Shown here: positions 1 to 35,411 of the stretch, piece after piece
Layout of the letters: each line of letters starts with the position of its first letter
Position numbering within the stretch: the first letter of the stretch is position 1
The notes under the pieces: model-generated
Seen by the model: only the letters and a program-made list of their open reading frames with translations
Databases searched by the model: none
Told to the model about the DNA's origin: nothing
Source of the DNA: a virus
DNA length: 35,411 nt
Virus record (IMG/VR): IMGVR_UViG_3300050821_017732
Location: 1-35,411 of that record
Reading direction: 5' to 3' (one strand)
Made by a program: the position numbers and the translations under genes

Positions 1-164
1 TTCGCGTATCGCACGTAGCCTCCGGAGTCCCAGATCCCCGCGCACAGTCGGGACTTTGCGCCGTACAGCGTGACGACCGTGCCCTTCACCACCACGTGCA
101 CCTCGAACACATGCGTGCTGTGGTTGACCTCGGTTCGGACGTAGAAGTCGAAGTTCTCTTGCAC
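1..164 (-). CDS. Hypothetical protein, partial (runs off the left edge)
   Basis: An open minus-strand frame reads without a stop from about position 164 to the window edge, so only the N-terminal part is present. The product contains an alternating hydrophobic/charged stretch (FEVHVVVKGTVVTLYG) that looks like beta strands. The start is uncertain: a GTG at 162-164 has a GAGG nine bases upstream, a TTG lies just before it, and a GTG further upstream would overlap the previous gene. It follows the 196-474 gene on the same strand and is probably the next member of the operon. I do not recognise the family. Confidence 0.55.
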   Translation of the reverse strand, partial: MQENFDFYVRTEVNHSTHVFEVHVVVKGTVVTLYGAKSRLCAGIWDSGGYVRYA

Positions 165-195
165 CAAGCGGAGCCTCGGTTTGGGTGGGGAGAGT

Positions 196-474
196 TTAGC
201 GGCGCGGGCCGCGCTCGTGCGTGTCACCTGTGGAGTATTCGCAGATCGGCGGCGAGCACGTCAACCTTTCCGGTACCGGGATCCCTTGCAAGTGGCAGCC
301 CTCCACGAACACCCCTCTGAAGCCGACCGAGATGACGCCCCCTGTCGCGCGGAGTTGTTTCCGGAGCCGGACTAGCCGGCGACTGAGGCGACGGGCAGCG
401 CGACCCTTGTCGGGGTAGGGGCTCACGGTGATAATGCCGCAAGCGTCCGTCAGCTTGACCCAGATCGGTGTCAT
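196..474 (-). CDS. Hypothetical small basic protein
   Basis: 92 residues, starting at an ATG that overlaps the upstream gene's stop by ATGA, which supports translational coupling and this frame. The middle is rich in arginine (RAARRLSRRLVRLRKQLRA), followed by a more hydrophobic stretch and two cysteines near the C-terminus. A competing frame over the same bases is not coupled to any neighbour. No family is recognised. Confidence 0.6.
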   Translation of the reverse strand: MTPIWVKLTDACGIITVSPYPDKGRAARRLSRRLVRLRKQLRATGGVISVGFRGVFVEGCHLQGIPVPERLTCSPPICEYSTGDTHERGPRR

Positions 475-857
475 CGCTCCTCAAACTCCGGCCCCTTCGG
501 ATCGTAATCTCGCCCGCAGAGCGTCGCATGCAGCGCCACGCGGGCGGCAGCAGGCATGGCGCGGAAGGCGTTGAGTAGCGCTCGCATCGGGATCAGCCGG
601 TCCCACCGCTCTTGGGGAAAGTACCTCTTCAGTTCGACGATGTCTGAGTCACGGATCAGCCGGGTCGAGGCAACCGACATGATCGCAACGAGCTGCGCGT
701 TCGGCTGAATCGCTTGCTGGTAGATCTCTCCGCCGGTTTTCGAGTTGCTCACGAGGTAGCGATTCAGGGCACGTGTTACAGCAGCGGAGGCCTCTTCTGC
801 GTCAGCCCATGAATCCACGCGGCGGGGGACTTCTATCTCCAGGGTGATAGTGGTCAT
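471..857 (-). CDS. Hypothetical protein
   Basis: 128 residues. A GAAGGG sits a few bases upstream of the ATG, a fair ribosome binding site, and the stop overlaps the next gene by ATGA. The protein looks mostly helical and soluble, beginning with a short beta-like segment (TTITLEIEVPRR) and ending in acidic residues. It lies directly downstream of the HisE/MazG-like gene, with three bases between them, but nothing in the sequence shows a shared role. Function unknown. Confidence 0.65.
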   Translation of the reverse strand: MTTITLEIEVPRRVDSWADAEEASAAVTRALNRYLVSNSKTGGEIYQQAIQPNAQLVAIMSVASTRLIRDSDIVELKRYFPQERWDRLIPMRALLNAFRAMPAAARVALHATLCGRDYDPKGPEFEER

Positions 858-860
858 TGC

Positions 861-1268
861 TCAGCCCTTCCAGCCGTGAGCGCGCAGGATGCCCGCGATG
901 TCGGGCGGCGTCCAGCCTGCGGGCTTCAAGATCTTGCCGTCGGCGCGGCGTACCACCTTGAAGGTGCCATCCGGCTGCAGGACGGCTTTCTGCATGTTCT
1001 TTTTCTGCACTTCGTCCCAGCACTCGGCGACCGGGATCCCGAGCTCGTGCATCATGCCGACGATTACGTAGATCGAGTCGACGCCGCCGTCCGCGATGCC
1101 TTCCATGTCGCGCTCGCGGATGGCTTTCAGCAGTTCACGCACGACCTCTTCGATGATCAGTTCCTCGCGGAGCACCATCCGCTCGTCACTCGGAAACTCC
1201 GGCACGGTCAGCACCGGCGTGTCCGTCACCTCGTGGAAGCGTTGTACGTCGAGCGCGGCTTGTTTCAT
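861..1268 (-). CDS. MazG/HisE-like NTP pyrophosphohydrolase
   Basis: 135 residues matching the all-alpha NTP pyrophosphohydrolase superfamily, specifically the phosphoribosyl-ATP-pyrophosphatase-like group common in phages. The N-terminus has DVQRFHE, followed by the metal-binding helix around residues 37-46 (LIIEEVVREL, supplying E40, E41 and E45). A second acidic pair, D60 and D64, lies in ADGGVDSIYV, and the EVQKKNMQKA segment is typical of the family. Such enzymes hydrolyse nucleoside triphosphates to monophosphates and pyrophosphate. In a phage the likely role is shaping the dNTP or alarmone pool; the true substrate cannot be read from sequence. It overlaps its upstream neighbour by ATGA and shares the strand with ThyX and a P-loop kinase. 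Confidence 0.85.
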   Translation of the reverse strand: MKQAALDVQRFHEVTDTPVLTVPEFPSDERMVLREELIIEEVVRELLKAIRERDMEGIADGGVDSIYVIVGMMHELGIPVAECWDEVQKKNMQKAVLQPDGTFKVVRRADGKILKPAGWTPPDIAGILRAHGWKG

Positions 1269-1594
1269 AGGGCGACCTCATATACGTGATACTGGGGTTG
1301 CAGCTTATCGATCCAAGCCTCGGCGTAAAGAATGGCTCCCCCGCTACTGGTGTAGCCGAGCAGATCGACATCCGGAGCAAGCCCCGGATGCCAAGTAAAC
1401 GGCGCACCGTCTTCTTGCCTGACCTCGATCATGAGGTGCATCCGAAGCTCTTGCGGGCCTCGCTTGAGCACCCGTAGGTTGACGATCTTGATCACCATAC
1501 GGCTGAACCCGCTTTCGGAGATCTCTTCGTTGCGTTCGATGATGCTCAACCGAGCGTGGTGGCCCATGAGGCCGGATTTCCAGTTCAGGATCAT
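1265..1594 (-). CDS. Hypothetical protein with GAAAGAGAGTCC leader
   Basis: 109 residues beginning MILNWKSG. This ATG was preferred over an upstream in-frame codon because it sits just after the leader GAAAGAGAGTCC, which also precedes several other genes here including the clamp, and because it removes an overlap with the upstream gene. The protein looks like a compact beta-rich domain (strands around MVIKIVNLRVL and LRMHLMIEVRQE). The stop overlaps the HisE-like gene by ATGA. No family is recognised. Confidence 0.65.
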   Translation of the reverse strand: MILNWKSGLMGHHARLSIIERNEEISESGFSRMVIKIVNLRVLKRGPQELRMHLMIEVRQEDGAPFTWHPGLAPDVDLLGYTSSGGAILYAEAWIDKLQPQYHVYEVAL

Positions 1595-1610
1595 GCGTGG
1601 ACTCTCTTTC

Positions 1611-1805
1611 TTACCAGAGCAGCGTCCTTCCTGAATGGGCCCCAGTGCCCAAGAGGCCAAACGCTTGCAGCACGAGAAGCAGCGCCACGATGATGAGCAC
1701 TGCTTGGATCAGTTTCTTGATCGTGTCGTCGACCTGCTTGATCTGGCCGATGAAGTAGACGACGACGCCAATGATGAGGAGGACGACCAGGAGTTGAATG
1801 AGCAT
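1611..1805 (-). CDS. Small two-helix membrane protein (Thivi_2564-like)
   Basis: 64 residues with two hydrophobic helices, roughly residues 2-20 and 34-52, joined by a short charged loop (QIKQVDDTIKK). The pattern of a helix, a loop ending in D-x-x-I-K-K, and a second helix ending LLLVLQAFGLL resembles the small Thivi_2564-type membrane proteins found in bacteria and phages. Both termini are probably on the same side of the membrane. It follows DnaB by 15 bases. A holin-like role is possible, but there is no lysis cassette around it and I do not claim one. Confidence 0.7.
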   Translation of the reverse strand: MLIQLLVVLLIIGVVVYFIGQIKQVDDTIKKLIQAVLIIVALLLVLQAFGLLGTGAHSGRTLLW

Positions 1806-1820
1806 CCGGGGAGGCTACTC

Positions 1821-3332
1821 TCATTTGTCCCGCCAGTCCTCAGGCATGGGATTTTCGTCATTGAAGTAACCGGGGCCCGCGTCTTCGCCGACCCCCTCAA
1901 ACTCCGTATAGCCCTTCACGAGTGATTTGACCGTCATCGTCGCGCCCTCGAAGGCAAGCTCCACGATGCAGGTCGGGCCGTTCCGGTTTTTCTCGATGAT
2001 GATTTCGAGCGTGTCGTTCGCGACCTCTTTGTCGTAGTACTTCGGCCGGAACAAAAACATCACTGTGTCGGCGTCCTGCTCAATGGCGCCCGATTCTCTC
2101 AAGTCCTGCAGCTGCGGACGCTTCTGTTTATCTGTGCCCTTGCCGCCGCGGTTCTCGACGCCGCGATTCAGCTGCGAGAGCGCCAGCATGCAGACCTTCT
2201 CGGTCTTGGCGGTGTTCTTGAGGCCGGAGGTGAGGGAGGCAACCTCGCGCTCGCGGCCTTGGCCTTGCTCGCCGCGCATCAACTGCAGGTAGTCGACCGC
2301 CACCAGCACGAGACCGGAGGCGACGATGCGCCCGAGCTCGATCTCGCGCTTGATCTTCCTGATGTTGCTCCGGAGCTCAGCGACGGTGATGGCGGGCTTG
2401 TCGTCGATCAGGATGGGGTGCGCCATCAGCGCTTTGCAGGCGTCGAAGAGCTTGCCCCATTCGTGCTGCTGGAGTTTGTTCAGGCGGATCTTCTGAAACT
2501 CGACGCTCGCGTACGAGCACACGAGGCGGAGCGCGATCTGCTCCTTGGGCATCTCGAGCGAGTGCAGGTAGGCCGCTGGCGGCGGGCTGCCGTCGGTCGG
2601 AGGGCGCGTGGCGCGGAGCAGGCTTGAGCACAACGCCGACGATTTACCCATACCCGGCCGCCCGGCTAAGATCATCAAATCGCCCGCGTGGTAGCCGGTC
2701 ACGACCGCATCGAGATCAGCAAAACCCGTCGTGAGGCCGGTGATCGTTTTACCGGAGGCGAGCAGTGCTGACATCTCGGTGAGCGCGTCGTGCGCGAGGA
2801 CGCCAGCGTTCACGTAGCTGGTCGGCATCGAGCCGTGCGTGACCTCCCAGAGCTGCTGCTCGATGTTCTCTAGCGTGCTCTGGAGCTGCTCGGAGCCCAT
2901 GGGCTGATAGAGCGTCGCGTAGCCGACCTGCTGGATGGAGATCGCTTGGCGGGCGCGCCAGTGGTCGATGACCATGCGCACGCGCTGGCTCAGCTGCTTC
3001 TCCACCTGGAAAGGCATCTGCGCGAGCGTCGCGAGGTAGACGGAGCCGCCTACCTGATCGAGGCGCTTCTGGTAGCGGAGCTCAGCGGCGACCGCGACGA
3101 TGTCGACGGACATCGACGCATCACCGTGCACGCGCAGGATGGCGTCGAAGATGCGGCGGTTCTGGTCTTGAGAGAAGTGCCCGGGCTGAAGGCCCCAACC
3201 GATCACCAGATCGATGTCACCGGGCTCCACGATGCATTGACCGAGGATGTCCTGCTCGGCTTCGAGATCCATGGGCGGGTAGCGTCCGGGGACGACTCCG
3301 CCTGCGGGGGGTAATTGGTTCGCGCTGGTCAC
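1821..3332 (-). CDS. dnaB: Replicative DNA helicase, DnaB family
   Basis: 503 residues, a typical full length. The N-terminal helical domain (about residues 20-130) begins with the DnaB signature DLEAEQDILGQCI. The RecA-like motor domain carries Walker A GRPGMGKS (224-231), Walker B ending in D347 (VAVDYLQL), the ALSQLNR segment (about 384-390) and the DLRESGAIEQDAD block (about 410-422). The enzyme is the hexameric 5'-3' helicase that unwinds the fork ahead of the polymerase. An unusual proline-rich insert (RPPTDGSPPPA, about 243-253) follows the Walker A helix. The start codon is GTG. A DnaC-like loader and a DnaD-like protein are encoded at 13.1-14.8 kb and a clamp at 20.6 kb, giving a partly phage-encoded replisome. 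Confidence 0.97.
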   Translation of the reverse strand: MTSANQLPPAGGVVPGRYPPMDLEAEQDILGQCIVEPGDIDLVIGWGLQPGHFSQDQNRRIFDAILRVHGDASMSVDIVAVAAELRYQKRLDQVGGSVYLATLAQMPFQVEKQLSQRVRMVIDHWRARQAISIQQVGYATLYQPMGSEQLQSTLENIEQQLWEVTHGSMPTSYVNAGVLAHDALTEMSALLASGKTITGLTTGFADLDAVVTGYHAGDLMILAGRPGMGKSSALCSSLLRATRPPTDGSPPPAAYLHSLEMPKEQIALRLVCSYASVEFQKIRLNKLQQHEWGKLFDACKALMAHPILIDDKPAITVAELRSNIRKIKREIELGRIVASGLVLVAVDYLQLMRGEQGQGREREVASLTSGLKNTAKTEKVCMLALSQLNRGVENRGGKGTDKQKRPQLQDLRESGAIEQDADTVMFLFRPKYYDKEVANDTLEIIIEKNRNGPTCIVELAFEGATMTVKSLVKGYTEFEGVGEDAGPGYFNDENPMPEDWRDK

Positions 3333-3353
3333 TCGAAACCGACTTGAGCAGAG

Positions 3354-3749
3354 CTAGCGACCGAGGGAAAGGACTTCGAGTAACCCTCGGCAGTGGGGCT
3401 CGTCCTCGAGCAGGTAATCCGAGTGGAAGGTGAAGGGGCGGGCGGCCAGGGTCCTGGCGATCCGCTCGGTCGGGAACGAATCGGAGCACACGACGTCCCC
3501 GCACTTCTTGCATCCGAAGATCACGTGCCAAGGACGCTCGGGTTCCTCGCGTTCCCGGGGCACCCCGTCCCACCCGAGCAGCCTCAGCTGCTCGAAGAGC
3601 CCCGCGATGTGCGTTGGGGCGATCGATTGGTCTTCAGCGCGCAGCTCGACCAGGCGCGCGGCTTCCATGAGCAGCACGGGCGTCACCTTGCGGAGCGACG
3701 CGATGAGATCTCGGGCTTCGCGCCGGAGCTTATCCGACTCGGAGGCCAT
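3354..3749 (-). CDS. Hypothetical protein with a CxxC knuckle
   Basis: 131 residues. The first half is helical and charged; the second half has CKKCGDVVC and a later cysteine (HCRG), a likely metal-binding knuckle. It lies just upstream of dnaB with a short gap, and its start overlaps the end of the preceding gene by 20 bases. Family and role are unknown. Confidence 0.65.
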   Translation of the reverse strand: MASESDKLRREARDLIASLRKVTPVLLMEAARLVELRAEDQSIAPTHIAGLFEQLRLLGWDGVPREREEPERPWHVIFGCKKCGDVVCSDSFPTERIARTLAARPFTFHSDYLLEDEPHCRGLLEVLSLGR

Positions 3750-3993
3750 GATGCGATGCCTGGATCAGCGCGTACTGCTCTTCGGTCACGTGAATGGGCT
3801 CAGGCTCACCGATGGCCTCGAGGGTGCTCTCGGGATCAGTCAGCAGCATGGCGTCGTAGACGTACCTGACGCGGTCTTCTTCCTTCAGATGGAACGAGTG
3901 CCCCGCGTCGTGACGGCTGCCGTCCTTGAGCGTCATCATCCAGGCTTGGCGAATGACCACCGGGCGGGGTTTGGGAGGCTCAGGGTGTTTCAT
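3730..3993 (-). CDS. Hypothetical protein
   Basis: 87 residues, beginning MKHPEPPKPRPVV. It looks like a single small alpha/beta domain with no cysteines and no membrane segment. The ATG overlaps the upstream stop (ATGA), which fixes the start. Its last codons overlap the next gene by 20 bases. No family is recognised. Confidence 0.65.
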   Translation of the reverse strand: MKHPEPPKPRPVVIRQAWMMTLKDGSRHDAGHSFHLKEEDRVRYVYDAMLLTDPESTLEAIGEPEPIHVTEEQYALIQASHHGLRVG

Positions 3994-4184
3994 CTTTGAC
4001 TAACCTTCATCTTCGCGTCGCAGTGGGTAGCGCCGCACTGGCAGCGCGTGGGTTTGACATCGAGCCAGGCTTTGATCGCAGCCGCGCCCACCAGGATGGG
4101 CTTCGGGTAAAAGAGGCGCGCGGCCTTGCAGCCTTGGCAGATCAGGATCACCTGGTCGACTCGGATGGGATCGCTCTCGGTCAT
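3990..4184 (-). CDS. Small zinc-ribbon-like protein
   Basis: 64 residues starting at MTESDPIR, chosen because this ATG overlaps the upstream stop (ATGA); an upstream in-frame extension would run through the previous gene. Paired cysteine motifs (CQGC near residue 17, then CQCGATHC near the C-terminus) are spaced as in a treble-clef or ribbon zinc site. It may bind nucleic acid or be a protein-interaction module; the specific role is unknown. Confidence 0.7.
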   Translation of the reverse strand: MTESDPIRVDQVILICQGCKAARLFYPKPILVGAAAIKAWLDVKPTRCQCGATHCDAKMKVSQR

Positions 4185-4477
4185 CGGATCCTGCCGTGCG
4201 TGGTGCTGACCTTCTCGTAGTGGTTCGGGGGGACGCGGTGGCCTGAGAGCTTCTTCATCGCCTTGTGCACGCTCTGATCGCGACTGCGGGTCTCGTCGGG
4301 AATAGCGCCGCCCGCAGTAAACCACTCCTGAGCGGGGCGCTTCAGCGGATCGACCGTCATCTCCATCTGGAAGTACGTCGTCTTCACCTGGCGGTAGATG
4401 GGATCTTTGCCGAGCACGAGGCGGATGGCGTCGAGCAAGTCTCGGAGGTTTTGCTGATCGGCGTTGGCGCGGCTCAT
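4181..4477 (-). CDS. Hypothetical protein
   Basis: 98 residues beginning MSRANADQQN, a start fixed by ATGA overlap with the DUF1643 gene. The N-terminal third is a predicted helix (LRDLLDAIRLVLG), and the rest is polar with many lysines and histidines. It carries no cysteine cluster, unlike most of its neighbours. Function unknown. Confidence 0.65.
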   Translation of the reverse strand: MSRANADQQNLRDLLDAIRLVLGKDPIYRQVKTTYFQMEMTVDPLKRPAQEWFTAGGAIPDETRSRDQSVHKAMKKLSGHRVPPNHYEKVSTTHGRIR

Positions 4478-5046
4478 GGATCCAGCTCGTAGGGGACGAG
4501 CTCGGCCGCGTCTCGTTGGTAGAGCGGGTGGACCGGAGTGCCGTTCAGGTTTTTCTTGAAGCACCAGGCGCGCTTATTGAGACCGTTCGGACCGAGCAGC
4601 GCATGGATCACATCGTTGCGTTTGACGCCTTCGTTGCCCCAGCCGCACACGACCTTGTCGGCGTTGCCGAGCTCGTTTTCGAGGAAGGCGAGGTTGTGAT
4701 CACCGACGCATTCGGTATCGTACTTGGCGAGGAGACGGCGAAGCTCTTTCGAGTCCGTCTCGATGAGGGCGTAGACGTTGACGACACTCAAGCGCTGGAA
4801 GCCCCAGGTGGAGGCGTACTTGATCAGCTTTTCGATCGTGGGATCGTTTTTGTTTTCGTCAGCCTGCGAGGGGTTGAGCATGACGAAGCAGACCGTGAGG
4901 CGCTTCTTGCCGTCGGGGCGGAGCTCGGCATCCCAGGCCAGCCCGTCGAGCGATCGGTACAACACGTAGCGGTACTTGCGATCGTCACTCAAGACCGCGT
5001 GGGCGGTCTTCGGGATCCAGGGGAGCGTCTCTTGCCGCATGGCCAT
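4474..5046 (-). CDS. DUF1643 family protein
   Basis: 190 residues with the family's recognisable landmarks: RYVLYRSLD near the N-terminus, the core FVMLNPSQADENKNDPTI (about 54-71), a VCGWGNEG segment (about 133-140) and GTPVHPLY near the C-terminus. DUF1643 proteins are widespread in bacteria and phages and have no established biochemical role that I know of. The gene is coupled on both sides (ATGA downstream, one-base TGATG upstream). A second ATG two codons in is an alternative start. Confidence 0.9.
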   Translation of the reverse strand: MAMRQETLPWIPKTAHAVLSDDRKYRYVLYRSLDGLAWDAELRPDGKKRLTVCFVMLNPSQADENKNDPTIEKLIKYASTWGFQRLSVVNVYALIETDSKELRRLLAKYDTECVGDHNLAFLENELGNADKVVCGWGNEGVKRNDVIHALLGPNGLNKRAWCFKKNLNGTPVHPLYQRDAAELVPYELDP

Positions 5047-5399
5047 CAGGGTTTCGATCCTTTGAGCATGGCTTCGAGGAGGGCGCCGCCGGTGGGCTTC
5101 GGCTCGACGACCAGCACCTTTTGTTCCACGGGATAGAGCGCGGGCTCGTGCACCGGCGGCGGAGGGGTCCAGCCAGTGGTGCGGGTCAGGACTTCGCTTC
5201 CCGCGTTGCGAGCGCGCTCCTCGAAGTGATTGGATACCTTGCGCTGGATGCGCGTGAACGCGGAGACATTCTGCCCGAGGGTCGCCTCGAAGTGTTCCGA
5301 TGCGCGGCGGGCGTCGGCAATGCTCAGGACTCGCTTCGGGTGATGAGTCTGGCGCTTCTTCAGCGCGCGGCGGAGACGGCGGAGGGTGCGGGTTTTCAT
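5046..5399 (-). CDS. Hypothetical basic protein
   Basis: 117 residues beginning MKTRTLRRLRRALKKRQ, a start fixed by overlap with the upstream stop (ATGA). The N-terminus is strongly positive, suggesting nucleic-acid contact. The middle is helical, and the C-terminal part contains a TPPPPVHEP linker. No known domain is recognised. Confidence 0.6.
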   Translation of the reverse strand: MKTRTLRRLRRALKKRQTHHPKRVLSIADARRASEHFEATLGQNVSAFTRIQRKVSNHFEERARNAGSEVLTRTTGWTPPPPVHEPALYPVEQKVLVVEPKPTGGALLEAMLKGSKP

Positions 5400-5647
5400 T
5401 GGTTCTCCAGGATGGTTCTGACGACGGGGAAGTTCGCCCGCATGAGCGCGAGCAGCACTCGGGTGCAGTGCAGATCTTGCTCGAGGCGGCGGCGCTTCTT
5501 CGGTTTGATGGTGCCGATGTTGTTCGTGAGCCGCTCGTAGAGATCGGACTCTTTGGCCTTCAGAGACAGCCACAGCTCGTCGGCGTCGCGTAGGTTTGCG
5601 ACGTGACGCTGCTGCTCGAAGACACGAATGGCTTCTTCGCGGGTCAC
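5396..5647 (-). CDS. Hypothetical helical protein (GTG start)
   Basis: 83 residues starting at a GTG that overlaps the upstream stop (GTGA at 5644-5647). A longer version starting 81 bases further upstream is possible but would overlap the previous gene by 85 bases, so the short form is preferred. The sequence is almost entirely helical and charged (EEAIRVFEQQRH, KKRRRLEQDL) and may form a coiled coil. Function unknown. Confidence 0.6.
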   Translation of the reverse strand: MTREEAIRVFEQQRHVANLRDADELWLSLKAKESDLYERLTNNIGTIKPKKRRRLEQDLHCTRVLLALMRANFPVVRTILENQ

Positions 5648-5850
5648 CGCGGCCTCGGTAAGCGCGGATTGACTTGAAGGAACGACACCAACATCGACCA
5701 GCGATCGATCTGGGGGCGGAGGACCCACGCGGGGTCCATACCGAAGACGAAGTGCTCGTGGCCCTGCTCGTCGGTAGACGACTGCGGATAACCGAGCCCA
5801 GCGCCGGTCATCGTGCTCCGCCAGAATGGCTGCAGCTCTTGCTGGGTCAC
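5644..5850 (-). CDS. Hypothetical small protein
   Basis: 68 residues, coupled to the thyX stop by ATGA. It contains several tryptophans and aromatic residues (MDPAWVLRPQIDRW). It has no cysteine motif and no clear membrane segment. It lies immediately downstream of thyX, but no role can be inferred. Confidence 0.6.
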   Translation of the reverse strand: MTQQELQPFWRSTMTGAGLGYPQSSTDEQGHEHFVFGMDPAWVLRPQIDRWSMLVSFLQVNPRLPRPR

Positions 5851-6680
5851 TGCTCGAATAGCTCCATAGAGCGAGGGAAGCGCTGCCGGAGGAACGCCGC
5901 GATGCCGTCCTGCGAATACGTCCGAATCTCGAACTGCGCCGCTGGCGCGCTCCGCAGCGTCATAAACGCCATCCAGTTCCGGAGCGACGTCACCGCGCGC
6001 ATGCGCGAGTAGCGCCCGACTGGGAGGTGGATACGCGCCAGCTCCTTCGGGACGCCCATCTTCAGCGACTGCTGATAGAACAGTTCGTCGCTTTCGTACA
6101 TCGCGCGGAGATTCGTTCGGTACGCCTCAGCACCGCGCTCATCGAGCACCTCGGCATCGGTAACGGTGCCCGCCTGCTTGTTGGTCTTCGAGTTGATCAG
6201 CAAGCGCTCAACGGTCGGGATGTAGTTGAGGTCGGGGAGCGGCGTGTAGCGGGCGCTCATCTCGTTGTACGCCTGCGTGCGGTGGCGGTGCCACTCTCGA
6301 AACACGAAGATGGGCGCCTGGATCTCCACCACCATCCCCGCGAACTCGAACGGCGTCGCGTGCTTGTTGTTGTATAGGTAGGCGAGGAGATTTTTGTCGC
6401 CCTTGTGTTTGCCTTTGCCTTCACAGACTTTGCAGTCTTGCGCGCCGGCTCGGCCTCGAGTGCATCCCATGCACGACATTCGACCGTTGTCCCAATCGCC
6501 CCCACAGAGCGTGCAGGTGGCGCTGCGACCTGTCCCTTCACACGCGGGACAGGGACCAGGCTCCCAACCTAAGAAGCCTTTGTCCGTACTCGTGCGCGCG
6601 GCCTCCACGATGGCTTGGTCGCTGCCGTACGATTCGATGAAGCGGCAGTAGCCGTGATCGAGCAGTTTCACTTCTTCCAT
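5847..6680 (-). CDS. thyX: Flavin-dependent thymidylate synthase with inserted CxxC zinc module
   Basis: 277 residues. The ThyX signature RHR-X7-S is intact (R132, H133, R134, S142 in RHRTQAYNEMSARY), preceded by the FEFAGMVVEIQAPIFVFREW strand region and followed by the C-terminal LPVGRYSRMRAVTSLRNWMAF helix. The enzyme makes dTMP from dUMP using FAD, NADPH and methylene-tetrahydrofolate. Unusually, about residues 41-95 form an insertion with four CxxC pairs (C44/C47, C56/C59, C70/C73, C83/C86) and glycines like the DnaJ zinc-finger domain; it sits between the first helix (ARTSTDKGF) and NLLAYLYNNKHATPFEF. The start was set at MEEVKLL because the upstream extension would overlap the next gene. 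An AAACGAGTCC leader precedes the ATG. Confidence 0.93.
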   Translation of the reverse strand: MEEVKLLDHGYCRFIESYGSDQAIVEAARTSTDKGFLGWEPGPCPACEGTGRSATCTLCGGDWDNGRMSCMGCTRGRAGAQDCKVCEGKGKHKGDKNLLAYLYNNKHATPFEFAGMVVEIQAPIFVFREWHRHRTQAYNEMSARYTPLPDLNYIPTVERLLINSKTNKQAGTVTDAEVLDERGAEAYRTNLRAMYESDELFYQQSLKMGVPKELARIHLPVGRYSRMRAVTSLRNWMAFMTLRSAPAAQFEIRTYSQDGIAAFLRQRFPRSMELFEQ

Positions 6681-6694
6681 GGGGACTCGTTTCG

Positions 6695-6976
6695 TCAGTT
6701 GGACTTGGGATTGCGGTAGGGCGTCTTGGACATGATCCCCCAGAGCGCGACCCCGAAGGTCAGTAGCCCCATCATCGGGATCTTTCGCAGCAAGCAACGG
6801 GAGGCCGCCTGCTGGGCGAGCGGCTCATACTCTTCGAAGCCGTAGCGCTCCGCAAGCCTCCTCCGCGCCGCGTTGTGCACGATGCGCTCGGCGCGGCTCG
6901 GGGGATCGCTCGGGACCGGCAAGATGAGCCGGGGTAAGGTCGCGCTGAATAGCAGGTTGTCGAGTAACTCTTCCAC
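6695..6976 (-). CDS. Hypothetical protein with C-terminal membrane helix
   Basis: 93 residues, GTG start with a one-base stop/start overlap with the upstream gene. The N-terminal two thirds are soluble and charged (RAERIVHNAARRRLAERYGFEEYEP). A single hydrophobic helix, MMGLLTFGVALWGIMS, lies near the C-terminus, suggesting a tail-anchored membrane protein. Family unknown. Confidence 0.6.
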   Translation of the reverse strand: MEELLDNLLFSATLPRLILPVPSDPPSRAERIVHNAARRRLAERYGFEEYEPLAQQAASRCLLRKIPMMGLLTFGVALWGIMSKTPYRNPKSN

Positions 6977-7431
6977 TAGAGCCCTCTGAGCTGATGGATC
7001 AACTCTAGGACCGCGTAGTAGCGAGCGTTCAGGAGGAAGCTCACCTGGTCGGGCAAATACCAGCCGACCTGGATCACGATGATGAGGGCCAGGATCGCGC
7101 TCATGACCACCGAGGCCACCATCCAGCCGTCATGAGCATCGCTTGGCGGGTCGGGGCGATCCCCGTCGGAGCTACGGCTCCAAGCTCGGTACTTAGCGTA
7201 GTAACGAAGCCAACTCCGCCACACGCGACTCATGATCAAGATGGCGATCAGGAACACTAGCCACTCGGCGATGAAGCCTGCGATCTGCAACTCGGCTGTG
7301 GTGCGCACCTTCTTGACACCGAGCTCCAGTACCTCGGGAGCTTGGGACTGGAGATCGTGTAGGATGCTGGAGATCTGATCGGTGAGCGGCAGCGGCGAGG
7401 CTACGGTGACGGTCGCAAGAGGATCGGACAT
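6976..7431 (-). CDS. Two-helix membrane protein
   Basis: 151 residues. The first hydrophobic helix (IAGFIAEWLVFLIAILIMS) is near residues 50-68 and the second (WMVASVVMSAILALIIVIQVGW) near 103-124, separated by a positively charged loop (SWLRYYAKYRAWSR). An N-terminal amphipathic region precedes them. A GAAAGAGTCC leader lies just upstream of the ATG. Possible roles include holin-like or membrane remodelling proteins, but no motif decides between them. Confidence 0.65.
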   Translation of the reverse strand: MSDPLATVTVASPLPLTDQISSILHDLQSQAPEVLELGVKKVRTTAELQIAGFIAEWLVFLIAILIMSRVWRSWLRYYAKYRAWSRSSDGDRPDPPSDAHDGWMVASVVMSAILALIIVIQVGWYLPDQVSFLLNARYYAVLELIHQLRGL

Positions 7432-7440
7432 GGGACTCTT

Positions 7441-7806
7441 TCAGGTAGGAGGAGGCGGTGGCTCCGTCGGAGCGATGACGGGCAGGGCAAGGACCGCGGC
7501 GCGGATCTCTTTCGAAGCGTGCGTCAGCTCTTCGGACGCGTCTTCGGGGACGACCTTCTCGAATTCGCTCGTGAGCAGCAAGCGGAAGTTCTCGGAAAGG
7601 TCGTAGACCGAGCCCATGGGGCTTGCGTGCGAGTGGGTCCGGAAGCCGGAAACCGAGCAGGCTCGGTTCAGCTCGTAGCTTGCGTTGACCAGGCGCTCAA
7701 GGCGGTCGACCGCGGCCGAATCGATCGGATCGACTCGCTTCAGGTAATCGGAAGCGGTTTGGATGTCGGCGCGCACAAGAGCGCCGACGGTGGTAGGCAG
7801 GGGCAT
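7441..7806 (-). CDS. Hypothetical protein
   Basis: 121 residues, soluble and mainly helical, ending in a proline-rich tail (APTEPPPPPT). An AGGAGTCC leader precedes the ATG, combining a good ribosome binding site with the GAGTCC motif seen before several genes here. Function unknown. Confidence 0.6.
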   Translation of the reverse strand: MPLPTTVGALVRADIQTASDYLKRVDPIDSAAVDRLERLVNASYELNRACSVSGFRTHSHASPMGSVYDLSENFRLLLTSEFEKVVPEDASEELTHASKEIRAAVLALPVIAPTEPPPPPT

Positions 7807-7815
7807 GGTGGACTC

Positions 7816-8097
7816 CTAGTGGGAACGATGCGTGGATTGGTTTCTGTTACGCGGCGGGGGCGAAGATCCTTCCGTCTGCTCCCACTCGAGATTGTAGGCG
7901 TTTCGGTGGCGGCCACGGTGACCGAGGTAGACGATGCAGGCGCTGGTCCCGAAGGGTGCGACGGCGCGGCACTCGGGGATGGGATCGGGTTTAGGGATCT
8001 TGGGTTGGCTGAGGCGCCTGACGAGCCACAGCCAGCCGAGCGGGCCGAGCACGGAGAGCCAGCCGGTGGCGAGGCCGAGGAAGAAGCGGTCGGTCAT
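7816..8097 (-). CDS. Small membrane-anchored protein
   Basis: 93 residues with one or two close hydrophobic segments at the N-terminus (FFLGLATGWLSVLGPLGWLWLV is hydrophobic from about residue 5 to 26), then a polar, proline-rich and basic C-terminus with two cysteines (ECRAV, SACIVYLG). The start overlaps the stop of the P-loop kinase gene by ATGA. Role unknown. Confidence 0.6.
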   Translation of the reverse strand: MTDRFFLGLATGWLSVLGPLGWLWLVRRLSQPKIPKPDPIPECRAVAPFGTSACIVYLGHRGRHRNAYNLEWEQTEGSSPPPRNRNQSTHRSH

Positions 8098-8645
8098 AGC
8101 TTCAGGGTGCCCATGTCCAACATATCGATCACCGTGAACGCCTCTTGTTGGCGAAATTGGAGCGGTGTTTTGTATAGGGGGAATGTACGACGGACATCGC
8201 TGAGTAAGCTCCCAAGGATGCGCTCGTAGATCGAGTGGTACGTTTGATTCGTCTTTCGGATCCCATCGTCGAGCTGTTGAAAGTCCTTCCGGAAGAGCAC
8301 CAGAATGAGATCGTAACGGCTGGTTGCTTCGATAAATTCTTCGACCGCGTCGTCCGGTAGGTGCTCCGCCATGTGGAGCGCGCAGTAGGTCAGGTTGTCC
8401 AAGTACGTGCGGTCCGTCACGAAGCGATCGTTGGCGAACTCCCAGTCGCGTTTCTGCTCGAAGAGCCTCCGCTGAAACTCCACGCGCTTTCCCGCCTTGT
8501 CGACGTCGTAGGGATTGTCGAAGCCCATGCTCTTCGCGACCGAGCGCGCGCCGACGGGGTTGATGGGGAGCGAGTAGCGCTCGGCGATGGCGTTCGCGAG
8601 CGTGGTCTTGCCAGTTCCTGACGCACCCGCGATAGCGATCCTCAT
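8094..8645 (-). CDS. P-loop nucleotide kinase-like ATPase (AAA_28/NadR-like)
   Basis: 183 residues starting MRIAIAGASGTGKTTLA, with the Walker A GASGTGKTT at residues 7-15. Further conserved features are ERYSLP, a fQxxLFEQKRDWE helix, and the FVTDRTYLDNLTYC segment (about 83-96) that fills the Walker B or substrate-lid position in AAA_28/NadR-type kinases. It probably phosphorylates a nucleotide, nucleoside or related small molecule; the substrate is not determinable here. The start is fixed by the P-loop lying at the N-terminus, as is usual. Together with ThyX and two MazG-type enzymes it suggests active control of the nucleotide pool. Confidence 0.8.
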   Translation of the reverse strand: MRIAIAGASGTGKTTLANAIAERYSLPINPVGARSVAKSMGFDNPYDVDKAGKRVEFQRRLFEQKRDWEFANDRFVTDRTYLDNLTYCALHMAEHLPDDAVEEFIEATSRYDLILVLFRKDFQQLDDGIRKTNQTYHSIYERILGSLLSDVRRTFPLYKTPLQFRQQEAFTVIDMLDMGTLKL

Positions 8646-8905
8646 GGTTGATACCCTCGCTTCTGGATGGCTGCCTTGATCACTGCGAGCCGCCCGATAA
8701 CGACCGCCTCGTTGCGGATGAGATTGTAGTCGGCGAGATCCTCTTCGAGGCGCTCGATCTTGATCTCGGCGCACTGCAGCCGTGCGTTTTCCATGCGCGT
8801 CTCGGCGCCGCAGAGCTTGACTGAGTTCTGTTCCCAGTGCTGGTAGTTCCTGGTGAAGGGACGCAGGCAGTCCGGGCAAATTCCTTGATCGCCCTGGGTA
8901 TTCAT
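8642..8905 (-). CDS. Hypothetical protein with zinc knuckle and coiled coil
   Basis: 87 residues starting MNTQGDQGICPDC, fixed by ATGA overlap with the small membrane-protein gene upstream. CPDC near the N-terminus and a later CGAE form a likely zinc site, followed by a long charged helix (MENARLQCAEIKIERLEEDL) that may be a coiled coil. It is coupled to the kinase gene by ATGA. Function unknown. Confidence 0.6.
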   Translation of the reverse strand: MNTQGDQGICPDCLRPFTRNYQHWEQNSVKLCGAETRMENARLQCAEIKIERLEEDLADYNLIRNEAVVIGRLAVIKAAIQKRGYQP

Positions 8906-9024
8906 GGCGCGCCCATCGCGGGCTCGCGCAGCGTCGTGCTCAGGTACCAGAGCGATAGGCCGCCCATCAGGCACACTGCGAGCGCGACGATGACCGTGGG
9001 CATGGACTTACGGAAGGTCTTCAT
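8902..9024 (-). CDS. 40-residue single-pass membrane protein
   Basis: A short gene with 4-base ATGA overlaps at both ends, which argues strongly that it is translated. The product starts MKTFRKSMP, has one hydrophobic helix (TVIVALAVCLMGGLSLWYL, about residues 10-28) and a short polar tail. The positive N-terminus suggests an N-in orientation. No function can be assigned. Confidence 0.65.
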   Translation of the reverse strand: MKTFRKSMPTVIVALAVCLMGGLSLWYLSTTLREPAMGAP

Positions 9025-9281
9025 TTGGTTTTGCGACGGGCTTTCTTCTTGGACGAGCGCGTGGAGCGTTTCGCCTTGATGACGTACTTCTTCTTCGTCT
9101 TACGCGAAGCCTTGGCTTTCCTCCCCCGCTTCTTCTGGGAAGCCTTCTTCGAGGGCTTCACCTTCCCGGCCTCCTCCTCCACGAACGCCGCCAAGATGAT
9201 CGTGGCGACAGCACGCAGGATGCGCTTCACCTCCGTCGGGCTCGGGGTGCGGGGTGGCAGCTCGCTGAAGACTCCTGTCAC
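9021..9281 (-). CDS. Lysine-rich histone-H1-like protein
   Basis: 86 residues, GTG start fixed by GTGA overlap with the lipoprotein gene upstream. The N-terminal half is a normal helical segment (PTEVKRILRAVATIILAAFVEEE). The C-terminal half, from about residue 40, is almost wholly lysine, arginine, alanine and serine (KKASQKKRGRKAKASRKTK), like the tails of histone H1 or bacterial HU-like fusions. It probably binds DNA or RNA by charge. It may condense or protect phage DNA, but that is inference. Confidence 0.65.
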   Translation of the reverse strand: MTGVFSELPPRTPSPTEVKRILRAVATIILAAFVEEEAGKVKPSKKASQKKRGRKAKASRKTKKKYVIKAKRSTRSSKKKARRKTK

Positions 9282-9502
9282 GGTTTCTTCTCCCGCGCGA
9301 GGCACATTGAACCATGCATCGGTATACCGAGGTAGAGTTTACCCTGCGTACACTCCAGCAGTGGCGAGTTACACGACCCATCCGGGTTACAGGATTCTTC
9401 GAGATCTCCACGGTGCTCAGCGGGCACAACGACGGGGGCCTCCTGGCAAGCAGGAGTCAGTCCCGCGAGAACCGCAAGACACATCCAGCTCCGAAAGCTC
9501 AT
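9278..9502 (-). CDS. Small cysteine-rich lipoprotein
   Basis: 74 residues starting MSFRSWMCLAVLAGLTPACQ: a positive N-terminus, a hydrophobic core and a lipobox LTPAC with the lipidated cysteine at residue 19. The mature part is about 55 residues with four more cysteines (ESC, GSC, LEC, SMC) that could form disulfides outside the cytoplasm. The start is fixed by ATGA overlap. Possible roles are an outer spanin or a superinfection-exclusion lipoprotein; no lysis genes lie beside it, so neither is claimed. Confidence 0.65.
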   Translation of the reverse strand: MSFRSWMCLAVLAGLTPACQEAPVVVPAEHRGDLEESCNPDGSCNSPLLECTQGKLYLGIPMHGSMCLAREKKP

Positions 9503-9828
9503 GGCCGCTTCTCCGGCACGCAAGCGATCGAGAGCGCCGCGGGCGCCGTGTCGATCTTGTACGGCGACAGCGGCTGCTCGGATTGGCGGCTGGCGATGTA
9601 GCAGACGTTGTAGTCGCCGCCGGTCGTGTCCCGGACTTTGCGCACGGTGACGCCGTCGACCACGACCGCAATCTCGGTCCAGATCCCGGGACGGGGAGCG
9701 GCGGCTGGCGCGGTGGCGCTGGGAGCGGGCGTCGGGTTTGCGAAGGCGCGCGTGAAGGCGGCGTCCATCAGGTTGAGGCTCACAGCGAGCGGGAGTGAGG
9801 TGAGGCAGATCCAGGGCAGTGGTTTCAT
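9499..9828 (-). CDS. Exported hypothetical protein
   Basis: 109 residues with an N-terminal hydrophobic signal-like segment (WICLTSLPLAVSLNLMDAA), then an alanine/proline linker (PTPAPSATAPAAAPRP) and a small domain beginning IWTEIAVVVDGVTVRKVRD with two cysteines. It is coupled to the lipoprotein gene downstream (ATGA), so the two may work together at the envelope. A GAAGAGTCC leader precedes the ATG. Function unknown. Confidence 0.6.
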   Translation of the reverse strand: MKPLPWICLTSLPLAVSLNLMDAAFTRAFANPTPAPSATAPAAAPRPGIWTEIAVVVDGVTVRKVRDTTGGDYNVCYIASRQSEQPLSPYKIDTAPAALSIACVPEKRP

Positions 9829-10199
9829 TCGGGGGACTCTTCTTGTTGGGTTTGTTTGAGGGCGCGCTGATGGGCCACCCAGGCGGCATTGAGCAGGTCG
9901 TCTTCGGTGAGCTTCAGGGTTTGAGTCAGGATGACCCAGAGATCGAGCTGCACATCTTTGGGCATCACGAAAAACATCGTATTGGGCAGCTGCACCCAGA
10001 CCATGTGGTCTCGCTCGTGGAAGTACGGCCGGCGATCGATGCCGCGGTCAAACCAGGTGCAGATGTTTTCTCCGAGCGCGCCCCCGCTCGCAACGTAGTC
10101 CGCTGAGCGCTGGCACTGCACCGCCATCTCGAACGCTCCCCAGCTGCGGTAGAGCTTCTCCATGCCCTCGATCTGGGCGACGGCGCGGGCGCGGTTCAT
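9825..10199 (-). CDS. Hypothetical protein
   Basis: 124 residues starting MNRARAVAQIEG, chosen because the ATG overlaps the upstream stop by one base. It is soluble, with a central aromatic and acidic region (ENICTWFDRGIDRRPYFHERDH) and helical C-terminal third. No conserved motif that I can name. Confidence 0.6.
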   Translation of the reverse strand: MNRARAVAQIEGMEKLYRSWGAFEMAVQCQRSADYVASGGALGENICTWFDRGIDRRPYFHERDHMVWVQLPNTMFFVMPKDVQLDLWVILTQTLKLTEDDLLNAAWVAHQRALKQTQQEESPE

Positions 10200-10525
10200 C
10201 AGAAATGCCCTCCGCAGCAGTGCGCGAGGGCGCACGCAATGGCGGCGCCGAGGACGACTCCGGCGCTGAGGGACTTCCAAGCGATGGTCGCGCGCGGGGG
10301 TCGTGGGCTCACCATGTCGTGCTCCAGCGCCCGGACGGCCCTCTCAACGACGACCTGGAGCTCGGCGAGCGCTTGCGGCGGCAGGGCTGTTGCTTGAGCC
10401 TCGGATGTCGGGCGGGTCGCGTTGATGCACCCGATGCAATGGATGGGGGCCTGCCAACCCGGAGGTAGTTGGAGGCCGACGCATTCGGCGCCGCAGCGCT
10501 CACAAGTGGGAAAGCGGTAGTTCAT
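10199..10525 (-). CDS. Zinc-knuckle protein with C-terminal membrane helix
   Basis: 108 residues. The N-terminus has CERCGAEC and, after about 15 residues, CIGC, a four-cysteine zinc site. The middle is a long helix (LAELQVVVERAVRALEHD), and the C-terminus is a hydrophobic segment (LSAGVVLGAAIACALAHCC). It resembles a tail-anchored cytoplasmic zinc module. Coupled on both sides. Role unknown. Confidence 0.6.
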   Translation of the reverse strand: MNYRFPTCERCGAECVGLQLPPGWQAPIHCIGCINATRPTSEAQATALPPQALAELQVVVERAVRALEHDMVSPRPPRATIAWKSLSAGVVLGAAIACALAHCCGGHF

Positions 10526-10764
10526 GGTTTCCCCTCGCCCTGCCGGGGCTCCACACCAGACTCGCGGGATTGCGAGTCAGACGCACCAGGTGACATGTCA
10601 CTGTCCGATCCTGATCCGGCAGGGGTCGGGGAGTCTTTGTCGAGCAGCGCGAGGAGCTCTTGCTCGATGACGTAGCGGTGCTCGCTACTGGGGGCCCGGT
10701 GGCGGCGGATCATGTAGTTGATGATCCGCCGCGCCGACTCTTGGATCTGCTCAGGGGTCGCCAT
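10522..10764 (-). CDS. Hypothetical protein
   Basis: 80 residues starting MATPEQIQES. A strong GAGGAGG ribosome binding site lies four bases upstream of this ATG, which decides against the slightly longer in-frame start. The first half is helical (ARRIINYMIRRHR), the second half is acidic, serine- and glycine-rich and probably disordered. The start overlaps the upstream gene by 14 bases. Function unknown. Confidence 0.65.
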   Translation of the reverse strand: MATPEQIQESARRIINYMIRRHRAPSSEHRYVIEQELLALLDKDSPTPAGSGSDSDMSPGASDSQSRESGVEPRQGEGKP

Positions 10765-11017
10765 GGGCCTCCTCATCGTATACGGGAGGCACGTACGGGA
10801 TCTTCCTCAGGCGCTCTTCCTCGGCGATGGCGTCTTTGAGCTGCTGCTTCTTATTGCCGTCGAGCCACGCGAAGCGGAGAAAGATCTTGAAGGTGCTCGT
10901 GGCGCGGAGCCATTTCGTGATCAGCACGTCCACGAGCCACAAGAGCACGAGCACGATGCCAATCATCGAGACGATGGCCCCGACGCACTGAAACACGATC
11001 ATCGTCCGGGCCATCAT
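10751..11017 (-). CDS. Small membrane protein
   Basis: 88 residues with one long hydrophobic helix near the N-terminus (VGAIVSMIGIVLVLLWLVDVL) followed by a basic amphipathic region and an acidic C-terminus. The ATG overlaps the upstream stop by ATGA; a second ATG follows directly. Role unknown. Confidence 0.6.
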   Translation of the reverse strand: MMARTMIVFQCVGAIVSMIGIVLVLLWLVDVLITKWLRATSTFKIFLRFAWLDGNKKQQLKDAIAEEERLRKIPYVPPVYDEEAHGDP

Positions 11018-11148
11018 CGGGGCCTCCTTCGGCGCGGCTGCATCTTGTCAAAGAACCAGATCAAGGCGAGCGCGATCCCGCTCGAGCCGAGCACGACCGG
11101 CAGATCGTGATAGACGCCCACCAGAACCCGCATCAGGTGCGCGCTCAC
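11014..11148 (-). CDS. 44-residue single-pass membrane protein (GTG start)
   Basis: A short gene with GTGA overlap to the upstream stop and ATGA overlap to the downstream start, so both ends are fixed by coupling. The product has a hydrophobic stretch (LPVVLGSSGIALALIWFF) and ends in a run of arginines (QPRRRRPR), consistent with a cytoplasmic C-terminus. No function assigned. Confidence 0.6.
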   Translation of the reverse strand: MSAHLMRVLVGVYHDLPVVLGSSGIALALIWFFDKMQPRRRRPR

Positions 11149-11444
11149 TTCCACCTCTTGCACTTCGTGCACTGCGCGAGCATGCCGCGCGGCTGGTAGT
11201 CGTGCTTGCAGGCGGCTTCGAGCGCGGCCTGTGCTGCCTCTGCCTCTCGCTCACGACGGGTCAGGATGGCGCGCACCTGCTTGAGGCAACCCGGGCAGCA
11301 GAAGACGGACTCGTAACCGGTGCTGACCAGGGACCAACCGAGCGTGCCTGCCTTGTCCGCATCTGAATCCAGATCTCGCTTCTCGATGAGCCCGCAGGCG
11401 TCGCACTCGAGCGTGAAGCGGACGTGTTCGACGGAGTAGCTCAT
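11145..11444 (-). CDS. Zinc-binding protein, CDxCG...GW...CxxC type
   Basis: 99 residues beginning MSYSVEHVRFTLE, fixed by ATGA overlap. Cysteine pairs occur as CDACG (about 16-20), CCPGC (about 51-55) and CTKCK near the C-terminus. The arrangement CDACG, then ADKAGTLGW, then a cysteine pair resembles a segment of the 16438-17220 gene (RCDACG...ARALGWL...LCPDH), so the two share a small zinc domain. The central helix is glutamate/alanine-rich. Probable nucleic-acid or protein-binding module; role unknown. Confidence 0.65.
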   Translation of the reverse strand: MSYSVEHVRFTLECDACGLIEKRDLDSDADKAGTLGWSLVSTGYESVFCCPGCLKQVRAILTRREREAEAAQAALEAACKHDYQPRGMLAQCTKCKRWK

Positions 11445-11764
11445 GGGAGGGTTTGCTCTTTCTTGATGCAGGCGACGCAGTGTTTGCACCATTCTTCGGA
11501 GTCGAGGTTTTTGAGCACGGTGGCTTTGGCAACTGAATTGAGCCCGTTGCTCGACCTACCGCAGTAAGTCAATCTGCCGGTCATGATCGTGTGGCAGATG
11601 TAGTTCTTGCCTGCGGGGCTCGTGCGCATCGCCCGACGCTCGATACGGGCCCAAGCCAAGGTAACCTGAGAGCGCTCAGCGGCGCTCGTATAGGTATGGT
11701 TCGTGAGGGTAATCCTAACGAGCGAGCAGTCCTGCTCGTGCCGAGTCCGCTTCCGCTCTTTCAT
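11441..11764 (-). CDS. Small protein with CGR...CxxC motif
   Basis: 107 residues. The C-terminal half has a histidine, then TYCGR, and later CKHCVAC, a possible CCCC/HCCC zinc site. The same order (VH..., TxCGR, CxxC) occurs in the next gene (11761-12105) and in 23429-23674, suggesting a small paralogous family. The N-terminus is basic (MKERKRTRHE). Coupled by ATGA at both ends. Function unknown. Confidence 0.65.
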   Translation of the reverse strand: MKERKRTRHEQDCSLVRITLTNHTYTSAAERSQVTLAWARIERRAMRTSPAGKNYICHTIMTGRLTYCGRSSNGLNSVAKATVLKNLDSEEWCKHCVACIKKEQTLP

Positions 11765-12105
11765 AGCTCCGCCTTCGCTTGTCGGTTTTGGTACAGCTGC
11801 ACGCAGCGCTTACAGAGCTTGGGATCCGTGAGCAGGTCGCCCGGATAGATCTCGATGAAGTTCACGTGGGCGACGGGGCGGCCGCAGTGGGTGTCGGTCT
11901 TCAGCTTCGACTTCACGATGTGGACGAAGGTGCCGACACCGGAGCGCTTACCGGTGCTGGTGGCGAGGGCTTCGAGGCGATCGATGCAAGCGAGGAGCTC
12001 CGCGCGGCGCTCTTCTTCGTCGATGTACTGAAACGTGAACTCGACGAAGGCTCGGAGCTTCGAGGCATCCGCGCTCACCGATGTGTGCCTGTTCACGCTC
12101 GTCAT
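11761..12105 (-). CDS. Small protein with CGR...CxxC motif (paralogue-like)
   Basis: 114 residues starting MTSVNRHTSVS, fixed by ATGA overlap. The N-terminal half is helical and acidic (FVEFTFQYIDEEERRAELLACIDRLEAL is one long helix in two parts). The C-terminal half has FVHIVK, THCGRP and LCKRC, the same zinc-type pattern as its downstream neighbour and as 23429-23674. Probably a metal-binding module; role unknown. Confidence 0.65.
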   Translation of the reverse strand: MTSVNRHTSVSADASKLRAFVEFTFQYIDEEERRAELLACIDRLEALATSTGKRSGVGTFVHIVKSKLKTDTHCGRPVAHVNFIEIYPGDLLTDPKLCKRCVQLYQNRQAKAEL

Positions 12106-12341
12106 AGCCGCCCATCCGCTTTCTGATCGGCTTCGTGCTCCCGAAACCACATCGCTTCAGCGACCGGGAAGTTGTGGATGTTGGGAAGCTCCGGGTACGG
12201 AGGCCCGCCGAGGCGACGGCGGGCTTCGAGCAGCTCGTCGGTCGCCATCTGCAGCTCTCCCGCTAGGGTGTCCGGGGGCACCTTGTCGAGGGCCGAGATC
12301 GCTTCGTTGATCGCGATGAGGGCTTGGCGGTTCTTGGTCAT
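12102..12341 (-). CDS. Hypothetical helical protein
   Basis: 79 residues, mostly helical (QALIAINEAISALDKV, ELQMATDELLEARRRL), with an aromatic C-terminus (NIHNFPVAEAMWFREHE). It has no cysteines or membrane segment. Coupled by ATGA on both sides. Function unknown. Confidence 0.6.
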   Translation of the reverse strand: MTKNRQALIAINEAISALDKVPPDTLAGELQMATDELLEARRRLGGPPYPELPNIHNFPVAEAMWFREHEADQKADGRL

Positions 12342-12679
12342 CGCTTCGCTCGCTCCTCGAGCTCTGCAACCGCGAGCCGGACGCCTTCCGCGATCCCCGC
12401 CTTGTAAGTGTGCCTCCGCCGGAAGACTTGGCAGTTCTCGAGGGGATCAGGGGGCGGGGACGCGAGCGAGTACTGGGCCCATGCGGCCCACTCGCTGGCT
12501 TCCAGCTCCGCGTTGCTTGGCGCGGCACTGAGCAACTCAAGCGAGAGAAACCCCTCCACCACCGTAACCGCGGCATCACACAACTCGCCGACGACTTCTC
12601 CATTCGCGACGTAGTGTCGGGTATGCTCAGCGGCGCGGCGTAGGCCCGCGAGCACCTCTTCTAGATTTGGGTTCTTCAT
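12338..12679 (-). CDS. Hypothetical protein
   Basis: 113 residues, soluble and largely helical, with hydrophobic heptad-like spacing in EVLAGLRRAAEHTRHYV and a C-terminal helix (AEGVRLAVAELEERAKR). The stop overlaps the next gene and the start overlaps the previous one (ATGA). No family recognised. Confidence 0.6.
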   Translation of the reverse strand: MKNPNLEEVLAGLRRAAEHTRHYVANGEVVGELCDAAVTVVEGFLSLELLSAAPSNAELEASEWAAWAQYSLASPPPDPLENCQVFRRRHTYKAGIAEGVRLAVAELEERAKR

Positions 12680-13038
12680 TTAAACACCAGCGCCTCTCGA
12701 GGTACCTCGTGCGCCTCAATGTCGAGCATTGCCCTCGCATCGCCAGAGACTGCCACCGTGAGCCCGCCCGGCGCATGGCCGACCCCCTGCGCGAGGAACT
12801 CAATCTCACGAAACCGGCACGGCCAGAGATGTCGGAACAGCCTCTTGGCTCGCCGACGCCGGCCGGTAACGCGCGTGTAGACGTTGCCGCCTGAATCCGT
12901 CGCGTGCTGCACGCGATGACCGTAGCGCACGATGAGGGTGACCAAGATGTGGTTGCCGGCGCTGACCGGATCTCGGAACGTCCTGCAGATCGTGTCGCCC
13001 GGTGCGTGATGGGAAAAGGATGCGGTACCGAAGGGCAT
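12676..13038 (-). CDS. Beta-rich hypothetical protein
   Basis: 120 residues, TGATG overlap with the upstream micro-gene. The pattern GNHILVTLIVRYG, then DSGGNVYTRVTG, then GGLTVAVSGDARAMLDIEAHEV resembles beta-sandwich modules in which a DSxGNxYT turn joins two strands, common in virion and cell-surface proteins. The resemblance is by eye only. It could be a minor structural protein lying inside a non-structural operon. Confidence 0.6.
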   Translation of the reverse strand: MPFGTASFSHHAPGDTICRTFRDPVSAGNHILVTLIVRYGHRVQHATDSGGNVYTRVTGRRRRAKRLFRHLWPCRFREIEFLAQGVGHAPGGLTVAVSGDARAMLDIEAHEVPREALVFK

Positions 13039-13139
13039 CAGCGCTGCTCGGTCGATTGGGGAGCGAGCGCCGTCTCGTACCAGACGAGCGCGGAGCCCAA
13101 GATTAGGAACGCCACCACAGCTACAACTTTCATGCTCAT
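13038..13139 (-). CDS. 33-residue single-pass membrane protein
   Basis: A micro-gene that starts with ATGA overlap to the helicase-loader stop and ends with TGATG overlap to the next gene. It starts MSMKVVAVVAFLILGSALVW, one hydrophobic helix, then a short polar tail. The double coupling is the main evidence that it is real. Function unknown. Confidence 0.55.
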   Translation of the reverse strand: MSMKVVAVVAFLILGSALVWYETALAPQSTEQR

Positions 13140-14062
13140 ACCCGTAGTACGCTGACCCCAGGGAAAGCTTCCTTCGCCGGGCAGAGAGAGGTGATGATGG
13201 TGCAGAGCATGAGGTCGTGGCGTCGAGTCACGAGGCCTTGCAGTTTGGAGAGGCCCCAGCGCTCTTTCATCAGCGCGCTGTCGACGCCGTCGATGAGCAA
13301 GACATCCACCTTGTGCAGATCCGTGATGGGGGAGTCCTTCTTCGTCGCCGCGGCGTCCTTGGCTTCGCTCACTAGCGTCGGGGCGTGCACCGATTGGTAA
13401 GAGGCGGAGCCAAAGTGAGCGAGGGTGTTCCTGAACAGCGCAGCGCCGTACTCGCGCGCGAGCTTGCCTTCGATCAAGAGCTCGCTGCCGCGCGGCGCAG
13501 ACTTCCCCTCTCCCGTGTCCATGAACACGTTGAACGCGTCGTCGATCTCTTTTCGTACCGGAGCGAGCGTCTTCAGAGTTACCGAGCTGAGACGCGCATC
13601 GAGCCCGTAGCTCTGGAGGCGGCGTCGAGCTCGGAAGGCCTTGTAGCGGGCGCAGTCCTTGTACTGCTCACGGGGAACATTGTCCGTAATACGGAGACGC
13701 ACCTGTAGGCCCGCAGGCACTCGGTCACGGGTGTCGTCGCAGGCAGCTCCGTCCTCTGGACACTGGGCGCACTCCCGCAAGCGAGTGTTGAGGCCGGTCC
13801 AAAAGCTTTCGGTGTCCTGGAGCAAGAAAGCGAGAAGCTCGGTTTCCGGTCCCAGGAGAATTTCTTCACTCAAACTTGCGATGGCGCTTCGGGCGCGCGG
13901 GGCGCACGAGATCAACCACTTCGCCGCCCCGCCCGCCTCCTCCATTGCCTTCCGGAACGCTACTTGGTTGGCGTCCCTCAAGGCTCGAAACGTCGCCTCC
14001 ATGCCCAAGATGGGGCTCTCCAGTAGATTGCTTTCCTTGGACTCCGGATCGTCGTCGCTCAT
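13136..14062 (-). CDS. DnaC/DnaI-like helicase loader with degenerate Walker A
   Basis: 308 residues. The middle has a cysteine cluster (CAQCPEDGAAC near residue 98, later a single DCARY cysteine) followed by YGLDARLSSVTLKTL, matching the N-terminal zinc region and linker of DnaC/DnaI-type loaders. The C-terminal third shows a Walker B-like VDVLLIDGVD and a sensor-1-like CTIITSLCP. The Walker A position (LLIEGKLAREYG) lacks the GxxGxGKT loop, so ATP binding may be lost or altered. A loader places the replicative helicase on DNA; the partner would be the DnaB encoded at 1821-3332. Its first 197 bases overlap the end of the upstream replication gene in another frame. An unrelated AAA+ identity is possible. 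Confidence 0.6.
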   Translation of the reverse strand: MSDDDPESKESNLLESPILGMEATFRALRDANQVAFRKAMEEAGGAAKWLISCAPRARSAIASLSEEILLGPETELLAFLLQDTESFWTGLNTRLRECAQCPEDGAACDDTRDRVPAGLQVRLRITDNVPREQYKDCARYKAFRARRRLQSYGLDARLSSVTLKTLAPVRKEIDDAFNVFMDTGEGKSAPRGSELLIEGKLAREYGAALFRNTLAHFGSASYQSVHAPTLVSEAKDAAATKKDSPITDLHKVDVLLIDGVDSALMKERWGLSKLQGLVTRRHDLMLCTIITSLCPAKEAFPGVSVLRV

Positions 14063-14825
14063 GACTATTTTCCCCTTTCTGTACGCTGGACTCGCTAACG
14101 CCTTCCCTAACGCCTTGCCGTACGCCTTCCCCTACACCATTCGTACTCCCTTCGGAAGGCGTGGGGGAGGGACGTAGAAGAGAAGAGAAGAGAAGAGAAG
14201 AGTTATCTCTATCTGATCCGTCTTCTTCTCTTTCTGAGAGAGACATAGATCTATCTCTCTCTCCCAGATCGGAAGAGGCAGCAGGAGAGGAAGGTCTCCT
14301 GGAAGGAGTGGGTGACGCCTTAGGGGAAGGCGTCTGGCTCCGCTGCTCGAGACTCCGGTCGAAGGACGTGTAGGTTTCCGGAAAACCCCTTTTGATTCCG
14401 CCAAATAGCTTCTGGAACACCGGCATACAGGGCTGACTTTTCGCGGCTAGCAGCCGCAAAGACGCTATGTGCTCGAATTTGATGTCGATGTCTGGAAGAT
14501 CGGCCCACTCCCGTCGCCAGCCGACGACGATGTTCGGGTTGGGGGTGATGTGGTGCTTCCAGACCTTGGGCAAACGGATGACCTCCTCGGTCTCGTCGAA
14601 ACACATGATTCCCGACGCGAGGATGCCCTCAAACGCGCTTTCGACCTCCAGAGGCTTCCACGGCCTCATGAATTTGTAGAACGTCGCAGGCGAGCCCCGG
14701 TAGAGCCCGGGGAGCAATTTCACTTGTGGCCCGCAGATGATGCAATTCAGCAGCATTTTTCCACAGTGGCCAAGGTCGACGACTTTCTTGCTGTCCCAGA
14801 ATTTGGGCGAGAGGAATCCCGACAT
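13866..14825 (-). CDS. DnaD-like replisome organiser / replication initiation protein
   Basis: 319 residues. The N-terminal 140 residues have the organisation of phage replisome organisers and DnaD-type winged-helix proteins: SPKFWDSKKVVDLG, then LLPGLYRGS, an EVESAFEGILASGIMCFDE helix-strand unit, and IRLPKVWKHH. Residues from about 165 to 300 are low complexity (serine, proline, glutamate, glycine), partly encoded by a pentanucleotide repeat and by a second imperfect repeat (GVGEGVRQGVREGV). The C-terminus is basic (RPARPKRHRKFE). It likely binds the phage origin and recruits the loader and helicase. The last 197 bases overlap the loader gene in a different frame. Confidence 0.65.
   Translation of the reverse strand: MSGFLSPKFWDSKKVVDLGHCGKMLLNCIICGPQVKLLPGLYRGSPATFYKFMRPWKPLEVESAFEGILASGIMCFDETEEVIRLPKVWKHHITPNPNIVVGWRREWADLPDIDIKFEHIASLRLLAAKSQPCMPVFQKLFGGIKRGFPETYTSFDRSLEQRSQTPSPKASPTPSRRPSSPAASSDLGERDRSMSLSEREEDGSDRDNSSLLFSSLLRPSPTPSEGSTNGVGEGVRQGVREGVSESSVQKGENSHERRRSGVQGKQSTGEPHLGHGGDVSSLEGRQPSSVPEGNGGGGRGGEVVDLVRPARPKRHRKFE
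14176..14202. repeat. Pentanucleotide microsatellite (AGAAG)5
   Basis: Five perfect tandem AGAAG units plus two bases, CTTCT on the coding strand, inside the replisome-organiser gene. They encode the LLFSSLL segment of its low-complexity linker. Because the unit is not a multiple of three, gain or loss of one unit would shift the reading frame. In the frame reached by adding one unit a TAG follows at 14132-14134, truncating the protein before the loader start. Confidence 0.9.
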
Positions 14826-14830
14826 GCCAG

Positions 14831-15085
14831 TCAGCCCACCTTTTTGCGAGGCAGGAGGAGATGTTCCAGCCGAGACGCAAAGGGTGAGTCGGCGCCCGAT
14901 ACCATCTGGTCGGCGATCCGGATGAGCTTGCGGAGCGTGTTGGGGCAGTTGAGCTTCTCGAAACCGGCAACGCGCGTCAGGGCGTTGTAGTGCTCGCTGT
15001 CGAGCCGGAGGTAGACCACTTCGGTCTTCTTCTCTTCGGGTTTCTCTGAGTCTGGCGGCGGGTCGTCGGTATCCGGATGAGACAT
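14831..15085 (-). CDS. Small ribbon-helix-helix-like protein
   Basis: 84 residues starting MSHPDTDDPPP. After an acidic, proline-rich leader comes EVVYLRLDSEHYNALTRVAG, a strand followed by a helix, and then CPNTLRKLIRIADQMV, a second helix: the layout of a ribbon-helix-helix DNA-binding domain. It lies five bases upstream of the replisome-organiser gene and downstream of a hairpin-rich non-coding gap, so it could autoregulate the replication cluster or bind an origin. A longer in-frame start at 15118 exists; neither start has a clear ribosome binding site. Confidence 0.6.
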   Translation of the reverse strand: MSHPDTDDPPPDSEKPEEKKTEVVYLRLDSEHYNALTRVAGFEKLNCPNTLRKLIRIADQMVSGADSPFASRLEHLLLPRKKVG

Positions 15086-15410
15086 GGCGGGACCGCGATC
15101 ACTACTCGAATGCCGCAAGCTGAGGCAAGATAAATTGAGACGGTTTTGCGACTCTAATTCGAGGCGATAAGTACCGCAGATGTGCGCAGGGGTGCGCTTC
15201 CGATCCTCTCTTGTCAGACGCCGATAAATCGCGGATCAAACTCCGCGAGCGCGCCTTTGACAGCGGCCCAGTATCAGGCTTCCCGTGCCTGGGCCCTTAC
15301 ACGGTCCACGAAGGCTGCGTTGAGAATACAGCAAAACCAACGCAGCATGCACCTGGGGCGGAGCGCTGACTGCCGCTTGATCCTGTGCAGAGGCGGGGAG
15401 CTTAGCACGG
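15086..15410. other. Hairpin-rich non-coding gap between methyltransferase and replication cluster
   Basis: About 325 bases with no convincing gene. It holds at least four inverted repeats: GCGCA/TGCGC (15184-15197), TCGCGGA/TCCGCGA with a 6-base loop (15229-15248), GGCCCAG/CTGGGCC (15265-15295) and a perfect 9-base GCTGCGTTG/CAACGCAGC pair with a 15-base loop (15314-15346). An AT-richer patch lies at about 15127-15170. Candidates are a promoter/operator for the replication genes, an origin of replication, or a structured RNA. On the minus strand the 15248-15229 hairpin is followed by TTTAT and might act as a weak terminator for the methyltransferase. Confidence 0.55.
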
Positions 15411-16103
15411 TCAACGGGGTGCGAATCGTGGATCAGAATCCCAGCCGAGAAACTTTCGCCCCTCAGCAAGGGCAGCCTGCCCCGTGCTGCCGCTACCCGC
15501 GTAGGGATCGACGACGAGCTCTTCGGTGTTGGAGTAAGTGCGGATCAGGTGGCGAAGCAGCGGCTCAGGCTTCTGCTGCGGATGCGTGCGAAGCTTACTG
15601 CTCGTACCGACGCTCGCGAATGTGAGCACGCTCCGCGGGTAGCGATCAGTGGCGCCTGCGCGTGACTCGCCGCCTTCCACGTAGCCGTAGTTCTCGCCGC
15701 CGCCTTTACGTTTTGCGGCATTGATCGGTTGTCCAACTTCGGTCATCTGAGGCACGTAGGTGCCCTGCTCGCGAAAGAAGACGAGCACGAATTCATGGCT
15801 CCGAAGTGGCCTCGTCTTCGAGTTGAGAAAACCTGAGGCCGCGCTCTTGTGCCAGATCATGTCGTAGCGAAAGTACGGCGTCGAGCGCGTCAGCCGGAAC
15901 GCGAACTCCAGGCTCGACGCCATGAACACCACCACCCCATCGGGTTTGAGTGCCTGCCAGCAGGCGTGCCAGAGCATGCGCAGGTTGGGCGGCGTGTCGA
16001 AGGCGGCTTGCGTTTCGCCGCTCGGTAGATCGCTCAGGATGAGCGAAGCCTCACCGCGTGGGATCGAGAAGAGTCCTTCGATCCCGTCCCCCAGTGAGAT
16101 CAT
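15411..16103 (-). CDS. DNA methyltransferase (N4-cytosine/N6-adenine type)
   Basis: 230 residues starting MISLGDGIEGL, fixed by ATGA overlap. It carries the catalytic-motif region LILSDLPSGET (about 21-31), the target-binding middle (YDMIWHKSAASGFLNSKTRP, about 80-99), THPQQKPEPLLRHLIRTYSN, and the SAM-binding DPYAGSGSTG (199-208), followed by GRKFLGWDSD. The order, with motif IV before motif I, is that of the beta class. The usual (D/N/S)PP(Y/F) is here DLPS, lacking the aromatic residue that normally stacks on the flipped base. The enzyme would methylate phage or host DNA, perhaps against restriction. No matching endonuclease is nearby, so it looks like an orphan methylase. Confidence 0.9.
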   Translation of the reverse strand: MISLGDGIEGLFSIPRGEASLILSDLPSGETQAAFDTPPNLRMLWHACWQALKPDGVVVFMASSLEFAFRLTRSTPYFRYDMIWHKSAASGFLNSKTRPLRSHEFVLVFFREQGTYVPQMTEVGQPINAAKRKGGGENYGYVEGGESRAGATDRYPRSVLTFASVGTSSKLRTHPQQKPEPLLRHLIRTYSNTEELVVDPYAGSGSTGQAALAEGRKFLGWDSDPRFAPR

Positions 16104-16441
16104 GGGTCGGCGTACCAGATATTGTCTCGGCACCAGTCTTCAGCACGCGGACAGAATCCGGAGCCATCGCCCTCGACGCGGTACATGATGCCGCCATCAG
16201 CCGTAATGTAGTCGACGATCTTTGGCACGCCGCTAACTCGGCTCATCCAGCGCGATCCCGGAAGGATCGGTCGATGCACTGCTTCGATGGTGATGCGTAC
16301 CATGAGGTTAGGATCAGCGACGACGCGGTCGTTCGCTTCCCAAACTGCTGCCCCAAAAACTTCTGTCGCTCGCTCGACGCTGTCCACCGACAGGTGTCCC
16401 CAGCTGAAGTCGGCGCGTGGGCCTTCGAGGACTTTCTTCAC
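16100..16441 (-). CDS. Hypothetical protein (GTG start)
   Basis: 113 residues, GTG start with GTGA overlap to the upstream stop. The sequence looks like a small alpha/beta fold (SVERATEVFGAAVWE; LMVRITIEAVHRPI; KIVDYITADGGIMYRVEG) with two late cysteines. It sits immediately upstream of the methyltransferase, but I see no motif tying it to DNA modification. Confidence 0.6.
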   Translation of the reverse strand: MKKVLEGPRADFSWGHLSVDSVERATEVFGAAVWEANDRVVADPNLMVRITIEAVHRPILPGSRWMSRVSGVPKIVDYITADGGIMYRVEGDGSGFCPRAEDWCRDNIWYADP

Positions 16442-17220
16442 ACCTCACCTCGGTCTTCTGTTCTGACGAGATCAAACAGCCCCTGGAACCACTCCCGGGT
16501 CTTCTCGCTGTCCGCAGGCTTGCTCGGTAGCTCGACGCCTCGGCTCTCCAGCGCTTCGATGTGTGCCACGAGCTGATTGAGCTTGTACTCGAAGCCCTGA
16601 GCAAAGTCCGTGAGCATGTGCCGGTGCCCGCTTGAGCGCGAGTTGATGATGCAGGCGCGCGGGCTCGTGCCGTCGGTCATGCGCGCCGCGAAGTACTCAA
16701 GGCGGCTCATGAGGATGAGCTCGGGCGAGCTGAGGAGCGCTGGCGGCACGGAAGCCGAGACTTGACCTTCGAGGAGCTTGGGGACGTCGGGGCGGTGGTC
16801 AGGACACAGATCTTCGGTGTCGGTCGACAGCCAGCCAAGGGCTCGAGCGTTGACGGCGGCGCGCTCGTGCGTGCTGGCTCCGGGCGAGAGCGCGCCACAC
16901 GCGTCGCAGCGGAGCCTCATGACCCGATTGTCGCCTTCGCGGTAGTGCGCTCGCGAGACGTCCAGCACGTGCTCGGCGGGATCGCGGCTCTGCTCGCGAG
17001 CAGCGGAGAGGACGTGCGTGACGAGGGAGGAGGTGGCGCGGCCGAGGGCGTCCACGCGATCGAGGCCTCGGCCGATGGAGAGATCGTGGTGCTCAGCGAC
17101 CGTCGAGCCGCCGGATACCAGCGAGCGCTCTTCGGCGGCTCCCGGACGAGACAGGCCCTTTTTCCGCTGCTTGGTTTTTCGTAGGTTTCGGTTTGGTTTG
17201 TCGGCTTTGCTTTTTGGCAT
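16438..17220 (-). CDS. Zinc-binding hypothetical protein
   Basis: 260 residues if it starts at MPKSKADKPNR. That start overlaps the upstream gene by 128 bases, so a later start (for example MRLRCDACG at 16920) is possible. The N-terminus is lysine-rich. Residues 103-150 of this version contain RCDACGALSPG, ARALGWL and LCPDHRP, the same small zinc motif as in 11145-11444. The C-terminal half is helical with a long segment (FEYKLNQLVAHIEALESRG) suggesting coiled coil. Function unknown. Confidence 0.55.
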   Translation of the reverse strand: MPKSKADKPNRNLRKTKQRKKGLSRPGAAEERSLVSGGSTVAEHHDLSIGRGLDRVDALGRATSSLVTHVLSAAREQSRDPAEHVLDVSRAHYREGDNRVMRLRCDACGALSPGASTHERAAVNARALGWLSTDTEDLCPDHRPDVPKLLEGQVSASVPPALLSSPELILMSRLEYFAARMTDGTSPRACIINSRSSGHRHMLTDFAQGFEYKLNQLVAHIEALESRGVELPSKPADSEKTREWFQGLFDLVRTEDRGEV

Positions 17221-17626
17221 GAGGTTTTTTCTTGGGTGAGCAATCAACGCACGTGAACCGCTCAAGTACTTTATGATCACCGAGGGAGCAGTAGCAGCGA
17301 AGGCGCTTGCATAAGAAACAGGTGAAGGTTTCGTGCGGCTGGTGGCTGCAGTTCGGGTCTTCCTCGCAGCACGGGATCGGTGTCGCCTCGAAGATCGCAA
17401 TGGCTTGCTTCAGGTCAGCGAGCTCTCGCAAGATCCAGGCGTGGTTGGTCTCGCGTTGGTCGTCCGGGACCGTTGGGTCGAAGTAGTGAAGCGCCTCGGT
17501 CAACGTGCCCTTCTTCTCTTCCCGAAACCGTTGCGTTTTGCCGATGGCTTGGCCAATTTCTGCGCACTCCTCGGCGATCCAGTTGATCCGGCCACCGAGG
17601 GTTTTGGGGATGAAGGCGGGTTTCAT
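17093..17626 (-). CDS. MazG-like NTP-pyrophosphohydrolase fused to a cysteine-rich tail
   Basis: 177 residues, start fixed by ATGA overlap. The N-terminal domain has the all-alpha NTP-PPase pattern: WIAEECAEIGQAIGKTQRF (EExxE at about 19-23) and, after a loop, ILRELADLKQAIAIF (ExxD). This layout is common in phage MazG-type proteins that cleave NTPs. The second half is different: CCEEDPNC, CFLCKRLRCYC and CVDC form a dense zinc-type cluster, then a lysine-rich tail (KKKPHAKKQSRQTKPKP). The tail may bring the enzyme to nucleic acid. It is the second enzyme of this superfamily in the window. Confidence 0.7.
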   Translation of the reverse strand: MKPAFIPKTLGGRINWIAEECAEIGQAIGKTQRFREEKKGTLTEALHYFDPTVPDDQRETNHAWILRELADLKQAIAIFEATPIPCCEEDPNCSHQPHETFTCFLCKRLRCYCSLGDHKVLERFTCVDCSPKKKPHAKKQSRQTKPKPTKNQAAEKGPVSSGSRRRALAGIRRLDGR

Positions 17627-17841
17627 TCGTCGGTCATTCCTGTGCGGCGGAGCCACCATTGGTGGTAGAGGAGATCGGCGGTGCTCAGCGGCCAGACGAG
17701 CAGCATCAGCGCGAGACACACCGTGCACCAGAGCACGGGGTGTCGATCGGGCCAGGGAGGGGTGAGGTTCCGGCCGCTCATGAAGGCCGAGCCGTAGATC
17801 CAGAGCGCCCAGAAGATCAGGAGGTAGGGGTGGGAGGTCAT
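17623..17841 (-). CDS. Two-helix small membrane protein
   Basis: 72 residues starting MTSHPYLLIFWALWIYGSAF, fixed by ATGA overlap. Hydrophobic helices lie at about residues 5-20 and 37-53 (LWCTVCLALMLLVWPL), with a proline-rich loop between and a basic C-terminus (RRTGMTDE). Role unknown. Confidence 0.6.
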   Translation of the reverse strand: MTSHPYLLIFWALWIYGSAFMSGRNLTPPWPDRHPVLWCTVCLALMLLVWPLSTADLLYHQWWLRRTGMTDE

Positions 17842-18056
17842 TCGACGGGGTACTTTTCTTCGAGGTGCTCTTGGTAGGTAGCGATGGCCCAGATCACGAA
17901 CAGGAGCGGCCAGATGCAGAAGATGATGAGGCAGCCGACGATGCGTTGCTTCCAAGGCCACGCCTTCGTGTACGGCAAGACGGTGCCGATCCAGAAGCCT
18001 CCGCCGATGTCCCAGAGCGTGGAGAGGAGGTGGGGGTTCCAGTGCCAGAAGGTCAT
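17838..18056 (-). CDS. Small membrane protein, tryptophan-rich
   Basis: 72 residues starting MTFWHWNPHLLST. The main hydrophobic helix is IVGCLIIFCIWPLLFVIWAI (about residues 38-57), preceded by an aromatic region that may be a second, weaker membrane segment. The C-terminus is acidic (YQEHLEEKYPVE). It neighbours another small membrane protein, and both are coupled by ATGA. Role unknown. Confidence 0.6.
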   Translation of the reverse strand: MTFWHWNPHLLSTLWDIGGGFWIGTVLPYTKAWPWKQRIVGCLIIFCIWPLLFVIWAIATYQEHLEEKYPVE

Positions 18057-18361
18057 CCCGGATCGACCTGCGTCCCGAGTAGGCGCATGAGATCGGTGCG
18101 CATCGACTCGCGCCCCTGGCGGTAAGCCTTCTCGAGCATGCGGAGCAGGTGCTCCTCGTTTCTTTTGGCCAGAGCCGCGTCCCACTGCTGCTTGCTCCAC
18201 TCGTTGAATGGCTGATGCAGGAGCACTACGGGGTAGCCTCCGCCATGGAGCAAGCTGAGCGTGTTGCCGAAGGCGTCTTTGGAGCGGTAGAGCGTGAAGT
18301 GCTCGGAGGAGGGGTTGGGGTTCAGGGGATCACTGGGATCGCCAAACTTGGGCTCGGTCAT
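18053..18361 (-). CDS. Hypothetical protein
   Basis: 102 residues starting MTEPKFGDPSDP, fixed by ATGA overlap. The first half is proline-rich then beta-like (LSLLHGGGYPVVLLHQPFNEW). The second half is a long charged helix (AALAKRNEEHLLRMLEKAYR). No family is recognised. Confidence 0.6.
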   Translation of the reverse strand: MTEPKFGDPSDPLNPNPSSEHFTLYRSKDAFGNTLSLLHGGGYPVVLLHQPFNEWSKQQWDAALAKRNEEHLLRMLEKAYRQGRESMRTDLMRLLGTQVDPG

Positions 18362-18567
18362 GGTTTGTCTTTCGATTCGAAGTACCCGCAGCGGTGACAG
18401 TAGCGAGCGCCGGTGACGCTTTGGATCAGCACGGAGGACTTGCCGCGCGTTTGGCACCGCCCGCACCAGTCACGCGCAGGTGGCGAGGCGGCGCCAACAC
18501 CGAGTGAGCCCGCGCCAGCGATTGCGGCGAGCGCCAGCACGTTTTGGAGTGAGTTGAGTTTGTTCAT
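18358..18567 (-). CDS. Small zinc-ribbon protein with hydrophobic N-terminus
   Basis: 69 residues. The N-terminus is hydrophobic and glycine/alanine-rich (VLALAAIAGAGSLGVGAA), weakly like a signal or anchor. The rest is a zinc ribbon with CGRC and CHRCGYF about 25 residues apart. The combination suggests a membrane-associated metal-binding protein. Coupled at both ends by ATGA. Role unknown. Confidence 0.6.
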   Translation of the reverse strand: MNKLNSLQNVLALAAIAGAGSLGVGAASPPARDWCGRCQTRGKSSVLIQSVTGARYCHRCGYFESKDKP

Positions 18568-19595
18568 CCGCCGGAGCCGACGGGAGGGTTGATGTAGATT
18601 GTGGGGCGCTCGGTGCCTTGGAGGCTTTCGAGGTCTTTCACCTCGAGCACGGGATCGATCCAGACGCCCTTCACGTCACGGATCTCGCAAGAGTCATGGC
18701 GGAGAACAGCGTGATGGGTCTTCCTTTTAAGTAAGGCATGGTTGCGTACCCGTTCGATTGAGTCGTTCGGGTCGGCGTCGACGTAAACCTCTTCGCCGCC
18801 CAGAATGCAGCAGATGGAGAGCGGTGGCGGGGCTGGCTCGAGATATCTTTGCTGGTACGAGCCGACCCAGGTCGATCCGTCCGCTAGGCCATACCGAGCT
18901 TGTGGAGAGCCGGAGTAGATGTCCGACACGGTAAGCACGTCGCCGTCCTTCTTTAGGCGGACCCGTTCATCACGCCTCGGCGCCCAGGCCTCGAGCTCCT
19001 CCGGCTTGAACCATTTGCCGATCCAGGACACCCAGTCGATCACCCGCTGATCGATCGCCTGCACATACAAGCGAGCGCTGTCAGGACACTCGAGATCGCC
19101 TTTGCCGTCCACCTGGTAGACGCGCCCGATGCGCCCATCGGCCTTGCAGCGCACATAGTCATCGAGCTTGAATGGAGACTCGGTCTTGTTGATGGGCGTT
19201 GTGTAGGGCCGGTAGTACGTGCGGAACGACTGCTCCTCGAGCGAATGCCCATCCGTAAAATCGATCCTCGATCCGCCGCTGACGTAAGAGCCGAGGCCCT
19301 TCACGCGCAAGAGCGGAGTTCCGACCGAGATGTGCTGCCAGGTTGACCCGGGCTCGATGGGCCCGCTGTACCCGGTGAAGCATTTGATCTTCGTGACGGG
19401 GGCGTCGTTTTTGAAGCCGGGAAGAAACTGCACGCCCACCGTATGCACGACCGCAGGCCTCCAGGTGAGCCCGCAGTACTGACACGAATGCGTGTGATGG
19501 GGTTTTGTCGCGAACTCTCCCTCGTCGATGTGGAGCTTGCCGCAGTCTTCGCAGCACAGGCGCATGGGGATGGGGGTGGTGGGTGTGGTGGTCAT
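18564..19595 (-). CDS. Multidomain protein: zinc ribbon, SH3-like segments, ubiquitin-like C-terminus ending GSGG
   Basis: 343 residues. Residues 12-50 form a zinc ribbon (CCEDCGKLHIDEGEF then CQYCGLTWRPA). Residues about 140-175 and 205-250 look like small beta barrels of SH3/KOW type (DYVRCKADGRIGRVYQVDG; ERVRLKKDGDVLTVSDI). Residues 259-343 read like a beta-grasp, ubiquitin-like fold: a first strand pair with EVYVDADPNDSIERVRNHAL, then CEIRDVKGVWID, and a last strand TIYINPPVGSGG ending in diglycine. That tail resembles small bacterial ubiquitin-like proteins (DUF2604-type) that I recall ending VGG. No E1, E2 or JAB protease is in the window. Conjugation is therefore a hypothesis; the domain reading is by eye. 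Confidence 0.6.
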   Translation of the reverse strand: MTTTPTTPIPMRLCCEDCGKLHIDEGEFATKPHHTHSCQYCGLTWRPAVVHTVGVQFLPGFKNDAPVTKIKCFTGYSGPIEPGSTWQHISVGTPLLRVKGLGSYVSGGSRIDFTDGHSLEEQSFRTYYRPYTTPINKTESPFKLDDYVRCKADGRIGRVYQVDGKGDLECPDSARLYVQAIDQRVIDWVSWIGKWFKPEELEAWAPRRDERVRLKKDGDVLTVSDIYSGSPQARYGLADGSTWVGSYQQRYLEPAPPPLSICCILGGEEVYVDADPNDSIERVRNHALLKRKTHHAVLRHDSCEIRDVKGVWIDPVLEVKDLESLQGTERPTIYINPPVGSGG

Positions 19596-19783
19596 GATGA
19601 AGTGTCCGGCACGGAGCGGGTGACAGCAGAGACCTCAATCCGCACTGAGGCGCCGCAGGTGGAGCAGCTGTGGAGGTAGGATCCCGCAGGCACGTCCGCG
19701 AACGCCGGCGGGTTGTGTTCGGGATCGGGGCAGGTCTTTCGGTTGACGAGTTGCTCTGAGTCGGGGAGGCGTCGGAGGGTCAT
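19592..19783 (-). CDS. Small cysteine-containing protein
   Basis: 63 residues starting MTLRRLPDSEQLV, fixed by ATGA overlap. It has TCPDPEH and, 20 residues later, CSTCGASVRIEVS, a zinc-ribbon-like arrangement ending in a beta strand. It is coupled to the larger zinc-ribbon/ubiquitin-like gene downstream. Role unknown. Confidence 0.6.
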   Translation of the reverse strand: MTLRRLPDSEQLVNRKTCPDPEHNPPAFADVPAGSYLHSCSTCGASVRIEVSAVTRSVPDTSS

Positions 19784-20175
19784 GGCGTTTCCTTGGGCGG
19801 AGGTGGGGCAGGCTCGATGAAGCGCGGCATCCAGTGGCTCACTTGATCGGCGCACCATGCCCCGTCCTCGACGTTGAAGTAGCTGCGGCTCAGGCTCGTT
19901 CCCCAAGCAAACACCCCCTCCATCACCTTTCTCCTCACCACGAACCACACCGGCTGATCATCCACCGGGATCTTGTCGGGCTGGGTCGTGGTCCAGGGCG
20001 CCTCCTGCCCCTTGGCCAGAAAACTAAGCCTCTCGATCTCCTGGTCCCGCCAAGCGAGCTGGATCGCGATGTCGGCTTTGCTGTGGAGCGCTTCGCTGGT
20101 CATCGCGCTCACGTGGCGCGTGTAGTGGGGCTCGAGATCCCAAGGATGATGCTTGGGGTAGACGAGGACGGTCAT
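19780..20175 (-). CDS. DUF551-like protein
   Basis: 131 residues. The C-terminal half matches the DUF551 pattern: DDQPVWFVVRRKVMEGVFAW, an aromatic middle, and a closing VSHWMPRFIEPAPPPPKE in place of the usual VTHWMPLPEPP. DUF551 proteins are common phage and prophage small proteins without a known biochemical role. The N-terminal half (EIERLSFLAKGQE) is a helix specific to this protein. Coupled at both ends by ATGA. Confidence 0.65.
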   Translation of the reverse strand: MTVLVYPKHHPWDLEPHYTRHVSAMTSEALHSKADIAIQLAWRDQEIERLSFLAKGQEAPWTTTQPDKIPVDDQPVWFVVRRKVMEGVFAWGTSLSRSYFNVEDGAWCADQVSHWMPRFIEPAPPPPKETP

Positions 20176-20591
20176 CGCTTGACTCGTTTTTCGATCGAGG
20201 CGTCGGCTTCGACGAAGATCCCTGAAACCTTAAGCAGCGCGACCACCGCTTCACCGGCAGGCGTCAGGCGATAGTGCGCGTGCAGGTAGTACTCGCCCAT
20301 CGGCGTCCCATCGATCTGCGCCCGGGTCAGCCGCTCAATGAGCCCGCGCTTCACGAGCGCATCTCCCGTCCCAAACAGACTGTCCGGTTTCGCCACCCCG
20401 TACTGGCGATAGTAGAGAGACCTGTCCCAGTGCACCCCATCAGCGGTTGCGCACAGGAATTCCAGCATCGGCTGCGTCAACGCCAGACAGAACGACGTCC
20501 GCATCGCGTGTCCCTGAAAGGCCGACTTCCAGTCGGGAGGCAGCTGCACCACGTTGGCGGGCGCCGCCGACTTCTTTGGTTGCTTGCCCAT
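20172..20591 (-). CDS. Winged-helix-like protein
   Basis: 139 residues. The core reads as a winged helix: LTQPMLEFLCATADG, then TGDALVKRGLIERLTR as a recognition-type helix, and YRLTPAGEAVVALLKVSG as the wing and last helix. MarR- or PadR-like folds share this pattern. The N-terminus is basic and proline-rich. It follows the clamp gene with a one-base overlap and might regulate early genes or act as an accessory DNA-binding factor. This is inference from fold pattern only. Confidence 0.6.
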   Translation of the reverse strand: MGKQPKKSAAPANVVQLPPDWKSAFQGHAMRTSFCLALTQPMLEFLCATADGVHWDRSLYYRQYGVAKPDSLFGTGDALVKRGLIERLTRAQIDGTPMGEYYLHAHYRLTPAGEAVVALLKVSGIFVEADASIEKRVKR

Positions 20592-21721
20592 CAGCCGCCC
20601 TTAGCCTTGATGTCACTGATGGGTGTCAGCGCAATGGAGAGGTTTTCGTTCTTCAAGAGGAGCGCCTCCTGGTTGTAGATGACGTCGTAGTAGACATCGA
20701 TCTCCGCCGGCTCGAACGCCCTCAAGGCCTGGCTCAGCCGCTGCCCATCCATGTGGATCACGCACTCCCCCGGCGACGGGTCCGTCACCACCAGCTCGTC
20801 TTCCCCGAAGTTGGTCGCGCTCTTCCGAGTCGAGACCAAGCACTCGCTGTTCCGGTAGGAGAGATCGATCTGCACGAAGCGCTCTTCGCCCTCGACCTCA
20901 GCCGCCACACTGACCGCGCGCACGCTCTCGAGCAGCGCCGTCGATGACACGCGGAAGCGCTTCTCCTTGGGAGCCGCCGCGAGCACGCTCTCCCAGACCG
21001 ACGGGAAGCTACTCTGCAGCTGGTCGCAACTGATGGTGGTTCCCGGACACGACACGGTGACGTGCCGGTCGGTCGCTTGCACAAGCAGCTCCGTCTGGTC
21101 ACCCGGGAGCACGCTCACGGCATCCAAGAGCGCCCGCGGGATGACGAGCTCCTTGCGAGAGGTGCTCTTGGTAAACCAAGCCGTCGCGACCGCGAGCCCC
21201 CGCCCGCTCATGCCGACGAGCCCGAAGCGCTTGTCGTCGACCGGCGATAGCAAGACCCCGTCCACGTAGCTCTTGTCTACGAGGAAGGTCGTCTCCTCGG
21301 CGGCCTGCTGGAAGATCTTCGCCTCGATCCCAAACAGGGTCTCTCCCGCCTCTTGCGCGAGCAAGGGCGGGAAGCTTTCCGGATCGTGAGACTGCATGGT
21401 GAAGTGCCGCTTGCTGGACAAGCTCTTGATCTTGACCTGGAGCTTGTCGTTCACGGTCAGCTCGATGATGCCCGCGGGCAATTCGCTCACGATGCTGAAG
21501 AGCCGCTTGTGACCGAGGAGCGCCTTTCCGGGCTTACGGATGTCGCCTGTCACCGCGCACTTGATGTGCAGGGTGTCGGCATTGGACCGGAGGAGCAGCG
21601 TCTCGTCGATGGCGATGAGGAGAACGCAGGCCTTGTAGATCTGGTCGCTGCCGGGCACGACAGCGGCGCCAGCGCGCTTCAGGACGGAGAGGAAATGGGT
21701 ACGCTCGATGTGGACTTGCAT
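20591..21721 (-). CDS. dnaN: DNA polymerase III beta subunit (sliding clamp)
   Basis: 376 residues, the usual clamp length. It starts MQVHIERTHFLSVLKRAG, aligning with the first strand and helix of bacterial DnaN; three repeated clamp folds follow (about 1-118, 122-245, 248-376). Recognisable segments include ESFPPLL, FLVDKSYVDGVLLSPVDD, LVIPRALLDAV and CDQLQSSFPSVWESVL. The C-terminus (ALTPISDIKAKGG) replaces the usual YVVMPMRL. The ring tethers a DNA polymerase; none is encoded in this window. A GTG 15 bases upstream overlaps the previous stop and is an alternative start, but the ATG carries the GAAAGAGAGTCC leader and fits the family start. Confidence 0.93.
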   Translation of the reverse strand: MQVHIERTHFLSVLKRAGAAVVPGSDQIYKACVLLIAIDETLLLRSNADTLHIKCAVTGDIRKPGKALLGHKRLFSIVSELPAGIIELTVNDKLQVKIKSLSSKRHFTMQSHDPESFPPLLAQEAGETLFGIEAKIFQQAAEETTFLVDKSYVDGVLLSPVDDKRFGLVGMSGRGLAVATAWFTKSTSRKELVIPRALLDAVSVLPGDQTELLVQATDRHVTVSCPGTTISCDQLQSSFPSVWESVLAAAPKEKRFRVSSTALLESVRAVSVAAEVEGEERFVQIDLSYRNSECLVSTRKSATNFGEDELVVTDPSPGECVIHMDGQRLSQALRAFEPAEIDVYYDVIYNQEALLLKNENLSIALTPISDIKAKGG

Positions 21722-21732
21722 AGGACTCTCTT

Positions 21733-22287
21733 TCACTCAGTAGGAACAACAGCGGAGCGATCCAGCTCCGAGCGGTTGATGAAGCCGCCGTACTCGTAGC
21801 GGTCGGTGCCCCAGGCTCGCGCCTGCACGTGGGCGTCGCCCTGGACGTTGACGTAGCTCACTTTGACGTCGAGCCCGAAGTACTTCACTTCGGCGAAGCG
21901 CTGAAACTCTTTCTCGAGCGCTCGCTTCTTTGCCCAGTAGGCCTCGAAGGAATCGCGGCAGGAGGCCGAGCAGTAGATGAGATCGCCTTCGCCCCGGACG
22001 TACTGCCCGCCGTCCTTCGGGTCGCGGGCCTCACACCGCTGACACGGAAAGTACCAGCCGTCGTCGATGAGGAAGCCCAGCAGGTCGCCAGTGAAGCCAT
22101 CGAGCTTCGGGAAACGCTCGCACTCGACCTCGTCGTACTCCTTGTCGAGGTGACTCGAGCCGACGCGTTTGGCTTCCATGGGGTTCCGGGCCCAGACGAT
22201 GACGGAGCCGGAGTCACCCCATTCGTCAGAGACCTTGTAGGCGAGCGTTGCGTGCTCGTGGGCGTACACGCCGTAGGGATCGGTCAT
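21733..22287 (-). CDS. Hypothetical protein with a zinc knuckle
   Basis: 184 residues. The N-terminal part is beta-like (ATLAYKVSDEWGDSGSVIVWA), the centre has CQRCEA and CSASCRDSF about 25 residues apart, like a TRASH or MYM-type knuckle, followed by a charged helix (AKKRALEKEFQRFAEVKYF). It lies directly upstream of the clamp gene. No family name is offered. Confidence 0.65.
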   Translation of the reverse strand: MTDPYGVYAHEHATLAYKVSDEWGDSGSVIVWARNPMEAKRVGSSHLDKEYDEVECERFPKLDGFTGDLLGFLIDDGWYFPCQRCEARDPKDGGQYVRGEGDLIYCSASCRDSFEAYWAKKRALEKEFQRFAEVKYFGLDVKVSYVNVQGDAHVQARAWGTDRYEYGGFINRSELDRSAVVPTE

Positions 22288-22496
22288 AGCCCCGAGCCCT
22301 CTCGGAAGTAGACGTCGAACGCCTTCTCAGCGGCCTCGTAGGCTTCGCGGGCTCGGACCTTGGCTTGGGAGAGGCGCTTGAGCTCCTCGGCACGATGCTC
22401 GTGGCAGTGGGTACGACCGAACTTCGTGGGCTCCTGGCAGGTCATGGGGTCGTTGTCGCCCTCAACCTCGAGCAGTCGCTTACAGGAGGTGTTCAT
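22284..22496 (-). CDS. Small Cys/His protein (tandem copy A)
   Basis: 70 residues starting MNTSCKRLLEV, fixed by ATGA overlap. C5, the cysteine of MTCQEP, and HCHEH form a possible metal site, followed by a helix (EELKRLSQAKVRAREAYEAA). The order of SC, then C, then YC/HC-xx-C/H, then a helix matches the next gene upstream, suggesting a tandem duplication. Role unknown. Confidence 0.6.
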   Translation of the reverse strand: MNTSCKRLLEVEGDNDPMTCQEPTKFGRTHCHEHRAEELKRLSQAKVRAREAYEAAEKAFDVYFREGSGL

Positions 22497-22690
22497 GGGC
22501 GGCCTTCGGCTAGCAGCGCGTCGTACTCGCGCTGGGTGTTGGCGAGCGTGCGCGTCTCTTGCGCGAGGCGCTTCTGCAGGAAGTTCAGCCAGTACACCCG
22601 GCACTTGATGCAGTAGCGATTACCAGGGAGCGTCTTCTCCCCGCACGTGCCGGATTCATAGCCGTCGGAGATTCGGTTGGTACAACTCAT
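22493..22690 (-). CDS. Small Cys protein (tandem copy B)
   Basis: 65 residues starting MSCTNRISDGYESGTCGEK, then RYCIKC and a long helix (FLQKRLAQETRTLANTQREY). The cysteine order and trailing helix resemble copy A (22284-22496). Coupled by ATGA at both ends. Probably a zinc-binding module; role unknown. Confidence 0.6.
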   Translation of the reverse strand: MSCTNRISDGYESGTCGEKTLPGNRYCIKCRVYWLNFLQKRLAQETRTLANTQREYDALLAEGRP

Positions 22691-23049
22691 GTGTCTTCTC
22701 CCGTAGCGGACGTGTCGACGCCGCCGCTCGCCTTCCACGCCTTGTTGAACTCACGCTTCCAGAACCCGCCCACCGTGAGGATCCCTTTGACCTCGCGACG
22801 GAGAGAGCCAGCCGTGTAGGTCGCCTCCTCACCGAGCGCGATGCCCGCCACTCGGTAGCAGTTGAGGATCCGCTCGCACTCGAGACAGAGCACGTACTTC
22901 GACCACTGAGGCCAGGCGCGCTCGTTGAAGGTGTTCAGGTAGATGTACGCCTGGCCCGGCAAGATGGGGTCAGCGCACTCGGCGCAGTCGTGCTGCTTCC
23001 GCGCCACCTGGCGGTGGACCGTGCCGGGCTCGCGGGATTTGTCGGTCAC
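22687..23049 (-). CDS. Phage zinc-knuckle protein, HxCxxC...G-x-x-Y family (copy 1)
   Basis: 120 residues from a GTG that overlaps the upstream stop (GTGA); another GTG six bases upstream is possible. The core is VARKQHDCAECADPILPGQAY, then LCLEC about 30 residues later, and a helical C-terminus. This matches a recurring small phage family with a KxHxCxxCxxxIxxGxxY core. Its neighbour 23046-23429 is clearly a paralogue. The metal site probably supports protein or nucleic-acid contacts; exact function unknown. Confidence 0.65.
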   Translation of the reverse strand: MTDKSREPGTVHRQVARKQHDCAECADPILPGQAYIYLNTFNERAWPQWSKYVLCLECERILNCYRVAGIALGEEATYTAGSLRREVKGILTVGGFWKREFNKAWKASGGVDTSATGEDT

Positions 23050-23429
23050 ACCCACACCGAGCTATAGCGAGAGGGATCATGGGGCGGCGTGTACGGCGGG
23101 AGCTTTTCGCCGCGCCAGGCTTTTCGGAAGTTGCCGACATAGGCCTTCTCCTCGCGGATGCATTCGCGCACCTGCTGGACGAGCCCGCCTAGGATGAAGG
23201 ATCCGCCGTAGTGGCCGATGGCGCGCTCCGCGGCGAAGTGTGCCGTAACGATCCGGTCGCACTTGAGGCAAAGCTTATACGTGTCGACGTGGCCATCGGT
23301 GAGCGTGGCGGTGATCACGTAGTGCTCGCCCGGCTGAATGGGCTTCGGGCACTCCGCGCAGTAGTGCACCTTGCGGGCTTTGCGCCGTTCCTCGCGCAGC
23401 ACCTGTCCGTCCCAGTCGTCTCCGCACAT
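23046..23429 (-). CDS. Phage zinc-knuckle protein, HxCxxC...G-x-x-Y family (copy 2)
   Basis: 127 residues, one-base overlap with the gene upstream. The core is KARKVHYCAECPKPIQPGEHY, then LCLKCDRI, then a helical domain ending in the tyrosine/proline-rich LPPYTPPHDPSRY. It matches copy 1 over the zinc core and the following helix (ILGGLVQQVRECI versus SLRREVKGILTVGG). A tandem duplication is the simplest explanation. Function unknown. Confidence 0.65.
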   Translation of the reverse strand: MCGDDWDGQVLREERRKARKVHYCAECPKPIQPGEHYVITATLTDGHVDTYKLCLKCDRIVTAHFAAERAIGHYGGSFILGGLVQQVRECIREEKAYVGNFRKAWRGEKLPPYTPPHDPSRYSSVWV

Positions 23430-23674
23430 CAGTCACGTCCTCGGTGGATAGGCTCGAGAGTGTTCGGGTCGATCTTGGCGGCCGCGCACTCGCGCTGGTG
23501 GGCGAGGATCTGTAGGCGGTCGTCGGAGCCGAGGCAGACCAAGCAAGTAGCTTCACGGATGGAGCCGTTCTTGATCAGGGTCAGGCCCCGGATATCGCGC
23601 CCGCAGAGAGTGCGGTAGCGCGCGTTCTCCTTCGAGCTGTGGATCGCTCCGGTGATATGAACCTTCTTGGCCAT
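23429..23674 (-). CDS. Small protein with CGR...CxxC motif, first gene of the minus-strand block
   Basis: 81 residues: KKVHITGAIHSSKENARY, then TLCGRD and, after about 20 residues, ATCLVC, the same zinc-type pattern as 11441-11764 and 11761-12105. It is the promoter-proximal gene of the long leftward operon, transcribed away from the control region at 23,675-23,815. No clear Shine-Dalgarno precedes the ATG. Function unknown. Confidence 0.65.
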   Translation of the reverse strand: MAKKVHITGAIHSSKENARYRTLCGRDIRGLTLIKNGSIREATCLVCLGSDDRLQILAHQRECAAAKIDPNTLEPIHRGRD

Positions 23675-23815
23675 CGTTTGATGCTACGCCGAAACAAGCA
23701 GGATCTTCCCTGCCGAAATTCATCTTGACAGTTTCGTGCTATCACGACTAGTTTCCGCGGTCGAGACCGAAACGAGCGAGGGAAGAAGTTCTCTCGGCAC
23801 TCCGTAAAGGCCACC
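23675..23815. promoter_or_regulatory. Divergent control region with promoter and operator-like palindrome
   Basis: This gap separates the leftward and rightward blocks. On the plus strand a perfect -35 box TTGACA (23725-23730) is followed after 17 bases by a weak -10-like CTAGTT (23748-23753). Between them lies a perfect inverted repeat, TCGTG-CTAT-CACGA (23734-23747), well placed for a repressor. A second dyad, CGGTC-GA-GACCG, is at 23758-23769. The minus-strand promoter is not obvious. The plus gene has an AAAGG ribosome binding site five bases before its ATG. Confidence 0.55.
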
Positions 23816-24064
23816 ATGGAAGAAGAACTCGAAAACATCCGAGCCGCCATCACTGCGATCCCAGGCTTTCCGCTGAACAAGCGCGAGACCTTCGCGGCGC
23901 TCATCATGATGGGGCTCGCGAGCCGCCTGCAGCCTCTCCACATCACGAACAACAAAGAGAGCCAGCAGCACCAAGCAAACCTCGTCAGCTTGGGGTTCAA
24001 GCTCGCGGACATGGCGGTTGCTGAGTCCGACAAGGAGATCCCCGAGCCGAAGGACAAGGCGTGA
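23816..24064 (+). CDS. Hypothetical protein, first gene of the plus-strand block
   Basis: 82 residues, mostly helical (EELENIRAAITAIPG, FAALIMMGLASRLQPL), with an acidic-basic C-terminus (ESDKEIPEPKDKA). It has a good AAAGG ribosome binding site and lies just downstream of the divergent promoter. The stop overlaps the next gene (GTGA). Function unknown. Confidence 0.65.
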   Translation: MEEELENIRAAITAIPGFPLNKRETFAALIMMGLASRLQPLHITNNKESQQHQANLVSLGFKLADMAVAESDKEIPEPKDKA

Positions 24065-24273
24065 CGACGGGCAGCGTCATGCTGCCGCGTGCGCCCGCTG
24101 ACATCGCGCCCGGTACGCTCGTCATCCGAGTCGATGACTATGGTTTCCCCCACCTCACTCGGACTCGGTCGAAGCCCTGGCCGCTTGGGGGCATGCTGGT
24201 GGTGATGATCAATGGCATCTCAGGCGGCTACGCGCTCGATCGGATCTTCGTGATGCCTAAGGCCGAGACCTAA
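24061..24273 (+). CDS. Hypothetical protein (GTG start)
   Basis: 70 residues from a GTG in a GTGA overlap. It looks like a small beta-rich domain (GTLVIRVDDYGFPHL; GGMLVVMINGISGGYAL). Coupled by a one-base TAATG overlap to the next gene. No family is recognised. Confidence 0.6.
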   Translation: MTTGSVMLPRAPADIAPGTLVIRVDDYGFPHLTRTRSKPWPLGGMLVVMINGISGGYALDRIFVMPKAET

Positions 24274-24632
24274 TGCCCAGCCTGAAGAAGGCGGACCCCA
24301 ACCGCCTCCGCAAGCTCACCGTGCGCCACACGGGATCTGGCGCGATGAAGGCCGTGACGTACCTCGGCATCGGGACGGACGACGACACCCGCGAGCGCTC
24401 CCCCTCGCGCCTCCACGCCATCGTGCACTGGCCGCTGGCGGGCGACTACGAGATCGAGCTGACAACCGGCAAGGTGCTCGGCCTCAAGCGCCAGAACGAG
24501 CTCGACCAAGGCTGGAAGCTCGAGTACGCCGATCTGTGCTTCGTGCAGGCGCAGCGCGAGTTGGAGATCGAGCGTAGGAAGAGCATCGCTCGCGAAGCCG
24601 ACCAAGCCGACCAGAGCATGCAGGACGCATGA
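24273..24632 (+). CDS. Hypothetical protein
   Basis: 119 residues: a basic N-terminus (KKADPNRLRKLTVRH), a beta-like middle (IVHWPLAGDYEIELTTGKV) and a charged C-terminal helix rich in E, R and A. No cysteine motif or membrane segment. Coupled on both sides. Function unknown. Confidence 0.6.
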   Translation: MPSLKKADPNRLRKLTVRHTGSGAMKAVTYLGIGTDDDTRERSPSRLHAIVHWPLAGDYEIELTTGKVLGLKRQNELDQGWKLEYADLCFVQAQRELEIERRKSIAREADQADQSMQDA

Positions 24633-25063
24633 TCGAGATCGAGCGTCCGTGGGCCGTGATGGTGTCGGGCAGCCGCGATATGCTGTGGCACCACGCAGAC
24701 CTCATTGAGGACAAGCTGAAACCCTTCTCGGGTGTCCGGCAAAGCCTCGTGATCCATGGCGCCGGCGAAGGGCGTCGCCCGACGGTCCCTGGTTGTGACC
24801 GCGTCGCGGCGGACGTTGCCGGCTACCTGAAGTTCCGGGTGCACGGCTACCCCGCCCTCTGGAACATCCAGGACAAGTCCGCCGGCCCCATCCGAAACAA
24901 GCTCCTGCTCGAGATCTTGCTGGCGCACGGCCAAGCCGGCTACCGCATGGCGTTCCTGGCCTTCAGCACGGGAGGCCCCGGCACCGAAGGCGCGCTCCGC
25001 GGCGTGCGTGCATGTACCCAGAGCGGCGACATCCAAATCGAGAAAATCGACGTGACCCTATGA
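24629..25063 (+). CDS. DUF2493/YspA-like SLOG protein
   Basis: 144 residues with the Rossmann-like SLOG pattern of DUF2493: AVMVSGSRD (about 9-17) as first strand and loop, VIHGAGEG (about 41-48), the CDRVAADVAGYL helix, and NIQDKSAGPIRNKLLLE followed by FSTGGPGTEGALRG. SLOG-family proteins bind nucleotide-like or sugar-phosphate ligands, and some sense signals in defence or stress systems. The phage DUF2493 role is not established. Coupled upstream by ATGA. Confidence 0.85.
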   Translation: MIEIERPWAVMVSGSRDMLWHHADLIEDKLKPFSGVRQSLVIHGAGEGRRPTVPGCDRVAADVAGYLKFRVHGYPALWNIQDKSAGPIRNKLLLEILLAHGQAGYRMAFLAFSTGGPGTEGALRGVRACTQSGDIQIEKIDVTL

Positions 25064-25084
25064 TCGGTGTCAAGCTCTTGCTCG

Positions 25085-25333
25085 ATGCCACGAGACTTCG
25101 AGCGCTTCGAGACGAGGGAAGAGCTGTATGACGCCCCCTCGGCCCACGCCGCCAAGATCCGAGTCCGCTACCTGGTGGAAAAGCTCATCGAAGGGGCGTG
25201 GGTCCTGATGGCCCGCCTCCCCGTCGAGTCCGAGCTCGACCAGATGGAGAACCTCTGCTTCGCCATCGGGGGCACGGTGCGAGTGGAAGACGTCACCCGG
25301 CACGAGTACGTGCTCGACAAGGAGTTTGAGTGA
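25085..25333 (+). CDS. Hypothetical protein
   Basis: 82 residues from MPRDFERFETREEL; an in-frame GTG 18 bases upstream is an alternative start. The product is a small alpha/beta domain (AKIRVRYLVEKLIEG, AIGGTVRVEDVTRHEYVLD). Its stop overlaps the next ATG (TGATG). Function unknown. Confidence 0.55.
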   Translation: MPRDFERFETREELYDAPSAHAAKIRVRYLVEKLIEGAWVLMARLPVESELDQMENLCFAIGGTVRVEDVTRHEYVLDKEFE

Positions 25334-26451
25334 TGGAGCTAGTGCAAGATCAAGACGTGCAAGTATTCGTGGCGGTGAGCCGACCGGCTTCAGAGCACGC
25401 GGCTCACGAGCTGTACGATCTGTACATGAAGCTTGATACGGGAGATTGGACGTGCATCATCTCCGCGAGCGGCCTCAGTTACCAGTACCTCCCCACAGCC
25501 GCCGCCAACATCTCTGGAGGTCATTGCCGCTGGGCGATCTTAGGCTTCGGCCACATCACTCACCAGGCGACGGACTTCCGTCGGTGCTCGGCGACGTTCC
25601 CGACGGATGATCGGGGCGCCGAGATCATGGAAGCCGCGCGCCAGTCTTGGCTCAAGCAGCAACACCATTGCGCTCCCGCGTCTGCCCCTGCTCCGCAAAA
25701 GAAGGTCATCGTGTTCCTGGCGGTGCCTTCAAAGATCGGGCAAGACTGCTACGAGTTCTGGTGCAAGGATCGCCGTACTGACGGTGCTACTGACGGGTGG
25801 CACATAGTATTGACCCAAACGCGCCTTGATTCTGCCTGCCTCGACGATCTCCTGGGAGACAGCGCCCGCTGGCGCTCCGGCACCGAGCACTTGACCCTCA
25901 TCCTCCATGTCGTGGACAACCGCTGGGAGATCGCGAGCTGGCGACCGCAGAGCCCTTCGATTCAGGCAAGCCAAGAAGGGCTCGCGGTGATGGCGAAGTT
26001 CCGGGAAGACAACGCCGTGCCTTGCGTGCGGCCGGCTACTCAAGCGCCTGAGCCGAAGAAGGAAGAGCCAGAGTTCGTCAAGTGCTCATTCTGCGAAGCG
26101 CCTGCCCTGACCCTCAACAGGATGTTTGGTGCGGTGAGCGGTGGCGATGCAGGCCTTCGCGCGCTTGCCCATGGTCTACACTGCTGCAAGGAGCACCCTG
26201 AGGCGCTGGCGCATCACGCTGAGCGGATTGGGCTCGGCCTCGTGGACTGCCCCGAGACCCGCGCGGAGTCGGTGCGGTTTTCGGCCCGCCTGCGCGCCGA
26301 CATCGCCTCGCGCAAGGCCGTCCTCACCGGCTACCGTACCCAGAACGATCTCGCCAAGGGCGCGCTCCCCACGGTCACCGAGCGCGCCGAGCGCGAGCCA
26401 CCCGAAGAGGTCCCACTCGCCGGTCAGACGCCGCACTACGAGTGGCCATGA
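25333..26451 (+). CDS. Large hypothetical protein with a repeated domain and a zinc knuckle
   Basis: 372 residues. Two copies of a similar module are visible: about 1-110 (VQVFVAVSRPASEHAAHELYD, later WAILGFGHITHQATDF) and about 120-230 (KVIVFLAVPSKIGQDCYEFW, later WEIASWRPQSPSIQ), each a strand, a helix region and a closing beta segment. A third region has CSFCEA and HCCKEHPEAL, a probable zinc site. The C-terminus is helical then proline/glutamate-rich. A GTG three bases before the ATG would give a GTGA overlap and is an alternative start. No family is recognised. Confidence 0.65.
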   Translation: MELVQDQDVQVFVAVSRPASEHAAHELYDLYMKLDTGDWTCIISASGLSYQYLPTAAANISGGHCRWAILGFGHITHQATDFRRCSATFPTDDRGAEIMEAARQSWLKQQHHCAPASAPAPQKKVIVFLAVPSKIGQDCYEFWCKDRRTDGATDGWHIVLTQTRLDSACLDDLLGDSARWRSGTEHLTLILHVVDNRWEIASWRPQSPSIQASQEGLAVMAKFREDNAVPCVRPATQAPEPKKEEPEFVKCSFCEAPALTLNRMFGAVSGGDAGLRALAHGLHCCKEHPEALAHHAERIGLGLVDCPETRAESVRFSARLRADIASRKAVLTGYRTQNDLAKGALPTVTERAEREPPEEVPLAGQTPHYEWP

Positions 26452-26729
26452 AGATCAAGATCTGGAGTCAAGACAACTCCGACGAAGAGAACGCTGACGA
26501 AGTCGAGGTGAGCGATCGAGAAGAGCCTCGCACCGAAGACTCGGAGTGGAGCTTCTGGTTTGGCGTCGAGCACGCCGTCCAGGACTATGCCGAGGAAGAT
26601 CACCCTCACTCGGACCATTGGGACAATGCCGTCTTCTGCGTCCGCGTGGGGGAGGAGCTCAAGACCTACGACGTAGAAGTGGTGATGGAGCCGACGTTCT
26701 GCGTGGCGGAGCGGAAAGCGAAGGTCTGA
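26448..26729 (+). CDS. Small acidic protein
   Basis: 93 residues starting MKIKIWSQDNSDEEN, fixed by ATGA overlap. It is strongly acidic (EENADEVEVSDREEPRTED; AEEDHPHSDHWD), with beta-like ends (FCVRVGEELKTYDVEVVME). Acidic small phage proteins are sometimes DNA mimics, but nothing here proves that. Function unknown. Confidence 0.65.
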   Translation: MKIKIWSQDNSDEENADEVEVSDREEPRTEDSEWSFWFGVEHAVQDYAEEDHPHSDHWDNAVFCVRVGEELKTYDVEVVMEPTFCVAERKAKV

Positions 26730-27124
26730 TGCAATTCTGTCAAGGTCACTGGGACAAATTGAAGACTGAGATCCACTCGCTCGGTCTCGGCCAATTCATT
26801 GCCGGCTCTGAAGAGGAGATGGGCAGAAAGCTCAGCGCGCAAGCCGACGCCCCGGGCGGCGCTCCCAGCAAGAACACCTTCGATCCCCTGATGAATGCCT
26901 TCATGGCTATCACGCAGCGCGCGCTCGAGGTCGGCGGCATCGGTCTGATGATCGAGCTTCAGACCCCGCCCAATCCGGAGTGCCCGCTGTGCTTCATGCA
27001 GCAAGTCCACGAGCAGGGCTGCAAGATCGAGGGGTGCACGTTCACGTACGAGGCTTGGATCGGCTACGCCGCCAAAGACCAGTTGGACTACGCCAAGTCG
27101 ATGGGGATCGTGGGGGAAGCATGA
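26729..27124 (+). CDS. Phage protein with CQxHW start and CPxC zinc site
   Basis: 131 residues starting MQFCQGHWDKLKTEI, one-base overlap with the previous stop. The opening FCQGHWDKL, the FDPLMNAFMAITQRALEVGG helix, and the C-terminal CPLCFMQ...C...CTFTYEAWIGYAAKDQL pattern recur in small phage proteins I have seen as hypothetical. The cysteines and histidines probably bind zinc. Function unknown. Confidence 0.7.
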   Translation: MQFCQGHWDKLKTEIHSLGLGQFIAGSEEEMGRKLSAQADAPGGAPSKNTFDPLMNAFMAITQRALEVGGIGLMIELQTPPNPECPLCFMQQVHEQGCKIEGCTFTYEAWIGYAAKDQLDYAKSMGIVGEA

Positions 27125-27417
27125 TCGACATGGAGCTGTTCGAGCTGATGAAAGTGACGCTGAAGGAGGTGCTGCACGCAAAACTCCGAGGCTCACCAGA
27201 CAAGTGGGCGCAGCCAGTGCCGAGAGAAGTCGCCGACCGCGCTTTCGACTTGGCGCTTGCTGCCAAGCAACGCCTCGAGCAGCACCGTCCGAGCGAGCCT
27301 ATTCATGATCCCCGCGCGCCCACACTGCATCCGCCACCGATTACGAATCGATCATGCGCTCGTTGCTGCATGCGGGCGCTCCACAACAGCGACTTCTGCA
27401 AAGACCACCAACCGTGA
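27121..27417 (+). CDS. Hypothetical protein with C-terminal zinc knuckle
   Basis: 98 residues starting MIDMELFELMKVTLKEV, fixed by ATGA overlap. The first half is helical; the C-terminus has CARCCMRALHNSDFCKDH, a compact Cys/His site like that in 22284-22496. A proline-rich linker joins the two parts. Function unknown. Confidence 0.6.
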   Translation: MIDMELFELMKVTLKEVLHAKLRGSPDKWAQPVPREVADRAFDLALAAKQRLEQHRPSEPIHDPRAPTLHPPPITNRSCARCCMRALHNSDFCKDHQP

Positions 27418-27710
27418 TCTTCTGGTACCTCAATGCGCTCCGCACGCTGATCGTTACGCTCTTCTACATGCTGAGCATCGGTCAGCCCTTCGCCCCCTGC
27501 GAGCGAGTCTGGGATAACGACGCCGGCCCGGTCCCGCCCGGTAAAACTTACGAAGAGTGGTACGGCAGCTTCGCGCTCATGTGCCCCAACCGAGCCCACG
27601 ACGGTCGCACGGTGATCTTTTGCTACGGCTCTAACTGCTGGCCCTCGCTTTTGACTCCCCACTTCCCCTTCGCTACAAAGGCCCGATGGATCTCCTCACC
27701 GCCACCCTGA
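27414..27710 (+). CDS. Small protein with N-terminal hydrophobic segment (GTG start)
   Basis: 98 residues from a GTG in a GTGA overlap. It begins with a hydrophobic, aromatic segment (IFWYLNALRTLIVTLFYMLS) that may be a membrane anchor or signal. A polar domain with several cysteines follows (PCERVW, LMCPNR, FCYGSNCW). The last 25 bases overlap the next gene. Role unknown. Confidence 0.55.
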   Translation: MIFWYLNALRTLIVTLFYMLSIGQPFAPCERVWDNDAGPVPPGKTYEEWYGSFALMCPNRAHDGRTVIFCYGSNCWPSLLTPHFPFATKARWISSPPP

Positions 27711-28279
27711 ACGCTCTCATGCTGATGACTCCGCACAAGACGGACACCGAGTCGCTCGATGAGCGCCGAGCTCGGATGACGATGATCGCCGAAGCGATCC
27801 AGTCCGCGACGAAGCACGCTGCCTGCGTCAACGCCGAAGACGACTGCAAACTCATCCTCTCCGACCGTCGGCTCGCGACGGCGCTCCTGCTCGGTAAAGG
27901 CCACTTCGAATCCGACTTCGCCCAGTACGTGCACGAGGGTCACTGTGAAGAAGGCCCCGTCGGCGCCCGCTGCGACTCCGACCGCAACGGCATCGCTCGC
28001 GCGCACGGCCCCTGGCAGCAATGGCGCCTGTCGGTCTACCCCCAAGCCGACTGGGACCACATGCAGGGCGCCACGCCCGAAGCCACGACGCTTGCCGCCG
28101 AGCACGCGCTCGAGCTCCTGGCAGGCACCCTCCACCGCTGCCCCGACCAGTACCCCGGCGACAACATCGCCCAAGCCATCGCGGGCTTCGCCGGCACCTG
28201 CCTCACCATGAAGCCGGAGAAGGTGCAGCGGCAGGCAGCCTACGTGAGGAAGATTTTGAACACCCTACCTGCGGAGTGA
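27686..28279 (+). CDS. Possible lysozyme-like protein (virion or lysis hydrolase candidate)
   Basis: 197 residues. The core TALLLGKGHFESDFAQYVHEG (about 65-85) resembles the catalytic-glutamate helix of lysozyme/transglycosylase folds, with E75 as the candidate acid. GPWQQWRL (about 108-115) fits the downstream G-x-x-Q segment, and C-terminal helices (AAEHALELLAGTL, AIAGFAGTC) fit the all-helical lobe. Cysteines at about 87, 96, 152 and 172 could pair outside the cell. The N-terminus has no obvious signal peptide. Identity is suggested by pattern only; it is the last gene before the structured element at 28.3 kb. Confidence 0.5.
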   Translation: MDLLTATLNALMLMTPHKTDTESLDERRARMTMIAEAIQSATKHAACVNAEDDCKLILSDRRLATALLLGKGHFESDFAQYVHEGHCEEGPVGARCDSDRNGIARAHGPWQQWRLSVYPQADWDHMQGATPEATTLAAEHALELLAGTLHRCPDQYPGDNIAQAIAGFAGTCLTMKPEKVQRQAAYVRKILNTLPAE

Positions 28280-28288
28280 GGAGAAACG

Positions 28289-28465
28289 ACCCAGAGCTAG
28301 TTCCTGGATCCGGCGCACGCCTCGCAAGAGGCGGTGTCACAAAAGGCACGGGATGTACAAGGCGATAGTGGCTCCGTGCGGTTGGGTAATAAGACGCGGC
28401 TTAGGTCTCGCAAATCCCAAATCCGGCCGCTGCGACACCGCCAGATCCCGGGACTAGCTCTGGGT
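28289..28465 (+). ncRNA. Candidate structured RNA closed by a 22-base inverted repeat
   Basis: The ends, 28289-28310 and 28444-28465, pair over 22 positions with 20 Watson-Crick pairs, one G-U and one mismatch. Inside are a perfect 9-base pair GGCGGTGTC/GACACCGCC (28330-28338 with 28434-28442), a perfect hairpin CGCCTC-GCAA-GAGGCG with a GNRA-type loop (28318-28333) that competes with part of that stem, GCACGGG/TCCGTGC with one G-U (28346-28352 with 28373-28379), and TTGGG/CCCAA (28382-28386 with 28416-28420). The strand is assumed from the flanking genes. Alternatives are a miniature inverted-repeat element or a DNA-level replication or packaging site. I match it to no known RNA class. Confidence 0.6.
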
Positions 28466-28487
28466 AGCCGACCCCTCCCTCAGAAAC

Positions 28488-28516
28488 TTTCGCTCTAGAC
28501 GGGGCTCGGTTATCCT
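28488..28516 (+). promoter_or_regulatory. Promoter-like sequence before the structural genes
   Basis: TTTCGCTC (28488-28495), 15 bases, then TATCCT (28511-28516), ten bases before the ATG. The same layout (TTTCCACTC, 15 bases, TAGGCT) precedes the fibre-like gene at 32128, and a related one precedes the collagen-like gene. The -10-like TATCCT leaves a very short leader, so the exact start of transcription is uncertain. Confidence 0.4.
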
Positions 28517-28526
28517 TCCAGGGACG

Positions 28527-28988
28527 ATGTCCCTCCAAGCGATCCCGGGCTACGAGCCGGCCGGCTACGGCCAATACGGGGATGACACCCCGCCCGCCGC
28601 CGCAGATCCCGCCGCCGCCCCACCCGCCCAGGCTGTCCCCTCCCAGACGCCGCCCTTCGTGATGCCGGCGCCGACCGCCGTCACGCCGCTCCCCATCCCG
28701 CCCGTCCCCACCACCGATCCGAGCGCCCAGACCCGCGCCGGCGTCGCGATCGTGATTGCAGGAGCCGGCGTCGGCGCAGGCGCCCTGCTCGGCGGCCTGT
28801 GGGGCGCTGGCAGCGGCCTGCTCTTCTCAGGCGCTCTCCTCAACGCCTGGCGCGCCCGCACGCTCTGGTCTTCGCCCGTGCCGACCGATCGCAGCGAGGC
28901 CATCAAGACGACGGTGATGTCGGTTGTCGGCATCGCCGCGGGCGGCTATCTCGGCTACCGCGCTCACCAAAGCAAGAAGGACGAGTGA
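28527..28988 (+). CDS. Proline/alanine-rich protein with glycine-zipper membrane helices
   Basis: 153 residues. Residues 1-65 are low complexity, proline- and alanine-rich (PPAAADPAAAPPAQAVPSQ). Residues about 71-105 are a glycine- and alanine-rich hydrophobic region (VAIVIAGAGVGAGALLGGLW) and a second such segment is near 131-144 (VVGIAAGGYLGYR). Glycine-zipper helices are common in phage injected or membrane-penetrating proteins and in small virion proteins. It is the first gene after the promoter-like sequence at 28488. Identity as a virion protein is inference. Confidence 0.6.
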   Translation: MSLQAIPGYEPAGYGQYGDDTPPAAADPAAAPPAQAVPSQTPPFVMPAPTAVTPLPIPPVPTTDPSAQTRAGVAIVIAGAGVGAGALLGGLWGAGSGLLFSGALLNAWRARTLWSSPVPTDRSEAIKTTVMSVVGIAAGGYLGYRAHQSKKDE

Positions 28989-29209
28989 TGCTGACTCGAG
29001 AATCCCTGATCGAGTGGGCCGCGCACTGGGTGCCGGATTCGCCACCCGGGCAACGAAAACGCTTCACCACGGCGCTCGCGATCGAGCTCCAGGCCTGGGC
29101 CCCGCCCGCGCTCGAATGTCAGCACGACTGGGCCTTCGGTAAATGCACGAAGTGCGATCGGTACATGAAAGACGTCTGCCCCAACCGGAGCGGGGAATTG
29201 CTCGAATGA
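28988..29209 (+). CDS. Small zinc-knuckle protein
   Basis: 73 residues starting MLTRESLIEWAAHWV, TGATG overlap. The C-terminal half has CQHDWAFGKCTKCDRYMKDVC, a likely zinc site of the type seen in the CQHD...CxxC phage proteins. The N-terminal half is a helix. Function unknown. Confidence 0.6.
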   Translation: MLTRESLIEWAAHWVPDSPPGQRKRFTTALAIELQAWAPPALECQHDWAFGKCTKCDRYMKDVCPNRSGELLE

Positions 29210-29499
29210 GCTACCACCGCACCACCGCCCCCCAGCCCCCACACCTTCAAGGCTTGGGCTCGCTCGATCCGACGCCCAAGAGCTACTACATCGCGCTCGT
29301 CGAGACCTTCGATCCGGTGACCCACGCCCGATCCTACAGCTGGACGCCCTACTACTACATGGGTTTCTGGGACATGAACTCCTGGTCGTTCACGCTGCAG
29401 AAGGATCTGCCGACGGGGCAGCGCCAGGGCGGCAAAATCTACCAGTGGAATGGGCAGGCCTGGACGCCGACCGCGATCGACGAAACGTTGACCATGTGA
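29206..29499 (+). CDS. Hypothetical aromatic-rich protein
   Basis: 97 residues starting MSYHRTTAPQPP, fixed by ATGA overlap. It is rich in tyrosine and tryptophan (SYSWTPYYYMGFWDMNSW) and looks like a small beta domain, as in minor virion proteins. Function unknown. Confidence 0.55.
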   Translation: MSYHRTTAPQPPHLQGLGSLDPTPKSYYIALVETFDPVTHARSYSWTPYYYMGFWDMNSWSFTLQKDLPTGQRQGGKIYQWNGQAWTPTAIDETLTM

Positions 29500-29530
29500 C
29501 GCCCCCATCCCGTGATAAGAAAGAACCCCG

Positions 29531-30370
29531 ATGAGCCAAGTAGTCCTCTCCGACGGCCAATGGACGATGTTCCGGTACCTGCGGCCCTTCCCGAACTTCG
29601 AGCGCGCCTACCAGGGCAAAGCCGGCAACCGCCCCATCGCCTTCCCGGGCTCACTCGATCTGTTCGCTGAAAAGAAAGTCACGGGCTACGACCCGAATCT
29701 GCTCGGCGCGATCACGGTCCCGCTCGGCGCGCGCGTGACGATCTGGATCCCGCAAACGCTCGGCCAGATGAGCCAAGAGTTTCCCCCCGCCGTGAACGCG
29801 CTCTACCAGTACCAGATCCTGTGGCGTAACCGCACCACGCGCGACTTCCGAGTCGGCCAAGCCGAAGGCGTCGGCAACGCGACCCAGAGCTACTCGAGCT
29901 TCCATCTGCCGACGAGCGGGTTCGGGCAGCCGCAGTTTCAGCCGCCGGGGTCCCCGAGCGATCAGCGCTTCTTCCTCCCCGGGGCGCTCCGCACCGTCGC
30001 CTTCGAGCAAGCGGAGCCCGTCGGCACCGTGCCGAGCGTGATCCATCTCCGGGGCGAGTACCTGCAGCCCGTCGGTGATCCGGTCTGGATCCCGCCGCTC
30101 ACTCCAACCGGCCAGGACGGCGTCTGGCAGCAGGGCAGCTACGTCGACTCCGCCTCCGCGAACGCTGGCGGCCCCGCCTACTTCACCTTCACGACGGACG
30201 CCGAAGGTGACGAGATGACCATCCTCGCTTCCAAAATCGATCCCAGTACGACCTGGGACTTCACCGCCGATGCCCCCGGCGACGGCTCCTTCTCGAACAC
30301 CTACGGCACGAACAACGGCCAGAATCCCCCCGCTCAATACGGGATCTTGGTGACGACCGGCACGAGCTAG
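29531..30370 (+). CDS. Putative structural protein
   Basis: 279 residues, no signal peptide and no cysteines in the first part, beta-rich throughout (VPLGARVTIWIPQTLG; YQYQILWRNRTTRDFRV; PAYFTFTTDAEGDEMTIL), with many proline, glycine and aromatic residues. The composition and location between small structural-type genes suggest a virion component such as a neck, baseplate or decoration protein. An AAGAAAG lies upstream of the ATG. A strong terminator follows 41 bases after the stop, so this ends a transcription unit. No family is recognised. Confidence 0.6.
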   Translation: MSQVVLSDGQWTMFRYLRPFPNFERAYQGKAGNRPIAFPGSLDLFAEKKVTGYDPNLLGAITVPLGARVTIWIPQTLGQMSQEFPPAVNALYQYQILWRNRTTRDFRVGQAEGVGNATQSYSSFHLPTSGFGQPQFQPPGSPSDQRFFLPGALRTVAFEQAEPVGTVPSVIHLRGEYLQPVGDPVWIPPLTPTGQDGVWQQGSYVDSASANAGGPAYFTFTTDAEGDEMTILASKIDPSTTWDFTADAPGDGSFSNTYGTNNGQNPPAQYGILVTTGTS

Positions 30371-30411
30371 GCTAGCCTCTGATATTCCCCAGCCCCGGCC
30401 TGCCGCAAGCT

Positions 30412-30444
30412 AAAAAGCCCAGCGCTAATCCCGCTGGGCTTTTT
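30412..30444 (+). terminator. Strong intrinsic terminator
   Basis: A perfect 13-base inverted repeat, AAAAAGCCCAGCG and CGCTGGGCTTTTT, separated by a 7-base loop and followed by CTTTTT. Because the A-tract and T-tract are symmetrical it could work in both directions, but only the plus strand has a gene ending just before it (30370). Confidence 0.9.
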
Positions 30445-30470
30445 CTTTTTGTTTGCGTAGGCTCGCCCGC

Positions 30471-30725
30471 ATGAGTGATGAGTCCGAAGAGGCAAGCGAC
30501 CTGATCGAGCAACTGAAGGGCACCGGGCTCTTCGATAAATTCCATCACAACGCGGTGGTGACTGCCTGTGTATTCATGGCATCGCGCGCCATCCACCTCG
30601 GGACGAAGTTCCCGGCGACGGCCTGCCTGACGGTGGTTGCAAAAACAGCGGAAGGCATGCTTCAGCAGGAGCACCAAAACGGGCTCCTGCAGATGATGCT
30701 GAACGCCGAAAGCGCGCCTTCGTGA
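30471..30725 (+). CDS. Hypothetical helical protein
   Basis: 84 residues starting MSDESEEASDLIEQL; an upstream in-frame TTG is possible but lies in the promoter-like TAGGCT region. The product is helical and acidic at its N-terminus and hydrophobic in places (FHHNAVVTACVFMASRAIHL). The stop overlaps the glycosyltransferase GTG start. Function unknown. Confidence 0.6.
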   Translation: MSDESEEASDLIEQLKGTGLFDKFHHNAVVTACVFMASRAIHLGTKFPATACLTVVAKTAEGMLQQEHQNGLLQMMLNAESAPS

Positions 30726-32080
30726 TCAGCGTCTTCACGCCGCTGTCCCTCACCGGCAACCGCTACATCGAAGCCGCTTACGAAACGCTCTGCACCCAGA
30801 CCTATCACGACTGGGAATGGGTCGTCCTCGAGAACCACGGCGGCTCACTGCCGAAGAAGATCCGGAAAGACCAACGAGTCAAGGTCTACGGCGACACGCA
30901 GCTTGAAGGCATCGGTGCCCTGAAGCGTCGCTGCTGTGAGCTGTCGAAGGGCGACATCCTCTTCGAGTTCGATCACGACGATCTCTTGCACGAGACCGCG
31001 CTCAAGGAAGCTCACGCAGCCCTCATGCTCAAGGACGGCGCCGACTTCGTCGTGAGTGACTTCGCCGAATTCCACTCCGAAACCTGGTCCCCGAACACCT
31101 ACCGCGCCGACTGCGGCTGGACCCACTACCCGGTCACCTTCCAAGGTCACGAGCTGCTCGCGCAACCCAATCCCCCCATCACGCCGCAAAATCTCCGCCG
31201 CGTGGAATGGGCCCCGAATCATCTGCGCGCCTGGCGCACCGAAGCCTATTGGAAAGTCGGCGGCCACAACCCGGAGCTCCCTGTCATCGACGACCACGAG
31301 CTCATCGTGCGCGGCTACCTCGCGGGCCTCCGCTACAAGCACATCCAAAAGTGCTTGTACTTCTACCGCGTGCACAAAGAGCAAACCGTCACCCAAAAGA
31401 ACCAGCTCATCCAAACGCTGACGGGTCAGATCTACGACAAGTACATCTTCGAGCTGGCGGAGAAGTTTTGCGCGGACGCGACAGACCAGACCGGCCAGCG
31501 CACACCACTCCGCAAGATCGATCTCTGCGGCGGCATCGACACGTACAAAGACTACGAGCCCATCGACAAGACCACGGGCTACGATCTCGATGACAGTTGG
31601 GATCCGCCCGCGTGGGAGACCACCCGAAACGGCACGCGCCACATGCCAGTCGCTAACCCTCGCGGCTTAAAGGACAACTCCGCCGGCGTCATCCGCGCCT
31701 TCGATGCCATCGAGCACCTCAAGAACCCCATCCACACCATGAACGAAGCCTATCGCGTGCTCGCGCCCGGAGGCTTCCTCTTCATCAGCGTGCCGAGCAC
31801 GGACGGCCGCGGCGCCTTCCAAGACCCAACCCACGTCTCCTTCTGGAACGAAAACTCCTTCTGGTACTACACGCGCGCTTCCCACTCCCGCTACATCCCC
31901 GACTTCAAAGGCCGCTTCCAAGTAACGAAGCTCCGCTCCTACTTCCCGGGCGACGTCTACGACGCGCAGGGCAATCTCAAAGAGTCGGGCTTCCACCGCC
32001 AGCACGCCATCCCCTACGTGGAGGCCCACCTGATCGCGCTCAAACCCGGCTACGCCCCGATGGGCGAGGTGCTGATCTAA
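30722..32080 (+). CDS. Fusion of family-2 glycosyltransferase and SAM-dependent methyltransferase
   Basis: 452 residues, GTG start in a GTGA overlap. Residues 1-240 are a GT-A glycosyltransferase: MISVFTPLSLTGNRYIEAAY, QTYHDWEWVVLENHGGS, and the metal/nucleotide-sugar motif FEFDHDDLL (D84, D86, D87), with an acceptor segment around VIDDHELIVRGYLAGL. Residues 260-445 are a methyltransferase: motif I-like KIDLCGGID (265-273), AGVIRAFDAIEHLKNP (321-336) and EAYRVLAPGGFLFISVPST (342-360). Such fusions make methylated glycans, the methyl capping or modifying a sugar. Lying immediately before the fibre-like genes, it could modify the virion stalk or another surface; the target is inferred. Confidence 0.85.
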   Translation: MISVFTPLSLTGNRYIEAAYETLCTQTYHDWEWVVLENHGGSLPKKIRKDQRVKVYGDTQLEGIGALKRRCCELSKGDILFEFDHDDLLHETALKEAHAALMLKDGADFVVSDFAEFHSETWSPNTYRADCGWTHYPVTFQGHELLAQPNPPITPQNLRRVEWAPNHLRAWRTEAYWKVGGHNPELPVIDDHELIVRGYLAGLRYKHIQKCLYFYRVHKEQTVTQKNQLIQTLTGQIYDKYIFELAEKFCADATDQTGQRTPLRKIDLCGGIDTYKDYEPIDKTTGYDLDDSWDPPAWETTRNGTRHMPVANPRGLKDNSAGVIRAFDAIEHLKNPIHTMNEAYRVLAPGGFLFISVPSTDGRGAFQDPTHVSFWNENSFWYYTRASHSRYIPDFKGRFQVTKLRSYFPGDVYDAQGNLKESGFHRQHAIPYVEAHLIALKPGYAPMGEVLI

Positions 32081-32085
32081 GAAAG

Positions 32086-32115
32086 TTTCCACTCATCGAA
32101 AGGATCCGGTAGGCT
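32086..32115 (+). promoter_or_regulatory. Promoter-like sequence before the fibre-like gene
   Basis: TTTCCACTC (32086-32094), 15 bases, then TAGGCT (32110-32115), followed by a GAGG ribosome binding site nine bases before the ATG at 32128. The element is closely related to those at 28488 and 32757. It starts six bases after the glycosyltransferase stop. Confidence 0.45.
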
Positions 32116-32127
32116 TGAGGTCGATCG

Positions 32128-32751
32128 ATGACTACTCCTCGTCGCCACGCGGCCCCGCCGTCAGCCCCGACCCCCTCTCCCGCCGTAGCCGCTTCAGCTC
32201 AGCTGACGCCGCCCGAGCGGGTGCTGGTGAAAGGCGACAAGGGCGATCCCGGAGCGATGGGTCCGAGCGGTCCGAGCGTCTTCCTCGAGATCAGTGAATC
32301 CGGATCGACTGAGCTGTACGGCACTCACCCGCACGGGTTTGCAGCCATCACTTCCGGCGGCGCTCCCATCCAGTGCTGGTTCCGGGACTGGCAACCCGGC
32401 GACATCCTGCAAGTCGACTTCTGGGTGCAGCTGGCGTTCGTGGAGGGCACGACTGGGCGCCTGATCGTGCAAGCCCAGATCTCCACCAACGGCGGCTCCG
32501 AGTGGCACGGCCTGAGTGGCGCCCGCGCGCAGCTCGGCACGGAGCTCGGTGCGTCGGCCTCGAGCTCCGTCGAGCTCGCTGCCCCCGAGGGCTCCTCACC
32601 CCCGCTCGTGCGCCTCCACGTGTCGCATTCCTACCAGGGCACGCTCGACTACGGCCCCGGCCCCGAGGGCGCGACGCTGCTCCTCCGCTGCACGCGCTGG
32701 GCTGCGAAGACCTACAGCGCGACAGGCCGGCTGACGCCCCCGCGCACCTGA
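32128..32751 (+). CDS. Short collagen-containing fibre-like protein
   Basis: 207 residues. A proline-rich N-terminus is followed by a brief classical collagen-like run, KGDKGDPGAMGPSGPS (about residues 35-50), and then a beta-rich domain (FLEISESGSTELYG; GDILQVDFWVQLAFVEG; LVRLHVSHSYQG) like the head domains of phage fibres. GDK/GDP/GPS triplets contain proline and charge, unlike the stalk of the next gene. It is probably a fibre, whisker or decoration protein assembling as a trimer. Confidence 0.65.
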   Translation: MTTPRRHAAPPSAPTPSPAVAASAQLTPPERVLVKGDKGDPGAMGPSGPSVFLEISESGSTELYGTHPHGFAAITSGGAPIQCWFRDWQPGDILQVDFWVQLAFVEGTTGRLIVQAQISTNGGSEWHGLSGARAQLGTELGASASSSVELAAPEGSSPPLVRLHVSHSYQGTLDYGPGPEGATLLLRCTRWAAKTYSATGRLTPPRT

Positions 32752-32756
32752 AAATA

Positions 32757-32786
32757 TTGCCCCCTCCTGCCCCGCCAGGGTAGGCT
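32757..32786 (+). promoter_or_regulatory. Promoter-like sequence before the collagen-like gene
   Basis: TTGCCC (32757-32762), 18 bases, then TAGGCT (32781-32786). It gives a leader of about 75 bases that contains a hairpin GGGCTC/GAGCCC (32835-32857) just before the ATG at 32867, overlapping the GGAG that could act as ribosome binding site. Confidence 0.4.
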
Positions 32787-32866
32787 TTCGGCACTGGATC
32801 GGTTCGTTCGGACGATCGAGGTAAGCGGAGCTTTGGGCTCTGCTGTCCCCGGAGCCCTGACGATCC

Positions 32867-35411
32867 ATGACCAACCGCGCCAAGCTTGGCGCTTCCGCCC
32901 GAGGTACCGCGCGAATTCCGCCGGGCAGCGGCGGCACGGGCATGCAGGGAGCCCAAGGCTTCCAGGGCGCGCAAGGCGCTCAAGGCACGCAGGGAGCCGG
33001 CTTCCAGGGTGCGCAAGGCTTTCAGGGGAACCAAGGCGCCCAAGGCTTCCAAGGCACGCAAGGCGCGGGTTTCCAAGGCGCCCAGGGGTTCCAAGGCAAC
33101 CAAGGCGCGACCGGCACCCAGGGCTCTCAAGGCACCGGCTCGCAAGGCGCGCAAGGCTTCCAAGGCAACCAGGGCGCAACGGGCACCCAGGGCAGCGCCG
33201 GCGCTCAAGGCAGCCAAGGAGCCACCGGCGCCCAAGGCACGACCGGTGCTCAGGGCCAGCAGGGCAGCCAAGGCTCGCAGGGCAGCACGGGCGCCCAAGG
33301 CACGACCGGCGCGCAGGGCGCGACCGGCACGCAGGGCGCTCAGGGCTTTCAGGGCGCGCAAGGGTTTCAAGGCACGGCCGGCACCGCCGGCTCGCAGGGC
33401 TCCCAAGGCGCGCAGGGAGCGCAGGGGAACACCGGCGCGCAGGGCACAACCGGTGCGCAAGGCACGCAGGGTAACCAAGGCGCGCAGGGCGCCACCGGGA
33501 CGCAAGGCACGACCGGCGCTCAGGGCAACCAAGGCGCGCAGGGAGCAACGGGCACGCAAGGCGGCCAAGGCTTTCAGGGCGCGACCGGCGCGCAAGGAGC
33601 GCAGGGCTTTCAAGGCGCGCAGGGCTTTCAAGGACAAGCCGCCTTCAGTCCCGCGATCAGTGCTGGCACTCAGATCGCGACAAGCGGCACCGTCGTCTTC
33701 GCGAACGCCAACGGCCTCAGCTTCGGAATGGTGGGCTCGAGCCAAGTCACGGCGAGCTACACCGTCCCGAACACCGCCGGCTTGCTGTCGTTCGTTAACT
33801 TCTCGGCGGGCACGACGAGCGGCAATCTCTCCGCGGTTACCTTCGGCAATGCCGGCGGCGTGAGCTTCGGACTTGCGGGCGGCGTCATCACGGGAGCCGC
33901 CCCCGCGCAATCGAATCAATCGATCGGCTTCTTTGGGCTCGGCAACACGACGCTCAGCTCGAGCGGCACCTTCGATGCGCGCTCGATGGAGATTTCCGGC
34001 GCTGGGATCATCTCGGTTGGCATCACGGGCGGCACGCTCGTCATCAGTGCGACGGGCGGCGGAGGCGGCGGCAACGGCAGCATCAACTTCTCGGCCGGCA
34101 CGACCAGCGCGTCACTCTCTGCGATCACCTTCGGCAACGCCAACAACGTCTCCTTCGGTCTTGATTCTCGCGGCACGATGACCGCGAGCGTCAACCCGAT
34201 CCTCAGCTTCTTCGCCGTATCGAACACCACCCTCGGCACGAGCGGGTCGTTCGATATGAGGAGCGTCACGTTCGCGGGCGCGGGCGATCTGTCGATCGGG
34301 ATCAGTAACGGCTCGGTCGTCGTGAGCGGCGTGATGGGAGCGCAAGGCTTCCAAGGCGCGCAGGGGTTTCAGGGTAACCAAGGGTTTCAGGGAGCGACCG
34401 GAGCGCAGGGCTTTCAAGGCAACCAGGGAAATCAGGGAAACCAAGGCGCGCAGGGCGCGACGGGCCTACAAGGCAACCAAGGCGCCCAGGGTGCAAACGG
34501 CGCGCAGGGCAATCAGGGCGCGCAAGGCGCGACCGGAGCCCAGGGCTTTCAAGGCGACATCGGCGCGCAAGGCGCGCAGGGCTTTCAGGGTGCGACGGGC
34601 CTGCAAGGCGCGCAGGGTTTCCAAGGCGCGACCGGCGCACAGGGCTTCCAAGGCAACCAGGGCAACCAAGGAAATCAAGGCGCGCAGGGCGCGACGGGCT
34701 TGCAGGGCAACCAGGGCGCGCAGGGCGCGACCGGAGCACAAGGAAATCAAGGCAACCAGGGCGCGACCGGTCTGCAGGGCGCGCAGGGTTTCCAGGGAGC
34801 GACGGGCGCGCAGGGCTTTCAAGGCAACCAGGGGAACCAGGGCAACCAAGGGGCGCAGGGCGCGACCGGCGTGCAGGGAGCGCAAGGCTTCCAAGGCGCG
34901 ACGGGCCTGCAGGGTAACCAAGGCAACCAGGGAGCCCAAGGCGCGACGGGCGCGCAAGGGCTCCAGGGCTTTCAGGGCGCGCAAGGCAATCAGGGCTTCC
35001 AAGGCTTTCAGGGAGCGCAGGGCTTCCAAGGCAACCCCGCCATCATGCCGGCCATCAGCGCCGGCACCCAGCTCGCAACGAGCGGCACTGTTGTCTTCGT
35101 CAACTCGAACGGCCTTGCCTTCGGCATGTCGGGCTCGAGCCAGATCACGGGCTCGTACACCGTCCCGAACACCGCCGGGCTGCTCTCCTTCGTCAACTTC
35201 TCAGCTGGCACGACGAGCGGCAACCTCTCCGCCGTCACGTTCGACAACGCGGGCGGCGTCTCCTTCGGGCTCAACGGCGGCGTCATCACCGGCGTTGCTC
35301 CCGCACAGTCCAATCAGACGCTCGCCTTCTTCGCGACCGGCAACACCACCGACAACACGAGCGCGACGTTCGATGCGCGCAGCATCACGCTCAATGGTGC
35401 GCTCGGGATCT
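32867..35411 (+). CDS. Collagen-like tail-fibre protein, partial (runs off the right edge)
   Basis: At least 848 residues, open to the window edge with no stop. Start MTNRAKLGASARG, then a stalk of Gly-X-Y triplets (about residues 26-257) in which Y is nearly always glutamine or threonine (GAQ, GFQ, GNQ, GAT, GTQ). A beta-rich module follows (about 258-490) with segments such as GTVVFANANGLSFGM and SAGTTSGNLSAVTFGNAGG, typical of phage fibre repeats. A second stalk (about 491-722) and a second beta module (from about 723) repeat the plan. It would form a trimeric rod with host-binding domains. The stalks contain no proline and one charged residue. Antisense frames over this repeat are artefacts. 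Confidence 0.88.
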   Translation, partial: MTNRAKLGASARGTARIPPGSGGTGMQGAQGFQGAQGAQGTQGAGFQGAQGFQGNQGAQGFQGTQGAGFQGAQGFQGNQGATGTQGSQGTGSQGAQGFQGNQGATGTQGSAGAQGSQGATGAQGTTGAQGQQGSQGSQGSTGAQGTTGAQGATGTQGAQGFQGAQGFQGTAGTAGSQGSQGAQGAQGNTGAQGTTGAQGTQGNQGAQGATGTQGTTGAQGNQGAQGATGTQGGQGFQGATGAQGAQGFQGAQGFQGQAAFSPAISAGTQIATSGTVVFANANGLSFGMVGSSQVTASYTVPNTAGLLSFVNFSAGTTSGNLSAVTFGNAGGVSFGLAGGVITGAAPAQSNQSIGFFGLGNTTLSSSGTFDARSMEISGAGIISVGITGGTLVISATGGGGGGNGSINFSAGTTSASLSAITFGNANNVSFGLDSRGTMTASVNPILSFFAVSNTTLGTSGSFDMRSVTFAGAGDLSIGISNGSVVVSGVMGAQGFQGAQGFQGNQGFQGATGAQGFQGNQGNQGNQGAQGATGLQGNQGAQGANGAQGNQGAQGATGAQGFQGDIGAQGAQGFQGATGLQGAQGFQGATGAQGFQGNQGNQGNQGAQGATGLQGNQGAQGATGAQGNQGNQGATGLQGAQGFQGATGAQGFQGNQGNQGNQGAQGATGVQGAQGFQGATGLQGNQGNQGAQGATGAQGLQGFQGAQGNQGFQGFQGAQGFQGNPAIMPAISAGTQLATSGTVVFVNSNGLAFGMSGSSQITGSYTVPNTAGLLSFVNFSAGTTSGNLSAVTFDNAGGVSFGLNGGVITGVAPAQSNQTLAFFATGNTTDNTSATFDARSITLNGALGI
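32942..33637 (+). repeat. Collagen-like Gly-X-Gln/Thr stalk, first copy
   Basis: Runs of a 9-base unit close to GGCGCNCAAGG repeated through about 700 bases, encoding GXQ and GXT triplets. Two short interruptions (GTQ-GA-GFQ) break the triplet register near its N-terminal end. Codon-level identity between units suggests expansion by slippage or unequal recombination. Confidence 0.9.
33638..34338 (+). repeat. Beta-rich fibre module, first copy
   Basis: About 230 residues of strand-rich sequence with the repeated phrase SAGTTSxxLSAxTFGNAxxVSFGL, itself present twice inside the module. It is followed directly by the second stalk. The first half is closely similar, at base and residue level, to the module starting at 35035. 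Confidence 0.85.
34339..35034 (+). repeat. Collagen-like Gly-X-Gln/Thr stalk, second copy
   Basis: A second run of GXQ/GXT triplets of about the same length as the first (about 232 residues each). Blocks such as GFQGNQGNQGNQGAQGAT recur in this copy. It ends GNP, then passes into the next beta module. Confidence 0.9.
35035..35411 (+). repeat. Beta-rich fibre module, second copy (partial)
   Basis: From ISAGTQLATSGTVVF onward this matches the module at 33638 almost line for line, with only scattered differences. The window ends inside it, so further modules may follow. Confidence 0.85.

Follow-up and report, generated by a model that had tools for sequence, protein, structure and literature searches.

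A possible MITE-like inverted-repeat insertion in a variable slot between two operons of an uncultured phage

What is the nature of a 177-nt segment, closed by long inverted arms, that lies between two operons of a phage? The segment (positions 28289-28465, 61% GC) is found in the virus record IMGVR_UViG_3300050821_017732, the whole of which, 35,411 bases and probably a genome fragment, is the window of our analysis, and it follows the stop codon of one ORF (27686-28279) and precedes another ORF, which starts at 28527. An earlier note, made from the sequence alone, had offered two descriptions of it, a structured RNA, which it preferred, and an inverted-repeat element. Our folding statistics and the presence or absence of the segment in related phages support the second description better than the first, and the reading to which we assign a probability of about one half is that the segment is a MITE-like, non-autonomous and lineage-specific insertion of about 180-200 bp, placed after the upstream stop codon and before the promoter-like block of the operon that follows.

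The anatomy of the segment is much as it had first been read. Its outer arms (28289-28310 and 28444-28465) do pair over 22 bases, with 20 Watson-Crick pairs, one G-U pair and one mismatch, and in our repeat search the match extended further, giving a left arm, ACCCAGAGCTAGTTCCTGGATCCGGCG (28289-28315), and a right arm, CGCCAGATCCCGGGACTAGCTCTGGGT (28439-28465), of 27 nt that are 89% complementary and enclose a core of 123 nt (28316-28438; all features of the segment and its flanks are on the + strand). The arms have an inner continuation, in which 28330-28341 pairs with 28431-28442 over 12 nt at 92%, and it is here that the perfect 9-base stem of the earlier note, GGCGGTGTC/GACACCGCC, is located (28330-28338/28434-28442). 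Direct reading also shows the 6-bp hairpin with a GCAA loop, CGCCTC-GCAA-GAGGCG (28318-28333), which is present in the minimum-free-energy fold, has the bases GGCG (28330-28333) in common with the 9-base stem, and forms part of an 18-nt stretch that interrupts the left arm when it is compared with the right. Between the extended arms we counted four differences by direct reading, three transitions and one transversion, a pattern compatible both with an inverted repeat in decay and with wobble pairs.

How unusual is an inverted repeat of this strength in these phages? In a systematic scan of 287 kb, which took in the window phage together with three related contigs in full and two others in part, the 27-nt arms were the top inverted repeat, and they were the only one of this score in the window, where nothing else passed the threshold. 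The arms scored 18 versus a best score of 14 in 30 shuffles of their 800-nt context.

A further question is whether there is a folded RNA inside these arms. The check proposed in the earlier note, a fold of 28280-28480 against shuffled controls, gave -95.6 kcal/mol with a z of -4.8, and the segment itself (28289-28465) reached a z of about -6.6 in the sense orientation relative to dinucleotide shuffles, none of which folded as well, and of -5.9 in the antisense orientation, so that both strands fold about alike. Once the outer arms were removed, z fell to -1.4 (sense) and -1.9 (antisense) for the interior (28316-28438), for which 20 of 200 and 26 of 300 shuffles were equally good, and the core thus folds no better than shuffles on either strand; with the GCAA hairpin removed as well, z was -0.1 (sense) and -1.2 (antisense), and the innermost part was at chance. 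In the converse experiment, in which the arms were kept and the interior was shuffled, the fold was equal or better in 61 of 300 trials. Because the significance of the fold resides in the arms, the segment amounts to a long inverted repeat whose core is ordinary, and the two additional hairpins and the competing-fold switch that had been proposed within the arms are at chance level. A multi-helix folded RNA is not supported by the folding statistics.

Comparison with related phages provides a separate line of evidence. The closest relative, G001 (IMGVR_UViG_3300050821_020271), has a collinear genome at about 85% nucleotide identity and an upstream protein that is 93% identical at the amino acid level, and it lacks the segment. 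Only about 8 bases separate its upstream stop codon from the CCCTCAGAAACTTTCG promoter-like block, its flanks align with those of the window up to the last codons of the upstream gene and again from CCTCAGAAAC on, and at this slot the window is longer than G001 by about 190 bases. The slot of G003 is likewise empty, that of G002 holds an unrelated 80-aa ORF, and that of G004 (locus L061) has over 1 kb with other, unrelated ORFs. Neither a DNA search nor a covariance model of the segment found it elsewhere in G001-G004. As the slot is empty in two of these phages and filled with unrelated ORFs in the other two, parsimony favors an insertion in the lineage of the window, and from these alignments the segment looks like an insertion of about 180-200 bp, specific to this lineage, into a slot whose contents vary. 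The slot as a whole spans 28280-28476, between the upstream gene and the promoter-like block, and has equivalents at loci L004, L005, L006 and L061.

On the left of the slot is the upstream gene (27686-28279), which encodes a protein of 197 aa that is conserved in the relatives; it had been called possibly lysozyme-like, and this stays a guess because the protein has no Pfam or PHROGs match and its low-confidence model has no fold match. On the right, the promoter that the earlier note placed downstream of the segment corresponds to a promoter-like block, CCCTCAGAAACTTTCG...GGTTATCCTTCC (28477-28521), which is conserved in the relatives and begins about 10 bases past the end of the insertion. 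In the form AAACTTTCG-N(16)-GGTTATCCT this block occurs exactly once per contig in the window, G001, G002 and G003, always directly before the downstream operon, and it is also recognizable at L061, in a fifth related phage. The first downstream gene (28527-28988, 153 aa) has conserved counterparts in four relatives, with a more distant one in a fifth, and belongs to no family.

If the segment is an insertion, of what kind is it? MITEs are short, carry no transposase gene and end in inverted repeats of about 10-50 bp; they are present or absent at otherwise homologous sites, occur in multiple copies, have ends in common with an autonomous insertion sequence and are flanked by flush target-site duplications. 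The segment has 27-nt arms at 89%, its length is 177-200 bp, in none of the six frames is there an ORF of sufficient length to encode a transposase, and its site is empty in G001 and G003. Taken with the unrelated occupants of the slot in other relatives and the chance-level interior, these features are what support an insertion. Counting against a MITE are the GC content, the lack of a second copy or of an identified transposase, and the position of the candidate target-site duplication. The latter consists of two copies of CGACCC, of which the left (28287-28292) overlaps the left arm and the right (28469-28474) is 7 nt out of register, so that they are not symmetrically flush with the arms, and 4.5% of shuffles have a shared 6-mer of this kind by chance.

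The segment is single-copy in the window, and scattered copies with target-site duplications, the outcome that the earlier note had named as the mark of a transposable MITE, were not found in viral contigs or 84,980 prokaryote genomes by pattern, nor by the covariance model, built from one sequence, in about 1,930 genomes from six phyla. Paired exact ends gave no match in either the viral contigs or the 84,980 genomes; when a 16-mer from a single end was used, there were 4 matches in the viral contigs and 29 in the genomes, all isolated, and none of the 29 had a paired end (with up to 2 mismatches) within 3 kb. A 17-mer arm pattern matched an unrelated sequence, and a looser pair pattern gave 71 chance matches with neither extended complementarity nor a model score. 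No DNA homologues were detected among INPHARED phages or PLSDB plasmids, and a search for an origin elsewhere in the same phage returned only chance matches of 12-14 nt. These searches have limited power, as they used exact patterns and a one-sequence model and may have missed the host genome, and near-identical records may be omitted from them. The mobile-element reading consequently rests on anatomy and on presence/absence, and we use the term MITE-like, rather than MITE, because multiple copies were looked for and not found.

There are known elements that the segment resembles. QMITE2 of Coxiella has terminal inverted repeats of 23-29, a core of 113-145 and direct repeats of 7-9, dimensions close to the arms of 27, core of 123 and candidate direct repeats of 6 reported here (PMC10969869). 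Both QMITE2 and the Correia/NEMIS elements of Neisseria are, like the segment, about 180-200 bp long and intergenic, and both have a long stem-loop transcript, as the segment would (PMC10969869, PMC2229807). Unlike them, the segment has no second copy that we could find, its direct repeats are not flush, it is GC-rich whereas MITEs are typically AT-rich (PMC10969869), it is in a phage, and no related insertion sequence was found. ERIC/IRU and YPAL/RU-2 are similarly imperfect palindromes inserted in non-coding DNA beside genes, and YPAL, like the segment, is not A+T-rich and is known from empty versus filled sites, although these families, compared here by description, are repeated in enterobacteria (PMC2229807). 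With the reservation about multiple copies, the segment probably belongs broadly with the palindromic intergenic insertion elements.

How might such an insertion have come about and what might it do? As a non-autonomous element it would have arrived when a transposase, acting in trans on its ends, mobilized it, and it may have been tolerated at the slot because neither a gene nor the promoter was interrupted. Read-through of the upstream operon would then produce a transcript that ends in a very stable long hairpin, and palindromic elements related to MITEs do fold as long stem-loops in transcripts (PMC2229807). The segment is possibly transcribed as the hairpin tail of the upstream operon, where by analogy with proposals for ERIC/NEMIS-type elements the hairpin could protect or cut the upstream mRNA.

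Alternatively, the segment could be a free-standing phage RNA (an sRNA, decoy or regulator) with a terminal stem and a GNRA-capped three-way junction, carried in the slot as accessory cargo, a reading that we regard as doubtful. Cargo is to be expected in the slot since other relatives carry small ORFs there, the closing stem is strong, and it is only the sense strand, on which the flanking genes also lie, that has the GNRA-type loop. However, the interior folds at chance level and both strands fold alike, no sigma-70-like promoter was found directly upstream, and, in line with the statement of the earlier note that it could match the segment to no known class, a gathering-threshold Rfam search of the whole window had no match for the segment; an E-value search of the region returned only a miRNA model, far below its threshold. 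As the searched collections returned no homologue in which covariation could be read, a functional phage RNA keeps a low probability. That the segment represents a new small class of such RNAs, accessory cargo of a hypervariable inter-operon slot that would act in trans on the host, is more improbable still. GOLLD and ROOL are large ornate non-coding RNAs that are structured and in some cases phage-borne, but they are far larger than the segment and are conserved by covariation. No tRNA or tmRNA was found.

It is also unlikely that the segment serves the upstream operon as a cis-acting 3'-end hairpin, an mRNA stabilizer or processing site that would insulate that operon from the next promoter. 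Its position between a stop codon and the conserved promoter-like block and the high stability of its stem are consistent with this role, whereas no T-run follows the stem and no intrinsic terminator was called here on the + strand, and 177 nt far exceeds the size needed. Furthermore, such a structure is not required, as neither G001 nor G003 has one.

A still weaker case can be made for a small cargo gene, either contained in the segment or surviving there as a remnant, as the segment has a 34-codon ATG frame (28354-28458; MYKAIVAPCGW...) preceded by AAGG, and comparable small ORFs are found in the slot of G002 and G004. We consider this very improbable: no similar protein was found in phages and none in Pfam, a 34-codon frame is unremarkable by chance, and the inverted arms would be left unexplained. 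Inspection by eye showed none of the expected core sequences of an integron attC site, a retron msr/msd or a group II domain V, and these candidates were set aside on that basis. Packaging RNA of the phi29 type, at about 170 nt with a closed 5'/3' helix, is like the segment in size and closure, and the earlier note had listed a packaging or assembly RNA among its suggestions; that DNA and model searches found the segment neither in the near relative G001 nor in G003 contradicts this, makes an essential packaging or assembly RNA unlikely and led us to reject the phi29-like candidate, which the Rfam search did not match either.

Should the MITE-like insertion prove correct, this would be an instance of such an element captured in the genome of a phage whose near relative has the corresponding site empty, at a slot occupied by small ORFs in other relatives. 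The general interest of the segment is modest; the slot, which lies between the upstream stop codon and a promoter-like block shared by five related phages, usefully marks where this uncultured phage group takes up accessory DNA.

Other repeats and folds were observed in these genomes. In G002 (L021:16669-16749) a further inverted repeat, with arms of 24 nt (CTCACGCCAGGAGTGGCCCCGCGA) and about 80 nt in all, is unrelated to the segment and seemingly comes just after an ORF. At 32900-35400 of the window there are long low-complexity repeat ORFs, collagen-like by eye, and this region is repetitive between the window phage and G001. The strongest local fold in a coarse genome scan (60-base steps) was at 14100-14340, inside a 319-aa ORF of the - strand (13866-14825), and has GAGAAG runs, palindromes and repeated CGCCTTCCC. 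By eye this ORF, which has no Pfam or PHROGs match, possibly encodes a replisome organizer with a Ser-rich linker, and 14100-14340 is a candidate lambda-like replication origin within this putative initiator gene. The syntenic region of G001 (26941-27303) is also a fold outlier, with a different sequence and an inverted repeat of its own, ATCGATACCCTACCGAT/ATCGATAGGGTATCGAT.
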